From Pelagibacterium luteolum (GTDB lineage Bacteria > Pseudomonadota > Alphaproteobacteria > Rhizobiales > Devosiaceae), in the NCBI RefSeq assembly GCF_900100665.1, contig NZ_FNCS01000001.1:67001-131000 (forward strand): DNA of 64,000 bases, written 5' to 3'. The translations under genes and the position numbers were made by a program. Positions 1-64,000 of this stretch are shown piece by piece. The first letter of the stretch is position 1, and each line of letters begins with the position of its first letter. Below the pieces are notes generated by a model, which was not told the DNA's origin, did not search any database, and worked only from the letters and a program-made list of their open reading frames with translations.

Positions 1-715
1 GTATCATCTTGTTGGTTTCGGTTTCGATCCGATCGATCAGCGTCCGCTGAAATTCCTCCGCCGGCAGACCCGGTGGGATCGGCTCGAGAAATTTCGCCCG
101 CGCCGTACCCGGCCAGAGAACCGGGCTGTTGCGCCCCCAATATAGCCCCGACGTCAGCGCAACCGGAACCACCGGCACATTGAGCGCCATATAGAGTTTG
201 ACGATGCCCGACCGATAAGCCGGCACGTCAAGTGGCGCCCTCCTGGTTCCCTCGGGAAAAATGATGACCTTATGGCCTTGCGCAACCGATCCGCGCGCGT
301 GCTCGAGCATAAGCGGCATCGCCTCTTTGCCCTTCTTGCGGTCGACCGGAACGGTGTTGATCCAGCGTGCGCACCATCCGAAGAACGGAATATCGAGCAG
401 TTCTTTTTTCGCTATGAAGGCTGGTTCGTCCACATAGGGCAATATCGCGAAAATATCCCAGTCAGACTGATGCTTGGCCCCAATGATGCAACCCTCTTGG
501 GGAATGTTTTCCTGCCCCGTCACGACGGTACGAATTCCCACCACCCAACGCAGGAAGAATAAATTCGAGTCGCCCCAGTACTGCGCGATCCCCCGGCCTA
601 TGGGCTTGAGCTGCGGCGCGATTTTGGCCATCAACCCCATCACGATGGCGAGCGGCATGGTGTGCAGGAAATAGAGGGCGTAAAAAACCGCCGAGCGGAT
701 GGCTTGAACGATCAT
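1..715 (-). CDS. plsC: 1-acyl-sn-glycerol-3-phosphate acyltransferase (PlsC family), 3' end outside window
   Basis: Reading leftward, the frame is open from an ATG at 713-715 to the window edge (238 codons), so the C-terminus is missing. The protein starts with a hydrophobic segment (residues about 8-32) and carries both PlsC acyltransferase signatures: HX4D as HQSDWD at residues 82-87 and FPEGTR at 153-158. The family transfers an acyl chain to lysophosphatidic acid at the inner membrane to make phosphatidic acid. A GGTGGAG ribosome-binding site lies just upstream of the ATG. It lies 28 bp downstream of ftsX on the same strand and is probably co-transcribed with ftsEX. The family assignment is firm; the exact acyl acceptor is inferred. 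Confidence 0.9.
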   Translation of the reverse strand, partial: MIVQAIRSAVFYALYFLHTMPLAIVMGLMAKIAPQLKPIGRGIAQYWGDSNLFFLRWVVGIRTVVTGQENIPQEGCIIGAKHQSDWDIFAILPYVDEPAFIAKKELLDIPFFGWCARWINTVPVDRKKGKEAMPLMLEHARGSVAQGHKVIIFPEGTRRAPLDVPAYRSGIVKLYMALNVPVVPVALTSGLYWGRNSPVLWPGTARAKFLEPIPPGLPAEEFQRTLIDRIETETNKMI

Positions 716-743
716 GATCTACTCCACCCGTCCGCAGACCGGG

Positions 744-1664
744 CTAGGATATTTGGGTGAGGAAGCGTCGCACCGTCAACCGCGAGGTGACAGCGGTCAA
801 ACCTGCGATCACCAGAACGACACCCACAATACCCAAAAGCCCGCTGATGCCCAGCGCGAACTGACCGAACAGCACGCCAAGTTGCGCGCTGGAGGTTTCA
901 GGAACCACCGTGCTCATAGCCGTTCCCGCGATGATGAAAAATACGATCGCCGCGATTCCGCCTGCAAGGCCACCCTTCAGCCCGAGCAAGAGAAAGCGTC
1001 CCTGAAACTCGCCTGCAATGAACCGGTTCGACGCCCCGATGAAATGCAGCACGTCGACGATTTCTCGGTTGGTGGACATCGTCCCGCGGGTCGCAAAGAC
1101 AATGGCCAGCGTGGTGGCGACAAGAATGAGCGCGAGGACCAGGATACCCGACACCACGATCGTTCCGGCCATGGTGTTGAGTTGCACCCGCCACGCCGCA
1201 TGCGTTTCAAGTGTCGCACCGGGGATTGCAGCGATTTCGTTTTCCAGTCGCACGATGTCAGCGGCATTGGGGTCGGACAACTGCACGATCACTAGTCGTG
1301 GAATGGTGAGGTCGGAAAGGTCCAGCCCGGCACCGAGCCAGGGCTCAAGCAACGCTTCGCTCTCTTCGATCGTGAGCACCCGCGCGCTCGCCACCCCGGG
1401 AACCGCTTCAGATAGGGAAACGGCCAGCCGAAGGTTCGATTCGATCACCTCACCGTCGAGCGGTCGGATCTGGATGGTCAATTCACGTCCCACATCGGCA
1501 GACCAGCCCATGGCAGACTTCTGCACGAGCAACACGCCGCCGAATGTAACGCAGGATAAAAACGTCATGATGCCGATGAGCAGCATCAAAGTCCGCCCCG
1601 CCACCGACTGTGCCGGAACAATCGGATTGGGCCGCGGAAAGCGCAATTTCAGGCCCTCACTCAT
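744..1664 (-). CDS. ftsX: Cell division protein FtsX (ABC-transporter-like permease)
   Basis: 306 residues with the FtsX layout: a cytoplasmic N-terminus, TM1 at about residues 25-48, an extracytoplasmic domain to about 165, then three C-terminal TM helices (about 170-195, 220-248, 265-290). In the family FtsX pairs with FtsE to control peptidoglycan hydrolases at the septum. Its ATG (1662-1664) overlaps the 3' end of ftsE by 8 bp, typical of translational coupling. The extracytoplasmic loop is poorly conserved, as usual for FtsX, so the call rests on topology plus ftsE linkage. Confidence 0.9.
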   Translation of the reverse strand: MSEGLKLRFPRPNPIVPAQSVAGRTLMLLIGIMTFLSCVTFGGVLLVQKSAMGWSADVGRELTIQIRPLDGEVIESNLRLAVSLSEAVPGVASARVLTIEESEALLEPWLGAGLDLSDLTIPRLVIVQLSDPNAADIVRLENEIAAIPGATLETHAAWRVQLNTMAGTIVVSGILVLALILVATTLAIVFATRGTMSTNREIVDVLHFIGASNRFIAGEFQGRFLLLGLKGGLAGGIAAIVFFIIAGTAMSTVVPETSSAQLGVLFGQFALGISGLLGIVGVVLVIAGLTAVTSRLTVRRFLTQIS

Positions 1665-2316
1665 GGAAGGTCAGCTCCCCATCGTTCAAGAGCATGCGCG
1701 GATAATCGAATTTTTCGAGCAGTGCCAGTTCATGGGTGGCAAGGATAATGGTCGTACCCATTCTGTTGAGTTGCTCGAACAGATGAAGCAACCGCTCGGA
1801 CAATTCGGGGTCCACATTCCCCGTCGGTTCGTCCGCCAGAAGGATGTCGGGTTTTGCGATGACCGCCCGCGCGATCGCCGCGCGCTGCTTTTCGCCCCCC
1901 GAGAGAACGGCAGGATGAGCATCCATCCGATCACCTAGTCCCACCCAGTCCAAGAGCTCTTCCACGTTGGAGCGATAGCTCGCTTCGGCCTGGCCACGAA
2001 CCCGAAACGGCAGGGCAACATTTTCGAACGTCGTCAAATGATCGAGCAGCCGAAATTCCTGAAAGACGATGCCGATATGGCGGCGCATCTGCAGGAGCCG
2101 GTCCCTGTCGAGCGCCGTCACGTCCTCGCCAAACATCGAAACCGATCCGCGGGTCGGCTTGAGTGACAAAAGCAAAAGACGCAACAACGAGGTCTTGCCC
2201 GAGCCCGACGGCCCGGTCAGGAAATGAAACGAACCCGGTGAGATCGTGAAGGTCAGATCTTTGAGAATTTCAGGACCATGCCCATAGCGCAGCCCCACAT
2301 TGTCGAACGCGATCAA
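1657..2316 (-). CDS. ftsE: Cell division ATP-binding protein FtsE
   Basis: 219-residue ABC ATPase. Walker A is GPSGSGKTS near residue 36, the signature is LSGGEKQR near 138, and Walker B runs into DEPTGNVD near 163, the Asn-Val-Asp form being typical of FtsE. It energises FtsX in the divisome. The start appears to be TTG (2314-2316), preceded by a purine-rich AAAGGGGCGGG; the N-terminus MIAFDNVGLRYG fits family alignments and no better ATG exists. It is the first gene of ftsE-ftsX-plsC, divergent from the zinc-ribbon gene across 147 bp that should hold both promoters. Confidence 0.95.
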   Translation of the reverse strand: MIAFDNVGLRYGHGPEILKDLTFTISPGSFHFLTGPSGSGKTSLLRLLLLSLKPTRGSVSMFGEDVTALDRDRLLQMRRHIGIVFQEFRLLDHLTTFENVALPFRVRGQAEASYRSNVEELLDWVGLGDRMDAHPAVLSGGEKQRAAIARAVIAKPDILLADEPTGNVDPELSERLLHLFEQLNRMGTTIILATHELALLEKFDYPRMLLNDGELTFHE

Positions 2317-2463
2317 ACCCGCCCCTTTCGCGAATCACTTGGCTCAAAAACACTCTAGCAGCGATCACCCAGCCATGGCGGCAATGGGGCGGTGTTTCAA
2401 GAGTTTTAACCCGCCACCCCTAGTGTTTCCCTCGACAACAGCCCACAGGACCGCGGCCAGAGC

Positions 2464-3333
2464 GTGATCATCACTTGCCCCAACTGCCGGACACGCTATC
2501 GCCTGGCGTCCGATGCCCTCAGTGCGGCTGGACGGCAGGTGCAATGCGCGGCGTGTTCTGAGCTTTGGTATGCCACCCCGAGCTTTCCTGCACCGCCCGT
2601 TCCTGACCCTGAACCCAGTGACGACGAGCTCGTATTTCGCGCTGATTCCGACACGCTGTTCACCCAGGCTGACGAAGATCGTCTCGACGATGCGTTCTTG
2701 CGCGCCGATCAGACTGTGCCGCTGAAAAACGATATCGAGCAGCCCGAGCCCCTCGAAGAGCCCGCCAACCAGGACCTCCCGCAATCGAGTGCTACCGACG
2801 CGCGGCATCATCGCGCTAGGACCGAAGCTCTCGCCAAGCGCCGCCGTGGCATGATCGCGGCCCTGCCGATGTCACGCGTACGACGCCTCTTCAGGATGGC
2901 GACGGCGATCACGCTGGTCGGGCTCCTGGCGTCCGCGATCGCCTTCAGAACAGATATCGTTCGCGCCGTTCCTCAGCTCGATGGCCTCTATAGTCTTGTG
3001 GGACTTGGAACAAATGTCGTCGGACTTGATTTTACCGACGTTAAGACTCTGGGAACCACGCGTGACGGAAACAATGTCCTGATCGTCACCGCTAAGATTT
3101 CCAACATTACGAATCGGCTAGCCTACGTCCCATCCGTGCTTGTCAGTCTTTTGGGATCAGAGAGCCAGGTACTCTACGAATGGACTGTAACGCCATCGGT
3201 CCGCGAAATACTGCCAGGCGATCTACTTGAGATCGACGCACAATTAACCGGGCCGCCACAAGGCGTATCCGCCGTGAGATTAAGCTTCGTAGAGGGTCGA
3301 AATAGGCCCGTCGGCGACGCAGGCGCCAGTTGA
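2464..3333 (+). CDS. MJ0042-type zinc-ribbon, single-pass membrane protein
   Basis: 289 residues from a GTG start. The N-terminus is a zinc ribbon, CPNC at residues 5-8 and CAAC near 29-32, matching the MJ0042/zinc_ribbon_5 family. An acidic, poorly ordered linker follows, then one TM helix (about residues 140-160) and a C-terminal extracytoplasmic domain resembling DUF3426-type regions. Function is unknown. In Hyphomicrobiales this gene commonly sits beside ftsE and a CpdR-like regulator, as here. The start is supported because the CxxC motif begins only four residues in. Confidence 0.8.
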   Translation: MIITCPNCRTRYRLASDALSAAGRQVQCAACSELWYATPSFPAPPVPDPEPSDDELVFRADSDTLFTQADEDRLDDAFLRADQTVPLKNDIEQPEPLEEPANQDLPQSSATDARHHRARTEALAKRRRGMIAALPMSRVRRLFRMATAITLVGLLASAIAFRTDIVRAVPQLDGLYSLVGLGTNVVGLDFTDVKTLGTTRDGNNVLIVTAKISNITNRLAYVPSVLVSLLGSESQVLYEWTVTPSVREILPGDLLEIDAQLTGPPQGVSAVRLSFVEGRNRPVGDAGAS

Positions 3334-3419
3334 GCGCTTGAGACAGAATATTGCAGGTTCGCCTTGGCCCAGGGATTCGCTGGCCCGAGGACACGAGCCC
3401 GATCGGAGACAGATACACC

Positions 3420-3824
3420 ATGGCCCGCATTCTTGTGGCAGAAGATGATGACAACGTCCGCAGCTTTGTGGTGCGCGCGCTGCAGATGAGCGGTCACGAC
3501 GTGATGGACGCCTCGGATGGCGGTCTGGCACTCGAAATTGTCGCCGAGGAAGACGGGCAGTTCGACCTCTTGGTCTCCGACATCAAGATGCCTGTGATGG
3601 ACGGCATTTCGCTCGCCCTTAGCGTCGGAGCCACATATCCAGACCTTACGATCGTACTCATGACCGGCTTTGCCGACCAGCGCGAGCGCGCGCACGGGCT
3701 TGATGCGCTAATCTATGATGTAATCAACAAGCCCTTCTCCCTCGCCCAACTGGTCGAGAAGGTGAGCGATGCGCTGGCTGGCCGACCTGCGGAAATCATT
3801 CCTTTGGCCCGCTCGGCACTCTGA
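3420..3824 (+). CDS. cpdR: Single-domain response regulator, CpdR-like
   Basis: 134 residues, a stand-alone receiver domain. Acidic pocket D9/D10, phospho-acceptor D54 in VSDIKMP, the switch Thr in LMTGFA and the Lys in NKPFS are all present, with no output domain. In alphaproteobacteria CpdR is an adaptor that in its unphosphorylated form directs ClpXP substrates to the pole and is controlled by CckA-ChpT. The start is set at the ATG at 3420; an upstream in-frame ATG at 3351 would add 23 residues before the receiver fold. It precedes the PLD gene by 8 bp, so the two are likely one transcript. CpdR versus another single-domain receiver is inferred from sequence and context. Confidence 0.8.
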   Translation: MARILVAEDDDNVRSFVVRALQMSGHDVMDASDGGLALEIVAEEDGQFDLLVSDIKMPVMDGISLALSVGATYPDLTIVLMTGFADQRERAHGLDALIYDVINKPFSLAQLVEKVSDALAGRPAEIIPLARSAL

Positions 3825-3832
3825 ACCCAGCC

Positions 3833-5308
3833 ATGTCCACCCCCATCGCCAATACTGGCTTTGTGCCCGGCAGCAATTGCCTTGAGGTGCACGAAGCCGA
3901 TCGTTTTGGGGTGATCGTGGATGCCGATGATTATTTCTCGATCGCGCGGCGGGCCATGCTGGGGGCTAAGCGGCGCATCACGCTGATAGGGTGGGATTTC
4001 GACGCCCGTATCGCGATCGGCGCCCCAAGTGTCGACGGCGGACCAGAGACCCTTGGCGATTTCATATATTGGCTCGTCGAGCGAAATCCCGAGCTCGAAA
4101 TATTTCTGCTCCGCTGGGACGTCGGTGCCCTCAAGAGCGTATTCCGCGGCACGACCCTCCTGAGCCTTTTCAAGTGGATGGCGCACCCACGCATTCATAC
4201 AAAGCTCGATCGTCACCATCCTACAGCATCCTCGCACCATCAAAAGATCGTGGTCATCGATGAGGCGCTGGCGTTTGTCGGCGGCATCGACATGGTCTCG
4301 GGTCGCTGGGACACGCGTGAGCATCGCTTCGCTGACGAGAGGCGTAAGCACCCAGGCAGCAACAAGCCCTATAAGCCCTGGCACGACGCGACCTCTGCTA
4401 TGACGGGCCCGGTTGTCGATACGATCTTGAGCGTCTGTCGTGAACGCTGGGATGACGCGGGCGGCAAGCCTCCGATGACGCCACTTTCCGACACAGCGGC
4501 GATCTGGCCTGAAGGGCTCTGGACACATTTTCAGACTATGCCGGTAGCCATTTCGCGCTCGGCGCCCGAGATGGACGACCGAAAAGGCATCCATGAGATC
4601 GAGAAACTCTATCTCGACCAGATCGCCGGCGCGCAGCGGTTTGTCTATGCGGAAAGTCAATATTTCGCGTCGCGCCGTATCGCCGAAGCCATTGCTAAAC
4701 GACTTCAGGAGCCCGACGGCCCCGAGTTCGTAATCGTCAACCCTGAGACCGCCGAAGGTTGGCTGGAACCGATCGCAATGGATACGGCTCGCGCGCGACT
4801 TGTCGAGACGCTGCGACGACTTGATACACATGGACGCTTTCGGCTCTATCACCCCGTCAACGCTGGGGGTGAAGCCATCTATGTCCACGCAAAGATCCTG
4901 CTCATCGACGATCAGATCCTTCGCATCGGCTCATCGAACATGAACAACCGCTCCATGCGGCTCGACACCGAGTGCGACGTGAGCGTCATGGCGAGATCGC
5001 CAGATGAATCCAAAGTCATCGCCGATCTGCGCAACGATCTTGTCGCCGAACATCTGGGCTGCAATCCAGGTTTGGTTGCCGAACGCCTAGCAGTCAGCGG
5101 CTCGCTGATCCAAACGATCGAACATTTGCGCGGCGATGGCCGCACTCTCAAGCCCTACGAAACCCCGGATCTCTCGGGTGTCGAAGCATGGCTGGCAGAG
5201 AACGAGGTCCTCGATCCGGAGGGACCCGGCGAAATGTTCGAACTCCAGAATCGCAAGAGCTTGTTTCGTGGATTGCGGGATCGCCTGCGGCCCCACCACA
5301 ATAACTAA
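3833..5308 (+). CDS. Phospholipase D-like protein with two HKD motifs
   Basis: 491 residues with duplicated PLD catalytic motifs: H136-x-K138-x4-D143 and H352-x-K354-x4-D359, each followed by a GG/GS-type segment (FVGGID, RIGSSN). Such proteins hydrolyse phosphodiester bonds in phospholipids or perform transphosphatidylation (cardiolipin synthase-type chemistry). There is no clear signal peptide or N-terminal TM helix, so it resembles soluble bacterial PLDs rather than classical membrane-anchored Cls. It starts 8 bp after the CpdR-like gene. Its 3' end faces lysA, 27 bp away. Substrate is unknown. Confidence 0.85.
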   Translation: MSTPIANTGFVPGSNCLEVHEADRFGVIVDADDYFSIARRAMLGAKRRITLIGWDFDARIAIGAPSVDGGPETLGDFIYWLVERNPELEIFLLRWDVGALKSVFRGTTLLSLFKWMAHPRIHTKLDRHHPTASSHHQKIVVIDEALAFVGGIDMVSGRWDTREHRFADERRKHPGSNKPYKPWHDATSAMTGPVVDTILSVCRERWDDAGGKPPMTPLSDTAAIWPEGLWTHFQTMPVAISRSAPEMDDRKGIHEIEKLYLDQIAGAQRFVYAESQYFASRRIAEAIAKRLQEPDGPEFVIVNPETAEGWLEPIAMDTARARLVETLRRLDTHGRFRLYHPVNAGGEAIYVHAKILLIDDQILRIGSSNMNNRSMRLDTECDVSVMARSPDESKVIADLRNDLVAEHLGCNPGLVAERLAVSGSLIQTIEHLRGDGRTLKPYETPDLSGVEAWLAENEVLDPEGPGEMFELQNRKSLFRGLRDRLRPHHNN

Positions 5309-5335
5309 ACGACGCTGAAGCGACCTGCCATCAAT

Positions 5336-6607
5336 TCAGTCGAGCCAACTCGGCACGCTGTCCCGGGCAATAAGCGCGTCGAGGGTCTCGCGGGGACGGA
5401 CCGTGTGCCACCTGCTTCCGCTCACCAACACTTCGGCGACCAGCGGACGCGTGTTGTAGCTTGAACTCATGACCGCCCCATAGGCGCCTGCGGTCATTAC
5501 CGCCAAGAGGTCACCTTCGGCGACGCTAGCCATCGTTCGGTTGAGCCCCAGATAGTCACCTGTTTCGCATACCGGCCCCACGACATCCGCCGTAATGCGC
5601 TCGGCGTCCGGCGCCGACTGGCGAACCGGCAAGATATCGTGATGCGCTTCATAGAGCGTTGGACGAATGAGATCATTCATCCCAGCATCGACTACGACAA
5701 AGCACTTCTTGTCAGTGGGTTTCACGTATTCGACCCGCGTGACCAATACCCCGGCATTACCCGCAATCAGACGACCGGGCTCGAGGATCAGCTTGCAGCC
5801 CAGCGGTCCCACATGACGGCGCACGACTTTGGCATATTCGATCGGATCGGGCGGCGGGTTGTTGTCGGTCTGGTAAGGGATGCCAAGGCCGCCACCCACA
5901 TCCACATGCTTGATCGTGTGCCCCGCAACGCGCAGGCGCCCCACCAGCTCCGTGAGCAGCGCAAAGGCATTATCGAAAGGCTCAAGATCGACGATCTGGC
6001 TGCCGATATGCATGTCGACACCCACGGCCTCGAGATGCTCACACGCAGCAATCCGGGCATAGACCTCTTCAGCGCGTTCGAATGGAATGCCGAACTTGTT
6101 TTCCGATTTCCCCGTCGAAATCTTTGCGTGCGTCTTAGCGTCAACGTCCGGGTTCACCCGCACGGACACATGCGCAACGCGCCCCATTTGCCCGGCCACG
6201 GTATTGAGCCGTTCGAGCTCAGGTTCGGATTCGAGATTAAAGCACAATATCCCGGCTTCAAGCGCCGCACGCATTTCGGCATGTGTCTTGGCCACGCCCG
6301 AAAAGATGATCTTGTCGGCCGGAATGCCGGCGCGCAACGCGCGTTCGAGTTCTCCCAGCGAGACAACATCGGCGCCGATACCCTCACGCGCCGCAATAGC
6401 CAGCATCGCTTGGTTCGAATTGGCCTTCATGGCGTAGGCCACCAGCGTATCGATCCCTTCGAACGCCTCGGCCATGACCCGAATATGGCGGGTGAACGTC
6501 GCTTCGGAATAGCAGTAAAACGGAGTGCCGATCTCTTCGGCAACCTCCATCAGATCGACGTCCTCGGCAAACATCGTTCCGGCGCGATATTGAAAGTGGT
6601 GCACCAA
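5336..6607 (-). CDS. lysA: Diaminopimelate decarboxylase
   Basis: 423 residues, a fold-type III PLP enzyme that converts meso-diaminopimelate to L-lysine. The PLP lysine lies in VAYAMKANSN near residue 63, the Gly-rich phosphate-binding stretch is VDVGGGLGIPY, and the C-terminal substrate-binding motif is GPVCETGDY. It lies 2 bp downstream of argH. The start is a TTG (6605-6607), or the adjacent GTG at 6602-6604; GGGAG in the argH 3' end can serve as ribosome-binding site, pointing to coupling. The small lipoprotein gene often found between argH and lysA in rhizobia is absent. Confidence 0.95.
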   Translation of the reverse strand: MVHHFQYRAGTMFAEDVDLMEVAEEIGTPFYCYSEATFTRHIRVMAEAFEGIDTLVAYAMKANSNQAMLAIAAREGIGADVVSLGELERALRAGIPADKIIFSGVAKTHAEMRAALEAGILCFNLESEPELERLNTVAGQMGRVAHVSVRVNPDVDAKTHAKISTGKSENKFGIPFERAEEVYARIAACEHLEAVGVDMHIGSQIVDLEPFDNAFALLTELVGRLRVAGHTIKHVDVGGGLGIPYQTDNNPPPDPIEYAKVVRRHVGPLGCKLILEPGRLIAGNAGVLVTRVEYVKPTDKKCFVVVDAGMNDLIRPTLYEAHHDILPVRQSAPDAERITADVVGPVCETGDYLGLNRTMASVAEGDLLAVMTAGAYGAVMSSSYNTRPLVAEVLVSGSRWHTVRPRETLDALIARDSVPSWLD

Positions 6608-6609
6608 CT

Positions 6610-7992
6610 TTAAGCTCCCAACCGTGCCCGCCAGAGCTTGACCTGTTCTTTGACATTGGCCGGCGCCGTACCGCCAAAGCTCGTGCGCGACTTGACCGAA
6701 TTGTCCACCCCAAGCACCTTGAAGACCTGGCTGGTGATCCGCTCGTCGATTTCCTTGAAATCTTCGATGGTCAGACCTTCGAGACCACAGCCCTTGGCTT
6801 CCGCCGCCGCAACCGCTCGGCCGGTGATGTGGTGGGCATCGCGGAAAGGCACATTGACCGCCCGCACAAGCCAGTCGGCCAGATCCGTCGCGGTAGAAAA
6901 TCCAGCACCCGCCGCAGCCGCCATCTTCTCGCGATTGACGGTCAGATCGCTCATCATCCCGGTCATCGCCGCCAGTGAGAGCGAGAAATTATCGAGCGCG
7001 TCGAAAGCAACTTCCTTGTCTTCCTGCATGTCCTTGGAATAGGCCAAGGGCAGCCCCTTCATCACGATCAGCAGCGACGAGAACGCCGAGAAAATCCGCG
7101 CCACCTTGGCCCGGATCAACTCCGCTGCGTCTGGATTGCGCTTTTGCGGCATGATCGAAGAGCCGGTCGAAAACTTGTCCGAAAGCCGCACGAAGGCGAA
7201 CTGCGCCGAAGACCAGATCACCAGTTCTTCCGACAGTCGCGACAAATGCATGGCGCAGATCGAAGCGGCAGAGAGCGTTTCCAAAATGAAATCGCGGTCC
7301 GAAACCGCATCGAGCGAATTGGCCGTCGGGCGGTCGAACCCGAGCGCTTCTGCGGTCATGTGCCGGTCGATCGGAAAGCTAGTGCCCGCCAGTGCCGCCG
7401 CGCCCAGCGGGCTTTCATTGAGCCGCGCCCGCGCATCGAGAAGGCGTCCCTTGTCGCGCGCCAGCATCTCGACATAGGCGAGCATATGATGGCCAAATGT
7501 CACCGGCTGCGCACTTTGCAGATGCGTAAAGCCCGGCATGACAGTCTCGGCTTCAGCCTCGGCCTTGTCGATCAGAACTTTCTGGAGAGTCTCGACCTGA
7601 GCAACCAGCGTATCGAGACAATCGCGCACATAGAGTTTGAAGTCCGTGGCCACTTGGTCGTTGCGCGACCGTGCGGTGTGCAAGCGCCCCGCGGGTTCCC
7701 CGATCAACTCCTTGAGCCGGCTTTCGACATTCATGTGAATGTCCTCGAGCGCTCGCGAGAAGGTGAACTCTCCCCTCTCGATTTCGCCGCGCACGGTCTC
7801 TAGACCGGACACGATCGCGTCCTTATCGTCGCGCGTCAGAATGCCGACTGTTTCAAGCATGTTGGCATGCGCTATGGAGCCGGCAATGTCTTGCGTATAG
7901 AGGCGTTTGTCGAAACCGATAGAAGCGTTGATCTCTTCCATGATGGCGTCGGGACCGGATGCGAACCGGCCTCCCCACATGCGATTGCTCAT
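6610..7992 (-). CDS. argH: Argininosuccinate lyase
   Basis: 460 residues, full length for the family. It begins SNRMWGGRF and carries the fumarase/aspartase-superfamily signature [12 protein letters not shown] (near residue 280). Catalytic context motifs SRNDQVATD and TFGHHM are also present. It splits argininosuccinate into arginine and fumarate. It is the first gene of argH-lysA on the minus strand. A tlpA-like gene starts 34 bp away in the opposite direction, as in many Hyphomicrobiales. Confidence 0.97.
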
Positions 7993-8026
7993 CGGCGCCC
8001 CTTAGATTTTGTACGAGTGAAGATTG

Positions 8027-8692
8027 ATGGACCAGAACGAGTCGGACACAGGCGAAAAGCGCAAAAAGCCCCGCAGGCTGTTGGCCGGCGTCGGTCTTTC
8101 CGCAGCGGCGGTAGGTATAGCGACGGCGGTTTGGGTTAGCAATGGCGGCATGGGGCTCGCGGCAAGCTGTCCCGCACAGCCCGAGATCGCCCAGACCATC
8201 GACGATGCAGCACGTGGCGAGCTTGCGGCCCTCATGCCGTCCCAGCAATGGCGCGATTATTCCGACCTCGCCTTCCAGGACGCCGACGGCAATCCGATAA
8301 CGCTTGCCGATTTCGCCGGAAAGAAGCTCCTCGTCAATTTCTGGGCCACATGGTGCGCCCCGTGCCGGGAAGAAATGCCCTTCCTCGATGCCCTGCAGGA
8401 GGACTACGGCGGGGATGACTTCCAAGTCGTCGCCGTCAGCCTCGACATGGGGTCCGACGGCCCCACCGCCGCGCAACTGTTCCTCGACGAGATCGGCGCC
8501 GGCAATCTCGCCTTGTATGCAGATCCCACCTACCAGCTCTTTGAACGTCTGCGGAACGACGCGGTGACCCTCGGGCTGCCGGCAACCGTCCTCGTGGGCG
8601 AGGACGGCTGCGAACTGGGCGTGTTGCAAGGGCCGGCCCATTGGGACAGCCCAGATGGGCGCCGAGTCATCGAAACATTGCTCGAAATTTGA
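8027..8692 (+). CDS. tlpA: TlpA-family thiol:disulfide oxidoreductase, membrane-anchored
   Basis: 221 residues. A basic N-terminus (KRKKPRR) and one hydrophobic segment (about residues 18-42) anchor a periplasmic thioredoxin-like domain with active site WCAPC in [16 protein letters not shown]. TlpA in rhizobia reduces proteins needed for cytochrome aa3 maturation; that role is assumed from family. The start is taken at ATG 8027; the TTG immediately before it is possible but adds only one residue. Divergent from argH across 34 bp. Confidence 0.9.
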
Positions 8693-8785
8693 GGCAGGAA
8701 ACCTACTTACTAAAAATTGAGGACTTGCTTGTATTTTAGGCACTCGGTCAACTCACCGTGCGGTGCCCGAAGTGCACGTTGAAAA

Positions 8786-9859
8786 ATGAAGGCGGTTGCT
8801 CAAGAGGTTCTGTTTCTGACGGACCCGCAATCGCGCGATGATGTCGCCAGTCTTGCCTGGCCCTCCAATGTCCGCATCGAGGCCCTGGATGCGTCGCGAC
8901 CGCACGACAACACGGACTTCAAGGTCATTGTCGTGGATGCCGACCTCACCTGTGGTTCGACGATCGAACTTCTGCGCCAGACCTTGAAATCGGTTGATCG
9001 GCAGATACCGCGCCACTTCGCCGTCAATCAGGGGCGTCGTATTGAAGTCGTACAGGCTCAGGTTCTAGGCGCGCGATCGATCCGTCCCCGTCCATTGAGC
9101 ATCGAAGATCTTCAGGCGATCCTCGCGGAGGCTTATGGGGCGCGATCCTCCGCTCTTGCCGAGGAGCCCTTGGCCGCGCTCGTCACTACGACCCATACTG
9201 GCTCGCGAGCGCTGGGCGGCGTTTTCGATGCAATCCAGTCCGGTGGCATGCTCCGCCGATCGGAACTTGAGAGTGCCAGCGAAGATATCGCGGACGCCAT
9301 CGCCGACGACGGCATCGCCTCTTGGCTAGAGGCGGTACGAGCACATCACCAGGGCACATTCCAGCACTGCCTGTTGGTCACAGGCGTTCTCACCAGTTTT
9401 GCTCAGGCACTCGGCATGAGCCATTCCGACGTCTCGCTCCTCACGACGGCTGGCCTTCTCCACGATATCGGCAAGGCTATGATCCCCATTGATATCCTTG
9501 AAAAACCTGGTGCCCTCAGTCAGCACGAATTCAGAACCATCGCGCAGCACCCTGTGATCGGGTATGACTACCTCTTGAGCCAGGGGGAACTCGATGGCGT
9601 CATTCTGGACGCAGTTCGCGGTCATCACGAGTATCTCGACGGATCAGGCTATCCCGATCATCTGTCCGGGTCGCAACTGGGCGACGTGACCCGCATCCTG
9701 ACCGTTTGCGACATCTATGGCGCCTTGTGCGAAAGACGGTCTTACAAATCGGCAATGCCACCGGAAAAGGCATTGGAACTGCTCGAAAGCATGGCAAATG
9801 CCGGCAAACTCGAAACTGCTTTAGTGAAGGCCCTGCGCCGCGCAGTCCTTCCCGCGTAA
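8786..9859 (+). CDS. HD-GYP domain phosphodiesterase with N-terminal receiver-like region
   Basis: 357 residues. The C-terminal half is an HD-GYP domain: HD dyad H226-D227 in LLHDIGK, the HHEYLDGSGYP motif ending at G288-Y289-P290, and downstream metal ligands in DIYGALCERR. This domain hydrolyses cyclic di-GMP. The N-terminal part (about 1-110) looks receiver-like in spacing but I cannot place a convincing phospho-acceptor pocket, so it may be a degenerate receiver. The gene is convergent with, and 5 bp from, the GNAT gene. Confidence 0.85.
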   Translation: MKAVAQEVLFLTDPQSRDDVASLAWPSNVRIEALDASRPHDNTDFKVIVVDADLTCGSTIELLRQTLKSVDRQIPRHFAVNQGRRIEVVQAQVLGARSIRPRPLSIEDLQAILAEAYGARSSALAEEPLAALVTTTHTGSRALGGVFDAIQSGGMLRRSELESASEDIADAIADDGIASWLEAVRAHHQGTFQHCLLVTGVLTSFAQALGMSHSDVSLLTTAGLLHDIGKAMIPIDILEKPGALSQHEFRTIAQHPVIGYDYLLSQGELDGVILDAVRGHHEYLDGSGYPDHLSGSQLGDVTRILTVCDIYGALCERRSYKSAMPPEKALELLESMANAGKLETALVKALRRAVLPA

Positions 9860-9864
9860 ACCGA

Positions 9865-11058
9865 TCAGCCCCGCCGCAAGACCCGCTTGAGCCAGCTCTT
9901 GACGCTGATCGCAGCATCGATGCCGCTTGCGATCCATTGCGTTACAAACCCTTTTGGTCCGATGACCAAGGTCCCCATCGGCTTTGTCTGGCCCCACAGC
10001 CCGGAAATGACATGCCCGTCGACGGTCGTCGCCGCATCCATCTCACGATGCGCATCCTCGGCGAAAAACGCTTCGATCACCTTGTATTCGAGCATCATCC
10101 CCGGCCCGAATTTGCGGTAGCGTTCATCGAAAGCGCATTTGGGCGTAAACAGCGTGCGCCCGGTGGAAATGTTGATCGATACCGCGATCGGCTCGCCGTC
10201 GAGCAACAGGCTGTCGACCGAGGCGAGCCCCGCAGCTTCCGGCATGCCGCCATAGGCACGACGCGCAAAACTCGCATCGCGTGGTCGCGACAGGAACGCG
10301 GTCCCCCTCTGCCCCTTCCAGCCCGAGGCCTCTATGCGCAAAAAGTCCTCGACGCGCGCCGCGACCGCCTCCGCGTTTTTCACGCGCTCGAACGCCACAA
10401 CGCCCTCCTGCTCGAGGCGGCGCAGATTGCGTTCGATATCCTTGGCGCGTTTTTTCCCCACCACAGTCGCCACATGGCTTGAAAAATCATGAGCATCCCG
10501 ACGCAGAACCGGACGCTGATAGGCCGCTGCGACGGCGAAATCGAGCCCAGCGCGATCGGCCTTTCGTCGCAATCGCTCCATGAACGGGCCGTCCATGGCA
10601 ACATGTGGAAACACCCAGCGTTGCGGGATCTTGGAACCACTCGCCATCATATCGAGCAGGCTCGTCAGCGCGAGGGCCGCGTGCTCGCGCGAGATCAAGG
10701 GCGTGCCGCCGACCTGATAGAGATTGAGCGCAGGCCGCGCCAAAGCGAACGGGCCAACCCCGCGCTTGCGGAACGGAAGAAACCCGATCAGTTCCTCTGA
10801 TCCCGTATTGTAGAGCGCCAGCGCGTGATATCCTGTCTCAGCCTCTAACGCGTCGAGACCCGCGAGAACCATCTGGCGGCTCAACCAGGGATTGCACTCA
10901 AGCGCATCGGCCGCCAAGCGATCCCAGGCGGAAGGGTCAATGGCCCGGACACCATTTGCATCGAGCACCACTGCCCGGCATGGCAGGGTAAACTCCACCG
11001 GTCGCTGCCAGGCCAGAAGCCCGGCAAGACTGATTGCAGCTTCAGCAAATTCGATCAT
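9865..11058 (-). CDS. GNAT-fold acyltransferase of the CelD/BcsL (Acetyltransf_6) type
   Basis: 397 residues. The C-terminal half matches the Acetyltransf_6 pattern: an alternating hydrophobic strand (SLLLDGEPIAVSINI), then Phe-Thr-Pro-Lys and DERYRKFGPGMMLEYKVIE, the usual acyl-CoA-binding turn in this group. The N-terminal half is a second, diverged GNAT-like lobe. Families of this type are annotated as cellulose-biosynthesis protein CelD/BcsL, but no cellulose genes are nearby. It follows the cupin-like gene by 50 bp on the same strand, suggesting one operon. Substrate unknown. Confidence 0.75.
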   Translation of the reverse strand: MIEFAEAAISLAGLLAWQRPVEFTLPCRAVVLDANGVRAIDPSAWDRLAADALECNPWLSRQMVLAGLDALEAETGYHALALYNTGSEELIGFLPFRKRGVGPFALARPALNLYQVGGTPLISREHAALALTSLLDMMASGSKIPQRWVFPHVAMDGPFMERLRRKADRAGLDFAVAAAYQRPVLRRDAHDFSSHVATVVGKKRAKDIERNLRRLEQEGVVAFERVKNAEAVAARVEDFLRIEASGWKGQRGTAFLSRPRDASFARRAYGGMPEAAGLASVDSLLLDGEPIAVSINISTGRTLFTPKCAFDERYRKFGPGMMLEYKVIEAFFAEDAHREMDAATTVDGHVISGLWGQTKPMGTLVIGPKGFVTQWIASGIDAAISVKSWLKRVLRRG

Positions 11059-11108
11059 GCAACACCACCCTTCCTAGACCCTGGCGCCGTGCCAGCGGCC
11101 CGCGCCGT

Positions 11109-12038
11109 TTAGGCGGCCGAACCGAACGGCACCAAAAGACCAGGCGCCTTGGTATCGAGCTTGAACCGCATCTGGCGCTTGAACGCCTGGCGCTTTTGCT
11201 GGCCGGAGAGCCGCCACGCCGCCGTCATGGCGATTTTGGCCCAGGCTGTCGGTCCATAAAGATCACGCGATTTCGGCGTCCAACCGAATTGGCGCAGGAT
11301 GCCGTTGCCGTATTGCACGGCAAAGTGCCGTCGGATTTCAGGCGTCCAATGTTCGGTCGTGACCGAAATATTGAGACAATCCTTGTTCTCGACCCGATGT
11401 GGACCATTAAGCGGCCAATGCGCCATGTCGCCCGGCTTCAGATCGATCACCTCGGCGTACTTGTCGAACCACGGCTGATAGGTCATCTCTTCCTCGGTCG
11501 TACCGCGAATGATGCCTTCGAGTGCCTTGGGCTTCAAAAAGGGTTCGGTATTGGGATAGATCCAGATGCGCTTTTCGCCCCGGATCTGCCACAGCGCCTG
11601 CCCCGGGACATCTGCGTGGTAGAAAACCTGCGCGTTGGGGGACGAAATCAGCAGGCCCATGGATTTACGAAACACGCCGAGATCGGGAACATTGCCTTCG
11701 ATTTCGGCAAACATCTCATCCATGAGTTCGGAAAATTCCGGCACGAATTCTGCGATCTTGGTGACGTTGATCCAGATGCGCCCCTGCTGGACGGCATTGA
11801 TCAACTCAACGCCAGAAAGATCGCCCCGTTTGCAATAGCTCCAGGTGCCCGCATCATGGGTGCCAATCCCCATGGTGTTGATCGCCATGCGGTGCTCTGG
11901 AATCTGGTCGAGGATCGCGCCCAGCTTGTCGTCGGAAAACAGCGCGCGTTCGTGCAGCGTATGGCGGAGCTTGAGCACGTGATTGCCCCAAAGCGCCTTG
12001 GCTTCGTGGTCAAAATTCTCAAATACCATCTCGGACAT
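11109..12038 (-). CDS. Cupin-like / JmjC-like (cupin_8) protein
   Basis: 309 residues. The centre shows the JmjC/cupin-8 core: FYHADVPGQALWQIRGEKR gives the first metal-ligand pair (HxD) and the G-x-K-x-hydrophobic strand. A later GDMAHWPLNGPHRVEN supplies the distal His. Such proteins are often Fe(II)/2-oxoglutarate hydroxylases, though activity is not certain here. A strong GGGGGA ribosome-binding site precedes the ATG at 12036-12038. It appears to lead a two-gene unit with the GNAT-fold gene, so a shared small-molecule or lipid substrate is a reasonable guess. Confidence 0.7.
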   Translation of the reverse strand: MSEMVFENFDHEAKALWGNHVLKLRHTLHERALFSDDKLGAILDQIPEHRMAINTMGIGTHDAGTWSYCKRGDLSGVELINAVQQGRIWINVTKIAEFVPEFSELMDEMFAEIEGNVPDLGVFRKSMGLLISSPNAQVFYHADVPGQALWQIRGEKRIWIYPNTEPFLKPKALEGIIRGTTEEEMTYQPWFDKYAEVIDLKPGDMAHWPLNGPHRVENKDCLNISVTTEHWTPEIRRHFAVQYGNGILRQFGWTPKSRDLYGPTAWAKIAMTAAWRLSGQQKRQAFKRQMRFKLDTKAPGLLVPFGSAA

Positions 12039-12238
12039 TGCGGTCCCCCTTCACATCTTTGGAGTGGACCATGCCATAAAGTTTGAGCCGGCTGGGCGCG
12101 GTTATACGAACATGTTTAACAAGAAACGGCCCGCTTGCTGCCGCGTTAACAACAAAACCACTCAGGTTTCCACAATGGAAAGCCGCATCCTCAACAAAGA
12201 CTATGCGGATTATTTGCAATTGCACGCAATTGCTGCGC
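12039..12238. other. AT-richer intergenic segment
   Basis: Between the cupin-like gene and the small ORFs at 12.2-12.6 kb. It is visibly richer in A and T than its surroundings and contains several TTAAC strings. I see no convincing gene; it likely holds the promoter of the cupin/GNAT unit. A plus-strand reading from 12174 gives only 57 codons with no recognisable features. Confidence 0.4.
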
Positions 12239-12427
12239 TCATGCTCTTGTGTCTACCAGATGCGATGGCCCTACCTGGGAGGCTTGAGGATCGTGCGCTT
12301 CTATGGCTTGGGCGATCATCTGTTCAGCCTGATACTTGGCGATAAGCACCGGTCCCGCTTCAAGGCTCCGTGCCTCGATTCGGGCCATCCGATGCAATAT
12401 CACAGGCGGAGAGTGCTGGATGAGCAT
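12239..12427 (-). CDS. Possible small hypothetical protein (62 aa)
   Basis: An open frame starts 8 bp downstream of the YjfB-like gene on the same strand. The predicted product is hydrophilic and Ala/Gln/His-rich, with no TM segment or signal peptide. There is no clear ribosome-binding site other than the 3' end of the upstream gene, and third-codon GC is lower than in neighbours. I do not recognise it and it may be spurious; position is the main support. Confidence 0.3.
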   Translation of the reverse strand: MLIQHSPPVILHRMARIEARSLEAGPVLIAKYQAEQMIAQAIEAHDPQASQVGPSHLVDTRA

Positions 12428-12435
12428 GGCTGCAC

Positions 12436-12618
12436 TCAGGCGCGTTTGTCGACCTTCGTGCCCATGCCTTCAGGGGCGGGCGCGCTCTGGACGGCTTCCG
12501 TGAGCATCGAAATGAGGCTCATGTCCATCTCGTGCTGCTTTTTGACCATGGCGAGTTGGGTCATATGGACAGTCTGGGCCTGCTTCATGGCCACCGCCGT
12601 CGCAGCAATATCGCTCAT
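12436..12618 (-). CDS. Small YjfB-like putative motility protein
   Basis: 60 residues beginning MSDIAATAVAMKQAQTV and continuing with a Met/Gln-rich helix and KKQHEMDMSLISML. The pattern (DIA..A..M.QA....Q..M.KK..) resembles the YjfB_motility family (PF14070) of small flagellum-associated proteins of unknown mechanism. The ATG at 12616-12618 is chosen because AAGAGGA sits at ideal spacing; a GTG directly before it is the alternative. A CtrA-like box lies 52 bp upstream and nearly matches one in front of the chemotaxis operon. Confidence 0.6.
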   Translation of the reverse strand: MSDIAATAVAMKQAQTVHMTQLAMVKKQHEMDMSLISMLTEAVQSAPAPEGMGTKVDKRA

Positions 12619-12669
12619 CACGTCCTCTTACGCCTTCTGCGCGGGACCATAAGCCTAGACGCACCGGCA

Positions 12670-12684
12670 TTAAGAAATCTTTAC
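12670..12684 (-). promoter_or_regulatory. CtrA-like box upstream of the YjfB-like gene
   Basis: Plus strand reads TTAA-GAAATCT-TTAC, close to the CtrA consensus TTAA-N7-TTAA. It ends 52 bp before the YjfB-like start and matches the box before cheS (57733-57747) at 13 of 15 positions in the same orientation. Motif presence is seen; CtrA binding is inferred. Confidence 0.4.
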
Positions 12685-12689
12685 GGCAG

Positions 12690-13373
12690 TTAACTTCGGC
12701 CCCAAAGCGGAACGCTGCGCCGCTTGAATACGACAACTAACGCTGCACCGGCCACGACCCCGCCGATATGCGCCCACCAAGCCACACCGTCATCGCTACT
12801 GACGAGGACAAAGAAGACTTGGGTCGCGATCCACGCCCCGAGGACAGCCCAGGCTGGAAGGGCCAGCGGGAAGGTGACGATCAGCCGGTTGAGCACGAAA
12901 ACGCGCACCCGGGGATAAAGCACCAGATAGGCTCCGAGCACCCCAGCCACCGCCCCCGACGCCCCGACCAATGGTCCCATGCTATCGGCAAAAAACAGCA
13001 CATGAGCGAGCGCGGCCAGAACGCCGCACACAAGATAGAACGCAAGATATCGGACATGCCCCATGGCATCTTCGATATTGTCCCCGAACACCCAGAGAAA
13101 CAGCATATTGGTCGCCAAATGCAGCCAATCGCCGTGCAGGAACATGTAAGAGAGAAATGGCGCCTGATCGGGCAACCAAGGCGCGGGCCCTTCGACCGCA
13201 CCTGTAGCCACAACAGGGATCAGGCCGAACACGATATGAGACTGGTTCAACCCAGCCTGCCCACCTGCGGACTGCACGAGAAAAACAAGCACACAGATGC
13301 CGATCAGCCCATAATTGACGAACGGAAATTCGACATGGGCTATCTTGTTGCTGTCATAGAGCGGCAGGAACAT
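12690..13373 (-). CDS. Rhomboid-family intramembrane serine protease
   Basis: 227 residues, six predicted TM helices. The catalytic Ser lies in GASGAVAG and the His in WWAHIGG of the last helix; the TM2 motif HGDWLHLATNMLFLWVFGD matches the family HxxxHLxxNM pattern. Rhomboids cleave TM segments of membrane proteins. It starts 3 bp after the end of ispA on the same strand, so the two are probably one operon. Substrate unknown. Confidence 0.92.
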   Translation of the reverse strand: MFLPLYDSNKIAHVEFPFVNYGLIGICVLVFLVQSAGGQAGLNQSHIVFGLIPVVATGAVEGPAPWLPDQAPFLSYMFLHGDWLHLATNMLFLWVFGDNIEDAMGHVRYLAFYLVCGVLAALAHVLFFADSMGPLVGASGAVAGVLGAYLVLYPRVRVFVLNRLIVTFPLALPAWAVLGAWIATQVFFVLVSSDDGVAWWAHIGGVVAGAALVVVFKRRSVPLWGRS

Positions 13374-13376
13374 CGC

Positions 13377-14267
13377 TTAGTGCTCGCGTTCGGCAAAATG
13401 GCGTATCAATATCCGCAATATTTCAGCGTCCTGGCCAAACCCGTTCAGCGCCCTGATCCCCTGCTCAACAGCATGCTCGAGGATTTCCCGGGCGCCATCG
13501 ACGCCACGCAATGAGACGATCGTCGATTTGTTCTGCTCCACATCCTTGCCCACTGTCTTGCCCAAGGCGTGCGATGATGCAGTAACATCGAGAATGTCGT
13601 CGGCGATCTGGAACGCCAGCCCGGCATGCACCCCATAAAGCACCAGCGCCGCCCGCGTTTCGACATCGGCACGACCGAGAATCGCGCCCATCTCGACGCC
13701 CGTACGGATCAGCGCCCCGGTTTTGAGCGCCTGCATCTTGAAGATGTCGTCCTCATCGAGCCTTTTTGTCTCGCCTTCGATATCGAGCACCTGGCCGGCC
13801 ACCATACCGTCCGGGCCGGAGCCCACCGCTAGGGCGGCGACAAGTTCCGACCGGGTTTCGGAATCCGCGATCAGTTGCGGGTCCGTCAGAACCCGAAACG
13901 CTTCCGTCAGGAGCGCGTCACCGGCCAGAATCGCCAGCGCCGGATCATAAGCTTTCCAGACCGTTGGCTTGCCACGGCGCAGATGATCATTGTCCATGTC
14001 GGGCAGATCGTCATGGACCAGCGAATAGCAATGGACCATTTCGAGCGCAGCGCCGGCCGCGAGATATTCGCGCTCCTCGACGCCAAATAGCCGTGCACTT
14101 GCTTCTACAAGAAATGGGCGCAGCCGCTTGCCCCCGCCCAGCGCGCCATGGCGCATGGCGTCGGTCAGCCGTGGCGCAGCGGTGAGCCCGTCCAACCGCG
14201 CGATGAGAAACGCTTCGGTCCGTTGGGCACAGGCGGCAAGTTGTGTATCGAAGGGCGCACTGGTCAT
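13377..14267 (-). CDS. ispA: Polyprenyl (farnesyl/geranylgeranyl) diphosphate synthase
   Basis: 296 residues, a class I trans-prenyltransferase. The first Asp-rich motif is DDLPDMDND, the second is DDILD, and GGKRLRPFL binds isopentenyl diphosphate. It condenses IPP onto allylic diphosphates to make C15 (or C20) for quinones, bactoprenol and carotenoids. The first motif has the DDxxxxD spacing of bacterial FPP synthases. Product length cannot be fixed from sequence alone. The ATG at 14265-14267 is well placed. Confidence 0.93.
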   Translation of the reverse strand: MTSAPFDTQLAACAQRTEAFLIARLDGLTAAPRLTDAMRHGALGGGKRLRPFLVEASARLFGVEEREYLAAGAALEMVHCYSLVHDDLPDMDNDHLRRGKPTVWKAYDPALAILAGDALLTEAFRVLTDPQLIADSETRSELVAALAVGSGPDGMVAGQVLDIEGETKRLDEDDIFKMQALKTGALIRTGVEMGAILGRADVETRAALVLYGVHAGLAFQIADDILDVTASSHALGKTVGKDVEQNKSTIVSLRGVDGAREILEHAVEQGIRALNGFGQDAEILRILIRHFAEREH

Positions 14268-14360
14268 GGTTCGATTTGCTAATGCCTCACGCTCTATTCT
14301 ACAAGCCGCCGCGAAGCGTTAGGACGTAAGGGTACGGGTTTGGCCGGACGACGTAGAGCG

Positions 14361-15059
14361 ATGGGCAGAAAAATCTGGCGATGGGCGCGGTATCCGTTGC
14401 TCGCGCTGACCATCGTCATCGCGATCCCTCTTGTCATGGTGCCCGTCTATTCTATCGCCCCGCCGGTCTCGACCCTGATGCTGTCGCGCTATGTGACCGG
14501 CCAGCCCGTCCAGCGCGAGTGGCGCGACCTCGATTCCATATCCGACCGCCTGCGCACGGCTGTCGTCCTGTCCGAAGACGGCCAGTTCTGCACCCATCAC
14601 GGCATAGACATTTCCGCCCTTCGATCGGAAATCGACAATTATCTCGCCGGACGCGATGCCAGGGGCGCCTCCACGATCACGATGCAGGTCGCGCGCAATC
14701 TTTTCCTCTGGAACGGTCGCTCCGTTATTCGCAAGGCACTCGAAGTCCCGCTCGCCATCTATATCGACCTCGTTCTGCCCAAACGCCGCATTATGGAAAT
14801 ATACCTCAACATCGCCGAATGGGGCCCCAATGGCCAGTTTGGCGTTGAAGCTGGAGCGCAGGCGGCATTCGGGACCAGCGCCGAGAGCTTCACTTGGCAG
14901 CGCGCCGCGCTCTTGACCACCGCCCTGCCCAATCCCCATGTCCGCCGCCCCGGCCAACCGACAGCCGGGCTGGTTCGAATTGCTGGAATCGTCGAAGCGC
15001 GCGCGCGTCAATTTCCCGAGCACGCCCGCTGCCTGTTCCGGGGCACGCCTGAGCTTTGA
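14361..15059 (+). CDS. mtgA: Monofunctional biosynthetic peptidoglycan transglycosylase
   Basis: 232 residues from the ATG at 14361 (an in-frame TTG at 14340 would add seven). One N-terminal TM helix (about residues 8-30) is followed by a GT51 glycosyltransferase domain: EDGQFCTHHGID carries the first catalytic Glu, GASTITMQVARNLF follows, and the second Glu lies in RIMEIYLNIAEWG. It polymerises lipid II glycan strands without a transpeptidase domain. Confidence 0.93.
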   Translation: MGRKIWRWARYPLLALTIVIAIPLVMVPVYSIAPPVSTLMLSRYVTGQPVQREWRDLDSISDRLRTAVVLSEDGQFCTHHGIDISALRSEIDNYLAGRDARGASTITMQVARNLFLWNGRSVIRKALEVPLAIYIDLVLPKRRIMEIYLNIAEWGPNGQFGVEAGAQAAFGTSAESFTWQRAALLTTALPNPHVRRPGQPTAGLVRIAGIVEARARQFPEHARCLFRGTPEL

Positions 15060-15215
15060 CAACAGCAACAATTTGCGCTGGCAAAGACTAGTCAAAGCCG
15101 TCTTGATCCTATATAGAGCGCCTCGATCCGAACACGGTACAAACGTTTTGGCGTGACCGGCGCGGCAAGGTTCTATTGTCCTTTCCGGTTGCGCGGCAAG
15201 AATGGAGTTTTTGAA

Positions 15216-15398
15216 ATGGCAGTTCCCAAGAGGAAGACGACGCCGATGAAGCGCGGTTTCCGCCGCTCGGCTGACGCGCTCAAGGCTTCGGCTTACGTCG
15301 AGGACAAGGATAGCGGCGAACTTCGTCGCCCGCACCATGTGGACCTCAAGTCCGGCATGTATCGCGGCCGTCAGATCATGGAGCCCAAGAGCAACTAA
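15216..15398 (+). CDS. rpmF: 50S ribosomal protein L32
   Basis: 60 residues, [18 protein letters not shown] at the N-terminus and a Lys/Arg-rich body, the form of L32 without zinc-binding cysteines typical of alphaproteobacteria. The start is the ATG at 15216; an upstream in-frame extension is spurious because L32 always begins MAVPKRK. In many bacteria rpmF is linked to plsX/fabH; here it stands alone between mtgA and fumC, with its own terminator about 60 bp downstream. Confidence 0.97.
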
Positions 15399-15459
15399 GC
15401 TTTTGGGGTTCAGGCGCTTTAGACCAAAGCGCCATTGACGGGTTCACCCGTTTGAGACT

Positions 15460-15496
15460 ACGGCCAGTCCTTGAAAGAGGGCTGGCCGTTTTGTTT
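15460..15496 (+). terminator. Rho-independent terminator after rpmF
   Basis: Inverted repeat ACGGCCAG...CTGGCCGT, loop of about 14 nt, followed by TTTTGTTT. The strong GC stem and T-tract on the plus strand fit an intrinsic terminator between rpmF and fumC. A second 8-bp inverted repeat (GGCGCTTT / AAAGCGCC, near 15413-15433) lies just upstream without a T-tract. Confidence 0.75.
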
Positions 15497-15575
15497 GCCC
15501 AGGAACGCTTCAAGCAAAAGTGGACCCGGTTTTGCGGTTCGGAAGCGCGACCTTGAAAGATTTATCGGAGGAAAG

Positions 15576-16976
15576 ATGAGCACACGGACCGAAACCGACT
15601 CGATGGGCCCCATCGACGTTCCGAACGACAAATATTACGGCGCCCAGACCGCGCGCTCGTTGATGAACTTCGATATCGGTGGCGAGAAAATGCCGCTCGA
15701 GATCGTCCACGCCTTCGGTATCTTAAAAAAAGCCGCCGCGATCACCAACACCAAGCTCGGCCTGATGGATGACGCGACCCGCGACCTGATCATCGCCGCT
15801 GCCGATGAAGTCATCGCCGGCACGCTCGATGATCATTTCCCGCTCGTCGTCTGGCAGACCGGTTCGGGCACCCAATCGAATATGAACGTCAATGAAGTGA
15901 TCTCGAACCGCGCCATCGAAATGGCCAAGGGCGAGATGGGCTCGAAAAAGCCCGTCCATCCCAACGATCACGTCAATATGAGCCAGTCGTCAAACGACAC
16001 CTACCCAACAGCAATGCACATCGCCGCCATCACCGTGATCGAGGACGTCCTGTTCCCAAAGGTCAAGTTGCTGCGCGACACGCTCGACGCCAAGTCCAAA
16101 GAATTCATGGACGTCGTCAAGATCGGGCGCACCCACCTTCAGGACGCAACGCCTCTGACGCTCGGCCAGGAAATTTCGGGCTGGGTCGCCCAGATCGATC
16201 TGGCGCTCAAGGCTGTCGAGGCGACCTTGCCGCAGCTCCGCGAACTCGCGCTCGGCGGCACCGCCGTCGGCACGGGCCTCAATACCCATCCCGACTACGC
16301 AAAGACCGTCGCCGACGAAATCTCGACCCTCTCGGGCCATGCCTTCGTCACAGCCCCCAACAAGTTTGCCGTGCTTGCCGGCCATGACGCCTTCGTCGGC
16401 GCATCGGGAGCACTGAAACAGCTCGCCGTCGCCTTCATGAAGATCGCTAATGACGTGCGCTGGCTGGCCTCTGGTCCGCGCTCGGGCCTAGGCGAAATCA
16501 CCATTCCGGAAAACGAGCCCGGTTCGTCGATCATGCCGGGTAAGGTCAACCCAACCCAATCCGAGGCGATGACCATGGTCGTCGCTCAGGTCATGGGCAA
16601 TGACGCGACCATCGGCTTTGCCGCCAGCCAGGGCAATTTCGAGCTCAACGTCTTCAAACCCGTCATCGCTTACAATTTCATTCAGTCCGTCCGGCTTCTT
16701 GCCGACGCTGCCAAATCGTTCAACGACAATTGCGCCATCGGCCTCGAGCCCGACCGCAAGAAGATCAACGAACATTTGAACAATTCGCTGATGCTGGTCA
16801 CCGCGCTCAATCGCAAGATCGGCTACGACAACGCGGCAAAGATCGCCAAGACCGCCCATAAGAACGGCACTACTTTGCGCGAAGAAGCCATTAATCTTGG
16901 GCTTTTGACCGGTGAAGAATTCGACGCCGAAGTCCGCCCCGAAAAAATGGTCGGCCCCCTCCCCGCAAAATCCTGA
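15576..16976 (+). CDS. fumC: Class II fumarate hydratase
   Basis: 466 residues. The superfamily signature [13 protein letters not shown] is near residue 318, and [12 protein letters not shown] and TVGTGLNTH-type (here [11 protein letters not shown]) motifs bind substrate. It interconverts fumarate and malate in the TCA cycle without an iron-sulfur cluster. The ATG at 15576 follows a strong GGAGGAAAG; an in-frame upstream start at 15471 lies inside the rpmF terminator and is rejected. Confidence 0.97.
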
Positions 16977-16985
16977 TCCAACACG

Positions 16986-17012
16986 CGTCGCCGGATCTAA
17001 GGTCCGGCGACG
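16986..17012 (+). terminator. Hairpin after fumC, probable terminator
   Basis: A perfect 10-bp inverted repeat, CGTCGCCGGA ... TCCGGCGACG, with a 7-nt loop starts 9 bp after the fumC stop. The following sequence is only moderately T-rich, so termination may be partial or Rho-assisted. Confidence 0.5.
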
Positions 17013-17090
17013 TCCTCATATCTCTGCTGGTTATTTCCGGACACTTACGGCAAGCTTGCACTCACTCTGACCCTGTGAGTTCTTCGCGCC

Positions 17091-17495
17091 ATGTTCGTCC
17101 CGCCGCTGCTTGCCCTACCGCTCATCGTTTACAACCTGATGGCCCTGTTCGGCTTCTCGGACGGCGCTGCGTGGGCAGCGCCCATCGCCACGATTTCCAT
17201 GGTCTCCGGCGGCGTGTGGGATTTGAGCGTGGGCGACGTCTTTATCGTCGTTTCGCTGGTGCTGCTTTTCGGTGAAATCCTCAAGGCAACCCGCTTCGGG
17301 AACGCGTCTGTAGTCGATCACATGCTTTCGACGGCAGTGTTTGTGGTCTGCCTCATCGAATTCCTGCTTGTCGGCTTTGCCGCGACCTCGGTGTTCTTCA
17401 TACTGATGATCATGGCGCTGATCGACGTTATCGCCGGCTTTACGGTCTCGATCCGTGCTGCGGCGCGCGACGTCCAGTTCGGCGGCATTGAATAG
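17091..17495 (+). CDS. Conserved small membrane protein, function unknown
   Basis: 134 residues with about four hydrophobic segments (roughly residues 3-22, 27-45, 48-65, 85-122) and a short polar C-terminus. I do not recognise a named family. Composition and codon use resemble the neighbours, so it is probably real. Its stop abuts the stop of the convergent small gene at 17496. There is no obvious functional link to fumC, which is separated by a hairpin. Confidence 0.65.
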   Translation: MFVPPLLALPLIVYNLMALFGFSDGAAWAAPIATISMVSGGVWDLSVGDVFIVVSLVLLFGEILKATRFGNASVVDHMLSTAVFVVCLIEFLLVGFAATSVFFILMIMALIDVIAGFTVSIRAAARDVQFGGIE

Positions 17496-17747
17496 TTAGG
17501 CGGAAAGCGCTTTGCGATAGCCCATCGGCATGCGCTTGAGATCGCTTGTTTCCACGCTACGATAGGTCGAAAACGCCTGCGGCGCAGACTGTCCGCCTGT
17601 GCGTTGCGGCGTTCCGAGCAATTGGGTTAGAAACGCCGCTTGCGGAGCACCGGCCGTGCTGGGCTTGGGACGCGCGAGCGGAAGGCTCACCGGAAGCCGG
17701 TGGGCCGAAACGTACCGCTTTGTGTCACCTGTACCACTCAAAACCAT
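17496..17747 (-). CDS. Small hypothetical protein (83 aa)
   Basis: A GC-rich frame from the ATG at 17745-17747 with AGGA nearby. The product is Pro/Ala/Thr-rich, lacks TM segments, and ends in the basic motif RMPMGYRKALSA. Short proteins with a variable body and a conserved (R)(L/M)P.G(Y/S)R tail occur in rhizobia, so I favour a real gene, but no function can be given. Stop-to-stop convergent with the membrane protein. Confidence 0.45.
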   Translation of the reverse strand: MVLSGTGDTKRYVSAHRLPVSLPLARPKPSTAGAPQAAFLTQLLGTPQRTGGQSAPQAFSTYRSVETSDLKRMPMGYRKALSA

Positions 17748-18003
17748 TCATCCTGTTTCAGAATGGGACATTTGTCCCGATCTGGCACATATAGCGTGCC
17801 TCACAGCAGTAACGTCGCAATTGGCGTGCCAGTTCGCAACGTTCTGTTAACGGTTTGAGCCGCCTGGCGTTGCGTCCTGCACGGAAATCGGCAGACATGG
17901 TTAACGGCGTGGTAAGAAATGTGCCGCATTTTTGCGGCTTTGTTGCTGTTTCAGTGCGGCAACGCTCTATCCATCACATTCTGCAAAACAAGAAGGCTTT
18001 GTC

Positions 18004-18504
18004 ATGACCACTGCATCCGCCAGGACGCGCCCCACTGCCGCCATTGGCTCCATGCTGGCCCTGATGTGCCTTGCCGGTCTGGCAGGATGCACCGGCGCAC
18101 CGATGACCACAGCGTCCACCGGCCTTGCGCCCGGTCTCGTCGCCGAAATCAACAGCCCCGGCGCCCAGATGGATCGTCAGTCCGCGCTTTCGATCGTCAA
18201 CCAGTACCGTGCCCTTCGCGGCGCCGCTCCGTTGGCAGCCGACCCCAGTCTTGACGCGCAGGCCCAGGCACTCGCAACGCAATATGCAAGCTCGGGCAAT
18301 GCGCCTTCACGCCCCGCCGATGCTGCCGCCTTGCGGCTGAGCGCTGGTTATTCCAATTTCGCTGACACATTCTCTGGCTGGCGCAACAGCCCGGCCGACG
18401 CCGATGTCATGGCCCAGGGCGATGCACGCCGAGTAGGCTTTGCTGCGGTCTATGACCCCAGCTCAGCCTATGGCACCCATTGGGTGATGTTGATGGGCCG
18501 CTAA
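18004..18504 (+). CDS. CAP/SCP-domain lipoprotein, degenerate
   Basis: 166 residues from the ATG at 18004. A lipoprotein signal ends in the lipobox LAGC (Cys about residue 28). The rest resembles a CAP/SCP (CRISP, antigen 5, PR-1) domain: the first helix has the VNQYRALRGAAPL pattern, the second helix LDAQAQALATQYA, and the final strand THWVMLMG. The two His residues that form the usual CAP cavity (FSH and GHR positions) are not evident, so it may be a non-catalytic binding version. Expected at the inner face of the outer membrane or in periplasm. Confidence 0.7.
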   Translation: MTTASARTRPTAAIGSMLALMCLAGLAGCTGAPMTTASTGLAPGLVAEINSPGAQMDRQSALSIVNQYRALRGAAPLAADPSLDAQAQALATQYASSGNAPSRPADAAALRLSAGYSNFADTFSGWRNSPADADVMAQGDARRVGFAAVYDPSSAYGTHWVMLMGR

Positions 18505-18524
18505 AGCCTGGTTCCCAGATTGAG

Positions 18525-18555
18525 CGATCGGGCAAGACTACGCAGGGGCCGATCG
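18525..18555. terminator. Inverted repeat between convergent genes
   Basis: CGATCGG (18525-18531) pairs with CCGATCG (18549-18555) about 20 bp after the CAP lipoprotein stop and before the PilZ gene's 3' end. No T-tract follows, so a role as terminator is only possible. Confidence 0.3.
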
Positions 18556-18566
18556 TTATGGGATGA

Positions 18567-19253
18567 TCAGTGGTGATGAAGACGTTCGCGCAGTTCGGGC
18601 AACAGCTCGGCGGCCGTGCGTATTAAACGTCGCTCGAGCTCGCTTTCGGGCAGCATCTCGACGAACTGGATAGCGAAGCCGGGCTCAAGCGTTCGCACGA
18701 TGCGACCGACCACTGACCCTAGCGCCATGGGCGTTCCGATCTTGACCTCGATATCGGCGGAAACCGCAGCGCCGGACCGCGACAGGTCGATAACGAAACA
18801 GGGCACCAGGCGCCCATCAGCGAGCACGAGCGTCGATTCGGGATTGCGGGGATATATACGGGTGTGGCGGCGCAGATCGCTCACCGCGAAATTCTTGCGC
18901 TTTCCTAGCCACACGATCTTGTCCGCAAGGCGTTGCTTTTCGGCTTCCGACAGCTCCAGCGCCATGGTGAACCCGAACCCCAGCGTGCGTTGCACCTGTC
19001 CACGCAGGCGCCCGAACTCTGGAAAATGGGTAACGACCCAATCGCCCACATTTCCGCTAACCGGCGCCGCGAGGCCCATCATCGCCGGCGAAATGCGCTG
19101 AATGCGGCAAGCGAACTCCGAGACCTTGCGATCCTGGACATGTTTCCACTTTTCAAGATGATACCGGCCCGGCATATTGGCCAAAAGCCTCACACTATCG
19201 TCAAGCGCGGACCGAAACGTTGCATCGGCAACGGACTTGGCCGGAGTTGCCAT
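18567..19253 (-). CDS. PilZ-domain protein
   Basis: 228 residues from the ATG at 19251-19253, with AGAAGG upstream. The C-terminal part has PilZ features: an RRHTRIYP segment (RxxxR c-di-GMP-binding motif) near residue 125 and a later DLSRSGAAV that matches the D/NxSxxG motif. The N-terminal about 110 residues look like a second, diverged PilZ-like fold. PilZ domains bind cyclic di-GMP and act as effectors; motility or surface polysaccharide targets are typical but not shown here. Divergent from tusA across 139 bp. Confidence 0.8.
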   Translation of the reverse strand: MATPAKSVADATFRSALDDSVRLLANMPGRYHLEKWKHVQDRKVSEFACRIQRISPAMMGLAAPVSGNVGDWVVTHFPEFGRLRGQVQRTLGFGFTMALELSEAEKQRLADKIVWLGKRKNFAVSDLRRHTRIYPRNPESTLVLADGRLVPCFVIDLSRSGAAVSADIEVKIGTPMALGSVVGRIVRTLEPGFAIQFVEMLPESELERRLIRTAAELLPELRERLHHH

Positions 19254-19392
19254 CTCCGAGAACCTTCTTCTCTCGTAATTCTCCTTAAGGTACTTCACAC
19301 CATTAAATAATCTATTGCCAACGCTGTCCGACGTCCGATGATTTGAAAATCGGATGCCCGGGGCCCAAACAACGAAAGTCACTTCAAGAGTA

Positions 19393-19617
19393 ATGACTGA
19401 GAGCATTCTCGACGCCCGCGGACTAAAATGCCCGCTTCCCGTCCTCAAGGCGGAAAAGCGTCTGGCCGAGATCCCAGCAGGAACGCGGCTGGTCATTCTG
19501 GCCACAGACCCGATGGCGAAGATCGATATTCCCCATTTCTGTCAGCAGAACGGGTACGATGTCAGCACCAGCCAGACTGACGGCCAACTGCGCTTCGAGA
19601 TTGTGAAGGCAGATTAG
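19393..19617 (+). CDS. tusA: TusA-family sulfur carrier protein
   Basis: 74 residues from the ATG at 19393. The CPxP motif CPLPVL, with the persulfide Cys at residue 13, lies after the family-typical LDARGLK. The short two-layer alpha/beta fold length fits. TusA relays sulfur in tRNA 2-thiouridine and molybdenum-cofactor pathways, but alphaproteobacterial paralogs may have other partners, and no tusBCD genes are nearby. A longer frame starting at 19354 is not supported by the family. Confidence 0.9.
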   Translation: MTESILDARGLKCPLPVLKAEKRLAEIPAGTRLVILATDPMAKIDIPHFCQQNGYDVSTSQTDGQLRFEIVKAD

Positions 19618-19638
19618 CTCAGGCGATCTCGAAGGCAG

Positions 19639-20811
19639 CTAGAGAAACGGCTGCGCGAGACTTGATCCGGACTGTCCGCTCGGCTGTAGCGAGATGATCG
19701 AAGAATCGCCAAAGCCCGTCGTAGCCACTTCTTCATTGTCATTGGCAGCAACCGACGGTGAGCCCGGCATGGCCGGCCGCGGCCGCGGCAATGGAACGTC
19801 GGCCAACCGTCCCAATATGGTGGCACGGTGAGTGGGCGGAACGATCGTGTCGTTAAGATAGGAAATCTGCCCCTCAAGACCCGCGGAAAACGCTTCGGCG
19901 CGTTCTGCCCGATACTGCTCGGCATTGGCGCCACAGATATTGGCGCGCATATCAACGGGCAGGAGCCCCGTCTGGTTGACGATATCGAGAACATTGCGGC
20001 CTGTGCCGCGATAGCCGCCGGCAAACCCCGAAAACAGCATCTGAGCCGTCATCTCGCCGCGCTCGCGCGACGAATTCGCGCCGAACGTAACCGCCATCAA
20101 ATGGCGCCCGCCGCGCAGAGCCGTCGCGACGACATTGAGGCCCGACGCGCAGATATAGCCGGTTTTCATGCCATCGGTGCCCTCAAAGCTCGTCAGCAAT
20201 TCATTGTTGGTATGCATGCGGGTCTGACCCGTCTCGACCGTACGCGTTGAGAAGATCGCATCGTATTGCGGAAAGCGCGCACGGATCGTAAGGGCAATCA
20301 TCGCCATGTCGCGCGCGGTCGTGACTTGGGCCGGATCATGCAGGCCGTGCGGATTGACGAAATGGGTACCCGTCAGCCCCATCATCCTGGCGCGCGCATT
20401 CATCATCTCGATAAAGGCCGGCTCACTACCCGCGATCGTCTCGCCGATAGCAATGGCGATGTCGTTGGCCGATTTGATGATGAGGAAATAAAGCGCGTCC
20501 TCCATGGTAATTGCCGTGCCGACCGGAAAGCCCATTTTCGACGGCGGCACGCTCAACGCGTTGGCGGACGTGATCACAGGCGTGGCCAAGGACGCCTGCC
20601 CGGTTTCGATCGCTTCGAACGCGATGAGCGCGGTCATGAGCTTTGTGAGTGACGCCGGATGCCAGGGCACGCCAGCTTCATTCTCGTAGAGCACCTCATT
20701 GGTGCGCATATCGATCAGAAGCTGCGGCATGGCCTGGGCGAACGAGACGCTGGCCGCCATTGCCCCGATAACCAGAAGCACAACCGCCGATGCTCGCCGC
20801 CATAACCGCAC
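19639..20811 (-). CDS. D-alanyl-D-alanine carboxypeptidase (peptidase S11, DacA-type)
   Basis: 390 residues from a GTG at 20809-20811, chosen because it gives a clean signal peptide (basic start, hydrophobic core, cleavage after FAQA); a TTG at 20877 would add 22 residues ahead of it. The three penicillin-binding motifs are present: SLTK (SxxK), SAN (SxN) and KTG in MKTGY. The enzyme trims the terminal D-Ala from peptidoglycan pentapeptides in the periplasm. The C-terminal 90 residues are Pro/Ser-rich and diverged from the DacA C-terminal domain. Confidence 0.9.
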   Translation of the reverse strand: MRLWRRASAVVLLVIGAMAASVSFAQAMPQLLIDMRTNEVLYENEAGVPWHPASLTKLMTALIAFEAIETGQASLATPVITSANALSVPPSKMGFPVGTAITMEDALYFLIIKSANDIAIAIGETIAGSEPAFIEMMNARARMMGLTGTHFVNPHGLHDPAQVTTARDMAMIALTIRARFPQYDAIFSTRTVETGQTRMHTNNELLTSFEGTDGMKTGYICASGLNVVATALRGGRHLMAVTFGANSSRERGEMTAQMLFSGFAGGYRGTGRNVLDIVNQTGLLPVDMRANICGANAEQYRAERAEAFSAGLEGQISYLNDTIVPPTHRATILGRLADVPLPRPRPAMPGSPSVAANDNEEVATTGFGDSSIISLQPSGQSGSSLAQPFL

Positions 20812-21016
20812 TGCTCTACCGCTCCGTAAATGAAAGATGAATAAGACGGACCTGCATAACAGGGCAATTTTGGCCAAACAATGCCCACGCCATCACGATC
20901 CCCCGACCACTGACGCGGGGCTCCCGCAGTGTGACCCGCGCGCGCCACATGCCCGGGTTTCCAAAAATGTGCCATTGGCTTATAAAGAAGGCATGGGGTT
21001 AAAGGGAGAGATTTCG

Positions 21017-21412
21017 ATGTCCGTCGAGCCCGACGAAGCAATGGTTTGCACGGCGATGGGCGATATTTTGAACCGCATCGGCGACAAATGGAGCGTCATG
21101 GTGGTGGGGCGACTAAAAGGCGGCACCATGCGGTTTTCCGAACTGCGCCGCGCAATTGACGGCGTTTCCCAGCGCATGCTGACCCTCACCCTGCGCAATC
21201 TCGAACGCGATGGTCTGGTGACGCGAACCGTTTATCCGGAAATTCCGCCGCGCGTTGAATATGCCCTGACCGAGCTCGGGCAAACCCTCACCGGTCCGAT
21301 TGGCGCGCTGTGGGATTGGGCCGCCGAGCACCAGGATGCCATTTCTCAATCTCGCACGAGTTACGACCGCGCCCAGATGATGGCGCATGAACCCATTCGT
21401 CGCCGCGCCTAA
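21017..21412 (+). CDS. HxlR-family transcriptional regulator
   Basis: 131 residues. The HxlR winged-helix core is clear: IGDKWSVMVVGRL, MRFSELRRAIDGVSQRML (recognition helix) and LTELGQTL. A Cys sits at position 11, where redox-sensing members have one. The ATG at 21017 follows GGGAGAG; an ATG at 20993 is the alternative. The target is unknown: no oxidoreductase gene, the usual partner, is adjacent. Confidence 0.9.
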   Translation: MSVEPDEAMVCTAMGDILNRIGDKWSVMVVGRLKGGTMRFSELRRAIDGVSQRMLTLTLRNLERDGLVTRTVYPEIPPRVEYALTELGQTLTGPIGALWDWAAEHQDAISQSRTSYDRAQMMAHEPIRRRA

Positions 21413-21417
21413 CCGCT

Positions 21418-22377
21418 TTACGGCGTTACAGCGACATGAAGATGGTCGAGATGCACCCGGTCAGTGAACGACCGCCGGTCTGACCCATCGATGTCCCATG
21501 GCGATCCGACCTGGCTCAATTCGGGCTGGTCATAAAGCCAGCGAACGACCTCGTATGTCGCTGTCCCCTGTGCCTGCTCGTCGATCACCAGATTTTCGCC
21601 GATCCTGTAGATGTCGACGGCACGGCCGCGGGTATGGTCGGACTGCCGGTCGGTGCCGAACACCTCGTAGGGATGCCCTTCCGAAAGCGTCACGACACCA
21701 TAAGGCGTAATATCGGCGAGCCGCGCCATCAACCGCAGCAATTTATCCGAGATCTGGCCTGAAAAAATGTCCCACCGCGCGGAGTCCGGCATTTCGATCC
21801 GCGGATCGTTGACCACTGCAAGGGCCTCAGCGGACAACATGGTGGGCGGCATCACCGGCGTTACGCCAGTGGACGCAAGACGATCGAACCGCCAGACGCC
21901 GTTTGACATCACAAGTCTGATATCGAGCGTGCGCACAAAGGCTTGCAGACCGGTGTCGGTGCCGACCAGCTGTTCCGTGACCACCATTACCGAGATACGG
22001 GTGTCGGTCAGGCCGCCCAGTTGCGGGTAGATAATGCGACCCTCGGACCACGTCCCAGGGACATACAGCAATGGCGCGAGTTCAACAGCGTGCTGACCGG
22101 CAAAACCCAAACGCCCAGCGATATCGGCTTCCGTTTCACCGTCCGCATAAGTCGTGAGCGCCAGAGCAATCTGGCTGGCTAGCCGCTTGGCGTTGGGATG
22201 AGTTTCGTTGGCCGACAGCGGCTCGGCGCCGCCCTGATGCGGCGCCAAGGGTAAAATGGATAGGGTATCAGCTGCGCTCTGCTGCAGCACCGAGTGGAGA
22301 AGGATGGACTGCGCCCAGACGGTTTGGATAGGCACGGACAACAATCCGATGATTGCGATTGTCGTCCAAATCCTCAT
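21418..22377 (-). CDS. Secreted M15-like (D-Ala-D-Ala peptidase fold) protein
   Basis: 319 residues from the ATG at 22375-22377, with GAGGAAGG six bases upstream. A signal peptide ends near TVWA. The C-terminal third shows the M15/hedgehog-type zinc site: SDHTRGRAVDI (H and D ligands) and HLDHLHVA (final ligand). The N-terminal two thirds match nothing I recognise. It probably acts on peptidoglycan or is a non-catalytic relative. Its 5' end overlaps the GNAT gene by 110 bp in another frame. Confidence 0.65.
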   Translation of the reverse strand: MRIWTTIAIIGLLSVPIQTVWAQSILLHSVLQQSAADTLSILPLAPHQGGAEPLSANETHPNAKRLASQIALALTTYADGETEADIAGRLGFAGQHAVELAPLLYVPGTWSEGRIIYPQLGGLTDTRISVMVVTEQLVGTDTGLQAFVRTLDIRLVMSNGVWRFDRLASTGVTPVMPPTMLSAEALAVVNDPRIEMPDSARWDIFSGQISDKLLRLMARLADITPYGVVTLSEGHPYEVFGTDRQSDHTRGRAVDIYRIGENLVIDEQAQGTATYEVVRWLYDQPELSQVGSPWDIDGSDRRSFTDRVHLDHLHVAVTP

Positions 22378-23029
22378 AAGCACCTTCCTCGTCCAAGATC
22401 ATTTTGTATTCACGCAAGACCGCACCATCCTGAGACTGACGGGAATTGACCAGCCGGCACCCGAGCCTTTCAAAGAATGGGGTACCGAGTCCACCCTCCT
22501 CTGTGACGAGGACGGCTTTGTGAACGCCCCGCGCACTCGCTTTTGCCTTAAACGTCTCGATGAGCTGGCGTCCTATCCCGCGCCTCCGAGCGGCATCTGA
22601 CGTCACGATGTGACTGAGAACCGACAGCTGCGGCGCGACCGCGCCGGTGCTCGGCGAAGAGGCGGTAAGACCCATATGGCGCGCCAGACCGCGTGAGTAT
22701 CGTCCCAATCGCGTACGCGCGAAGGTGATTGCGGCGTGCGGATGAGTAAGCATTGCGGTGCCGCCCACCATCGCCATCTGCATACCCATATTGCGAGTGA
22801 CCCAACGGTAATGCTCGGCATTTGATGTCGTCGCAAACAACGCGCCTATCACGCCATCGTCCCCACGCGCGACAAGCGCTATTCCATACGGAGATTGGGC
22901 AAAACTGCGCTGATAAAGGCCAAGAAATTCCCGCCCGAGCTTTGGGAACAACCCCAGGCGGAGATTCTTTCTATGCAGGTCGACAGTGGCCGGGATATCG
23001 TCCGGTTCGAGAGATCCGATGCTCAACAT
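22268..23029 (-). CDS. GNAT-family N-acetyltransferase
   Basis: 253 residues from ATG 23027-23029 (GTG at 23041 possible). The acetyl-CoA-binding motif A is VTSDAARRRGIGRQLIE, in the R-x-x-G-x-G/A form, and the FFERLGCRLV segment fits motif B. After the GNAT fold ends (about residue 215) a tail of some 35 polar residues follows, and this tail is what overlaps the downstream M15-like gene by 110 bp. Substrate unknown; resembles small-molecule or ribosomal-protein-type acetyltransferases. Confidence 0.8.
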   Translation of the reverse strand: MLSIGSLEPDDIPATVDLHRKNLRLGLFPKLGREFLGLYQRSFAQSPYGIALVARGDDGVIGALFATTSNAEHYRWVTRNMGMQMAMVGGTAMLTHPHAAITFARTRLGRYSRGLARHMGLTASSPSTGAVAPQLSVLSHIVTSDAARRRGIGRQLIETFKAKASARGVHKAVLVTEEGGLGTPFFERLGCRLVNSRQSQDGAVLREYKMILDEEGAYEDLDDNRNHRIVVRAYPNRLGAVHPSPLGAAAERS

Positions 23030-23149
23030 GACACTACCCACCCGCGTTAACTTTCATTGCGAAAACCTTAACGCCCTGAGATATGGGATGTTCCAGACCA
23101 CCCCGGATTTGTGATCACATAACGGATAGACGGCAGGAACCGGTGTGAG

Positions 23150-24562
23150 ATGACCAAGGAAATCGAACTCAAGCTGACGCTGTTGCCCGACCACGCCGAC
23201 GCTGCGGGCCACTGGCTTACGACACGTGGCGAGATCACTCACCGTTCGTTGCATTCGGTCTATTTCGATACGCCTGCACAGTTCCTGCTCAAATCGGGCA
23301 TGACTTTGAGGTTACGCCACGATGGCCATCAGTGGATCCAGACCATCAAGTCGGGCTCACGCAACGGGGTCGGCCTTTTCGACCGCGACGAGTGGGAAAA
23401 GCCGGTGCCAGATCGCGCAATCGATATCGCTGACACACCGCTTGCCGGCCTTCCGCCCCAAACCCGCAGCGCCATGGCTGAAACCTTTTCGCTCGACGTC
23501 GAGCGGCGCGTAGTGCTCGCGGAACACGATGGCAGCACGGTTGAGATCGCGCTCGATATGGGCACGGTGAAAGCAGCGGATCGCTACCAGGCGCTGAGCG
23601 AGGCAGAGCTGGAACTCAAATCGGGCTCGACTGACGCGCTATTCGATCTCGCCCGATCCCTCGACGCGATCGCGCCGATAAGAATCGGCGTACGCGCCAA
23701 ATCAGATCTCGGCTACGGCCTGCTCGGACCGCTCGAGGATAGCGTGAAAGCCGACGCCGTGAGGATCGACCCAAATGGATCGGTCGAAGACGCATTCTTT
23801 CTCATCGCTTCCTCATGCATCGCGCAATACAGGCTCAACGAAGATATTCTGCTGCGCCGCCAGACGCCCGAGGCGCTGCACCAGGCGCGTGTAGGCCTGC
23901 GGCGGCTGCGGTCGGCGCTAAAGATTTTCAAGGCCGTCCTCGATCCCCACTCGCGCGACGCGTTCAATGATGAGCTCAAATGGCTTGCCGGGATATTGGG
24001 CACGGCGCGCGATCTCGATATCAAGCTCGCCGCGATGCCGCAGGGCCCCGAGGCGGCCCTTGTGCAGGAAGCCCGCGACGCGGCCTACCGCACGCTTGGC
24101 GAGACGCTGATCCAGGCGCGACCGCGTCTCCTGATGCTCGATATCGTGCAATGGCTTACCGATGGTGCGGCAAGCTCGGCGCCCCAAGGCAGGGCCGCGG
24201 CAAAACTCCCTGTCGTGGATTTGGCAAACAGCGCGCTGGACAAATTGTTTCGCAAACTCAAAGCGTCAGCCAAGGGATTTGCCGTTCGGACCGACCAGGA
24301 ACGGCACGAAACCCGCAAGCTCGCCAAGACGCTACGCTATGGCACCGAGTTCTTTGCAGCGGTCTATGACGGCAAGCGCAAGGCCAAGCACCATCAAAAG
24401 CTGAGCAACCGGCTGGGCGCGCTTCAGGATGCCTTGGGCGAGCTCAACGATTTGACAACGATCGATACCGAAGTGGGGCGCACCCTGGACAAATCCGTAC
24501 TTTTAGCGACCGCTTCCGAACGTCTGGATGAGGTCCTGGCAGTCAAGCGGTTCTGGTCGTAA
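23150..24562 (+). CDS. CYTH and CHAD domain protein (triphosphatase-type)
   Basis: 470 residues. The N-terminal CYTH domain opens with the ExExK motif (EIELK, residues 4-8) and has alternating basic/acidic strands for triphosphate binding. The C-terminal CHAD domain (about 215-460) is helical with repeated His/Arg positions (LHQARVGLRRLRSALK; HETRKLAKTLRYG). CYTH enzymes hydrolyse inorganic tripolyphosphate; CHAD domains bind polyphosphate. A link to phosphate storage is inferred. Convergent with, and 6 bp from, the DedA gene. Confidence 0.93.
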   Translation: MTKEIELKLTLLPDHADAAGHWLTTRGEITHRSLHSVYFDTPAQFLLKSGMTLRLRHDGHQWIQTIKSGSRNGVGLFDRDEWEKPVPDRAIDIADTPLAGLPPQTRSAMAETFSLDVERRVVLAEHDGSTVEIALDMGTVKAADRYQALSEAELELKSGSTDALFDLARSLDAIAPIRIGVRAKSDLGYGLLGPLEDSVKADAVRIDPNGSVEDAFFLIASSCIAQYRLNEDILLRRQTPEALHQARVGLRRLRSALKIFKAVLDPHSRDAFNDELKWLAGILGTARDLDIKLAAMPQGPEAALVQEARDAAYRTLGETLIQARPRLLMLDIVQWLTDGAASSAPQGRAAAKLPVVDLANSALDKLFRKLKASAKGFAVRTDQERHETRKLAKTLRYGTEFFAAVYDGKRKAKHHQKLSNRLGALQDALGELNDLTTIDTEVGRTLDKSVLLATASERLDEVLAVKRFWS

Positions 24563-24568
24563 TGGCGA

Positions 24569-25177
24569 TCAGCCGATGTCCTTGATCGGCTTCCATGTGA
24601 CGAAGCGATAGATATAGATCACCACCGCGAGGACCACGACGCCCGTCGAGACGGGATCCACCCAGGCTTCAACGATATGATAGCCCTCGTGGAGAACGTA
24701 GCCTGCGCCGGTGAGGATTGCGGTCCACGCCAATGTGCCGATGGCCGAGATGCCCAAAAATTTCCAGAACGGCATCGCAGCCAGCCCTGCAGGGACGGAG
24801 ATCAGGGTGCGGATGGCGGGGATGAGCCTGCCGATCAATACCGCCCAGACGCCATAGCGCGCGAACCAGTCGACAGCCATGTCGATATCGCGCTCGGTGA
24901 TGGTGGCGACCCGGCCGAGCTTGTTGCAGAGCGCATGGAAGCGTTTCAGCCCCAAGAGGCGTGCCGCGAAATACCACAGCATGGTGCCAAACAACGAGCC
25001 TGCACTGCCCGCCAGGAGCACACCCAGCCCGTTGAGCTGGCCATTTGCCGCGGCAAAGCCTGCGAACGGCATGATCAGTTCGGACGGAATGGGTGGGAAG
25101 ACGTTTTCGGCCACCATGAGCATGAAGATGCCGACATAACCCCATTCGGTGATGGTCGAGATGATCCAGTCGCTCAT
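24569..25177 (-). CDS. DedA-family membrane protein
   Basis: 202 residues, with 4-5 hydrophobic segments. DedA motifs are present: ENVFPPIPSE with the conserved acidic residues, and GRLIPAIRTLISVPAG, the F/GRxxPxxR signature. DedA proteins are flippase-like transporters (C55-phosphate or phospholipid recycling). The ATG at 25175-25177 lies 50 bp from the tRNA gene. A second SNARE-associated family member lies on the other side of that tRNA. Confidence 0.9.
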   Translation of the reverse strand: MSDWIISTITEWGYVGIFMLMVAENVFPPIPSELIMPFAGFAAANGQLNGLGVLLAGSAGSLFGTMLWYFAARLLGLKRFHALCNKLGRVATITERDIDMAVDWFARYGVWAVLIGRLIPAIRTLISVPAGLAAMPFWKFLGISAIGTLAWTAILTGAGYVLHEGYHIVEAWVDPVSTGVVVLAVVIYIYRFVTWKPIKDIG

Positions 25178-25226
25178 GGTTTTCCCTTGGCTAGAATGAG
25201 ATGGTGGTCCACGGACAAGGGAAGGA

Positions 25227-25313
25227 TGGTGCGGGCGGTCGGAATCGAACCGACACTCTGTTTCCAGAACCAGATTTTGAGTCTGGCGCGTCTACCAGTT
25301 CCGCCACGCCCGC
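25227..25313 (-). tRNA. tRNA-Leu (anticodon CAA)
   Basis: An 87-nt cloverleaf on the minus strand, starting GCGGGCGTGGCGGAA and ending in an encoded CCA. The acceptor stem pairs GCGGGCG with CGCCCGC; the T-arm carries GGTTCGATTCC. The anticodon loop is CTCAAAA, giving anticodon CAA (reads UUG). A long variable arm, as in class II leucine tRNAs, is present. Confidence 0.97.
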
Positions 25314-25521
25314 AGCAGGTTCGGCAACGCGGCGGACTATAGGCAAAGCGGCTCTGGCGTCAATCGGTCAATTGCATCGCACTTGCTCTTTCCGGCGCTT
25401 TTGTAGGATAGGAACGAGATCGGGCGCCGCCGCCGTAAATCCGGCGTGATCGCAATTGAAATCCTGTGGCGCATCGGACAAGGCTTCGCGCGCCGAAATC
25501 GAACGGGACGCCATATAAAGC

Positions 25522-26100
25522 ATGCTTCGCAGACTATACGACTGGGCCATGGACATGGCCGCCAGCCGCAAGGCGCCCTATGCACTGGCCGGCGTGAGCT
25601 TTGCCGAAAGCTCGTTCTTTCCCATCCCGCCCGATGTCATGCTGATTCCGATGGTGGTCGCCGATCGTAAATCGGCGTTCTGGAATGCCGCGCTATGCAC
25701 CGTATTTTCGGTGCTAGGAGGCATTTTCGGCTATCTGATCGGGATGTACCTGTTCGAGCCCCTCGCGCGCCCGATCATCGAATTTTATCACTATGATGCA
25801 GCATTCGAGCAATTGCAGGCCTGGTTCGCCGATTACGGATTGCTGATCGTTTTCATCGCCGGGTTTACGCCTGTGCCCTATAAAGTCTTTACGATTGCGT
25901 CGGGCTTCGCCGGGCTGGCGCTGCCGGTGTTTATCCTGGGGTCTGTCATCTCCCGCGGCGCCCGGTTTTTCCTCGTCGCCACGCTCCTTTACTTCTTCGG
26001 GCCGGCGATCCGAGAGTTTATCGAAAAGCGCCTGGGGCTGATGACGCTTGTGTTTACAGTGCTGCTCGTTGGCGGTTTCGCCGCGATCCGATTTCTTTGA
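25522..26100 (+). CDS. YqaA/DedA-like SNARE-associated membrane protein
   Basis: 192 residues, 4-5 TM segments. AESSFFPIPPDVML carries the E-x-x-x-x-P-I-P motif of the VTT/SNARE-associated Golgi superfamily, and GFTPVPYKVFTIASG is the second re-entrant motif of YqaA-type proteins. Transport role is inferred from DedA relatives. It is followed after 14 bp by the DsbB-like gene, suggesting co-transcription. Confidence 0.88.
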   Translation: MLRRLYDWAMDMAASRKAPYALAGVSFAESSFFPIPPDVMLIPMVVADRKSAFWNAALCTVFSVLGGIFGYLIGMYLFEPLARPIIEFYHYDAAFEQLQAWFADYGLLIVFIAGFTPVPYKVFTIASGFAGLALPVFILGSVISRGARFFLVATLLYFFGPAIREFIEKRLGLMTLVFTVLLVGGFAAIRFL

Positions 26101-26114
26101 TAGGCTGAACCCAA

Positions 26115-26630
26115 ATGGCACACCTGATTTCATCCGCAACCGATCGGCTCCGCGCCGCGATCGCCTTCGCTCTTGGGCTTGCGTCGATCCTGGGCGCCCT
26201 CGCCTTCCAGTATATCGGCGGGCTTTATCCGTGTGAGCTTTGCCTTACCCAGCGCTGGCCCTACTACATCGGCCTGCCCATCCTTGCCTTGGCGTTGATC
26301 TTCTGGAAGCGGCTCACGGCCCCGATCCGTGCTGGCCTGATAGGCATCACCGCAGCACTTTTCGCCTGGGGCACTGGGGTTGGCGTCTATCACTCGGGTG
26401 TCGAATGGGGCTGGTGGCCGGGGCCGCAAAGCTGCACCGGCGTTGGCGACGACGCCATGAGCCTCGACATGCTTGGCGACATGAGCGATGTGCGGATCGT
26501 ACCGTGCGACGCCGTCCAATGGGAACTGTTCGGCGTCTCGCTGGCCGGGTTCAACGCGCTGATTTCCGCAGCGATCGTCGTGCTTCTGCTCCTCGCGATC
26601 ATCGGGCAGTTGCGTAACAAACCTGCCTGA
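26115..26630 (+). CDS. dsbB: Disulfide bond formation protein DsbB family
   Basis: 171 residues, four TM helices. The first periplasmic loop has CELC with the downstream QRWPYY that binds quinone in DsbB; the second loop has Cys in QSCTG and VPCD. DsbB reoxidises DsbA using quinones. No dsbA is in the window. Its stop abuts the HNH gene stop (convergent, no gap). Confidence 0.88.
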   Translation: MAHLISSATDRLRAAIAFALGLASILGALAFQYIGGLYPCELCLTQRWPYYIGLPILALALIFWKRLTAPIRAGLIGITAALFAWGTGVGVYHSGVEWGWWPGPQSCTGVGDDAMSLDMLGDMSDVRIVPCDAVQWELFGVSLAGFNALISAAIVVLLLLAIIGQLRNKPA

Positions 26631-27188
26631 TTACGGCTCGAGTTCGATATCCCAATAGAGATAATCGAGCCAGCTATCGTGGAGATAGTTGGGCGTAAAG
26701 GCGCGACCGTTGTTGTGCAGATCGTGAACCGTGGGCTGGTAAGGCGATTGTTTGGGGATCATCCCGATTTCCCGGGGCGTCCTGTTGGCCTTGCGCAGAT
26801 TGCAGGGTGAACAGGCAGCGACGATATTTTCCCATGTTGTCCGGCCACCCTTGGAACGGGGGATGACGTGATCGAACGTCAGATCGTGGCGGGAGCCGCA
26901 ATACTGGCACTGAAAGCGATCGCGCAGGAAAACATTGAAGCGGGTGAAGGCGGGGTATTTGGCGGGCTGAACATAGTCTTTGAGCGAAATAACGCTTGGG
27001 AGGCGCATTTCAAAGCTCGGACTTCGGACGATTTTGTCATATTCCGAAACGATGTGAACGCGCTCTAGGCAAACAGCCTTTATGGCGTCCTGCCAGTTCC
27101 ACAAGGACAATGGATAATAGCTGAGCGGCCTGAAATCGGCGTTCAGAACCAGAGTTGGGCACGACTCGGGTGACACATGAATTGTCAC
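26631..27188 (-). CDS. HNH endonuclease family protein
   Basis: 185 residues from a GTG at 27186-27188 with an excellent GGAGGG five bases upstream. The HNH core is CQYCG, FDHVIPRSKGG, WENIVAACSPCNLRK, with two CxxC zinc-binding pairs. Stand-alone HNH proteins of this length are conserved across alphaproteobacteria and not associated with phage here. Biological role not known; nicking or DNA repair is conceivable. Confidence 0.9.
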   Translation of the reverse strand: MTIHVSPESCPTLVLNADFRPLSYYPLSLWNWQDAIKAVCLERVHIVSEYDKIVRSPSFEMRLPSVISLKDYVQPAKYPAFTRFNVFLRDRFQCQYCGSRHDLTFDHVIPRSKGGRTTWENIVAACSPCNLRKANRTPREIGMIPKQSPYQPTVHDLHNNGRAFTPNYLHDSWLDYLYWDIELEP

Positions 27189-27339
27189 AAAAACCCTCCG
27201 GGGAATGGATCATCATCCCCGTCGCGCTCCCAACTCGAATGCGCTCTCACCGCGTGCCGGAAGCGCTCCGGCGATTCCATTCTCATACTCTACGCCCGAT
27301 GTGACAGGGCTGTGAAGAACTTTGTTGAAAACGCTTCGC

Positions 27340-28005
27340 TTAGGGCAGCAGGTGACGGCGGAGGAAGTCAGTGGCCGCCTCGAGCCCGTCCTGGGCGATG
27401 GTGTGCCCGAAGCCCGACGAAATGTGGAGTTGCGCATCGACCGAAAGATTGAGGAGGACAGGTAGCGCGGCCTCGCTTCCAATGACGGGAACCACTTCAT
27501 CGATATCCCCGTGGACCAACAGAACCGGCGGCTTCGAGGCGATCTCCGCTTCAAGTTTCTCGGGCGAAATGAGCAAGCCAGAAAAGGCGATGATCCCCTT
27601 GAGCGGCGTGGTCAATCGCAGGCCGGTATAGAGCGCCATCATGGCGCCCTGCGAGAACCCGACAAGGATCGTCTCGGATGGCCCGAGCCCGGTTTGCGCC
27701 CACAAATCCTTGAGAAAGCTTTCAACGACCGGCTGGACTTTCGCGGCGCCTTCCATGCGGGAAAAGTCGCGCTCGCGGTCGAAATCAACTGGAAACCATT
27801 GATATCCGGTCGAAATGACCCCGCAGACTTCCGGGGCGTTGGGCGCGACGAAAATCGTATCGGGAAAACTGTCGTGCCAGAACTGGCCGAGCCCGATCAG
27901 GTCGCGCCCATCCGAGCCATAGCCGTGCAAAAGGACGACGAGACTTTTTCCATTACCCGATGCGGGTGGGAGCATGGGGCCGGAGAGTTTGACAGGTTCG
28001 GTCAC
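27340..28005 (-). CDS. Phospholipase/carboxylesterase family alpha/beta hydrolase
   Basis: 221 residues from a GTG at 28003-28005 with AAGGA seven bases upstream; ATGs at 28035 and 28044 would overlap the upstream gene and lack a ribosome-binding site. Oxyanion motif LLHGYGSDG, nucleophile GFSQGA, Asp in HGDIDEVVP and His in GFGHTI form the triad of the Abhydrolase_2 family. Acts on carboxyl esters; natural substrate unknown. Follows the DNA glycosylase by 19 bp. Confidence 0.85.
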   Translation of the reverse strand: MTEPVKLSGPMLPPASGNGKSLVVLLHGYGSDGRDLIGLGQFWHDSFPDTIFVAPNAPEVCGVISTGYQWFPVDFDRERDFSRMEGAAKVQPVVESFLKDLWAQTGLGPSETILVGFSQGAMMALYTGLRLTTPLKGIIAFSGLLISPEKLEAEIASKPPVLLVHGDIDEVVPVIGSEAALPVLLNLSVDAQLHISSGFGHTIAQDGLEAATDFLRRHLLP

Positions 28006-28024
28006 AGGCAAGTCCTTGGTTTTG

Positions 28025-28681
28025 TTAAAGTGCATCCCAGGCATCGGAATTTTTCATCGCCGAAAAATAGCGCCAGAACATCAATGCCGCCGCACCGCGA
28101 TGGGGCGACCAGTCGGCTGCCAGCGGTATCAAATCTTTCGGCAAGGGGCGAGCGGGAAGCGCAAAGGCGTGCGCGACCGCCTTTTGCAGCGCGAGGTCGC
28201 CTGCCGGGAAAATGTCAGGGTGTCCCGCGCAGAACAAGAGATAGATTTCAGCCGTCCATGGCCCGATCCCCTTGAGTTGCGTCAGCGTTGCGATAGCGGC
28301 ATCGGGGTCCATCTCGTCGATCTCGGCAAAGTTCAACTGCCCTTCGCCAATGGCGATGGCGAGGCCGCGAATGGTTTCGAATTTTCCGCGCGAAAGCCCT
28401 GTTTTCCGCAGGGTTTCCTCATCGAAACCGAGATAGGCCTCGGGTGTGGTGGCGCCAAGCGCTTCGACGCGGCCCCATATGGCACGGGCCGATGCGACCG
28501 AAAGCTGCTGCCCACAGATTACCCGCGACATGCCTTCGAACCCGCTTGGCGACGTACGCAAACTGACCTCCCCCGCCTTGGCGATGGCTGCGGCCAGACG
28601 CGGGTCGAGACCGCCCAAGCCATTGAGATGAAAGGCAAGTGCGTCGGGGGACGTCAGGCGGACTGGAGGCGTGGACGCCAT
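28025..28681 (-). CDS. DNA-3-methyladenine glycosylase II family (HhH-GPD)
   Basis: 218 residues from ATG 28679-28681 (an ATG at 28720 is the alternative and would overlap the gluQ start). The helix-hairpin-helix and catalytic region is LKGIGPWTAEIYLL followed by the Asp in PAGDLALQ, matching AlkA-type enzymes that excise alkylated purines. No Ada-like N-terminal domain. Divergent from gluQ with only 37 bp between starts, so promoters must overlap. Confidence 0.88.
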   Translation of the reverse strand: MASTPPVRLTSPDALAFHLNGLGGLDPRLAAAIAKAGEVSLRTSPSGFEGMSRVICGQQLSVASARAIWGRVEALGATTPEAYLGFDEETLRKTGLSRGKFETIRGLAIAIGEGQLNFAEIDEMDPDAAIATLTQLKGIGPWTAEIYLLFCAGHPDIFPAGDLALQKAVAHAFALPARPLPKDLIPLAADWSPHRGAAALMFWRYFSAMKNSDAWDAL

Positions 28682-28718
28682 CGTGATAGGGCCTTGGGAC
28701 GAGGATTTTGGGCGGGTC

Positions 28719-29576
28719 ATGTCAGAACCATCTCAACCGATTTTGCGATTTGCGCCAAGCCCGAACGGCCGGCTTCATATGGGGCATGCCTATTCGGCCC
28801 TATTGACCGACCGCTGGGCGAAAGACATGGGCGGGATTGTGCTGCTGCGGATCGAAGACATCGATACCAAACGATGTCGACCCGAATTTGTCGCAGGAGT
28901 TTTTGAGGATTTGCAATGGCTTGGCCTCAGATACCCCGAGCCGGTGCGTGTGCAGTCCCAGCATTTCGATGACTATCGCAAGGCCGCCGAGACGCTGAAA
29001 TCGAAGGATTTGCTCTACCCATGCTTTTGTTCGCGCAGCGAAATCCGGGCGGCGAGCGATGGGGGAACCGATCCCGAGGGAGCGCCGCTTTATCCGGGCA
29101 CGTGCAAGCATCGTTACGCCGCTAAACGCACCGAGAAACTGGTAGCCGGCGTGCCGGTTCAATGGCGGATCGACATGGGCAAAGCCATTGAAACAGCAGG
29201 CGAAATATTCATGACCGAAGCCATGCCGACGCCGCAAGCAGCGCCGATGCGGCGCATCGCAGACCCGGTGCGATGGGGAGATGTGGTGCTGGTGCGCAAG
29301 GATACGCCGACGAGCTATCATATCTCGGTGGTAGTGGACGATGCGCTGCAGGGCGTAACCCATGTTACGCGCGGGATGGACCTTTATGCGGCGACCGACA
29401 TCCACGTACTGCTGCAGAAATTGCTGGGACTGGCCACACCAATATATACGCACCATGCACTGGTGACCGACGAAGCCAAAGAAAAGCTATCAAAATCAAA
29501 GGGTTCGGAAAGCTTGGCGGATCTGCGTGCAACAGGATGGAGCGCCACCGATGTGAAAGCAGCGCTCGGGTTTTGA
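28719..29576 (+). CDS. gluQ: Glutamyl-Q tRNA(Asp) synthetase
   Basis: 285 residues, the short GluRS paralog without anticodon-binding domain. The HIGH-type signature is PNGRLHMGH, the KMSKS loop is KLSKSKG, and the zinc site uses PCFCSR and GTCKHR. GluQRS attaches glutamate to queuosine of tRNA-Asp. Start at ATG 28719, 5 bp after GGGCGGG. Some annotators call these tRNA glutamyl-Q(34) synthetase. Confidence 0.93.
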   Translation: MSEPSQPILRFAPSPNGRLHMGHAYSALLTDRWAKDMGGIVLLRIEDIDTKRCRPEFVAGVFEDLQWLGLRYPEPVRVQSQHFDDYRKAAETLKSKDLLYPCFCSRSEIRAASDGGTDPEGAPLYPGTCKHRYAAKRTEKLVAGVPVQWRIDMGKAIETAGEIFMTEAMPTPQAAPMRRIADPVRWGDVVLVRKDTPTSYHISVVVDDALQGVTHVTRGMDLYAATDIHVLLQKLLGLATPIYTHHALVTDEAKEKLSKSKGSESLADLRATGWSATDVKAALGF

Positions 29577-29577
29577 T

Positions 29578-29700
29578 TTATTCAGCCGCGCTGCGCTGGT
29601 CTTCGCGCTCCGAAACGTAAAACAGCAATTGCCTCGCCCACAGCAGATATCTTAAGGCATTTTTGGTGCGCGTGGACAACTTCACGTCGAAATAACGCAT
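29578..29700 (-). CDS. Possible 40-residue small protein
   Basis: A minus-strand frame from ATG 29698-29700 encodes a 40-residue peptide starting MRYFDVKLSTRTKNALRY and continuing LLWARQLLFYVSERE, i.e. an amphipathic, Arg/Leu-rich helix. It ends 1 bp beyond the gluQ stop on the opposite strand. No convincing ribosome-binding site is visible. I do not recognise it; short basic helical proteins are common in alphaproteobacteria. Treat as tentative. Confidence 0.3.
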   Translation of the reverse strand: MRYFDVKLSTRTKNALRYLLWARQLLFYVSEREDQRSAAE

Positions 29701-29957
29701 TGTAAATCAATACATTAGGATTTTTCTGGCTGAACCCACTTCGTGGCGATGGTCCAATCGTCCCCGCACAACCCTACATATATGGTTCGAGATCGGCGAT
29801 TGTGCCGATGATCGACAGGGCTGTACCCGAGTTGGCGACAGCGCTGTGCCGATTGGCGCCCTGCGGGCTCTGGTACGGCGCGACGAAATGGGGCATGACC
29901 CGTTGACGGCCCCCAAGCGTAGAGAGTCGACAGGGCCAGAAAGATGAAGGCGACGCC
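29701..29957. other. Intergenic segment before the twin-TM gene
   Basis: A stretch of 257 bp with no gene I can support. It should contain the promoter for the twin-TM/pduO pair; AGGCGACGCC just before 29958 may hold the ribosome-binding site. No riboswitch-like conserved motif is recognisable, including the cobalamin box that a PduO context might suggest. Confidence 0.4.
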
Positions 29958-30155
29958 ATGGAAGCGGCAACAAATATTTTGATCATTCTCGCCATCGCGG
30001 CGACGGCGGTGATCCTGTTCATGGGACTGTGGAACATGTTCAAGGGCGGCTCGGGCAACACCAGCCAGAAGCTGATGCGGGCCCGCGTCATCATGCAGGC
30101 GATCGCCGTGGCGCTTCTGATGGCGGCGCTGTTTTTCTTCGGACCGCAACGCTAG
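29958..30155 (+). CDS. Twin-transmembrane (HIG1-like) small protein
   Basis: 65 residues: two TM helices (about 5-25 and 45-63) joined by a short loop containing MFKGGSGNTSQKLMRARV. The layout and sequence resemble the twin-transmembrane/HIG1-domain proteins of alphaproteobacteria, where HIG1 relatives associate with cytochrome oxidase. It sits 9 bp ahead of pduO, a pairing I recall from other Hyphomicrobiales, though why they travel together is unknown. Confidence 0.75.
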   Translation: MEAATNILIILAIAATAVILFMGLWNMFKGGSGNTSQKLMRARVIMQAIAVALLMAALFFFGPQR

Positions 30156-30164
30156 GGAGCCCGC

Positions 30165-30758
30165 ATGGTCAAGCTCAACAAGATTTATACAAAGACCGGC
30201 GATGACGGCACCACCGGGCTGGTCGATGGACCGCGGCGGGACAAGGACGATCTGCGGGTGGAAGCGTATGGCACTGTCGATGAAGCCAATTCGGCCATCG
30301 GACTGGTGCGGCTCCACACATCGAGCATGATGCGGGTCGACCATGCGCTGGGCACCATCCAGAACGATTTGTTCGACCTCGGGTCCGACCTTGCAACACC
30401 CGGACCCGATGAGGGGCGCAAATATGCGGCGCTGCGGGTCACCGCGCGGCAAATCGATTGGCTGGAACGCCAGATCGATCAGTTCAACGAAGCGCTGGCG
30501 CCGCTCACCTCGTTCGTTTTGCCCGGCGGCTCGCATCTGTCGGCCTCGCTGCACCTCGCTCGCACGATCGTGCGCCGCGCCGAACGCATCTGTGTGGGTT
30601 TGAAGCGCGCCGAGCCCGACACCAATCCCGAAGCGATCCGCTATCTCAATCGATTGTCCGATCTGTTGTTCGTTCTGGCCCGCGTGGCCAATGGCAATGG
30701 TGAAAAGGACGTGCTCTGGGAGCCGGGGCGGAATACCGGGACGAGCAAAGACAAATAG
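30165..30758 (+). CDS. pduO: Cob(I)yrinic acid a,c-diamide adenosyltransferase, PduO type
   Basis: 197 residues. The PduO ATP-binding N-terminus KIYTKTGDDGTTGLVDG is intact, followed by RVEAYGTVDEANSAIG, and the C-terminal RLSDLLFVLAR helix closes the trimer active site. It converts cob(I)alamin to adenosylcobalamin. No propanediol-use or cobalamin-synthesis genes are nearby, so housekeeping AdoCbl supply is most likely. A palindromic repeat sits directly downstream and may act as terminator. Confidence 0.94.
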   Translation: MVKLNKIYTKTGDDGTTGLVDGPRRDKDDLRVEAYGTVDEANSAIGLVRLHTSSMMRVDHALGTIQNDLFDLGSDLATPGPDEGRKYAALRVTARQIDWLERQIDQFNEALAPLTSFVLPGGSHLSASLHLARTIVRRAERICVGLKRAEPDTNPEAIRYLNRLSDLLFVLARVANGNGEKDVLWEPGRNTGTSKDK

Positions 30759-30772
30759 GTTTAGGCACGGCC

Positions 30773-30839
30773 AGCAAGGCCCCCTCACCCGCCGCTGCGG
30801 GGCGACCTCTCCCCCCTAAGGGAGAGGTTGGGTTGGGCG
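30773..30839. repeat. CTCTCCC/GGGAGAG palindrome (repeat family 2), possible bidirectional terminator
   Basis: Lies between convergent pduO and the GNAT gene. The core ACCTCTCCCCCCTAAGGGAG (from 30805) folds into a strong hairpin, preceded by a GGCCCCCTCACCC/GCGGGGCG segment. Similar palindromes occur near 40.6, 43.6 and 54.1 kb. This is a dispersed intergenic palindrome of the REP type seen in Hyphomicrobiales. Confidence 0.65.
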
Positions 30840-30842
30840 CCG

Positions 30843-31331
30843 TCAGAGGCCCAGGCGCTTCCGCATGGCGATGCCGTAGGGTGGGCGCTGTTCAGGCGGG
30901 AGGTTGCGCTCGGTGTAGCCGCGGCGTTCGTAAAAGCGCCGGGCGGTGATGGTGGAGACGAGGTCGACATGGCTGGCGCCCGACCGGGCCAGCTCGGCCT
31001 CGAGATGATCCATCATGGCCGAGGACACACCGCGGAAGCGCATCTCGGGGTGGATGTAGTTCAAAACGATCCCTTCGCCCTCGCGGATACCGCCGGCGCT
31101 GGCGATCCGGCCATCGAGAATGGCGACGAAAATCGTGTTCAAAGGATCGGCGAGCCAGCCGCGAAAATGTTCGGGCGTCTTGTTGGACAGCCAGTGCGAG
31201 AGCCGCGCCGTATCATTGCCATGGTCGGGCACGCACAATTCGGTAATCGAACGGCGCAGCAGACTGGCGGCTTCCACGGCGTCCGCGTCGGTGGCGCGGC
31301 GGATGGTGATCTGGCCATTTGGCCCAGACAT
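30843..31331 (-). CDS. GNAT-family N-acetyltransferase
   Basis: 162 residues from ATG 31329-31331. Motif A is RFRGVSSAMMDHLEAEL and the late TARRFYERRGY is the family's C-terminal alpha-beta signature. Substrate unknown. The ATG overlaps the stop of the membrane protein gene (ATGA), so it is the third gene of ispG-membrane protein-GNAT. A 536-codon frame that runs upstream into ispG is a reading of the wrong frame and is not supported. Confidence 0.85.
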   Translation of the reverse strand: MSGPNGQITIRRATDADAVEAASLLRRSITELCVPDHGNDTARLSHWLSNKTPEHFRGWLADPLNTIFVAILDGRIASAGGIREGEGIVLNYIHPEMRFRGVSSAMMDHLEAELARSGASHVDLVSTITARRFYERRGYTERNLPPEQRPPYGIAMRKRLGL

Positions 31332-31711
31332 CAGGCCCGCCGCCAAGCCGTCCAGCCCTTTGTAAGCACATAGGCGAGCGCCAGAATAAGCGCGAGGACG
31401 AAGTCGATCATGCCAGCCTGGACAGCGCCGGGGATGAAGGGGGAGGTGAGCCCGGCCAGCCCGATGATCGCCTTGTGAAAGAAGGCAAGCTCCCAAAGGC
31501 CGGCGCTGGCGCGCGGGCGCAGGGCGAGCAGGGCAAAGAGGGCAGCAAACATCGCGAACCCCCATTTCTGCCACAGCGCCAGCCAGCCCGCTTCGGGCGC
31601 GACGTCGAGGGCGAACGCGGCGATGAAAGCGTAGGCGGCGCCGATTGCGCACAGTGCGGCCAACGCGCGGCCGATGCCATCGGCGATCGAGGTGACGGGT
31701 TGAATGATCAT
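31331..31711 (-). CDS. Small membrane protein, function unknown
   Basis: 126 residues with about four TM segments (roughly 15-38, 50-67, 75-95, 100-118). No named family recognised. It starts 3 bp after the ispG stop and its stop overlaps the GNAT start, so it is translationally coupled in a three-gene operon. Confidence 0.65.
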   Translation of the reverse strand: MIIQPVTSIADGIGRALAALCAIGAAYAFIAAFALDVAPEAGWLALWQKWGFAMFAALFALLALRPRASAGLWELAFFHKAIIGLAGLTSPFIPGAVQAGMIDFVLALILALAYVLTKGWTAWRRA

Positions 31712-31714
31712 GAG

Positions 31715-32959
31715 CTATTCCGCTGCAGGTTTGGCCCGTCCTGCGCCGAACCGGTTTTCGATGTAATCGGCGACCATCAGCTTGAACTGGTCGGCGACGT
31801 CGGCGCCCTTGAGGGTGGCGACCTTCTGACCCTCGACGAACACCGGGGCCGAGGGGGTTTCGCCGGTGCCGGGAAGCGAGATGCCGATATCGGCGTGCTT
31901 GGATTCCCCCGGTCCGTTGACGATGCAGCCCATGACGGCGACCGACATGGCTTCGACCCCGGGATATTTCTCGCGCCATTCGGGCATCGAGGTCGAAAGG
32001 TGGTCCTGGATGTCCTTGGCGAGGGTCTGGAACGTCGTCGAGGTGGTGCGCCCGCAGCCGGGGCATGCGGCAACGACGGGGACGAACTGGCGGAAGCCCA
32101 TGGTCTGGAGCAGTTCCTGAGCTACTTTGACCTCGAGGGTGCGATCGCCGCCCGGTTCGGGGGTCAATGAGATGCGGATCGTGTCGCCGATCCCCTGCTG
32201 CAGAAGGATGCCGAGGGCGGCGGAGGAGGCGACGATGCCCTTTGATCCCATGCCGGCTTCGGTGAGGCCGAGATGGAGCGCGTAGTCGCAGCGGACGGCC
32301 AATTCCTGATAGACGGCGATCAATTGCTGCACGTCGGAGACCTTGGTGGACAAGATGATCCTGTCGCGGCCCATGCCGAGCTCTTCGGCGCGTTCGGCCG
32401 ATAGGATCGCCGAGCGGATAATGGCCTCGCGCTGGACATGCGCGGCGCTCCACGGCGTTTCGCGGGCGGCGTTTTCATCCATGAGGACGGTGAGCAGTTC
32501 CTGATCGAGCGAACCCCAATTGACCCCGATGCGCACCGGTTTGTCGTAGCGGTTGGCGATCTCGATCATCTGGGAGAATTGTTTGTCGCGCTTGTCGCGG
32601 AACCCGACATTGCCCGGATTGATGCGGTATTTGGCCAGCGCTTCGGCACAGGCGGGATGATCGGCCAGGAGCTTGTGGCCGATATAGTGAAAATCGCCGA
32701 CCAGGGGCACGTTGACGCCACGAACCATCAGGCGGTCGCGGATGATGGGCACGGCAGCAGCGGCTTCATCGCGATCGACGGTGATGCGCACGATTTCCGA
32801 CCCGGCCCGCGCCAGCGCTGCAACCTGAGCTACAGTGGCATCGATATCGGCGGTGTCGGTATTGGTCATCGACTGGACGACGATGGGCGCGCCACCGCCG
32901 ACCGTGACCCCGCCGACATCGACCCCGACCGTGCGATTGCGCTGTGCTGGACCTGCCAT
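31715..32959 (-). CDS. ispG: 4-hydroxy-3-methylbut-2-enyl diphosphate synthase (flavodoxin)
   Basis: 414 residues from ATG 32957-32959; the upstream in-frame extension to 33175 runs through repeat DNA and is rejected. IspG motifs are clear: VQSMTNTDT near the start, and 4Fe-4S ligands in CPGCGR and [10 protein letters not shown]. It makes HMBPP in the MEP isoprenoid pathway, linking functionally to ispA at 13.4 kb. First gene of an operon with a membrane protein and a GNAT enzyme. Confidence 0.96.
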
Positions 32960-33086
32960 GACGAACCTTCCCAATGCTGGCGCAAGACATAAGGGTTTGA
33001 TGAGATCAGCGCAATATTGTGGGGGTGTGACAATGGGTGTGGGTGGGAGGAGTGGGGTTGGTGAAGTGGATGCTCTCTCTGGCGTG

Positions 33087-33121
33087 GAGCATACTGGGTC
33101 CCGGCTCAAGGCAGGGATGAC
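33087..33121. repeat. Right arm of the AGTATGCTC repeat family (solo)
   Basis: GAGCATACTGGGTCCCGGCT followed by a CAAGGCAGGGATGAC hairpin end. A single right arm lies upstream of ispG, with only a short ATGCTC partner at 33070-33075. One of the dispersed family-1 copies. Confidence 0.75.
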
Positions 33122-33208
33122 ACGGGTGGGATGTGGCGAAGGGGGGCCGAAACGTGCGGCGTACGGCAACAGCATTGGGTAGACTCATGCGCTGCCGCAA
33201 ACCACACT

Positions 33209-33609
33209 GTCGTCCCGGGCGAAGACCCGGGATCCAGTATGCTCGGAGGGGGCATGGGGGCGCAGCGATATTACTATGTTTATATTCTCGCCAGCGGGAT
33301 TGGCGGAACGCTGTATGTTGGGGTGACGAACGATCTTTTTCGCCGAATCGGTGAGCATCGGGACAAGGCCGTTGCGGGGTTTACGCGAGCGTATGACGTC
33401 GAACGGCTCGTCTATTACGAGACCCATGAAAGCATCGACGGCGCAATCGAGCGCGAAAAGCGGCTCAAGCGATGGCGCAGGGGATGGAAGGTTCAGTTGA
33501 TTGAAGAGCAGAACCCCAATTGGGTCGATCTCTTTGCGGGATTGAGGCCGTAAGACGAGGCCATCGCCCATTCGGAGCATACTGGGTCCCGGCTCACGGC
33601 CGGGATGAC
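33209..33609. mobile_element. Composite inverted-repeat element carrying a GIY-YIG nuclease gene
   Basis: Left arm 33209-33246 (GTCGTCCCGGGCGAAGACCC, then GGGATCCAGTATGCTCGG) and right arm 33573-33609 (CGGAGCATACTGGGTCCCGG, then CTCACGGCCGGGATGAC) form a long imperfect inverted repeat. In other copies in this window the arms are separated by only about 25-40 bp. Here the loop is 326 bp and holds one complete gene (33254-33553) and almost nothing else. Mobility is inferred. Confidence 0.6.
33254..33553 (+). CDS. GIY-YIG nuclease superfamily protein
   Basis: 99 residues from ATG 33254. YVYILAS (residues 8-14) and YVGVTNDLFRR (21-31) form the GIY and YIG strands with the conserved Arg; the downstream ETHESIDGAIEREKRLK supplies the metal-binding Glu and the usual REKxLKxW segment. 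This short form belongs to the YhbQ/UPF0213-like group. The gene lies wholly between the inverted arms of a repeat element, 7 bp after the left arm and 19 bp before the right arm. Whether it acts on those repeats is untested. Confidence 0.9.
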   Translation: MGAQRYYYVYILASGIGGTLYVGVTNDLFRRIGEHRDKAVAGFTRAYDVERLVYYETHESIDGAIEREKRLKRWRRGWKVQLIEEQNPNWVDLFAGLRP

Positions 33610-33680
33610 GGCTGGGGATGGGGCGAGCGATGTGGCCCTCATGTATCGGTGGTAAGGTACACCATTGCAGCCAATACCCG

Positions 33681-33710
33681 ATGTCGTCCCGGGCGAAGAC
33701 CCGGGGTGAC
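33681..33710. repeat. Truncated left arm, repeat family 1
   Basis: ATGTCGTCCCGGGCGAAGAC followed by CCGGGGTGAC: the hairpin of a left arm without the CCAGTATGCTC tail. It lies 70 bp beyond the GIY-YIG element, in a gene-free stretch before the YkvA gene. Confidence 0.7.
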
Positions 33711-33810
33711 GGAGGGGGTGGGGTGAGCGGTGTGGCAATCTTTTCGCTCACGATGTCGAGGGTCGTGGCGAACCCCTTGAACCGGCGGGCGGCGTACCCA
33801 TTTATTTTCC

Positions 33811-34119
33811 ATGATCAAGAGCTTCGCTTCACTTCTGCTGCCTCGCTTCCTGCGGTTTCGCAAGGAAGTGGTGCTGTTGTGGAAGGCGTTCTGGACGCCG
33901 GCCACCCCGCTTTACCTCAAGGTCGCGACCTTCGCGGCCGTGGCATATCTTGTGTGGCCGGTCGATATCCTGCCCGATTTCATCCCGTTTCTGGGCTGGA
34001 TCGACGATATCGTGATCGTCCCGCTTATTGTTGGCTGGATCGTTTCGCAACTGCCGGGTGCCAAGGCACCGGCAGAGCGCGACGGGCCGGTAATCGACGG
34101 GACGGCGCGGCGCGTATAA
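33811..34119 (+). CDS. YkvA family (DUF1232) membrane protein
   Basis: 102 residues. The DUF1232 core is ATFAAVAYLVWPVDILPDFI followed by GWIDDIVIV, a hydrophobic hairpin with the conserved P-x-D-x-x-P-D signature. Function unknown in all bacteria. ATG at 33811. Confidence 0.92.
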   Translation: MIKSFASLLLPRFLRFRKEVVLLWKAFWTPATPLYLKVATFAAVAYLVWPVDILPDFIPFLGWIDDIVIVPLIVGWIVSQLPGAKAPAERDGPVIDGTARRV

Positions 34120-34198
34120 TCAACGTTGACCGCGGGAACCATTTTGCCCTCACGAATGTTTTACAGCCCATAATGGTCACTGTGAGGGAAATTTCAAA

Positions 34199-34357
34199 AT
34201 GGGCCTTTCGACAATCCTGATAATTATCCTGATTTTGCTTCTGATCGGCGCGCTGCCGACATGGGGCTATTCCCGGTCCTGGGGCTATGGCCCGACCGGC
34301 ATTCTTGGCGTCATCCTCGTCGTCATCCTGATTTTGATGCTTATGGGTATGATCTGA
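34199..34357 (+). CDS. DUF3309 family small membrane protein
   Basis: 52 residues, almost all hydrophobic: MGLSTILIIILILLLIGALP, then TWGYSRSWGYGPTGILG and a second hydrophobic helix. This is the DUF3309 pattern, common in alpha- and betaproteobacteria and of unknown function. The GTGAGGGAA ribosome-binding site lies upstream of the ATG at 34199. Downstream are a GC hairpin (34370-34400) and a strong terminator. Confidence 0.93.
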   Translation: MGLSTILIIILILLLIGALPTWGYSRSWGYGPTGILGVILVVILILMLMGMI

Positions 34358-34369
34358 CCTTAAAGCATT

Positions 34370-34400
34370 TCGGCCCGCGTACCTTTCCGGCGCGGGCCGA
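34370..34400 (+). terminator. GC-rich hairpin after the DUF3309 gene
   Basis: TCGGCCCGCG pairs with CGCGGGCCGA across an 11-nt loop, 13 bp after the stop. There is no T-tract, so it may stabilise the mRNA 3' end or assist the terminator at 34442. Confidence 0.45.
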
Positions 34401-34441
34401 CCCAAATTTCTACGATTGATCTCCTCCTAGCTCCCCTTAAT

Positions 34442-34477
34442 GGACGGTTTGGTTTTTGCCAGACCGTCCTTTTTTTA
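34442..34477 (+). terminator. Strong Rho-independent terminator
   Basis: GGACGGTTTGG and CCAGACCGTCC form an 11-bp stem (one mismatch) with a short T-rich loop, followed by TTTTTTT. It terminates plus-strand transcription from YkvA/DUF3309 and ends two bases before the stop of the convergent GGDEF-EAL gene. Confidence 0.85.
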
Positions 34478-34478
34478 T

Positions 34479-36170
34479 TCAGCCCACTTTCTGGGTCAGG
34501 GTCGCATCGGCTGCGTCTGCGGCAAGGAGCGAGATGTCGGCGATCGCTTCGGCCAGATCGGTGGCAGAGACCGGCTTGGAGAAGTAGAAGCCCTGGAAGA
34601 GATTGCAGCCGCGGGCGGCGAGATAATCGACCTCTTCGCGGCGCTCGGTGCCCTCGGCGAGGATTTTCAGCCCCAGCCCGGACGAGAGCGCAATAACCGC
34701 GTTGCAGATGGCCTGCGCGTCGGGGGCGGTATCGACATTGGTGACGAACTCGCGATCGATCTTGAGCTTGTCGACGGGCAGCTTGCGCAACTGGCTCATC
34801 GAGGCATAGCCGGTGCCGAAATCGTCGATGGCGACCGAAAGACCCAGATCCTTCAATTGGCGGAAGGTCTTGTGGGTGTGCTCATAGTCGAGCATGGCGG
34901 CGCTTTCGGTCAGTTCGATCTCGAGCCTTGTGGGATCGATGCGCGCTGCAGCAAGGGCCTCCTTGAGCTGGCTTTCGAGCCGGTGATCGAGGAACTGGCT
35001 GGCCGACAGATTGACGGCAACGGTGATCGGGTCGACGCCCTCGCTGTCCCAGCGCGCCATCTGAGCGCAGGCTTCGCGCATGACCCAGAGACCGATATCG
35101 TCGATCAGCCCGGAGCGTTCGGCGATCGGGATGAAGCGGGCCGGCGAGACGAGGCCGTGCTGGGGATGGTTCCAGCGCACCAGCGCCTCGGCGCCAATCG
35201 CCCTGCCGCGAGCCATATCGACCACCGGCTGGAAGTGGAGCACCAATTGATTGGCATCGATGGCGGTGCGCAAATCCTGTTCGAGAACGAAGGCTTCGCG
35301 CATGGCGTCGCGGGCGCCCGAGGTAAAGAACGCGACCGATTTGGGCCGTGCGGCGCTGGCAGCGGAAATCGCGGCATCGAGCACGGTGTCGCCGGTTTCC
35401 CCATCTTCGCCCATAATGCTGAGGCCGGCGGAAAAGACCGGGAGCAATTCGATGCCGTCGAGCACCAGCTTTTCGTTGAGCTCGGCGATGATGGCGGCGA
35501 TTTCGGCCTTGAGCGTGCCGCGATCGGCGACGGGGGCGACAAAGGCAAAGGACGGGCCGCTGACACGGGCCAGATGGGCATCGGCACCGACATGGGTGCG
35601 CAACCGATTGGCCAGCCGCGCCATCATGGCGTCGGCCCGGGTCTGGTCGAAGCTGGAGATGATCTGCTGATAGGTGACCAGCCGCAGGGCGACGATGGCG
35701 GTGTTCGATGACGCCGGCAGCGTGGCCAGGGTCGAAAGCAGCGCCTTGCGGTTCAAAAGCCCGGTGACCGGATCGGTGGTTTCGAGAAGGGTAAGGCTGG
35801 CGTCGAGCTGTTCGAGCGTTGCCCCCGCGTCCGCCATCAGGGTTCCGGCCTCGTCGTCGAACTCACGCGGCAGCGGGTCGATGACCCGGTCCTCGCGATA
35901 TTTGCGCAGCGCGTTCGAGGTGGCGAACACGGGCTGCAGCAAGCCATTGAGGATAAGGAGCGTCGCACCGGTGCCGGCGAGGGTCGCGACGAGCGCCACG
36001 CCGAGCGTGCCCCAGATCAGCGCCGGATCGCGCGTGAGATTGAACACCGACCAGCCGATGATGCCGATCAGGGGGATATGCGTGCCAAGGAACGCGATGA
36101 CCATGATCTTGGCGCGATAATTTAGAAAACCAAAGCGCGCTATGGCGCGATACAACCCGAGCCCATTCAT
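34479..36170 (-). CDS. GGDEF-EAL protein, probable c-di-GMP phosphodiesterase with degenerate GGDEF
   Basis: 563 residues from ATG 36168-36170 with a perfect GGGAGGA upstream (an ATG at 36209 lacks one). Two N-terminal TM helices (about 20-45, 52-75), a HAMP-like linker, then a GGDEF domain whose active-site loop reads SGPSF instead of GGDEF, so no cyclase activity is expected. The EAL domain keeps EALVRW, ELTES, DDFGTGYAS, KIDREFV and AEGTER, predicting activity. Works with the HD-GYP and PilZ proteins as part of c-di-GMP control. Confidence 0.88.
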   Translation of the reverse strand: MNGLGLYRAIARFGFLNYRAKIMVIAFLGTHIPLIGIIGWSVFNLTRDPALIWGTLGVALVATLAGTGATLLILNGLLQPVFATSNALRKYREDRVIDPLPREFDDEAGTLMADAGATLEQLDASLTLLETTDPVTGLLNRKALLSTLATLPASSNTAIVALRLVTYQQIISSFDQTRADAMMARLANRLRTHVGADAHLARVSGPSFAFVAPVADRGTLKAEIAAIIAELNEKLVLDGIELLPVFSAGLSIMGEDGETGDTVLDAAISAASAARPKSVAFFTSGARDAMREAFVLEQDLRTAIDANQLVLHFQPVVDMARGRAIGAEALVRWNHPQHGLVSPARFIPIAERSGLIDDIGLWVMREACAQMARWDSEGVDPITVAVNLSASQFLDHRLESQLKEALAAARIDPTRLEIELTESAAMLDYEHTHKTFRQLKDLGLSVAIDDFGTGYASMSQLRKLPVDKLKIDREFVTNVDTAPDAQAICNAVIALSSGLGLKILAEGTERREEVDYLAARGCNLFQGFYFSKPVSATDLAEAIADISLLAADAADATLTQKVG

Positions 36171-36306
36171 TGGGGCGTCCTCCCGCTTGAGATGGGGAGA
36201 CGGTCTCATGGGTATATGTACTTAGGGGTAAAGATGAAAAAGCGTGATCGCAAAACCTGCCATCACGCCTAATCAATACCTAACATGTCACACGAACTAT
36301 TTGTGT

Positions 36307-39300
36307 TTATTCCAGCCTGATCAGCAGATCCTTGGCATCGATCTGGTCGCCCGGCTTGACGAGAACTTCGGCGATGGTGCCGGCGGCTTCGGCATGGATG
36401 GCGGTTTCCATCTTCATCGCTTCGATGCTGAGGAGCACGTCGCCGGCCTCGACCTTTTGGCCCGCTTGAACCGAAAGCTGGGAGATGACGCCGGGCATCG
36501 GCGCACCGACCTGCTTGGCATCGCCCGGAGCGGCCTTGGGGCGAGCGACGATGTCGCCGGCTTTCAACCGATCGGGGACAGCGACGGCGCGGGGCTGGCC
36601 GTTGAGATCGAAGAAGACGCGGACCATGCCCTTTTCATTGGTTTCCGACTGGCCGAGGAACTGGACGACCATGGTCTTGCCCTTTTCCAGATCGACGAGG
36701 ATTTCGTCGGACGGATCGAGGCCGTAGAAATAGACCGGCGTGGGGAGCACTTCGGTGGGGCCATATGTGTCCTGAGCCTTGCAGAATTCGGCAAAGACTT
36801 TTGGGTACATGAGGTATGAGGCGAGGCGGAAATCGTCGATTTCGATGCCGGTGGCCTCCTCTGCCTTTTTGCGCTCGGCTTCGAGATCGGCGGGCGCGAG
36901 GCCCTTGCCGGGGCGTTCGGTCAGGGGCTTTTTACCCTTTAGGACCTTTTTCTGCAGCGCCTCGGGGAAGCCGCCGGTGGGCTGGCCCAGATCGCCGGCA
37001 AAAAAGCCGATGACGGAATCGGGGAAGGAAATGTCCTTGTCGGGGTTTTCGACGTCGGCGCGGGTAAGGTTGGACGAGACCATGGCCAGCGCCATGTCGC
37101 CCACCACCTTGGACGAGGGCGTCACCTTGACGATATCGCCAAACATCTGGTTGACGTCGGCATAGGTCTGGGCGACCTCGTGCCAGCGGGTTTCCAGCCC
37201 CATGGAGCGGGCCTGTTCCTTGAGATTGGTGAACTGGCCGCCGGGCATTTCATGGAGATAGACCTCCGACGCCCCGCCTTTGAGATCGCTTTCGAAAGCG
37301 CGGTACTGGGTGCGGACCGCCTCCCAATAGAACGAGATTTCTCGGATGGCTTTGGGGGAGAGTTCGGGATCGCGATCGGTGCCTTCGAGCGCGGCGACGA
37401 GCGAGCCGAGGGTCGGCTGACTAGTGGTGCCGGAGAACGAATCCATGGCCGCATCGACGGCATCGACGCCCGCTTCGCACGCGGCGAGAACCGTAGCGGC
37501 CGAAGCGCCCGAGGTGTCGTGGGTGTGGAAGTGGATGGGGATGCCGATCTCTTCCTTGAGCGTCGCGAACAGCTTTTTGGCGGCGGGGGCTTTCATGACG
37601 CCGGCCATGTCCTTGATGCCCAGGACATGCGCGCCCGCAGCTTCGAGTTCCTTGGCCAGTGAGACATAGTATTTGAGATCGTATTTGGCGCGATCGGGGT
37701 CGAGCATGTCGCCGGTGTAGCAGACGACGCCTTCGCAGACCTTGCCGCTCTCGATCACCGCGTCCATGGCGACGCGCATGTTTTCGACCCAGTTAAGGCA
37801 GTCGAACACGCGGAAGATGTCGATGCCGCCCTCGGCGGCTTTCTTGACGAAAAACTGCACCACGTTGTCGGGGTAGTTGGTGTAGCCCACGCCATTGGCG
37901 CCGCGCAGCAGCATCTGCGTTAAAATGTTTGGCGCGCCCTCGCGGATTTTGCTCAGGCGCTCCCATGGGTCCTCATTGAGGAACCGCATGGAGACGTCGA
38001 AGGTCGCGCCGCCCCAGCATTCCAGGGAGAAAAGGTTCGGCAGGCCGCGCGAATAGGCCATGGCAATGCGCTCCATATCGAAGGTGCGCATGCGGGTGGC
38101 GAGCAGAGACTGATGGCCGTCGCGCATGGTGGTGTCGGTGAACAGCACCCGGCTCTGTGCCTTCATCCAGTCGGCGAGACCTTTCGCGCCGTCGCGCTCG
38201 AGGATCTGGCGGCTGCCCTCATTGACCGAGAGCGGCGGATAGGTGGGGACCACCGGCGCTGCGGCATTGGCCGGCGGGCGCGGACGATCGCGGACTTCGG
38301 GGTGTCCGTTGACCGTGACGTCGGCGATATAGGTCAGAAGCTTGGTGGCGCGATCCTTGCGCTTTTCGATGTTGAACAGCTCGGGCGTCGTATCGATAAA
38401 CCGCGTCGTATAGGTATTGTCGCGGAATTTGGGGTGCGAAATGATGTTTTCGAGGAACGCCAGATTGGTCGAAACGCCCCGGATGCGGAATTCGCGCAGG
38501 GCGCGATCCATGCGGGCGATGGCCTCTTCCGGCGTCGGCGCCCAGCAGGTGACTTTTTCGAGCAGCGGATCGTAGTAGCGCGTGATCACAGCGCCCGAAT
38601 AGGCGGTGCCGCCATCAAGGCGTACGCCGAACCCGGTGGCGCCGCGATAGGCGGTGATGCGGCCGTAATCGGGGATGAAGTTTTCTTCGGGGTCTTCGGT
38701 GGTGACGCGGCACTGCAGCGCGTGGCCGTGGAGGACGATGTCCTCCTGTTTCGGGATGCCCGATTCCGGCGTGCCGATCACCGCGCCATCCATGACGTGG
38801 ATCTGCGCCTTGACGATATCGATGCCGGTCACCTCCTCTGTGACCGTATGCTCAACCTGGATGCGGGGGTTCACTTCGATGAAGTAGAACTCGTCGGTCT
38901 CGGCATCCATCAGGAATTCGACGGTGCCCGCGCAGCGATAGCCGGCCTCGTTGCCGAGCCGCAGGGCGGCATCGGTCAGGGCTTTGCGCGTGGCGTCGTT
39001 GAGATAGGGCGCCGGGGCACGCTCGACGACCTTCTGGTTGCGGCGCTGGACCGAACAGTCACGCTCGAACAGATGGACGAGATTGCCGTGATCGTCGCCG
39101 AGCAATTGCACCTCGACGTGGCGGGCCTTTTCGACCAGCTTTTCGAGATACATCTCGTCCTTGCCGAACGCGGCTTTCGCCTCGCGCTTGCCTTCCGAGA
39201 CCTCGGACTTGAGCTGTTTGGGATCGGTGATGCGCCGCATGCCGCGACCGCCACCGCCCCAGCTAGCCTTGAGCATGAGCGGATAGCCGATCTCGTCGGC

Positions 39301-39747
39301 CATTTTCGCGACCTCATCGAGATCGTCGGGCAAGGGCTCGGTGGCGGGGACGACTGGCACGCCGGCCTTGATGGCCATGTTGCGCGCGGCGACCTTGTTG
39401 CCCAGATCGCGCATGGTCTGCGCCTTGGGGCCGATAAAAATAATGCCCGCATCAGCGCAGGCATCGGCAAATTCGGGGCTTTCGGACAAAAGGCCATAGC
39501 CGGGGTGGATGGCGTCGGCGCCCGAGAGTCTGGCGACGCGAATATATTCGTCGATCTGCAGATAGGCTTCGACGGGGCCCTTGCCCTGCCCGATCAGATA
39601 CGCCTCGTCGGCCTTGAACCGGTGCAGCGCCAGCTTGTCCTCTTCGGCGAACACAGCGACCGTTTTCAGCCCCAGCTCATTGGCGGCGCGGAACACGCGG
39701 ATGGCGATCTCGGACCGGTTGGCAACGAGGATTTTCTTGATGGCCAT
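36307..39747 (-). CDS. pyc: Pyruvate carboxylase
   Basis: 1146 residues from ATG 39745-39747 (MAIKKILVANRSEIAIRVFR). Domain order: biotin carboxylase (about 1-455) with the GGGGRGMRR ATP loop; carboxyltransferase (about 530-805) with TDTTMRDGHQSL; conserved carboxylase domain; C-terminal biotin carrier with the biotinyl Lys in EAMKMET. Makes oxaloacetate from pyruvate for TCA anaplerosis. Single-chain alpha4 type. Monocistronic by context. Confidence 0.97.
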   Translation of the reverse strand: MAIKKILVANRSEIAIRVFRAANELGLKTVAVFAEEDKLALHRFKADEAYLIGQGKGPVEAYLQIDEYIRVARLSGADAIHPGYGLLSESPEFADACADAGIIFIGPKAQTMRDLGNKVAARNMAIKAGVPVVPATEPLPDDLDEVAKMADEIGYPLMLKASWGGGGRGMRRITDPKQLKSEVSEGKREAKAAFGKDEMYLEKLVEKARHVEVQLLGDDHGNLVHLFERDCSVQRRNQKVVERAPAPYLNDATRKALTDAALRLGNEAGYRCAGTVEFLMDAETDEFYFIEVNPRIQVEHTVTEEVTGIDIVKAQIHVMDGAVIGTPESGIPKQEDIVLHGHALQCRVTTEDPEENFIPDYGRITAYRGATGFGVRLDGGTAYSGAVITRYYDPLLEKVTCWAPTPEEAIARMDRALREFRIRGVSTNLAFLENIISHPKFRDNTYTTRFIDTTPELFNIEKRKDRATKLLTYIADVTVNGHPEVRDRPRPPANAAAPVVPTYPPLSVNEGSRQILERDGAKGLADWMKAQSRVLFTDTTMRDGHQSLLATRMRTFDMERIAMAYSRGLPNLFSLECWGGATFDVSMRFLNEDPWERLSKIREGAPNILTQMLLRGANGVGYTNYPDNVVQFFVKKAAEGGIDIFRVFDCLNWVENMRVAMDAVIESGKVCEGVVCYTGDMLDPDRAKYDLKYYVSLAKELEAAGAHVLGIKDMAGVMKAPAAKKLFATLKEEIGIPIHFHTHDTSGASAATVLAACEAGVDAVDAAMDSFSGTTSQPTLGSLVAALEGTDRDPELSPKAIREISFYWEAVRTQYRAFESDLKGGASEVYLHEMPGGQFTNLKEQARSMGLETRWHEVAQTYADVNQMFGDIVKVTPSSKVVGDMALAMVSSNLTRADVENPDKDISFPDSVIGFFAGDLGQPTGGFPEALQKKVLKGKKPLTERPGKGLAPADLEAERKKAEEATGIEIDDFRLASYLMYPKVFAEFCKAQDTYGPTEVLPTPVYFYGLDPSDEILVDLEKGKTMVVQFLGQSETNEKGMVRVFFDLNGQPRAVAVPDRLKAGDIVARPKAAPGDAKQVGAPMPGVISQLSVQAGQKVEAGDVLLSIEAMKMETAIHAEAAGTIAEVLVKPGDQIDAKDLLIRLE

Positions 39748-39804
39748 GGCTTTCCTCTTTGATGTGCGATGACGTAACGGGCTGGCTGCTCCGGACCTCC
39801 CCAT

Positions 39805-39901
39805 TGTCGCCCCGGCCTTGAGCCTGGGTCCAGTATGCGCGACGCGTATGATTGACCACAAGCGCGGAGCATACTGGGTCCCGGATCAAGTCCGGGATGA
39901 C
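39805..39901. repeat. Repeat family 1, complete copy upstream of pyc
   Basis: Left arm GTCGCCCCGGCCTTGAGCCT...CCAGTATGCGC (39805-39840), a 25-nt loop, and right arm CGGAGCATACTGGGTCCCGG...ATCAAGTCCGGGATGAC (39866-39901). The inner hairpin stems differ from other copies but remain self-complementary. It lies between pyc and the TIGR01244 gene and may overlap the pyc promoter region. Confidence 0.8.
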
Positions 39902-39970
39902 AGGGTTTGGATTGGCAACGCTGCAATCGAAGTTTCGAGCGCAGCTTTCATGAACGAAAGCCAGCGCTGC

Positions 39971-40393
39971 CTATGACAGTTTTTTGTCCAAATGGGCGGC
40001 GAGATGCTGCATGTCGTACCCGGCTTTGGCGGCGGCGCCGATGATGGAATCCGCGCTGTCTTCGCCGGCCTGACTAAGCGCCCAGAGGGTGGTCGAGCGG
40101 GTGCCGGAGCGGCAGAAGGCGAACACCGGGCCATTGCTCGCGTCGAGCGCGGCCTGGGTCTGGGCGACCATTTCGGGGGTCACGCCTTCGCGGCCCATGG
40201 GAATGTCATAATAGCCAAGGCCCGCCGCTTCGGCTGCGGCCTTGATTTCGGCAGCGGTCGGCTGGTCGGGCGCTTCGCCATCGGGCCGGTTGTTGATGAT
40301 CGAGACAAACCCGGCAGCCTTGATCGCTTCGACATCGGCAGGCTGAATCTGCCCCGAAACGCTGACGCGGTCATTGATCTTCTTGATATCCAA
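39971..40393 (-). CDS. TIGR01244-family phosphatase-like / sulfur transferase protein
   Basis: 140 residues from a TTG at 40391-40393 (MDIKKINDRVSVSGQI), preceded by GGGAGA; there is no suitable ATG. The family motif FNNRPDGE-type appears as INNRPDGEAPDQP, and the putative active site is CRSGTRS. Such proteins have a dual-specificity-phosphatase-like fold and are sometimes annotated as sulfur transferases (Blh-like when fused to metallo-beta-lactamases). Substrate unknown. Confidence 0.85.
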   Translation of the reverse strand: MDIKKINDRVSVSGQIQPADVEAIKAAGFVSIINNRPDGEAPDQPTAAEIKAAAEAAGLGYYDIPMGREGVTPEMVAQTQAALDASNGPVFAFCRSGTRSTTLWALSQAGEDSADSIIGAAAKAGYDMQHLAAHLDKKLS

Positions 40394-40524
40394 AACCCTG
40401 TCTCCCGAGACACCATATAAGGCCGTTTTCCTGAGGGTGGTTATAAACGGCTTGTCGGGGCGAGTGCAACGGGGAGGTGTCGGCGGGGGATGTGTGTGTC
40501 CGTTCATGCGCCGGACGGCGCATG

Positions 40525-40555
40525 GCTGGGTCCTCGGGTCAAGCCCGAGGATGAC
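40525..40555. repeat. Repeat family 1, stem variant (type B), single arm
   Basis: GCTGGGTCCTCGGGTCAAGC followed by CCGAGGATGAC. Same outer sequence as family 1 but with a CCTCGGG/CCCGAGG inner stem. The gene-free stretch 40394-40891 consists almost entirely of repeat family copies. Confidence 0.7.
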
Positions 40556-40590
40556 GGTGGGGGGGTGTGAGGCGCGGGGGATGAACGCTG

Positions 40591-40655
40591 CCTCAGCAGG
40601 CCGCCCCCCGAACGCTCTCCCACAAAGGGAGAGGGGGCGGGCCGGGGGTGAGACT
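40591..40655. repeat. CTCTCCC/GGGAGAG palindrome (repeat family 2)
   Basis: Core GCTCTCCCACAAAGGGAGAG at 40614-40633, flanked by CAGCAGGCCGCC on the left and GGCGGGCCGGGGGTGAG on the right. Nested between two family 1 copies, showing both repeat types accumulate in the same gaps. Confidence 0.65.
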
Positions 40656-40695
40656 GGGCGGTGATGAGGCATTTGTCGCTGCTCCAACCACCGCC

Positions 40696-40804
40696 GTCGT
40701 CCCGGGCGGAGACCCGGGATCCAGTATGCTCAGGGTATGAAATTGGCCACGGTGGTCGACAATCGATGCGGAGCATACTGGGTCCCGGCTCAGGGCCGGA
40801 TGAC
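40696..40804. repeat. Repeat family 1, complete copy
   Basis: Left arm GTCGTCCCGGGCGGAGACCC...CCAGTATGCTCA, loop of about 39 nt, right arm GAGCATACTGGGTCCCGGCT...CAGGGCCGGATGAC. Located between the TIGR01244 gene and the OpuAC-type gene. Confidence 0.8.
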
Positions 40805-40847
40805 GGGTTTGGGTTTGGTGAGCGGTTGGGAATGACCTCTGACTCAG

Positions 40848-40876
40848 GGCCCTTCACCGGCTTGCCGGTGAGGGAG
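40848..40876. repeat. Family-2 related hairpin
   Basis: CCCTTCACCGGCTTGCCGGTGAGGG folds into a perfect hairpin with a CTTG loop. It lies 16 bp downstream (on the minus strand) of the OpuAC-type gene and may serve as its terminator; a related TGGCCGGCAGGCCGGT lies at 43656. Confidence 0.55.
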
Positions 40877-40891
40877 CCGTGAGCGGTGGAG

Positions 40892-41953
40892 TTAGTCCTC
40901 AGCCTCAGCCTCAGCCTCAGCCTCCCCCACCCATGGCCGCCAGATGTCCTGGCCGGTGATGAGGAAGTGCTGGGCGACGGCTTCGGGGGAGGCGTCTTCT
41001 TCGGCTTGCCAGGCAAGGAGCCGGTTCATTTCTTCGAGCGGCATCGAGGCGCGTGCGAAATAGTCGGCGACATCGGGGGCGTCAGTGAAGACCCATTCGG
41101 CGACCGCGATGACCACGCTGTCGGGGGCAAAACCCGAGCCTTCGAAGGGGACGCAATCGCGGATGGCCATGCATTGGGCGCTGCCCGGATCGAATCCTCC
41201 CATATCGAGCGGCACGAGGTCGAGGCGATGGATCAGCGCATTGGGCTGCCAGTAATAGGTGATGAACGGATCGCGCCGGGCAAAGGATTCCGATAGCCGC
41301 GCGTCCATGTCGAACCGATCGAGCGGTTCGACGACGTCGAAATGCTCGGTGAGGCCCAGCCCCGCCGCCATGTTCTGGTTGATGATGGCGCAGGCCCATT
41401 CGGTGGGGCATGACATGAGTTCGGCCCGCTCGGTGCCGGGCGGGGCGAACACCTGCCAATGATCCGCGACGTCCTCGCTCGAGGTCAGGCCGGGATTGTT
41501 CTCGATCACATAGCGCGGCACGAACCACGCTTCGAGCGCACCGCCTGAAAACGTGGGGGCTGCGGCGCGGGCGCTCGACGCGCGCATGGCGCCGTTCCAG
41601 ACTTCGGCCTGGCGCGACACCCAGAGCTCGGGCGCTACGGCAGGCTGGCGCGTCGTCGCGATGGACGAGAGCGTGGTTTCGGGCTCGCCGGGCACCAGCC
41701 GGACGGTACATTCAAATTCGGCCCGCAGCAGCGTGGCGTGGATGTTTGCGAGAATGGCGGCCGAGGGCCAGCCCATCTCCGCGATGGTGAATTCATTGGT
41801 GCCGCAGGGGGCCGAGGGTTCGGGCTCGGACACCGGCTCTGCCGCTTCGGGCGTATCCGGGCCGGGGCTTTCGAGCACCTGGATCTGCGCAAGAGCGGGC
41901 ATGGCCAGGCCAATGCCGAAGGCGATGAGGGCGGCACGAGCCAGATTGCGCAT
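40892..41953 (-). CDS. OpuAC-type (glycine betaine/choline class) substrate-binding protein, orphan
   Basis: 353 residues with a signal peptide ending AMPALAQ. An Asp/Glu/Pro-rich linker leads into the OpuAC fold, seen in EFTIAEMGWPSAAILANIHA and later ITYYWQPNALIHRLDLVPL (the aromatic betaine-box region). Binds quaternary amines in the periplasm for an ABC importer. No permease or ATPase is adjacent. The C-terminus is an acidic Glu-Ala repeat encoded by a hexanucleotide tandem repeat (40898-40924). Confidence 0.8.
   Translation of the reverse strand: MRNLARAALIAFGIGLAMPALAQIQVLESPGPDTPEAAEPVSEPEPSAPCGTNEFTIAEMGWPSAAILANIHATLLRAEFECTVRLVPGEPETTLSSIATTRQPAVAPELWVSRQAEVWNGAMRASSARAAAPTFSGGALEAWFVPRYVIENNPGLTSSEDVADHWQVFAPPGTERAELMSCPTEWACAIINQNMAAGLGLTEHFDVVEPLDRFDMDARLSESFARRDPFITYYWQPNALIHRLDLVPLDMGGFDPGSAQCMAIRDCVPFEGSGFAPDSVVIAVAEWVFTDAPDVADYFARASMPLEEMNRLLAWQAEEDASPEAVAQHFLITGQDIWRPWVGEAEAEAEAED
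40898..40924. repeat. In-frame hexanucleotide tandem repeat (CTCAGC)x4 plus CTC
   Basis: Four exact CTCAGC units plus CTC, coding on the minus strand for the terminal Glu-Ala repeats of the OpuAC-type protein. Each unit adds two residues without shifting frame, so unit number can vary between strains without inactivating the gene. Confidence 0.9.
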
Positions 41954-42193
41954 ATAAGTCCCGCTCCGGGTTGGCTTGTAGGAAGGGTCGCAAATCGAAG
42001 GGCGTTAAGCAACTGGCACCAAACAACATTCGTTCCAAAACCTGATGACTCCATCCGCGATGTTGTGCAATGTTACCGCCGGAAAGGTTCCAGCGAGTGG
42101 GCCTTGATCCAGTTGGGCTGCCCGAACCCGGTACCATTCCGGGAGTGTCTGGAGGGGACGGGCGCGGCGCGACGAAAATTTTAGAGGGATATC

Positions 42194-43402
42194 ATGCAGA
42201 CCATCAAAAGAACTTTGAGCCTCGCGGTTGCCACCTCGGTTCTGGCTGTCGCCGCACCGGCTGTCGCACAGGACGCAACGCTGGGCTTTCTCGGCGGGCT
42301 GACCGGCCCGATCGAATCCATGGCCCCCGGCATCGTCGCCGGTGCGCAGCTGGCCGTCGATCAGGTCAACGAACAGGGCGGCATCCTCGATGGCGGCACG
42401 CTCTCGATGATCACAGCCGACTCTGCCTGTGACGCGACCGGCGGCGCCAACGCAGCCGACCGCCTGATCAACACCGACAACGTGACGGCCATCGTGGGTG
42501 GCCTGTGCACCGGTGAAACCGTTGGCGGCGCACAGTCGGCCGGCATTCCCGGCGGCGTGGTGATGGTTTCGCCCGCTTCGACAGCACCGTCGCTGACCAC
42601 GCTCGAAGACAACGACCTCGTCTTCCGCACCACCCCATCCGACGCGTTCCAGGGCCAGAAGCTCGCCGAACTGCTGCTGGCCAAGGGCGTCGAAGACGTC
42701 GCGCTGACCTATGTCAACAACGACTATGGTTCGGGCTTTGCCTCGGCATTCACCGAGACCTACGAAGCCAATGGCGGCACCGTGATGGCCAATCTGGCTC
42801 ACGAAGACCTGAAGGCCGATTATCGCGCCGAACTGGGCACGCTCGCCTCGTCGGGTTCGATGAACCTCGTCGTTCTCGCCTACGCATCCTCCTCGGGACA
42901 GACCCTTCTGCGCCAGGCGCTGGAATCGGGCAATTTCGAAACCTATGTCGGCGGTGACGGCATGGTCGGCGAAGATCTCTTCACCGGCATCGACGCTGCT
43001 GCGCTCGACGGCATGATCATCACCCGCGCCGGCGCCTATGAAGGCGATTCGGCTTCGGTGTTCGCCTCGCTCGCCGGTGAAGCCGGTGTGGTCGCCGACG
43101 CGGTTTACGCCCCGCAGGCCTATGACGCCGCGTTCCTCCTCGCGCTCGCGATCGAAAAGAACGGCTCGGCTGACCGCGAAGGTCTCTCGGCCGCTCTGCG
43201 TGAAGTCTCCTCCGCGCCTGGTGAAATCATCCTTCCGGGCGAATGGGAAAAAGCCAAGGAGCTGATCGCTGCCGGCACCGACATCGATTACGAAGGCGCC
43301 GGTGGCACCATGGACTTCGATGACGCCGGTGACATCGAAGGCGTTATCGTCGAACTGACCGTCGAAGGCGGCGCGTTCGTCGAAGTCGGCGTTATCGAAT
43401 AA
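42194..43402 (+). CDS. Branched-chain amino-acid ABC transporter substrate-binding protein
   Basis: 402 residues with a signal peptide ending APAVAQ. The Leu/Ile/Val-binding fold is clear: LGFLGGLTGPIESMAPGIVA at the N-terminus, NDYGSGFA, and YDAAFLLALAIEK late. The body is acidic, as in proteins of moderately halophilic relatives. It is convergent with livM and probably supplies the livG-F-H-M transporter on the opposite strand. A strong terminator follows. Confidence 0.92.
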   Translation: MQTIKRTLSLAVATSVLAVAAPAVAQDATLGFLGGLTGPIESMAPGIVAGAQLAVDQVNEQGGILDGGTLSMITADSACDATGGANAADRLINTDNVTAIVGGLCTGETVGGAQSAGIPGGVVMVSPASTAPSLTTLEDNDLVFRTTPSDAFQGQKLAELLLAKGVEDVALTYVNNDYGSGFASAFTETYEANGGTVMANLAHEDLKADYRAELGTLASSGSMNLVVLAYASSSGQTLLRQALESGNFETYVGGDGMVGEDLFTGIDAAALDGMIITRAGAYEGDSASVFASLAGEAGVVADAVYAPQAYDAAFLLALAIEKNGSADREGLSAALREVSSAPGEIILPGEWEKAKELIAAGTDIDYEGAGGTMDFDDAGDIEGVIVELTVEGGAFVEVGVIE

Positions 43403-43426
43403 GGGTTCAGCGCAAGCTGGATTGGA

Positions 43427-43458
43427 AAGCCCGGGGTTTATGCCCCGGGCTTTTTTTG
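43427..43458 (+). terminator. Rho-independent terminator after the LIV-type binding protein
   Basis: AAGCCCGGGG and CCCCGGGCTT, 5-nt loop, then a run of seven T. It terminates the highly expressed SBP gene and insulates it from livM. Confidence 0.9.
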
Positions 43459-43497
43459 TGCCTTTTATCCATGGCTGTCAGCTGGGCGGCGCGCGGC

Positions 43498-43570
43498 CAG
43501 GTATGCTCGGGGATTGTGGGCCTATCGCGGACACGGAGCATACTGGGTCCCGGCGCTAGGCCGGAATGAC
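43498..43570. repeat. Repeat family 1, right arm plus truncated left arm
   Basis: CCAGGTATGCTCGG is the end of a left arm whose hairpin is lost; the right arm GAGCATACTGGGTCCCGGCG...CTAGGCCGGAATGAC is intact. Sits between the terminator and a family 2 palindrome. Confidence 0.75.
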
Positions 43571-43605
43571 GAGGGTGAGTGGGGTACCCAGGGGGCTTCA
43601 CTAGC

Positions 43606-43675
43606 TCAGCGGCCCCTCACCCCAGCTCTCTACCCTGAGGGGAGAGAGGGGAAGGTGGCCGGCAGGCCGGTGAGG
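43606..43675. repeat. Repeat family 2 copy
   Basis: Core CTCTCTACCCTGAGGGGAGAG (43626 on) in a CCCCTCACCCCAG context, followed by TGGCCGGCAGGCCGGT. It lies 22 bp beyond the livM 3' end and may act as its terminator. Confidence 0.6.
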
Positions 43676-43696
43676 GCGTTCTTTATGCCCCCTGCC

Positions 43697-44989
43697 CTAT
43701 TCCTTGCGCCGGATGACCTCGGGCAACAGGCCCTGGGGTGCGAACCGCAGGGCGATGGTGACGACGAGGCCCATGACGAAGACGCGCATCTGGACGGCGC
43801 GGCTGGCGATGTCGGGGATGGCGCCCCAGCCCATGTCGGACGAAAACCGCGACAGGGCGTTAAATAGCGCCTGCGCCAAAGGCTCGGACAGCATCCAGAC
43901 GATATAGATGAAGATGCCGCCGAACAGAGCGCCGAAATTATTGCCCGCACCGCCGACGATCAGCATCACCCAGATGATGAAGGTGTGGTTGATCGGCTGG
44001 TAGCTCGAGGGATCATAGATGCCCACGAACGAGACGAGGATCGCCCCGCCGATGCCCATGAGGACCGAACCGAAGACGAAGATTTCGAGCTGGCGGCCCG
44101 TCACGTCCTTACCCATCGAGCCGGCCGCGATATAGTTGTCGCGGATGGCGCGGTTCATGCGGCCCCAGGGGCCGAGATAGGCGCGGTGGATCAAAAACAA
44201 AGCGATGAGCACGATAACGACGACCACGGCGAGGAACCCGCCACGGGCGAGGATGAAGCTGGTGGTCGTGTCGGCGCCATTGGCCTGATAAATCTGCGGC
44301 GTCCAGACGGGCCAGGGAATGGGCGAGACCGTCAGCGTGCCACGCGTCAGCCATTCCAGATTCTTCAGAACAGCGCGCAAGATTTCGGCGATGCCGATGG
44401 TGGCGATCGCAAGGTAGTCGGCGCGCAGGCCAAGGCTGACCTTGCCGATCAGCCAACCCATGAGACCCGCGAGAACGCCGCCAAAGGCCCAGCCCAAAAG
44501 AACGGGCAGGCCCAGCCCGCCGACCCAGCCGGCGGTCGAGGTGATGTAGCTGGCGGCCGGGTCCATCTGCGAGCGGAAGATCACATAGGCGATGAACCAC
44601 GCAATGACGATGACGGCGCCACGGCCCTTGCCGGTGATGCCGAAACGCTGGACGCGATGGGCGAAAAAGATCAGGACGGCGCCGATCGCCATGCCGAGCA
44701 GGGTGCGCCCGAGATAGAGCGGGCCCTCAGAGCCCCAGAACTCCATATTGACCGGATAGGAGATGAAGGTGACGGCAAAGCCGCCCACCATCAGCATGCC
44801 CAAAATGCCAAAATTGAACAGCCCGCCGAACCCCCATTGGATGTTCAACCCCATGGCGATGAGCGCAAAGGCAAAGGCTTCGACGAGCAGCCGAACAGTG
44901 AAGGCCGAACCCATCATCATCCCCACCCCGACGATGAGGACGAAGAGGGCGATGAAGGCGGCGATATAGCGCGTGGTCATGGCGTTCAT
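43697..44989 (-). CDS. livM: Branched-chain amino-acid ABC transporter permease LivM
   Basis: 430 residues, about ten TM helices, from ATG 44987-44989, which overlaps the livH stop (TGATG). The LivM signature loop GLRADYLAIATIGIAEILR is present. Receives substrate from the periplasmic LIV protein. Last gene of livG-livF-livH-livM. Confidence 0.93.
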   Translation of the reverse strand: MNAMTTRYIAAFIALFVLIVGVGMMMGSAFTVRLLVEAFAFALIAMGLNIQWGFGGLFNFGILGMLMVGGFAVTFISYPVNMEFWGSEGPLYLGRTLLGMAIGAVLIFFAHRVQRFGITGKGRGAVIVIAWFIAYVIFRSQMDPAASYITSTAGWVGGLGLPVLLGWAFGGVLAGLMGWLIGKVSLGLRADYLAIATIGIAEILRAVLKNLEWLTRGTLTVSPIPWPVWTPQIYQANGADTTTSFILARGGFLAVVVVIVLIALFLIHRAYLGPWGRMNRAIRDNYIAAGSMGKDVTGRQLEIFVFGSVLMGIGGAILVSFVGIYDPSSYQPINHTFIIWVMLIVGGAGNNFGALFGGIFIYIVWMLSEPLAQALFNALSRFSSDMGWGAIPDIASRAVQMRVFVMGLVVTIALRFAPQGLLPEVIRRKE

Positions 44990-45993
44990 CACGTGCTGGC
45001 TCCCTTAAAGATCCCTGTGGGCCGAACAAGCAGCACGACGACGAGGATCACGAACGCGACGGTGAGCTTATATTCAGACTGCACCAGCGACAGGGTGTTG
45101 GGGATTTCGAACCATTCGGGGAGATTGTCCCGGAACGGGCGCAACAGCACCGACCAGTTGAACACCGCCAGCGTTTCTGCAAAGCCGAGGACGAACCCGC
45201 CGGCGATGGCGCCATAGGCATGGCCAAGACCACCGAGGATGGCGGCGGCAAAGATCGGCAGGACGATGTTGAAGGCGAGGTCGGGCTTCAGCGATACGTC
45301 GAGCGCCAGCATGGTGCCGGCAAGGCAGGCGAGCGCACCGGCGATGATCCATGTGACGCGAACAACGAGCTTTGTGTTGATGCCCGAGACTTTCGCGAGG
45401 TCCGGATTGTCGGCCATGGCGCGCATGCCCTTGCCCAGCCGCGAGCGGGTGAGAAAGTAATGCAGCGCAACGACAGCAATGATCGTGGAAATGACGAGCA
45501 GCAATTGCGGCTCGGAAAAGCTGATCGGGCGGGTGACGCCTTCGAAGGGCAATTCGATCCGGTGCAGCACCTTGGGTTGGGTGTCGAAGAATGAATAGGT
45601 GCCGACGCCGAAAAACAGGCGGATCAAGCCCTGGATCATCATGGTGACGCCGATGGAGGCGATGAGCAGGGTCACCGGCTTGGCGCCCCGGGCACGCAGG
45701 GGGGCGTAAAAGCCCTTGTCGATGCCCAGTGCAAGGCCGGCGGCAATCAGCATGGCGAAGGGCACGACGATGAACCCGATGGGCAACGGAAAGGCGATGC
45801 CGAGGCCAGCGACGATGCCGGCGAGGACGAAGGAGATGAACCCGCCAAGGGTCATCATGTCGCCATGGGCGAAATGGGCAAAGCGGAGAATGCCGAAGAT
45901 CAGCGTGACGCCGACGGCGCCCAGCGCATAGATCGAGCCGAGCACGACGCCGCCGATGATCGCCTGATTGAAGAAGAAGATTAAATCGTTCAT
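44989..45993 (-). CDS. livH: Branched-chain amino-acid ABC transporter permease LivH
   Basis: 334 residues, about eight TM helices. Typical LivH features: FFNQAIIGGVVLGSIYALGA at the start and DNPDLAKVSGINTKLVVRVT cytoplasmic loop that contacts the ATPase. Starts 6 bp after livF stop and overlaps livM by one base. Confidence 0.93.
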   Translation of the reverse strand: MNDLIFFFNQAIIGGVVLGSIYALGAVGVTLIFGILRFAHFAHGDMMTLGGFISFVLAGIVAGLGIAFPLPIGFIVVPFAMLIAAGLALGIDKGFYAPLRARGAKPVTLLIASIGVTMMIQGLIRLFFGVGTYSFFDTQPKVLHRIELPFEGVTRPISFSEPQLLLVISTIIAVVALHYFLTRSRLGKGMRAMADNPDLAKVSGINTKLVVRVTWIIAGALACLAGTMLALDVSLKPDLAFNIVLPIFAAAILGGLGHAYGAIAGGFVLGFAETLAVFNWSVLLRPFRDNLPEWFEIPNTLSLVQSEYKLTVAFVILVVVLLVRPTGIFKGAST

Positions 45994-45999
45994 TGGTGG

Positions 46000-46704
46000 C
46001 TAGCCCCCCAGAAAGCTTTTGGCCACGTCGGGATCGTCGAGCAGTTCCTGCCCCGTCCCGGTAAACCGGTTCTGTCCATTGGCGAGAACGAACCCCTTGG
46101 TCGCAAACGCCAGCGCCTGGCGCGCGTTCTGTTCGACCATCAGGATGCCGACGCCGGCGGCGTTGATCTTTACGACCTGCTCGAAGATTTCCATCATGTA
46201 GCGCGGCGAAAGCCCCGCCGAAGGTTCGTCGAGCATCAAGAGCTTGGGCTTGCTCATCAGGGCGCGGCCCATGGCGACCATCTGGCGCTGGCCGCCCGAG
46301 AGTTCGCCCGCCGGCTGGCGGCGCTTGGCTTTGAGATCGGGAAACATCTCATAGACTTCGTCGAGCGTGCCCGAGATGTCGTCGCGGCGGATGAAGGCAC
46401 CCATTTCGAGGTTTTCATGCACCGTCATCGAGGTAAAGACGTTGTGCTCCTGCGGCACAAAGCTCAGCCCCATGGGGACGAGCCTGTCGGCTTCGAGCCG
46501 TGTCGTGTCGCGACCATCGAAAGTGATGGTGCCGTCCATGACGTTCAAAAGGCCGAAAATGGCCTTGAGGGTCGTCGACTTGCCCGCTCCATTGGGGCCG
46601 ACGATGACCCCGATATCGGAGGCATCGATCGCCATGTTGACCCCGTTGAGGATCGGGGTGGCGCCGTAACCGGCCTTGATGTCTTTGAGATCGATGAGGC
46701 TCAT
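46000..46704 (-). CDS. livF: Branched-chain amino-acid ABC transporter ATP-binding protein LivF
   Basis: 234 residues from ATG 46702-46704 (an upstream frame to 46824 is not supported). Walker A GPNGAGKST, signature LSGGQRQ, Walker B MLDEPSAGL and H-loop position VEQN in place of the His, as usual in LivF. Overlaps livG by 4 bp. Confidence 0.94.
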   Translation of the reverse strand: MSLIDLKDIKAGYGATPILNGVNMAIDASDIGVIVGPNGAGKSTTLKAIFGLLNVMDGTITFDGRDTTRLEADRLVPMGLSFVPQEHNVFTSMTVHENLEMGAFIRRDDISGTLDEVYEMFPDLKAKRRQPAGELSGGQRQMVAMGRALMSKPKLLMLDEPSAGLSPRYMMEIFEQVVKINAAGVGILMVEQNARQALAFATKGFVLANGQNRFTGTGQELLDDPDVAKSFLGG

Positions 46705-47486
46705 GCGTGCGCCTCCACGGGACCACCGAAATAGGCTTCGACGATCATCGGGTTGGCGCGCAATTCGTCCATATTGCCCTTGGCGATCACTTCGCCCTGC
46801 GCCATGACGATGACCGGATCGCACAGGCGCGCAATCAGATCCATGTCGTGCTCGATGACAAAGAAAGTGTAGCCGAGCTCCTTGTTCATGCGCTCGATAT
46901 TGGCGGCGAGGTCGTTCAAAAGCGTTTTGTTGACGCCGGCGGCGACCTCGTCGAGCAGCACGATCTTGGCGTCGACCATCATGGTGCGGCCCAACTCCAG
47001 CAGCTTTTTCTGGCCGCCCGAAAGGTTGCCTGCCAACTCGTTCTTGACGTGGCCGAGCTTGAGGAAATCGATGACGTCGAGGGCCTTCTGCCGGACTTCG
47101 GCCTCGCGGGTAGCGGCCTTTTTGGGCTGGAACCAGAGGGTCGTGAGGCTTTCGCCGGGCTGGTCGCCGGGCACCATCATGAGGTTTTCGAGCGCCGTCA
47201 TGTTGGAAAACTCATGCGCGATCTGGAAGGTGCGCAACATGCCGAGCTTGAACAATTCGTGCGGTTTCAGACCCGTGATGTCCTGGCCGTCGAAGATGAT
47301 TTCGCCGCTGGACGGGGGGAAATTGCCCGCGACCATATTAAAGAGTGTGGATTTGCCTGCCCCGTTCGGCCCGATCAAACCGGTGATCGACCCGCGCTCG
47401 ACCTCGAGCGAACATTGATTGACAGCCAAAAGCCCGCCAAACCGCTTGGATACGGAACGGACCTCGATTACCGCGTCAAACGCCAC
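46701..47486 (-). CDS. livG: Branched-chain amino-acid ABC transporter ATP-binding protein LivG
   Basis: 261 residues from a GTG at 47484-47486. Walker A GPNGAGKST, signature LSGGQKKLLELGR, Walker B IVLLDEVAAGVN, H-loop FVIEHDMD and a C-terminal EAYFGG tail are typical LivG. First gene of the transporter operon. Confidence 0.94.
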   Translation of the reverse strand: MAFDAVIEVRSVSKRFGGLLAVNQCSLEVERGSITGLIGPNGAGKSTLFNMVAGNFPPSSGEIIFDGQDITGLKPHELFKLGMLRTFQIAHEFSNMTALENLMMVPGDQPGESLTTLWFQPKKAATREAEVRQKALDVIDFLKLGHVKNELAGNLSGGQKKLLELGRTMMVDAKIVLLDEVAAGVNKTLLNDLAANIERMNKELGYTFFVIEHDMDLIARLCDPVIVMAQGEVIAKGNMDELRANPMIVEAYFGGPVEAHA

Positions 47487-47581
47487 GCCTGTCCTTGCCC
47501 CTTAAACGCGCGCCTTATGATGAGTGGCGCAATTTTGCCGAAATTTGCGGCATCTGCACATAAGAGGCTGTTTTGGTCAAC

Positions 47582-47950
47582 TCAAAGCGCCTTGAGCACC
47601 GCTTCGGCTGTGGACTTGTTGTAGGCGACCGGGATGTCATAGAGGGTCGCGAGCCGGGTGAGCGCCTTGACGTCCACATCATGGGGGAGAGCGCTCATCG
47701 GGTCGATGAAAAAGATCAGCGCATCGAGCCGGCCCTCGGCGATCATCGCCCCGATCTGGGCATCCCCGCCCAAGGGGCCGCTTTTGAGCGCCGTGACGGT
47801 GAGGCCGGTGCCTTGCGCCACGCGCCCGCCGGTGGTGCCGGTGCCGACCAGATCGTGGGTCGCGAGCTGGGTTTTGTGGGCGAGAGCAAAGGCGACCATG
47901 TCGTCCTTCTTGTCGTCATGGGCGATGAGGCCGATGGTTTTTCTGGTCAC
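47582..47950 (-). CDS. mgsA: Methylglyoxal synthase
   Basis: 122 residues from a GTG at 47948-47950 with GGAG eight bases upstream; ATGs at 47989 or 48016 would add residues outside the conserved fold and lack ribosome-binding sites. MgsA motifs: [20 protein letters not shown] phosphate loop, [26 protein letters not shown] and the final IPVAYN. Converts dihydroxyacetone phosphate to methylglyoxal plus phosphate, a relief valve for phosphosugar stress. Confidence 0.93.
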
Positions 47951-48033
47951 GACGCGGGCTCCGTTGCGTTGAGGCTGTTGTTCTTGCATCGGATCGAGGG
48001 TGGTGCCAAGGGGCACGATCCTATCCCTCCCCC

Positions 48034-48170
48034 GTCATCCTCGGGCTTGACCCGAGGACCCACGCACGATCGCAGCATGATCGGTCCTTATGATGTATCT
48101 CGCTGATAAAACGCTATTTCTGCTGTTGAGGTGATGCTGGCTGGGTCCTCCGGTCAAGCCCGAGGATGAC
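48034..48170. repeat. Repeat family 1, type B complete copy
   Basis: Left arm GTCATCCTCGGGCTTGACCC then GAGGACCCACGCA; right arm GCTGGCTGGGTCCTCCGGTC then AAGCCCGAGGATGAC. The inner stems use CCTCGGG/CCCGAGG rather than CCCGGG pairs. The gap from mgsA to cheY (47951-48407) contains this and the next copy and no gene. Confidence 0.7.
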
Positions 48171-48255
48171 GGAGGTGGGGATGGCGACGGGGGTGGGCAA
48201 GGGCGCGTGCTGCCCTAACTCGTGATGTTTGCCACGGCCATCAATTCAGCTTCAG

Positions 48256-48365
48256 CGTCATCCCGGCCCTGCGCCGGGACCCAGGATGCTCCGATTGGGA
48301 GGCTGGACCGCTGAGAGCTCGCCGGGACACCGCGCATACTGGGTCGCGGGTCGAGCATGGATGAC
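48256..48365. repeat. Repeat family 1, diverged complete copy
   Basis: Left arm CGTCATCCCGGCCCTGCGCC then GGGACCCAGGATGCTCCG; right arm GCGCATACTGGGTCGCGGGT then CGAGCATGGATGAC. Several stem positions are mismatched, suggesting an older insertion. Lies 42 bp from the second cheY 3' end. Confidence 0.7.
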
Positions 48366-48407
48366 GGGGGTGGGTAAGGCGAGCGCGGTGCGCTTGCTGC
48401 AGCGCCC

Positions 48408-48797
48408 TTAGCTCAGCGCCCCGATCACCGCTTCGATGCGTTTTTTCATTGTCGCGGCGTCGAAGGGCTTGATGATGTAGTTGTTGACGCCGCATTCGAT
48501 GGCTTCCTTGACCTGTTCCTTGTCGGAACGGCCGGTTGCCATGATGAAGGGCATGGATTGCGTGCGGGGGTGCTTGCGGATGACTTTGAGGAGCGTCAGG
48601 CCGTCGACATCGTCCATGTTCCAGTCGGAAATGATCAGGTCGACATTGGTCTTTTCGAGCTTGGTCAGCGCATCGCGGCCGGACTTGGCTTCGACGATGT
48701 CTTTGAAGCCGAGCTGGGTGAGGATGTATTTGCAGATGCCGCGCATGGACTGCTGGTCATCGACGATCAGGACGGAAACGGCACTGGCCTTCGGCAT
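48408..48797 (-). CDS. cheY2: CheY-like response regulator (second copy)
   Basis: 129 residues. D13/D14 acidic pair, phospho-acceptor D58 in IISDWNMDDVDG, Thr in MATGRS and Lys in IKPFD. The SDWNM motif matches flagellar-motor-binding CheY proteins. Most similar in layout to CheY2 of rhizobial che clusters, the main motor regulator there. Separated from cheB by 191 bp, so it may have its own promoter. Confidence 0.9.
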   Translation of the reverse strand: MPKASAVSVLIVDDQQSMRGICKYILTQLGFKDIVEAKSGRDALTKLEKTNVDLIISDWNMDDVDGLTLLKVIRKHPRTQSMPFIMATGRSDKEQVKEAIECGVNNYIIKPFDAATMKKRIEAVIGALS

Positions 48798-48988
48798 TGG
48801 TCTTCCAGCTTTCGAATGATGATCCGCCGGACGTTCGCGCCCCCACTGCCGCCGGATCGAATGACGATGTTCTCAAGTCTTGCGACGGCGTAAACCCCCA
48901 CAGGACTTGCGCTTTCAAGACTAGGCAACAAGCGTTACCATTCCATCAATCCAAGCCGCCGGTTTGCACAGGCAAAGGTCAGAACCGG

Positions 48989-50044
48989 TTAAGCGGCGGC
49001 CTTGATCTTGGAGAGTGCCGCAACCAGTCGTGCGGCGATCTTTTCGACCGCCGCTTCCTCGACCACCGCGCCCACTTCGAAAGCGACCTTGGGCATGCCG
49101 TAAATCAGCGCCGAGCCTTCGGCCTGGCCGATGGTAAAGGCGCCCGCCTCACGCATGGCCTTGAGCCCGTTGGCACCGTCGCGGCCCATGCCGGTGAGGA
49201 TCGCACCGACCGCCATGGGGCCGGCGACCTTGGCGACGGAATGGAACAGGACATCGACGCTGGGACGATGACCTGAGGTGGTTTCGTCCTGGGTCACGCG
49301 ACACTTCATCTGGCCGGAGGATTTTTCCACCCGCAAATGATAATCGCCCGGCGCGACATAGGCCGTACCCTTTTCGAGCAGCATGCGGTCCTGCGCTTCG
49401 ACGACCCTGACCGGCACCAACTCGTCCAGCCGCGCGGCAAACCGGGCGGTGAAGCCTTTCGGCATGTGCTGGGCGATGAGGATCGGCGGACAATCGGCGG
49501 GGATCGAGGAGAGCACCTGGCGGATGGCTTCGACGCCGCCCGTCGAGGCGCCAATCGCGATGACCGCGCCGAGGGGCGCCGCGGCGGTCTTGATCGGCAG
49601 ATCGGGCGTCGGCGCGCGGTGAGCGCGGGCCTGGACGTCGGACTGGGCGGCAAAGCGCACCTTTTCGCGCAGGATCGAACCAAAAGCTTCGATGCCCCCG
49701 CCTTCGCCATCGGCACGCGGCTTGGCGACGAAATCGACCGCGCCCAGCTCCAGCGCCAGCATGGTTTCGGATGCGCCCTTGGTCGTGAGCGTCGAAACCA
49801 TGACGACGGGCATGGGGCGCAGGCGCATGATTTTTTGCAGGAAGGCCAGCCCGTTCATATTGGGCATCTCGATATCGAGGGTAACGACATCGGGGTTGAG
49901 CGCCTTGATCTTGTCACGCGCATCGAGCGGATCCTGCGCAGTGCCAACGACGAGGATGTCGCCATCGCGCGCCAGCGTGCGGCTCAGTACGTCACGAATG
50001 AGGGCCGAATCGTCGACGACGAGAACTCTGATCTGGCCGCTCAT
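48989..50044 (-). CDS. cheB: Protein-glutamate methylesterase/deamidase CheB
   Basis: 351 residues. N-terminal receiver with phospho-acceptor D57 in TLDIEMP; C-terminal methylesterase with catalytic S167 (GASTGG), H193 (AQHMP) and D289 (GMGRDG). Removes methyl groups from MCPs for adaptation. Overlaps cheR by 4 bp. Confidence 0.96.
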   Translation of the reverse strand: MSGQIRVLVVDDSALIRDVLSRTLARDGDILVVGTAQDPLDARDKIKALNPDVVTLDIEMPNMNGLAFLQKIMRLRPMPVVMVSTLTTKGASETMLALELGAVDFVAKPRADGEGGGIEAFGSILREKVRFAAQSDVQARAHRAPTPDLPIKTAAAPLGAVIAIGASTGGVEAIRQVLSSIPADCPPILIAQHMPKGFTARFAARLDELVPVRVVEAQDRMLLEKGTAYVAPGDYHLRVEKSSGQMKCRVTQDETTSGHRPSVDVLFHSVAKVAGPMAVGAILTGMGRDGANGLKAMREAGAFTIGQAEGSALIYGMPKVAFEVGAVVEEAAVEKIAARLVAALSKIKAAA

Positions 50045-50898
50045 GCCGCGTCCCTTGCATCTGCTTTTGGCTTGCGCTGATAGACGGTCTTGCCCACCAG
50101 CTTAAAGCCGTTGGACACCGCCTGAAGGTTTTCCGAATGGCCGATATAGAGGAACCCGTCGGGCGCCAGCATCTGGCCCAGACGGTCGAACAGCTGGCCC
50201 TGGGTGGGCTTGTCGAAATAGATCGCCACGTTGCGGCAGAAAATTGCGTCGAACGGGCCTTTGACGGGCCAGGGTTCGATGAGGTTCAAAAGCTTGAACG
50301 CGATCAATTCGCGCGCCGCGGCGGGGATGACGATCTCGCCCGAACCGGTCTTTTCAAACAGCAGCTGACGCTGGGCCGAGAGCCCGTTGAGTTCGCCGAT
50401 GGGATAGACGCCTGTGGCGGCCTTGGCGACGACGTTGGAATCGATGTCGGTGGCCAAGATCCGGAAATCCCAGCGTTTCAGCTCGGGGAAGGCGTCGAGC
50501 AGGGTGAGCGCGATGGTATAGGGCTCCTGCCCCGTCGAGCAGCCGGCCGACCAGATGCGCAGGCGCGGTTTGCCGCGGCTCATGCGCTGCGGCTTGGCGA
50601 CGAGGCCGGCGACGAAGGATTTCAGATGATCGAAATGATGATCCTCGCGGAAGAACCGCGTGAGGTTTGTTGTCAGCGCGTTGACGAAGACCTGATCGTC
50701 CTCTGCCGTGCCGCGCGTTTCGAGAAAATCGATGTAGGGATCAAAGCCCGGCAGGCCGAGGCCACGGACGATTTTCGAGAGGCGCGAGACGACGAGGGTG
50801 CGCTTGGCGTCCGACAGCGAAATGCCCGCGATGGAATAGACCCGCCGGCGAATGCGCGAAAATTCCTTGTCGCTCAGCGGAAATTCAGTGCTTTCCAT
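50041..50898 (-). CDS. cheR: Chemotaxis methyltransferase CheR
   Basis: 285 residues. N-terminal all-alpha domain, then a SAM-binding domain with SAGCSTGQEPYTIA and FDAIFCRNVAIYF. Methylates glutamates in MCPs. Follows the MCP gene by 27 bp and is coupled to cheB. No C-terminal TPR or pentapeptide motif. Confidence 0.95.
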   Translation of the reverse strand: MESTEFPLSDKEFSRIRRRVYSIAGISLSDAKRTLVVSRLSKIVRGLGLPGFDPYIDFLETRGTAEDDQVFVNALTTNLTRFFREDHHFDHLKSFVAGLVAKPQRMSRGKPRLRIWSAGCSTGQEPYTIALTLLDAFPELKRWDFRILATDIDSNVVAKAATGVYPIGELNGLSAQRQLLFEKTGSGEIVIPAAARELIAFKLLNLIEPWPVKGPFDAIFCRNVAIYFDKPTQGQLFDRLGQMLAPDGFLYIGHSENLQAVSNGFKLVGKTVYQRKPKADARDAA

Positions 50899-50925
50899 CC
50901 CCCGATGGTCCCCCTGTGCCGCGGT

Positions 50926-52449
50926 TCAAGCGCCGCGTTGCATGCCTGCGTCGAGCGCATCGCACTGCGCGCGTGCAGTGCGATCGATAGTGGCGATGTC
51001 AGCATCGATTGCCGACATCGCCTCGTGGCCCGCCGCAAGGCTCGCACCGATCTTGGCTGTCTCATCACTTAAATTCAGTAAATACCCGGTCATGGCGCCC
51101 ACTGTTTCGGCAAGGCTCGCCGCAGCGATGGTGCCGGCTTCGACATCCTTGCGCGAGGATTTGACCAGCGCGCGGATTTCCCGCGAGGTCTTGGCGCTCG
51201 ACTGGGCCAGCTCGCGCACTTCGGCGGCGACGACGGCAAAGCCCGCGCCCTTCTCCCCGGCTCGCGCAGCTTCGACGGCGGCGTTGAGCGCCAAGAGATT
51301 GGTGCGGAAGGATACGTCTTCGATGCCGGCGACAAGCGTATCGATGCGGCCAACGAGCTGGCTGGCGGCCTCGACCTTTTCGCGCGTAACGCTGGCCGAG
51401 CCGCGCGCCTGTTCGGCGGCGCCGGAAAACTGGTTTGCCTGTGCGTCGAGCGCATTGGTGGCCATTTGCGTATCGGCAAAGGTCTCACGCGCCGCTGCGA
51501 GCTGGCGTCGGGCGCCATCGGCGCTGGCTGAAAGCTCGCGCGCCGCGCCGCGGCAGGTTTCGATCAGCGCGCCGACGGTTTCGAGCCGCTGGCGCGTACG
51601 CTGGTAGCGATGCTCGGCCGCATCGCGTGCGTTGACGGTGGCACGAATGGCGTCGGCGAGGCTGGCGAGTTGCGGTGCAAAGCCGCTATTGCCCTGGGGC
51701 ACGTCGAAATCGCCGGCGGTGATGCCCTCGATGAGTTCGCGCGAACGATCCAGAGTTTCGAGCCCGGAATTGATCGCGGCGAGTTCGGGGGTGTCTTCGA
51801 TTTCGTCCTGAGCGATGCGGTATGTGGTGTTGCCCCCAATGAGTGCATCGCCAAGCGCTGCGAGTGTCGTGGCGGCCACGGCAACACCGGGGCGCGAGAG
51901 TTCGATAAGCCAGCGATCGGTTGCGATCGGGGTGGCCGTTGCGTGCCAGCGCTGGCCCGAAAGACGGATGGCAAGCGTTGCGGTGTCGCCATCGAGCGGT
52001 ACGGTGACCCCGAGTAGCGCTGCGGCGGTATCGGTCTCCGCGCATTCGGGCGCCAGCGCGGTCAGCCCGGCGCTCATCTTGACGATGACGCCTTCGCCAT
52101 CGACCAGCATCACCGGGCGCGAAAGGGTCTCAATGGCGGCGGTATAGACCATGGCGCGCTCGAGGCGCTGGCAAAGATTGGCGGTGATCTGGCGCATGAA
52201 GACGATCTCATGCGCCCTGCCGATGGGGCCGGCGCCCACGGCGTTGCCCAACGCCGATAGCGCCTTGCGCTGGGCGCGTTCCGCAAGGATGGCGGCTGTG
52301 AGGCTGGTGACGGCGGTGGCGATCCACAACCCGCCGATGGCCAGCGGCCACCAGTCGGTGCTCGGGAAATTGACGGCAAGCCACACAGAGACCGCAAGGG
52401 TCGCCGACCAGAGCGCCAGCAATGCGGAAACGAGGCGTGGACGGGCCAA
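50926..52449 (-). CDS. Methyl-accepting chemotaxis protein lacking a periplasmic sensor
   Basis: 507 residues. Two adjacent TM helices (about 8-27 and 35-57) leave only a short loop outside, so sensing must be intramembrane or cytoplasmic. A mid-region (about 100-200) has a PAS-like spacing. The MCP hairpin tip is fully conserved: [19 protein letters not shown] followed by [14 protein letters not shown]. It does not end in an NWETF-type peptide. Sits directly before cheR-cheB. Confidence 0.9.
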
Positions 52450-52462
52450 GGAAATGCCAGGG

Positions 52463-52477
52463 TTAAAAACGCGTTAC
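52463..52477 (-). promoter_or_regulatory. CtrA-like box upstream of the MCP gene
   Basis: TTAA-AAACGCG-TTAC on the plus strand, 14 bp before the MCP start. Same TTAA-N7-TTAC form as the box before the YjfB-like gene. It is close to the start codon, so it may overlap the leader. Regulation is inferred. Confidence 0.35.
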
Positions 52478-52542
52478 TTCACCCTAAGGGGGTATGGTTA
52501 ACGGTTGGTAAGTGGGGCGGGAGGGACAGACCGTCAAAGGCT

Positions 52543-52650
52543 GTTCTCCCGGCCTTGAGCCGGGATCCAGTATGCTCGGAGGGAGCCATCGCCGGCGGGT
52601 ATCCCATGATCACGGCGCATACCAGGCCCTGGGTCTTCGCTCGGGGTGAC
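52543..52650. repeat. Repeat family 1, diverged complete copy
   Basis: Left arm GTTCTCCCGGCCTTGAGCCG then GGATCCAGTATGCTCGG; right arm GCGCATACCAGGCCCTGGGT then CTTCGCTCGGGGTGAC. Falls between the MCP gene and cheD, within the chemotaxis locus, 12 bp from the cheD stop. Confidence 0.75.
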
Positions 52651-52662
52651 AGGGTGGGGAGG

Positions 52663-53250
52663 CTAGAACAATTCGATATCGTCTTTGACCGGCTTGATGA
52701 CCTGGCGTTTGGCGATAGCGAGTTCTTCGTGGACGAGGCGGGCGCTGTCGGTGGAATCGAGGCGTTTGACGAAGGCGCGGCCGGTGACGGGCTGGTACAT
52801 GACCCGCCGGGCGTAATTGCCACCCAGATCCTGGCTGGAGATCACATAGCCTTCCTCGGCGAGGAAATCGCGCACGAAGGCGATGTTTTTGGCCCCGACA
52901 TCGTTCATGCCGGCATGGATGTTGCCGCCCCCGAACACCTTGAATTCGAGATTGGCTTTCCGCCCGCTGCCTTTTGAAAGCACCATGTTGATCAACTGCT
53001 CCATGGCGAACGCGCCATAGCGCGCCGATTCCCCGAAGCGGTCTTTTGAGGAGCCGGACTGATTGGCGAGAAGGAAATGGTTCATGCCGCCAAGACCGGC
53101 CGCGCGGTCGCGCACACAGGCGGAAATGCACGAGCCCAGAACCGTCGAAAAGGTCGCGTCGGGCTTAACTGAAACAAGGCAATCGCCCTGATGGACTGTG
53201 GTCACCACGCCCCGGGTGAATGTCTCGGGCATCGTCATGGAGTGCGGCAT
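52663..53250 (-). CDS. cheD: Chemoreceptor glutamine deamidase CheD
   Basis: 195 residues from ATG 53248-53250. Catalytic Cys in TVLGSCISAC, His in GGMNHFLL, Thr/Ser downstream, plus NIHAGMNDVGAKN. Deamidates MCP glutamines and, in other bacteria, is recruited by CheC/CheY. Its C-terminus DDIELF closely resembles that of the neighbouring CheT-like protein (EVEFF). Confidence 0.93.
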   Translation of the reverse strand: MPHSMTMPETFTRGVVTTVHQGDCLVSVKPDATFSTVLGSCISACVRDRAAGLGGMNHFLLANQSGSSKDRFGESARYGAFAMEQLINMVLSKGSGRKANLEFKVFGGGNIHAGMNDVGAKNIAFVRDFLAEEGYVISSQDLGGNYARRVMYQPVTGRAFVKRLDSTDSARLVHEELAIAKRQVIKPVKDDIELF

Positions 53251-53476
53251 AGAACGGTATTCCAACTACCCTGTTTTGACGTGAACCTCGCCGTCCCCTG
53301 CGGTGCCCACGTTTGGCCTTTGCGAAATTGCGGCCATTTTTACGACCCTACAGGCCCATTCGTTATCCCTTTGCTAACCCTAACTGGGCGATGTGTTGGG
53401 GGGACATAAAACGCAAGCATCGGTTTAGGAGTTATGCCCTAAACTCGAGGTCGCAATGAGCCCAGGAGGGGCGTGC

Positions 53477-53830
53477 ATGGGTTTGCAGAAGCTGGCGCGG
53501 GAATTGGAAGAAACGGCCCGTCAGACCGCTGAAATGGTCGATGGGATCACGGCCAGTTTGCTGACCCTGGGCGATACCTCTATCGAGTGCGCCGCAGCCC
53601 GATCCACAGCCATCCGCCAGATCGTCGTCGCCCTCCAGATGCAGGACCGCATCGAGCAGCGCTGCCGCAACATGGCGGAAGCCGCCCGCAAGATGGCCGA
53701 TCTCGCCGATGGCGCCAAAGGCCCGGCCAGCGATGACGTCTGGGCGACCCTGACGCTCGACGAACTGCGCGATGAATCCCTCTCGGGCATCGCCGCGCGA
53801 ACCAATTCGGGCGAAGTCGAGTTTTTCTGA
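53477..53830 (+). CDS. cheT: CheZ/CheT-like putative CheY-P phosphatase
   Basis: 117 residues, almost all helical, from ATG 53477, which has a perfect AGGAGG seven bases upstream (an ATG at 53456 has none). The helix VALQMQDRIEQR contains D57-x3-Q61, matching the CheZ catalytic DxxxQ in its QD-x-x-x-Q setting. CheT of Sinorhizobium is a recently described CheZ-like protein at the end of the che operon. Here the gene lies alone on the plus strand between cheD and cheW. It ends EVEFF. Confidence 0.7.
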   Translation: MGLQKLARELEETARQTAEMVDGITASLLTLGDTSIECAAARSTAIRQIVVALQMQDRIEQRCRNMAEAARKMADLADGAKGPASDDVWATLTLDELRDESLSGIAARTNSGEVEFF

Positions 53831-53908
53831 GACCGACGTTCAAATCGCCGACGCGCGGTCCGAAATTGGCGCTTGAGTTTGCCTACATCCTCGCCACGAA
53901 CCACCGAT

Positions 53909-54017
53909 GTCATCCCGGGCGAAGACCCGGGAGCCAGTATGCTCGGTGGTTATGAGGTAGCCAGAAAATCCCATCGAATGTTGAGCATACTGGCTCCCGG
54001 CTCAAGGCCGGGATGAC
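53909..54017. repeat. Repeat family 1, complete and well-paired copy
   Basis: Left arm GTCATCCCGGGCGAAGACCC then GGGAGCCAGTATGCTCGG, a 36-nt loop, right arm TGAGCATACTGGCTCCCGGC then TCAAGGCCGGGATGAC. The AGCC/GGCT change relative to other copies is matched on both arms. In the 379-bp gap after the cheT-like gene, where nothing else but a family 2 palindrome is seen. Confidence 0.85.
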
Positions 54018-54056
54018 AGTTTGGGGGCGTGGGTAACGCGAGACGCACCACTTGCG

Positions 54057-54110
54057 CAGCAGGCCGCCTCACCCAGGCCCTTTCCCCAGGGAGAGGGGGT
54101 CCGGCCGCCG
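54057..54110. repeat. Repeat family 2 copy
   Basis: GCAGCAGGCCGCCTCACCCA followed by GGCCCTTTCCCCAGGGAGAG and a GGTCCGGCCGCC end. Diverged core but same order of blocks as the copies at 40.6 and 43.6 kb. Confidence 0.55.
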
Positions 54111-54209
54111 CGTGTTGAGATCATGGCTTGCGGCATGACTCAACCCTCGCCCTTGGGGGCGAGTGGCCGGAGGGCTCGTAACGGGCGCTAAGCGGGAAAC
54201 TGGTGCCGA

Positions 54210-54695
54210 TCAGGCGTCGGTCTTGGCGCCGGAGACGACGGCGGCGAGGTCGATGAGGCCGACCATGCGGCCGTCATGGGTGACGATGCCGTTCAAAAGT
54301 TCGGTGTCGACCGAATTGCCTTCGGGGACAGTGTGGATGTCGTCTTTCGAGACCGTCAGAATGTCTGAGACCGCATCGACGAGGATGCCGATCCATTTGT
54401 CGCCAACGCTCATCACTACGACGACGTGGTTCTTGGTGGGGTTGGTCTTGCCATCGCCGAAGCGGGCGCGCAGATCGAAGATCGGGACGATGGTGCCGCG
54501 CAGATTGATGACGCCGCGCACATATTCGCGCGTGTTGGGCAGTGGGGTCGCCCCGTTCCAGGCGCGGATTTCGCGGACCGTGGTGATCTCGACGCCATAG
54601 ATCTGCTCGTCGATCGAAAAGGCGATCAGCTGCAGCGTGTTCTGGCTCGCGGCAGTGCCATCGGAATAGTCGTCACGAATGCCAAGCGCTTCCAT
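54210..54695 (-). CDS. cheW: Chemotaxis coupling protein CheW
   Basis: 161 residues from ATG 54693-54695 with GAGGGA upstream (ATG 54710 possible). CheW fold with the receptor/kinase-interface motif NLRGTIVPIFDLR. Couples MCPs to CheA. Follows cheA on the same strand across 44 bp. Confidence 0.95.
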   Translation of the reverse strand: MEALGIRDDYSDGTAASQNTLQLIAFSIDEQIYGVEITTVREIRAWNGATPLPNTREYVRGVINLRGTIVPIFDLRARFGDGKTNPTKNHVVVVMSVGDKWIGILVDAVSDILTVSKDDIHTVPEGNSVDTELLNGIVTHDGRMVGLIDLAAVVSGAKTDA

Positions 54696-54739
54696 ATCAT
54701 TATCCCTCATTCAGCCGCACGCCGCACACCCATTCGAGG

Positions 54740-56986
54740 TCAAGCAGCGGTCTGGTGCGCGGTCCCTGACTTGAGACTTTGCACATCAACAATCAACGCA
54801 ACGTTACCGTCGCCCAGAATCGTGCCGCCGGCGATGCCGTCAATGCGCTCGAAGTTTTCTTCCAGCGATTTGATGACGACCTGCTGCTGGCCGATGATGT
54901 CATCGACGACGAGCGCGATCTTGGAATTGCCCTCGGCTTCGCAGAGTACGACGAACCGGCTGTCTTCGGCCTGATCGGTGGTCATTTCGAACCGTGTGGC
55001 CAGATCGACGACCTGGACATATTCGCCGCGCACCTGCAGCACCTTGCCGCCCGACGGCATGTGGCCGAAATCGGCGCGCGAGTTCTGGATGGTTTCAACG
55101 ATCGAGGACAGCGGAATGACGTAAGGCGAACCCGCGACCTTGACCAGCATCACGTCGAGGACGGCAAGGGTCAAAGGCAGGCGGAGGGTCATGCGGGTGC
55201 CCTTGCCGGTCCATGAGCGAACATGGACCGAGCCGCCGATCTTCTTGATGTTGGAGAGGACGACGTCCATCCCCACGCCGCGACCGGAAATGTCGGAGAC
55301 TTCCGAAGCCGTGGAAAAGCCAGGCGCAAAGATCAGATTGTCGATCTGCTCGTCGGTCATTTGCTGGTCGGGGCCGACGACGCCGCGTTCGCGGGCGATT
55401 TCGAGCACGCGGTCGCGGTTGATCCCACCGCCATCGTCCTCGACGATGATCAGAATGTTGCCGCCGGCCTGCTCGGCCGAAAGGCGCACCGTGCCCACTT
55501 CCGGCTTGCCGCGCGACACGCGCTTTTCAGGGCTTTCGATGCCGTGATCGGCCGAATTGCGCACCATGTGGGTGAGCGGATCGGAGAGCTGCTCGATGAC
55601 CGTCTTGTCGATCTCAGTGTTCTCGCCGATGGTTTCGAGCTTGATCTTCTTGCCGGTTTTCGATGCCAGTTCGCGCACGAGGCGTGGCATGCGCGAAAAG
55701 ACCGATTTGACCGGCTGGGCGCGGATGGCCATTACAGCGTCCTGCAGCCCGCGCGTGGTCTGCGCCAGAACCTCGATACCGCGCACCAGCTCCTGGTAGC
55801 GGTCGCGGATGGCGTCATCCATCTGCTGAGTGAGCATGGACTGGGTGATGACCAGCTCGCCCACCATGTTGACGACGCGATCGACCTTGTCGAGATCGAC
55901 GCGGATCGACTGCATGCCGACAGGACGGCCCGAACTTGCGCTATCTTCGGGCGCGTCGGTGCTGCGGTCGCGATTGGCGGCGGTGGCCGGCGCGGGCGCG
56001 GCTTCCGCGACGAGGTGAAGCGGTGCAGGCGCCGCAGCCTCGGCTTTTGTATCGTCCAGCAGGGCCGAAAGGTCGGCTCCGGCCCCCATGTCGTCGGCGT
56101 CGCCCGTGGCGATGAACTTGCGCTCCGCCTTGGCCATCTCGGCCAGAGCGGCAAAGCTGGGAAGATCATCGTCGTCGAGCGCGATTGCGGCGGGGGCGGA
56201 CCCTTCGTGCATCTCGATGGTGATGGCGCAATCGCCATCGACGAATTCAAAGACCTCGCGGATGGTGTCGGCGCTGGCCCTATCGGACACCAGTTCGATA
56301 TCCCAGGCGCAATAAACCCCGAACGGATCGAAATCGGCCAGTTTCGGCATGGGCTTGAGCCGTGGCGTGACGGTCATCGTGCCGAGCATGCCCAGTTCGC
56401 GGAACAACAGCAGCGGATCGTTGGCGCGCTCGTACAGCGTCGGAAAGGGGGTGAACCCGATGGTCCAGCGGGTCATGCCATCGGTCGCAGGCGCTGTGGA
56501 CGCCATGGGAAGTTCGCGCTCGAGATTGACGGCGACGGGGGTGAAATCGATATCGAAATCGTCCATCGGCTCGTCATCAGTCGATGCGGCACCGGCTGAT
56601 TGGCCGCGCGCCAGGGCGTCGAACTGGGCTTTCTCGACGGCGCCATAACTGGCGGCAAGCGCATCGCCGGTGCGCGCCGCGCCGACGAAATCGGCAACGA
56701 TATCGATCGAGCGGATGCAGAGAACGATGACGTCCTCGCTCAGTTCGACCTTGCCGTCACGGACATAGTCGAGAAGCGTTTCGAACGAATGGGCGAATTT
56801 GACAAGCCCGTCGAACCCGAAGGCCCCGCCGCCGCCCTTGATCGAGTGGATGGCGCGGAACACGGCATTGAGCCGTTCGCTGTCTCGGTCGCCCTCCTGA
56901 ATGGCCGAAAACTGCTCTTCGAGTTCGAGCAGCAGTTCGGAACATTCGTCGAAATAGGTGGCCTTGAATTCGTCGAGGTCACTCAT
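54740..56986 (-). CDS. cheA: Chemotaxis histidine kinase CheA
   Basis: 748 residues. P1 Hpt domain with phospho-acceptor H47 in AIHSIKGGGGAFG; acidic linker and P2-like region; P3 dimerisation; P4 kinase with N-box MVRNSADHGIE, G1 DDGGGINR and G2 SGRGVGMDVV; C-terminal CheW-like P5. Phosphorylates both CheY proteins and CheB. Central gene of cheS-cheY-cheA-cheW. Confidence 0.97.
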   Translation of the reverse strand: MSDLDEFKATYFDECSELLLELEEQFSAIQEGDRDSERLNAVFRAIHSIKGGGGAFGFDGLVKFAHSFETLLDYVRDGKVELSEDVIVLCIRSIDIVADFVGAARTGDALAASYGAVEKAQFDALARGQSAGAASTDDEPMDDFDIDFTPVAVNLERELPMASTAPATDGMTRWTIGFTPFPTLYERANDPLLLFRELGMLGTMTVTPRLKPMPKLADFDPFGVYCAWDIELVSDRASADTIREVFEFVDGDCAITIEMHEGSAPAAIALDDDDLPSFAALAEMAKAERKFIATGDADDMGAGADLSALLDDTKAEAAAPAPLHLVAEAAPAPATAANRDRSTDAPEDSASSGRPVGMQSIRVDLDKVDRVVNMVGELVITQSMLTQQMDDAIRDRYQELVRGIEVLAQTTRGLQDAVMAIRAQPVKSVFSRMPRLVRELASKTGKKIKLETIGENTEIDKTVIEQLSDPLTHMVRNSADHGIESPEKRVSRGKPEVGTVRLSAEQAGGNILIIVEDDGGGINRDRVLEIARERGVVGPDQQMTDEQIDNLIFAPGFSTASEVSDISGRGVGMDVVLSNIKKIGGSVHVRSWTGKGTRMTLRLPLTLAVLDVMLVKVAGSPYVIPLSSIVETIQNSRADFGHMPSGGKVLQVRGEYVQVVDLATRFEMTTDQAEDSRFVVLCEAEGNSKIALVVDDIIGQQQVVIKSLEENFERIDGIAGGTILGDGNVALIVDVQSLKSGTAHQTAA

Positions 56987-57022
56987 GGTACAGCCGCACC
57001 CCCTTGTTGCGTCTGAAAATCG

Positions 57023-57382
57023 TCAATGAACGACCTTGTTGATCACGCTGATGAGTTTTTCGGGATCGAACGGTTTGACGATCCAGCCCGTGCCGCCGGC
57101 GGCGCGGCCCTGATCGCGCTTGTCCTGGCTGGTCTCGGTGGTGAGGATCAGAATCGGCAGGCTCTGGTGCTTGCCGGTGGCGCGCACCTGTTTGATGAAC
57201 TCGATGCCATCCATGACGGGCATGTTGATGTCGGTGATCACCACGTCGACATCTTCCCGGCCCAGCATGTCGAGGCCCACTTGACCGTTTTCGGCCTGCA
57301 GCACCTCGAACCCCGCATTGGTGAGGGTGTGGTGCAGCATCGCAAGGATGGTCCGCGAATCGTCGACGGTAAGAACGCGCAT
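57023..57382 (-). CDS. cheY1: CheY-like response regulator (operon copy)
   Basis: 119 residues from ATG 57380-57382, GGGA eight bases upstream (a longer start at 57418 overlaps cheS). D7/D8, phospho-acceptor D51 in VITDINMP, Thr in LTTE, Lys in VKPFD. By position between cheS and cheA it corresponds to rhizobial CheY1, a phosphate sink there. Confidence 0.92.
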   Translation of the reverse strand: MRVLTVDDSRTILAMLHHTLTNAGFEVLQAENGQVGLDMLGREDVDVVITDINMPVMDGIEFIKQVRATGKHQSLPILILTTETSQDKRDQGRAAGGTGWIVKPFDPEKLISVINKVVH

Positions 57383-57386
57383 AAGA

Positions 57387-57677
57387 TTATCCCTTGAGGA
57401 CAGGAGCGAAGGCGTCACCCAGACCGAGCTTGGCTATCGCCGCCCTGACCGCATCGCTGGCCGAAATGATGGAGAACTCGAAACTGGCCTTTTGAGCCGT
57501 GGCAGCGGCGGACAACAGCATGAACAGCGCATTGGTCGACACCCGCTCGACCTTGTCGGCGGCGATTTCGACCGGGCCGGCATGGAGCGCATCCAGAAGC
57601 GTGTCCCTGATCTCGTCGAGCGCGTCGAGGTCGACAATCCGCGGCAGGGCAACGGACTGGACTTGCGATTTGGCCAT
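57387..57677 (-). CDS. cheS: CheS-like STAS-domain protein
   Basis: 96 residues from ATG 57675-57677. Fold resembles a small STAS domain (LDALDEIRDTLLDALHAGPV, then VERVSTNALFMLLSAA). In Sinorhizobium CheS, a protein of about this size in the same position, binds CheA and speeds CheY1-P loss. First gene of the operon and only 4 bp from cheY1. Confidence 0.75.
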   Translation of the reverse strand: MAKSQVQSVALPRIVDLDALDEIRDTLLDALHAGPVEIAADKVERVSTNALFMLLSAAATAQKASFEFSIISASDAVRAAIAKLGLGDAFAPVLKG

Positions 57678-57732
57678 GTGTTGGTGGACTCCCGCCCGGA
57701 CTTTTTCTGGGGCGAGTGTGTCCAAGAAGCGT

Positions 57733-57747
57733 TTAAGAAATCCTAAC
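57733..57747 (-). promoter_or_regulatory. CtrA-like box upstream of cheS
   Basis: TTAAGAAATCCTAAC on the plus strand, 56 bp before the cheS start. Differs from the YjfB-gene box at two of 15 positions. The TTAA half is exact; the second half is TAAC. Candidate activator site for the che operon. Confidence 0.4.
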
Positions 57748-57862
57748 CATAGGCGCGCGCCAGGCACCTCACGCAAGGTCGGACGAAATTTGTTGCCGCC
57801 CTGTGTCGGAAAGGCGCAATCTGATGCGTCTTCACTCCAGCTTTTGCGCAATGGAGGTGGTT

Positions 57863-59095
57863 ATGAAGTCTCTTCATTATGGCTGGGTGATCGTTGCCGC
57901 CGGCGCGGTGATCACATGTGTTGCGATGGGCGCCATGTTCGCCCTGCCCGTCTATCTCGCGCCGATCGCCGAGGAAACCGGCTGGACGCGGGCGGGAATA
58001 TCGATGGCCATGACCATCGGCTTCGTCGTCATGGGCGTGGCGGGCTTCTTGTGGGGCACGCTGACCGACAGGATCGGCGCCAAGCCGGTGGTGTTCATCG
58101 CGGCGATCATTTTGGGCGCGGGCCTGTTTTTAGCCAGCCGCGCAAATGATCTGCTCGTCTTCCAGATCGCCTATGGCGGGCTGGTGGGCGCGGCGGGCGG
58201 CGCGTTTTTTGCCCCCATCATGGCAACGACCGTCGGGTGGTTCGACAAGCACCGCAGCCTCGCGGTGTCGCTGGTGTCATTGGGCGCGGGCGTGGCGCCG
58301 ATGGTGATTACGCCCTTTGCGAGCCTTCTGATCGAAATTTATGGCTGGCGCAGCGCCATGCTGATGACGGCGGTCGGGGCAACAGTCTTGCTGGTGCCGG
58401 CGAGCTTTTTGATCCGCCGCGCACCGGCGGCTATCGCCGAGGCCGAGCCGACCCAGCAAAGCGACGTAGCGCCGCGCGAACCTGCGCCGAAAACGGCGTT
58501 CTCCGCCCTGCGCACGCCGCAATTCATCGTCCTCGCGGCGACGTTCTTTTTGTGCTGCGCCGCCCATTCGGGTCCGATCTTCCATACGGTGAGCTACGCC
58601 ATGCTGTGCGGGGTTCCCGCGCTGGCGGCGGCCTCGATCTATAGCGTCGAGGGCGTAGCGGGGCTGTTCGGGCGGTTGGTGTTCGGCATCGCCGCCGACC
58701 GGCTGGGGGTCAAGAAAGTCCTGATCGCCGGTTTGGCGCTGCAGGCCGTAGGTATCTACAGCTACATCTATGTGACGCAACTGACCGATTTCTACATGCT
58801 GGCCGTGGTGCTTGGCATGGCCTATGGCGGTGTGATGCCGCTCTATGCGGTTCTGGCGCGCGACTATTTCGGGCCCCATGTGATGGGTACAGTGTTGGGG
58901 GCCGCGACCATGACCTCCTCGATCGGCATGGCCTTCGGCCCAGTGGGCGGCGGGTGGCTGTACGACACCTACGGGAGCTATCACTGGCTCTACATCGCCT
59001 CTGCGGTCGTCGGCGTGGCGGCGGCGGCCATGGCACTTGCATTTCCGCCCGCCAAGGGCGCCGGCGATACACCACGGCAGGCGCAGATGGCGTGA
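57863..59095 (+). CDS. MFS transporter, oxalate/formate-antiporter-like
   Basis: 410 residues, 12 TM helices in two halves, from ATG 57863 with GGAGG five bases upstream (ATG 57851 possible). Motif A is GTLTDRIGAK between TM2 and TM3. Sequence style (YGWVIVAAGAVI start, TGWTRAGISMAM) resembles the OFA/monocarboxylate MFS group. Substrate unknown; the neighbouring acyl-CoA enzyme is on the other strand. Confidence 0.85.
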   Translation: MKSLHYGWVIVAAGAVITCVAMGAMFALPVYLAPIAEETGWTRAGISMAMTIGFVVMGVAGFLWGTLTDRIGAKPVVFIAAIILGAGLFLASRANDLLVFQIAYGGLVGAAGGAFFAPIMATTVGWFDKHRSLAVSLVSLGAGVAPMVITPFASLLIEIYGWRSAMLMTAVGATVLLVPASFLIRRAPAAIAEAEPTQQSDVAPREPAPKTAFSALRTPQFIVLAATFFLCCAAHSGPIFHTVSYAMLCGVPALAAASIYSVEGVAGLFGRLVFGIAADRLGVKKVLIAGLALQAVGIYSYIYVTQLTDFYMLAVVLGMAYGGVMPLYAVLARDYFGPHVMGTVLGAATMTSSIGMAFGPVGGGWLYDTYGSYHWLYIASAVVGVAAAAMALAFPPAKGAGDTPRQAQMA

Positions 59096-59138
59096 AGGGG
59101 CGGAGCGTGTGGCGGGCGCCGTATGCTGCAGCCGTGCA

Positions 59139-59494
59139 ACACCAACCGCTGTCATCCGGGGCGACGACCCGGGACCCAGTATGCTCCGGCGGCGTGAGTT
59201 GGCGGCGGGGATGCCATCTGGCGCCGAGGATACTGGGTCCCGGCGCAAGGCCGGGATGACGGGTGGGGTGAGGCGAGACAGAGGACGCTTTGAAGGCACT
59301 GGTTGCAGCCTCGCCACACCAACCGCTGTCATCCCGGGCGAAGACCCGGGACCCAGTATGCTCCGTGGTGGTGGGTTGGCGGCGGGGAATACCATCTGGC
59401 GCGGAGGATACTGGATCCCGGCGCAAGGCCGGGATGACGGGTGGGGTGAGGCGAGACAGAGGACGCTTTGAAGGCACTGGTTGCTGCAGCCTCG
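59139..59494. repeat. Tandem duplication of a family 1 repeat unit
   Basis: Two copies of a 177-178 bp unit, about 59139-59316 and 59317-59494. Each has a complete family 1 element (59151-59260 and 59328-59438) followed by a shared flank GGGTGGGGTGAGGCGAGACA...TTTGAAGGCACTGGTTGC. The copies differ at scattered positions, mainly in the loop. No gene lies in the gap 59096-59538. Confidence 0.85.
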
Positions 59495-59538
59495 GGGGTG
59501 AGGCAAGGCGGTAGAGCGGACACCGACGTTTTGGGGCG

Positions 59539-60600
59539 CTAGGCCGGCACGCCCTCTGCGATACCCAAAACCCTCTCAAGCTCGCCGATGTCCACATCGG
59601 TCAGGCGGGCCGGTTCCCATTTGGGCGCCTTGTCCTTGTCAACCAGAACCGCGCGCACGCCTTCGGCGAAATCGGGGCGCAGGGCAAGGAGTTTGGCCAT
59701 GCCAAGATCGGTTTCGAGAATGGTCCTCACATCGCGCTGCTTGCGGGCCAGGCGGTGCGTCAAGGTGATGGCGACGAGGCTGGTGGGGCAGTGGCGGGCG
59801 ATGCGGGCGTAAAGCGCAGCTGAGGCCGGGTCGCCATCATCGCCCCAATCGCGCAGGGCTTCGATGATCTTTTCGGTGTTCGGTTGGGAAAAAACCTCTT
59901 CGAGCGTATCGGCGAGGGCGCAGAACTGGGCCGGGCCTGGATCGGCGGATGCGCCCTGGATCAGTGCCGTTATGGTGGTGTCGGGCTCGTTTGCCTGGGC
60001 GGCTTCGACGATCCGGTCGCGCAGGCCCTGCAGGCTTCGGGTTTCGACCATGGCATCGGCGAGGCCGAGCGACATGGCATCGGCGGCGCCGACCGATTGG
60101 CCCGAAAGCAGAAACGCCAGCGCGCGCGCCTGGGTTGTCTTATAGAGCAGCGCGTTGACGCCCACGTCGCAGAAAAATCCGATCGCCGCTTCGGGCATGG
60201 CGAAAATGCTGGTGGGCGTGGCGATGCGATAACGCGCATGCGAGGAAATGCCGATGCCGCCACCCATGACGACACCATGCTGGATGGCGACGATGGGCTT
60301 CTCGTACGTCGCGATCAGCCGGTTCATTTCGTATTCTTCGGCAAAGAAGGAGTGAACGCGCCCGAAATCCCCCGAGAGGACGCCATCGCGGGTGAGGCGC
60401 ACATCGCCACCGGCGCAAAGGCCGCGTTCGCCCTCGCCTTCGATCAAAACCGCGCCGATACGCTCCTCATCAGCCCAGTCGTGGAGGGCGTCGAGCACCT
60501 CGGCGATCATGTCCGGGGTCAGCGCGTTGATGGCGGCGGGACGTGTGAGCCGGATGACCCCGCACGCCTCTTCGACCGAAATGGAAATGAAATCGTCCAT
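59539..60600 (-). CDS. 3-hydroxyisobutyryl-CoA hydrolase / enoyl-CoA hydratase family protein
   Basis: 353 residues from ATG 60598-60600, GGAGGG just upstream. Crotonase fold with oxyanion loops GLCAGGDVRL and GVVMGGGIGIS and the HIBCH-type catalytic region FAMPEAAIGFFCDVG. Length and the FFCDVG segment favour 3-hydroxyisobutyryl-CoA hydrolase of valine breakdown, which would suit a cell with LIV uptake, but a hydratase cannot be excluded. Confidence 0.85.
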   Translation of the reverse strand: MDDFISISVEEACGVIRLTRPAAINALTPDMIAEVLDALHDWADEERIGAVLIEGEGERGLCAGGDVRLTRDGVLSGDFGRVHSFFAEEYEMNRLIATYEKPIVAIQHGVVMGGGIGISSHARYRIATPTSIFAMPEAAIGFFCDVGVNALLYKTTQARALAFLLSGQSVGAADAMSLGLADAMVETRSLQGLRDRIVEAAQANEPDTTITALIQGASADPGPAQFCALADTLEEVFSQPNTEKIIEALRDWGDDGDPASAALYARIARHCPTSLVAITLTHRLARKQRDVRTILETDLGMAKLLALRPDFAEGVRAVLVDKDKAPKWEPARLTDVDIGELERVLGIAEGVPA

Positions 60601-60739
60601 GAGCCCTCCGAAATCCGTTGAGCCATTTGGCCCTGCCGGTTGAGAAAAAGAAAGTCTCAAGGTGCGCGGATGTTTCCATCGGAGGCGAAAATGATCTAGT
60701 TAGCCCACCCCACACGTAACCAAAGAGCCCCCAAGGGTT

Positions 60740-62062
60740 ATGACAATCACCAAAACCGGCATCGCCCGCGACCTGCAACTCCGTGCCGAAACCGGCAAGC
60801 CGATCCGGCTGGGCATTATCGGCTCGGGGGAAATGGGCACCGATCTCGTGACGCAAGTGTCGCTGATGGACGGCATCGAGATCGCGGCGATCTCGACCCG
60901 ACGGCCGCATACGGCAATGCATGCGATGGATATCGCCTATGGCGCCGGCGAAGGCGCGGCCCATGCGTGTGAGGTCGAGAGCCGGTCGGCCATGAGCGCG
61001 GCGATCGATGGCGGGCGGATTGCCGTGACCTCGGACACCGAACTGATGGTGACGGCTCCCGAAGTGGACGTGATCATCGATGCGACCGGCAAGCCCGGCG
61101 TGGGCGCCGATTTCGACCTGCTCGGCATGGAGCACGGCAAGCATCTCGTAATGATGAATGTCGAAGCGGACGTGACGATCGGGCCCTATCTCAAGCACGA
61201 GGCCGACCGGCTGGGCGTCATCTATTCGGTCGGAGCGGGGGACGAGCCCTCCTCCTGCATGGAACTGATCGAGTTCGTTTCGGCGCTGGGGCTGGAGATC
61301 GTTTCGGCCGGCAAGGGCAAGAACAACCCGCTCAACCATGACGCGGTGCCCGACCAGTATCGCGAGGAAGCCGAGCGGCGGAACATGAACCCGCGCATGC
61401 TTGTCGAATTCATCGACGGATCGAAAACCATGGTGGAAATGGCAGCCATCGCCAACGCCACGGGACTGGTGCCCGACGTGCCCGGCATGCACGGGCCGAA
61501 CGCCGACCGCGAGACGCTGGCCAAGGTCTTGATCCCGCGTGAGGATGGCGGGGTTCTGGGGCGCTCGGGGGTTGTCGATTATACCATCGGCAAGGGCGTG
61601 GCGCCGGGAGTCTTCGTCGTCGCCAAGGCGACCCATCCCCGCGTCGTCGAGCGCATGGACGATCTCCATGTGGGCGTCGGGCCCTATTACGGGTTTTTCC
61701 GGCCCTATCATCTAACCAGCCTCGAAGTGCCGCTGACGGCTGCTCGCATCATGATCCACGGCAGGGCCGACATGGTGCCCCTGCCCCAGCCTGTCGCCGA
61801 AGTCTGCGCCGTCGCCAAGCGCGATCTTGCCGCCGGCGAACCGCTCGATGCGATCGGCGAGACCTGCTACCGCTCCTGGACGATGACCGTCCCCGAAGCG
61901 CGCGCGGCGGGCGCCATTCCCGTCGGCCTTCTCGAAGGCGGTCGCGTGACGGCAGCGGTCAAGAAGGGCGATCTTCTGACCAGCGCCAACGCAACGCCAG
62001 ACACGACCACCAAGCTCTACAAACTGCGGCGGCTGCAGGACGAGATGTTCGGGCTGGTTTGA
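60740..62062 (+). CDS. NAD(P)-dependent oxidoreductase with SAF domain (COG4091-type)
   Basis: 440 residues. N-terminal Rossmann fold with LGIIGSGEMG; a homoserine-dehydrogenase-like middle (VIIDATGKPGVGADF; NVEADVTIG); C-terminal SAF domain (about 345-415, AKRDLAAGEPLDAIG). Related proteins occur in sugar-acid pathways, but the substrate is not predictable. It is 24 bp ahead of an aminotransferase, so the two likely form one pathway step pair. Confidence 0.8.
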   Translation: MTITKTGIARDLQLRAETGKPIRLGIIGSGEMGTDLVTQVSLMDGIEIAAISTRRPHTAMHAMDIAYGAGEGAAHACEVESRSAMSAAIDGGRIAVTSDTELMVTAPEVDVIIDATGKPGVGADFDLLGMEHGKHLVMMNVEADVTIGPYLKHEADRLGVIYSVGAGDEPSSCMELIEFVSALGLEIVSAGKGKNNPLNHDAVPDQYREEAERRNMNPRMLVEFIDGSKTMVEMAAIANATGLVPDVPGMHGPNADRETLAKVLIPREDGGVLGRSGVVDYTIGKGVAPGVFVVAKATHPRVVERMDDLHVGVGPYYGFFRPYHLTSLEVPLTAARIMIHGRADMVPLPQPVAEVCAVAKRDLAAGEPLDAIGETCYRSWTMTVPEARAAGAIPVGLLEGGRVTAAVKKGDLLTSANATPDTTTKLYKLRRLQDEMFGLV

Positions 62063-62086
62063 GCGCCACCCGGGAGGAGAACCCAA

Positions 62087-63193
62087 ATGACGCCACCACG
62101 CCCCACAAGGGTCATCGCCCAATTGCCCGCGACTGTGCCCTTCGTCGGCCCGGAGGTGATCGAGCGCAGGACGGGAAAACCGTTTCTGGCGCGGCTTGGC
62201 GCCAATGAAAGCGGGTTTGGACCCTCGCCCAAAGTGATCGCGGCGATTGCCGAGATGGCTGGGGACGTCTGGACCTATGGGGACAGCGAAAACTTCCTGC
62301 TGCGCGAGGCGCTGAGCCACCATCTGGGCGTCGGGATTGATGCGATTACCGTGGGCGAAGGGATCGACGGGCTGCTGGGACTGACCTGCCGGTTGTTTCT
62401 CGAACCCGGCGATCGGGTGGTGACATCGCTGGGGGCCTATCCGACCTTCAACTATCATGTCGCAGCGCAAGGGGCCGACCTCGTCAAAGTGCCCTATGCC
62501 GATGACAGGGAAGACCTCGACGCCCTGGTCGCGGCGACCCGCCTCGCGCCGACACGGGTCGTCTATCTCGCCAACCCCGACAATCCGATGGGGACGTGGT
62601 GGGATGCGCAGGCGGTGGAAACATTCGTCAAAGCGGTGCCCGAGGAGACGCTGATCATCCTCGATGAAGCCTATGGCGAAACGGCACCGGAGGGGACATT
62701 GCCTCCCGCGACGTTGATGCAGCCCAATCTGGTACGGTTCAGAACCTTTTCAAAGGCTTACGGACTGGCCGGAATGCGGGTGGCCTATGCGTTCGGCATG
62801 CCCGAAATCGTGTCGCTGTTCGATCGCATCCGCAATCATTTCGGCGTCAACAAGCTGGCGCAGCATGCAGCGCTGGTCGCGTTGGCCGATCGCGACCATG
62901 TGGATAACATCGTGGAAAAGATTGCCGCCGCGCGCCATGAACTGGTCGCAACAGCACGCGAGGCCGGGCTGGTCGCCCTCCCCTCGGCGACCAATTTCGT
63001 CGCCATCGATTGCGGTTCGAGCCAACGCGCCGACGCGATGCTCGCGGCCATGCTTGATAAGGGAATTTTCGTACGTAAACCCATGGTGCCGGTCCTCGAC
63101 CGCTGCATCCGGATCAGCGTTGGGCGATCCGAAGCCATGGGACTGGCAATCGCCGCGCTATCCGAGGCTGCCCGAGCTGTCAAACCGCTCTAA
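62087..63193 (+). CDS. PLP-dependent aminotransferase (HisC-like, class I/II)
   Basis: 368 residues. Fold-type I features: AGxN-type LGANESGFGPSP, YLANPDNPMGT, DEAYGE and the PLP Lys in RTFSKAYGLAGMRV. Close in style to histidinol-phosphate aminotransferase, but no his genes are adjacent; the partner is the SAF oxidoreductase. GGGAGGAGAA is its ribosome-binding site. Confidence 0.85.
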   Translation: MTPPRPTRVIAQLPATVPFVGPEVIERRTGKPFLARLGANESGFGPSPKVIAAIAEMAGDVWTYGDSENFLLREALSHHLGVGIDAITVGEGIDGLLGLTCRLFLEPGDRVVTSLGAYPTFNYHVAAQGADLVKVPYADDREDLDALVAATRLAPTRVVYLANPDNPMGTWWDAQAVETFVKAVPEETLIILDEAYGETAPEGTLPPATLMQPNLVRFRTFSKAYGLAGMRVAYAFGMPEIVSLFDRIRNHFGVNKLAQHAALVALADRDHVDNIVEKIAAARHELVATAREAGLVALPSATNFVAIDCGSSQRADAMLAAMLDKGIFVRKPMVPVLDRCIRISVGRSEAMGLAIAALSEAARAVKPL

Positions 63194-63328
63194 AATGTTA
63201 GAATAAAGCGAGGAATCGCAACGGCGCCGGCTTCCAGCTGAGCGGCGTTCTGCTTGATGTTCTGAAAAGTGTCGGCCAGTCTGTTACCCGGGCGTTAACC
63301 ATTTAGGCAAGAATGGGGCACGGGGGCG

Positions 63329-64000
63329 ATGGTTGATTTTCTAGGGCACGACACAGGTGAACAGACGCTCGCGTCCGCGCTGTTGCGCGCCCTCAATCCA
63401 TCGCTCGTTCCACGGCCGATCGGCACCGATAATCTTGAGCGCACCCTCCATTCAGGGCTGGTCCTCAAGCGTCGCGCGGGCGCGCCTCTGGTGCCCGCCA
63501 GAGTGCCGGGCCTGGCCAAGCGCAGCTTAGATATTGGGCTGGCGCTATGGCTCCTCGCCACGCTTTGGCCGCTGATGCTGCTGGCCGGGCTGGCGGTGAA
63601 GCTGTCGGGGCCGGGACCGATCCTTTTTACCCAAATTCGCGCCGGTCAGAACGGGCGCCCGTTCACCATTTACAAGTTCCGCTCCATGCGGACCGAAGCA
63701 GCGCACCAAGAGAGCGTGACCGCGGTCGGCGCCGTGCTGCGGCGCACATCGTTTGACGAACTGCCGCAGATTTTCAACGTGTTGCGGGGCGAGATGAGCA
63801 TGGTCGGTCCGCGCCCGCATGTGATCGACATGCATGTGGCCGGGCAGCGCTATGACGACCTCGTCCCGCACTACGCGCAGCGCCTGACGATACGTCCGGG
63901 GATTTCCGGCTGGGCGCAGGTCAATGGACTGCGCGGTGTGGTTGCCGACACCGACAGCGCGCAGGCGCGCATCGACCATGATCTTGCCTATCTGCAAAAC
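63329..64000 (+). CDS. Bacterial sugar transferase (undecaprenyl-phosphate sugar-1-phosphate transferase), 3' end outside window
   Basis: 224 codons from ATG 63329 to the edge, in frame. A non-conserved N-terminus of about 65 residues, then KRSLDIG, one hydrophobic hairpin (LALWLLATLWPLMLLAG), YKFRSM, SFDELPQ, GEMSMVGPRP and RPGISGWAQVNG, all signatures of the WbaP/ExoY C-terminal domain. It loads the first sugar for exopolysaccharide or O-antigen synthesis, implying a polysaccharide cluster beyond the window. Confidence 0.92.
   Translation, partial: MVDFLGHDTGEQTLASALLRALNPSLVPRPIGTDNLERTLHSGLVLKRRAGAPLVPARVPGLAKRSLDIGLALWLLATLWPLMLLAGLAVKLSGPGPILFTQIRAGQNGRPFTIYKFRSMRTEAAHQESVTAVGAVLRRTSFDELPQIFNVLRGEMSMVGPRPHVIDMHVAGQRYDDLVPHYAQRLTIRPGISGWAQVNGLRGVVADTDSAQARIDHDLAYLQN

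Follow-up and report, generated by a model that had tools for sequence, protein, structure and literature searches.

The window analyzed here, a 64,000-nt stretch of the Pelagibacterium luteolum genome (contig NZ_FNCS01000001.1), carries, at 33208-33610 between ispG and ykvA, a GIY-YIG nuclease gene of 99 codons enclosed by two REP arms in inverted orientation. The left arm (33208-33246, plus strand) begins with a TGTC tag and the hairpin TCCCGGG-(6 nt)-CCCGGGA, which together span 33208-33233, and ends with the tail core CCAGTATGCTCGG, whose last base at 33246 lies 7 nt 5' of the nuclease ATG at 33254. The gene itself occupies 33254-33553 on the plus strand and encodes 99 aa. On its far side, the right arm (33573-33610, minus strand) opens 19 nt past the nuclease stop with CGGAGCATACTGG, contains the core CCAGTATGCTCCG, and closes with a hairpin and GACG at about 33610, with the CGTC tag outermost. 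This spacing agrees with the preliminary description of the locus, which had also called the second arm a matching one; an inverted arm is indeed present, but its core CCAGTATGCTCCG differs in the last bases, and the two arms are 77% complementary over 39 nt.

The arms share a layout in which the TGTC or CGTC tag lies outside, followed by a 7- to 8-bp stem with a 5- to 6-nt loop and a tail with the core CCAGTATGCTC toward the gene. CGTC REPs are defined, in the available part of the paper describing them (PMC3733652), by a CGTC/TGTC tag, an 8- to 9-bp stem, a 4- to 5-nt loop (others occur), a CCA-like tail, and an arrangement as inverted dimers. The window arms, whose tail also has the CCA motif, belong to this superfamily, with stem and loop lengths slightly off the published ones. 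Rfam gave no match in window positions 32900-34200, and neither did searches of PHROGs and PADLOC. Two further elements lie close to the unit: an extra single arm on its 5' side (33086-33121, minus strand), in which the core is shared but the hairpin is degenerate, and a solo palindrome at 33682-33711, which is tagged at each end, lacks the core, and resembles the gene-less form found on Sphingobium plasmids (described below). Judged by eye, the insert between ispG and ykvA spans approximately 33036-33767; the two neighbors are 853 bp apart in the window and 105 to 339 bp apart in 10 congeners. Open frames at 33175 and 33131 run through the REPs, giving ispG and the nuclease gene longer, probably spurious, starts that automatic annotation may choose.

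The nuclease matched the Pfam GIY-YIG model PF01541 (E = 5.7e-16). Six of its residues, Y10, Y21, R31, H35, E68, and N87, which we take to be the GIY-YIG catalytic set (Tyr, Tyr, Arg, His, Glu, and Asn), are invariant in 18 aligned members; in a second alignment (n = 29), E68 is conserved at ≥90% and the other five positions are invariant. On the strength of the Pfam match and these positions, the protein is assigned to the GIY-YIG superfamily. An AF2 model (pLDDT 90.7) had as its closest solved folds in Foldseek the UPF0213 protein BH0048 (1zg2; E = 2.4e-4) and Slx1 (E = 0.015 and above), and the likeness to UPF0213 structures is remote. No NCBIfam model matched at E = 0.001, in a library that may hold no UPF0213 model.

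Repeat copies in the window and its genome

The repeats are far more frequent than chance would provide. The window has 12 copies of the 9-mer core AGTATGCTC versus 0.19 expected, and none of 100 shuffles reached 12. Across the genome, CCAGTATGCTCGG has 23 copies (reversed control, 0), and CCAGTATGCTC has 72, versus 0 to 2 in each of 12 congeners. The initial observation that the same arms are elsewhere joined by short loops without a gene was borne out by an arm search, which located five convergent gene-less pairs with arm gaps of 49 to 64 nt elsewhere in the window, at 39805-39902, 40695-40805, 53908-54018, 59150-59261, and 59327-59439. Two of the five were compared with shuffles by single-strand DNA folding, and both were far more stable, the pairs at 40695-40805 (z = -4.75) and 53908-54018 (z = -8.39) each folding as one long hairpin. 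Folded one at a time, the arms flanking the nuclease gene did no better than shuffles (z = -0.80 and -1.65). The gene-less pairs at 59150-59439 form a tandem duplication, 178 bp apart and 95% alike over 103 nt.

The window also contains a second REP type, CCTCGGGCTTGACCCGAGG with near variants, at 40531-40556, 48033-48058, and 48146-48171. The same type flanks, as convergent arms, a second GIY-YIG copy elsewhere in this genome (locus L039, contig C26, 150714-150974), which is broken by an internal TGA.

Association and co-divergence of arms and nuclease genes

The protein was found in 97 of the 136 genomes of the window's family at 1 to 5 copies each, for a range of 0 to 5 copies per genome. 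A scan of public genomes, from which the best 80 of at least 584 confirmed loci were kept, extended the distribution. Isolates among these best 80 were mostly Proteobacteria (Maritalea, Azospirillum, Bradyrhizobium, Caulobacter, Pseudomonas, Lysobacter, Kangiella, Colwellia, and others). Records among the same best 80 of at least 584 loci that are titled Planctomycetota, Chloroflexi, Bacteroidetes, Nitrospirota, Ignavibacteria, or candidate phyla were nearly all metagenome bins, so these nonproteobacterial labels may reflect misbinning. Removing duplicates from 177 loci left a set of 157 genes, 74 from genomes of the family and 83 from the public scan; one near-identical pair from two genomes was kept, and two of the 83 scan loci are from Maritalea, which belongs to the window's family. 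The aligned part is free of stops in 150 of the 157 genes and contains an internal stop in the remaining 7.

Arms were detected within 110 nt on both sides of 83/157 genes (44/74 family and 39/83 scan), compared with 25/8120 random windows from the same loci. The convergent gene-in-loop form accounted for 47 of these two-armed genes, versus 7/8120 random windows, while 20 had outward-facing arms and 16 had arms in the same direction. A further 47 genes had an arm on one side alone, and 27 had none by this detector; in total, 130/157 genes had an arm, versus 587/8120 random windows. An inverted arm no more than 60 nt past the stop was present at 60/157 genes, versus 33/2434 stops of long open frames. 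The co-occurrence of arms and nuclease in other Devosiaceae and in further genomes, on which the preliminary description had staked its reading, is therefore found, and the gene-in-loop form that it described holds strictly for 47/157 genes; the form is not universal, as many genes lie between REPs in other arrangements and 27/157 have no arm by the detector.

The association was also recovered with a detector-free measure, the inverted similarity between a gene's two flanks with the tag ignored, relative to null windows. Scores above the 99th percentile of the null were obtained for 46/73 family, 51/82 scan, and 16/25 class-wide top GIY-YIG loci. Above the 99.9th percentile, the counts were 0/73, 39/82, and 16/25, respectively, the zero for the family probably arising because one locus holds 5000 masked N and null windows score up to 110. 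Of the class-wide loci, 26/30 were matched by family queries, and the strict detector found an arm at 5 of those 26. By eye, other palindromes act as arms at several class-wide loci, and at four of them (L240, L249, L250, and L269) the GIY-YIG genes are flanked by a different, CCTGAGCCTGTCGAAGG-like palindrome. These flanks hint that gene-repeat pairing may not be limited to CGTC tags. The 16-mer CTGAGCCTGTCGAAGG, picked for the non-CGTC repeat, had 0 to 13 copies in 12 genomes, a weak signal.

At 61 loci (1.15 Mb) selected for containing a GIY-YIG gene, all 22 convergent adjacent arm pairs with gaps of 300 to 500 bp enclose such a gene. Unselected stretches totaling 400 kb contained 42 arms (18 in the reversed control), and no adjacent pair among them had a gap of 300 to 500 bp. 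A looser initial arm detector had been dropped after its reversed control gave 32 hits versus 44. As a separate observation, a related GIY-YIG gene on Planktothrix agardhii plasmid p1 (L231) has a type IIL restriction enzyme on one side and DISARM drmA on the other; the strict detector found no arm there, and other short repeats, CTGTCATTCTGAG, are located downstream of the gene.

Arm sequence also follows gene sequence. In a tree of 73 genes, in which few columns and many weak forks limit resolution, arm stems group with gene clades, even between paralogues of the same genome. For the 130/157 genes that have an arm, and without the 89 pairs whose flanks are homologous, arm distance was correlated with protein distance: Mantel rho was 0.48 within the family, where the null reached at most 0.09, and 0.23 overall, where it reached at most 0.098. 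For 17 of 18 testable genes, the arms were nearer those of nonsyntenic relatives elsewhere than those of distant paralogues in the same genome. Taken from these sequence comparisons, arms and genes co-diverge at nonsyntenic sites.

A genus of 75 genomes offered a test by copy number, in which membership in gene clade a was set at ≥62% identity to the L089 gene. Type a arms had a median of 21.5 copies in the 22 genomes with the cognate clade versus 2 in the 53 without it (P = 2e-5, relatedness ignored), and type b arms were not tied to clade a (P = 0.11, relatedness ignored). Type a and b copies together had a median of 37 in the 54 genomes with any gene versus 3 in the 21 without. The relationship has exceptions in both directions: type a copies are present in 32 of the 53 genomes without clade a, 10 of which have 20 or more; two genomes without a detected gene are REP rich (G048, with 88 type a and b copies, and G056, with 47); and G027, G038, and the incomplete G069 contain clade a and at most 2 type a copies.

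Occupied and empty sites

Among the pairs of clade a copies listed, homology mostly ends 48 to 75 nt left and -7 to 56 nt right of the gene, at or near the arms, with the low and negative right-hand ends belonging to copies without a close right arm. Most of the listed pairs have no longer match beyond the arms, including the two copies within each of G073, G025, and G032; exceptions among them are L086-L095, which share 925 nt on the left, and one L093-L085 pair, which shares 350 nt on the right. Judged by these alignments, arm, gene, and arm occur together as a unit of ~0.4 kb at unrelated sites.

Relatives provide sites that lack the unit. The ispG-ykvA loci of 10 congeners had no GIY-YIG gene and no arm by the strict detector (the ykvA match is absent in 2 of the genus's 13 genomes). 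The empty sites that the preliminary description had proposed looking for thus exist, and the nuclease gene is not always located at this position. At a second site, the unit is present in G084 and absent from G044 (89% identical alongside), and G077 has a different REP. A Sphingobium plasmid site is more varied: 4 of 9 aligned records are gene bearing, including that of TomTYG73, in which the nuclease gene is frameshifted; TomTYG64 and TomTYG74 have a lone palindrome, TomTYG72 and TomTYG65 have other sequence, and Sphingobium herbicidovorans is bare. In the TomTYG73 plasmid (L238), the frameshift is a single-base deletion, no nuclease gene is annotated, and the arms are kept. In the alignment, the TomTYG64 palindrome looks, by eye, like a fusion at an 8-nt repeat between the left arm's left half and the right arm, a form that would fit a deletion product or, alternatively, a target before insertion.

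Target-site duplications, as expected of an insertion sequence or MITE, could not be called, because the flanking sequences have diverged too far between the sites compared. Other loci were less informative for such comparisons: the L097 flank had no match in 74 other genomes, the L083 flank was matched in just 1 of 5 other genomes, and at the L078 site, which was matched in 74 genomes, most of the 30 loci listed diverge beyond the far side, leaving no clean comparison. Present at nonhomologous sites and missing from the corresponding sites of relatives, the unit qualifies as a mobile genetic element.

Proposed mobilization and known repeat systems

We consider it fairly probable that the unit is a small mobile element in which inverted CGTC-tagged REP arms are paired with a cognate single-domain GIY-YIG processing nuclease, in the manner of REP/RAYT systems but with an unrelated enzyme. 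The nuclease would recognize the REP hairpin or cruciform that arises when a REP pair is single stranded or extruded and would nick near the tag or tail. Host repair or replication might then place a copy of the REP pair, gene included or not, at another site, and the gene-less short-loop pairs would mostly be derivatives moved in trans. Slx1-like GIY-YIG relatives act on branched DNA. GIY-YIG enzymes hydrolyze DNA and keep no covalent intermediate, so rejoining would have to be the work of host repair or replication, unlike in RAYT, an HUH transposase.

The analogy to REP/RAYT drawn in the preliminary description stands as an association, visible in the 157 genes, in their co-divergence with the arms, and in the occurrence of the unit at unrelated sites; that the nuclease catalyzes the movement, and that the gene-bearing form is the parent of the gene-less one rather than the outcome of a gene entering a gene-less pair, is what we infer. 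Two observations point toward parenthood. In the congeners G126 and G127, genes 69% and 71% identical to the window gene are located elsewhere, and each genome has 2 copies of the 11-mer core, one being the arm just upstream of the related gene, with no amplification. In two examples of short-loop type a pairs, the inner tails resemble those on either side of the gene in the gene-bearing form, where the right tail and the stop codon overlap; this resemblance may reflect derivation from a gene-bearing unit.

GIY-YIG enzymes are classic homing nucleases, and the main rival to the mobile-element reading, which we regard as unlikely, builds on that role: the REPs would spread by other means, the enzyme would cut gene-less pairs, and repair would copy the gene into the loop, making the gene-less form the target. 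The shared position of the gene-bearing form and the TomTYG64 and TomTYG74 palindromes on the Sphingobium plasmid would be expected under such homing, as would REP-rich genomes without the gene. It accounts poorly for an arm type that tracks the gene type at unrelated sites and for units present where relatives have no REP, both in S. herbicidovorans and between ispG and ykvA in the 10 congeners. Amplification of the core solely in the gene-holding P. luteolum genome (G000) among the genus's 13 genomes also speaks against homing, yet the two congeners with a related gene are unamplified. We consider it improbable that the enzyme serves the host without mobilizing the REPs, either by resolving or editing REP cruciforms or by exploiting the REPs at its flanks to control expression and mRNA stability. 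The nearest solved folds, UPF0213 proteins and the branched-DNA nuclease Slx1, would suit such a role, and the REP transposase TnpA-REP is itself termed domesticated in the available part of PMC8266576. A settled host function is hard to reconcile with 0 to 5 copies per genome, copies of one clade at unrelated sites, orthologous sites without the gene, and internal stops in 7/157 genes, a combination that amounts to the behavior of a mobile gene. Coincidence is scarcely credible: REPs are intergenic and often lie just past stop codons (available part of PMC3733652), and where dense they would flank any small intergenic gene, but flanking at 83/157 and 60/157 genes far exceeds the rates at random windows and long-ORF stops, and no non-GIY gene occupied a 300- to 500-bp convergent gap at the 61 selected loci or in the 400 kb of unselected stretches. 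Together with the reversed-sequence controls, these comparisons led us to reject chance flanking.

Among known systems, the mobile element proposed here is closest in organization to REP/RAYT (REPtrons and REPINs, with an IS200/IS605-like HUH TnpA-REP). Both have a small nuclease gene between inverted REPs, a repeat type matched to the gene type, dispersed gene-less inverted pairs, and a patchy distribution, and the REPtron feature of a gene flanked by its own REP type, with the type covarying with the gene, is found here. The enzyme, however, belongs to the GIY-YIG nucleases and has no relation to HUH, the repeats carry CGTC/TGTC rather than GTAG tags, and the element is ~0.4 kb, with the gene-bearing unit itself at nonhomologous sites. 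Because both the HUH enzyme and the GTAG tag are missing, the unit would work like REP/RAYT without being a member. Homing endonucleases and Penelope-like elements are selfish elements that likewise use a GIY-YIG nuclease; the unit differs in having no intron, intein, or reverse transcriptase and in having REP palindromes as its ends. UPF0213 (YhbQ-like) and Slx1 proteins share the GIY-YIG domain and provide the nearest solved structures, whereas the unit's group is REP flanked and mobile (flanks having been examined for the unit's group alone) and matches no NCBIfam model. The closest repeats are the CGTC-tagged REPs of Di Nocera et al. (2013; PMC3733652), which share the tag, stem, loop, CCA-like tail, and inverted dimers and are mostly alphaproteobacterial; the available part of that paper reports no associated transposase gene and describes these REPs as apparently without a dedicated transposase, whereas a nuclease gene is paired with them here. 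A search of the open-access literature, with preprints and most subscription journals outside its scope, found no paper joining GIY-YIG with REPs.

A broader proposal, to which we give an even chance of being right, is that, across bacteria, palindromic repeats of the CGTC type, and some of other types, have their missing mobilizers in this group of nucleases. The elements would be ~0.4 kb long, and their hydrolytic nucleases of ~95 aa would have themselves and gene-less pairs copied by cutting hairpins or cruciforms, followed by host repair or replication, as an independent, convergent counterpart of REP/RAYT. The cognate nuclease is a directly testable mobilizer candidate for CGTC REPs, and the pairing offers a possible role for genes annotated just as "GIY-YIG nuclease family protein." If the proposal is true, partnerships between REPs and nucleases would have arisen at least twice, with unrelated enzymes.
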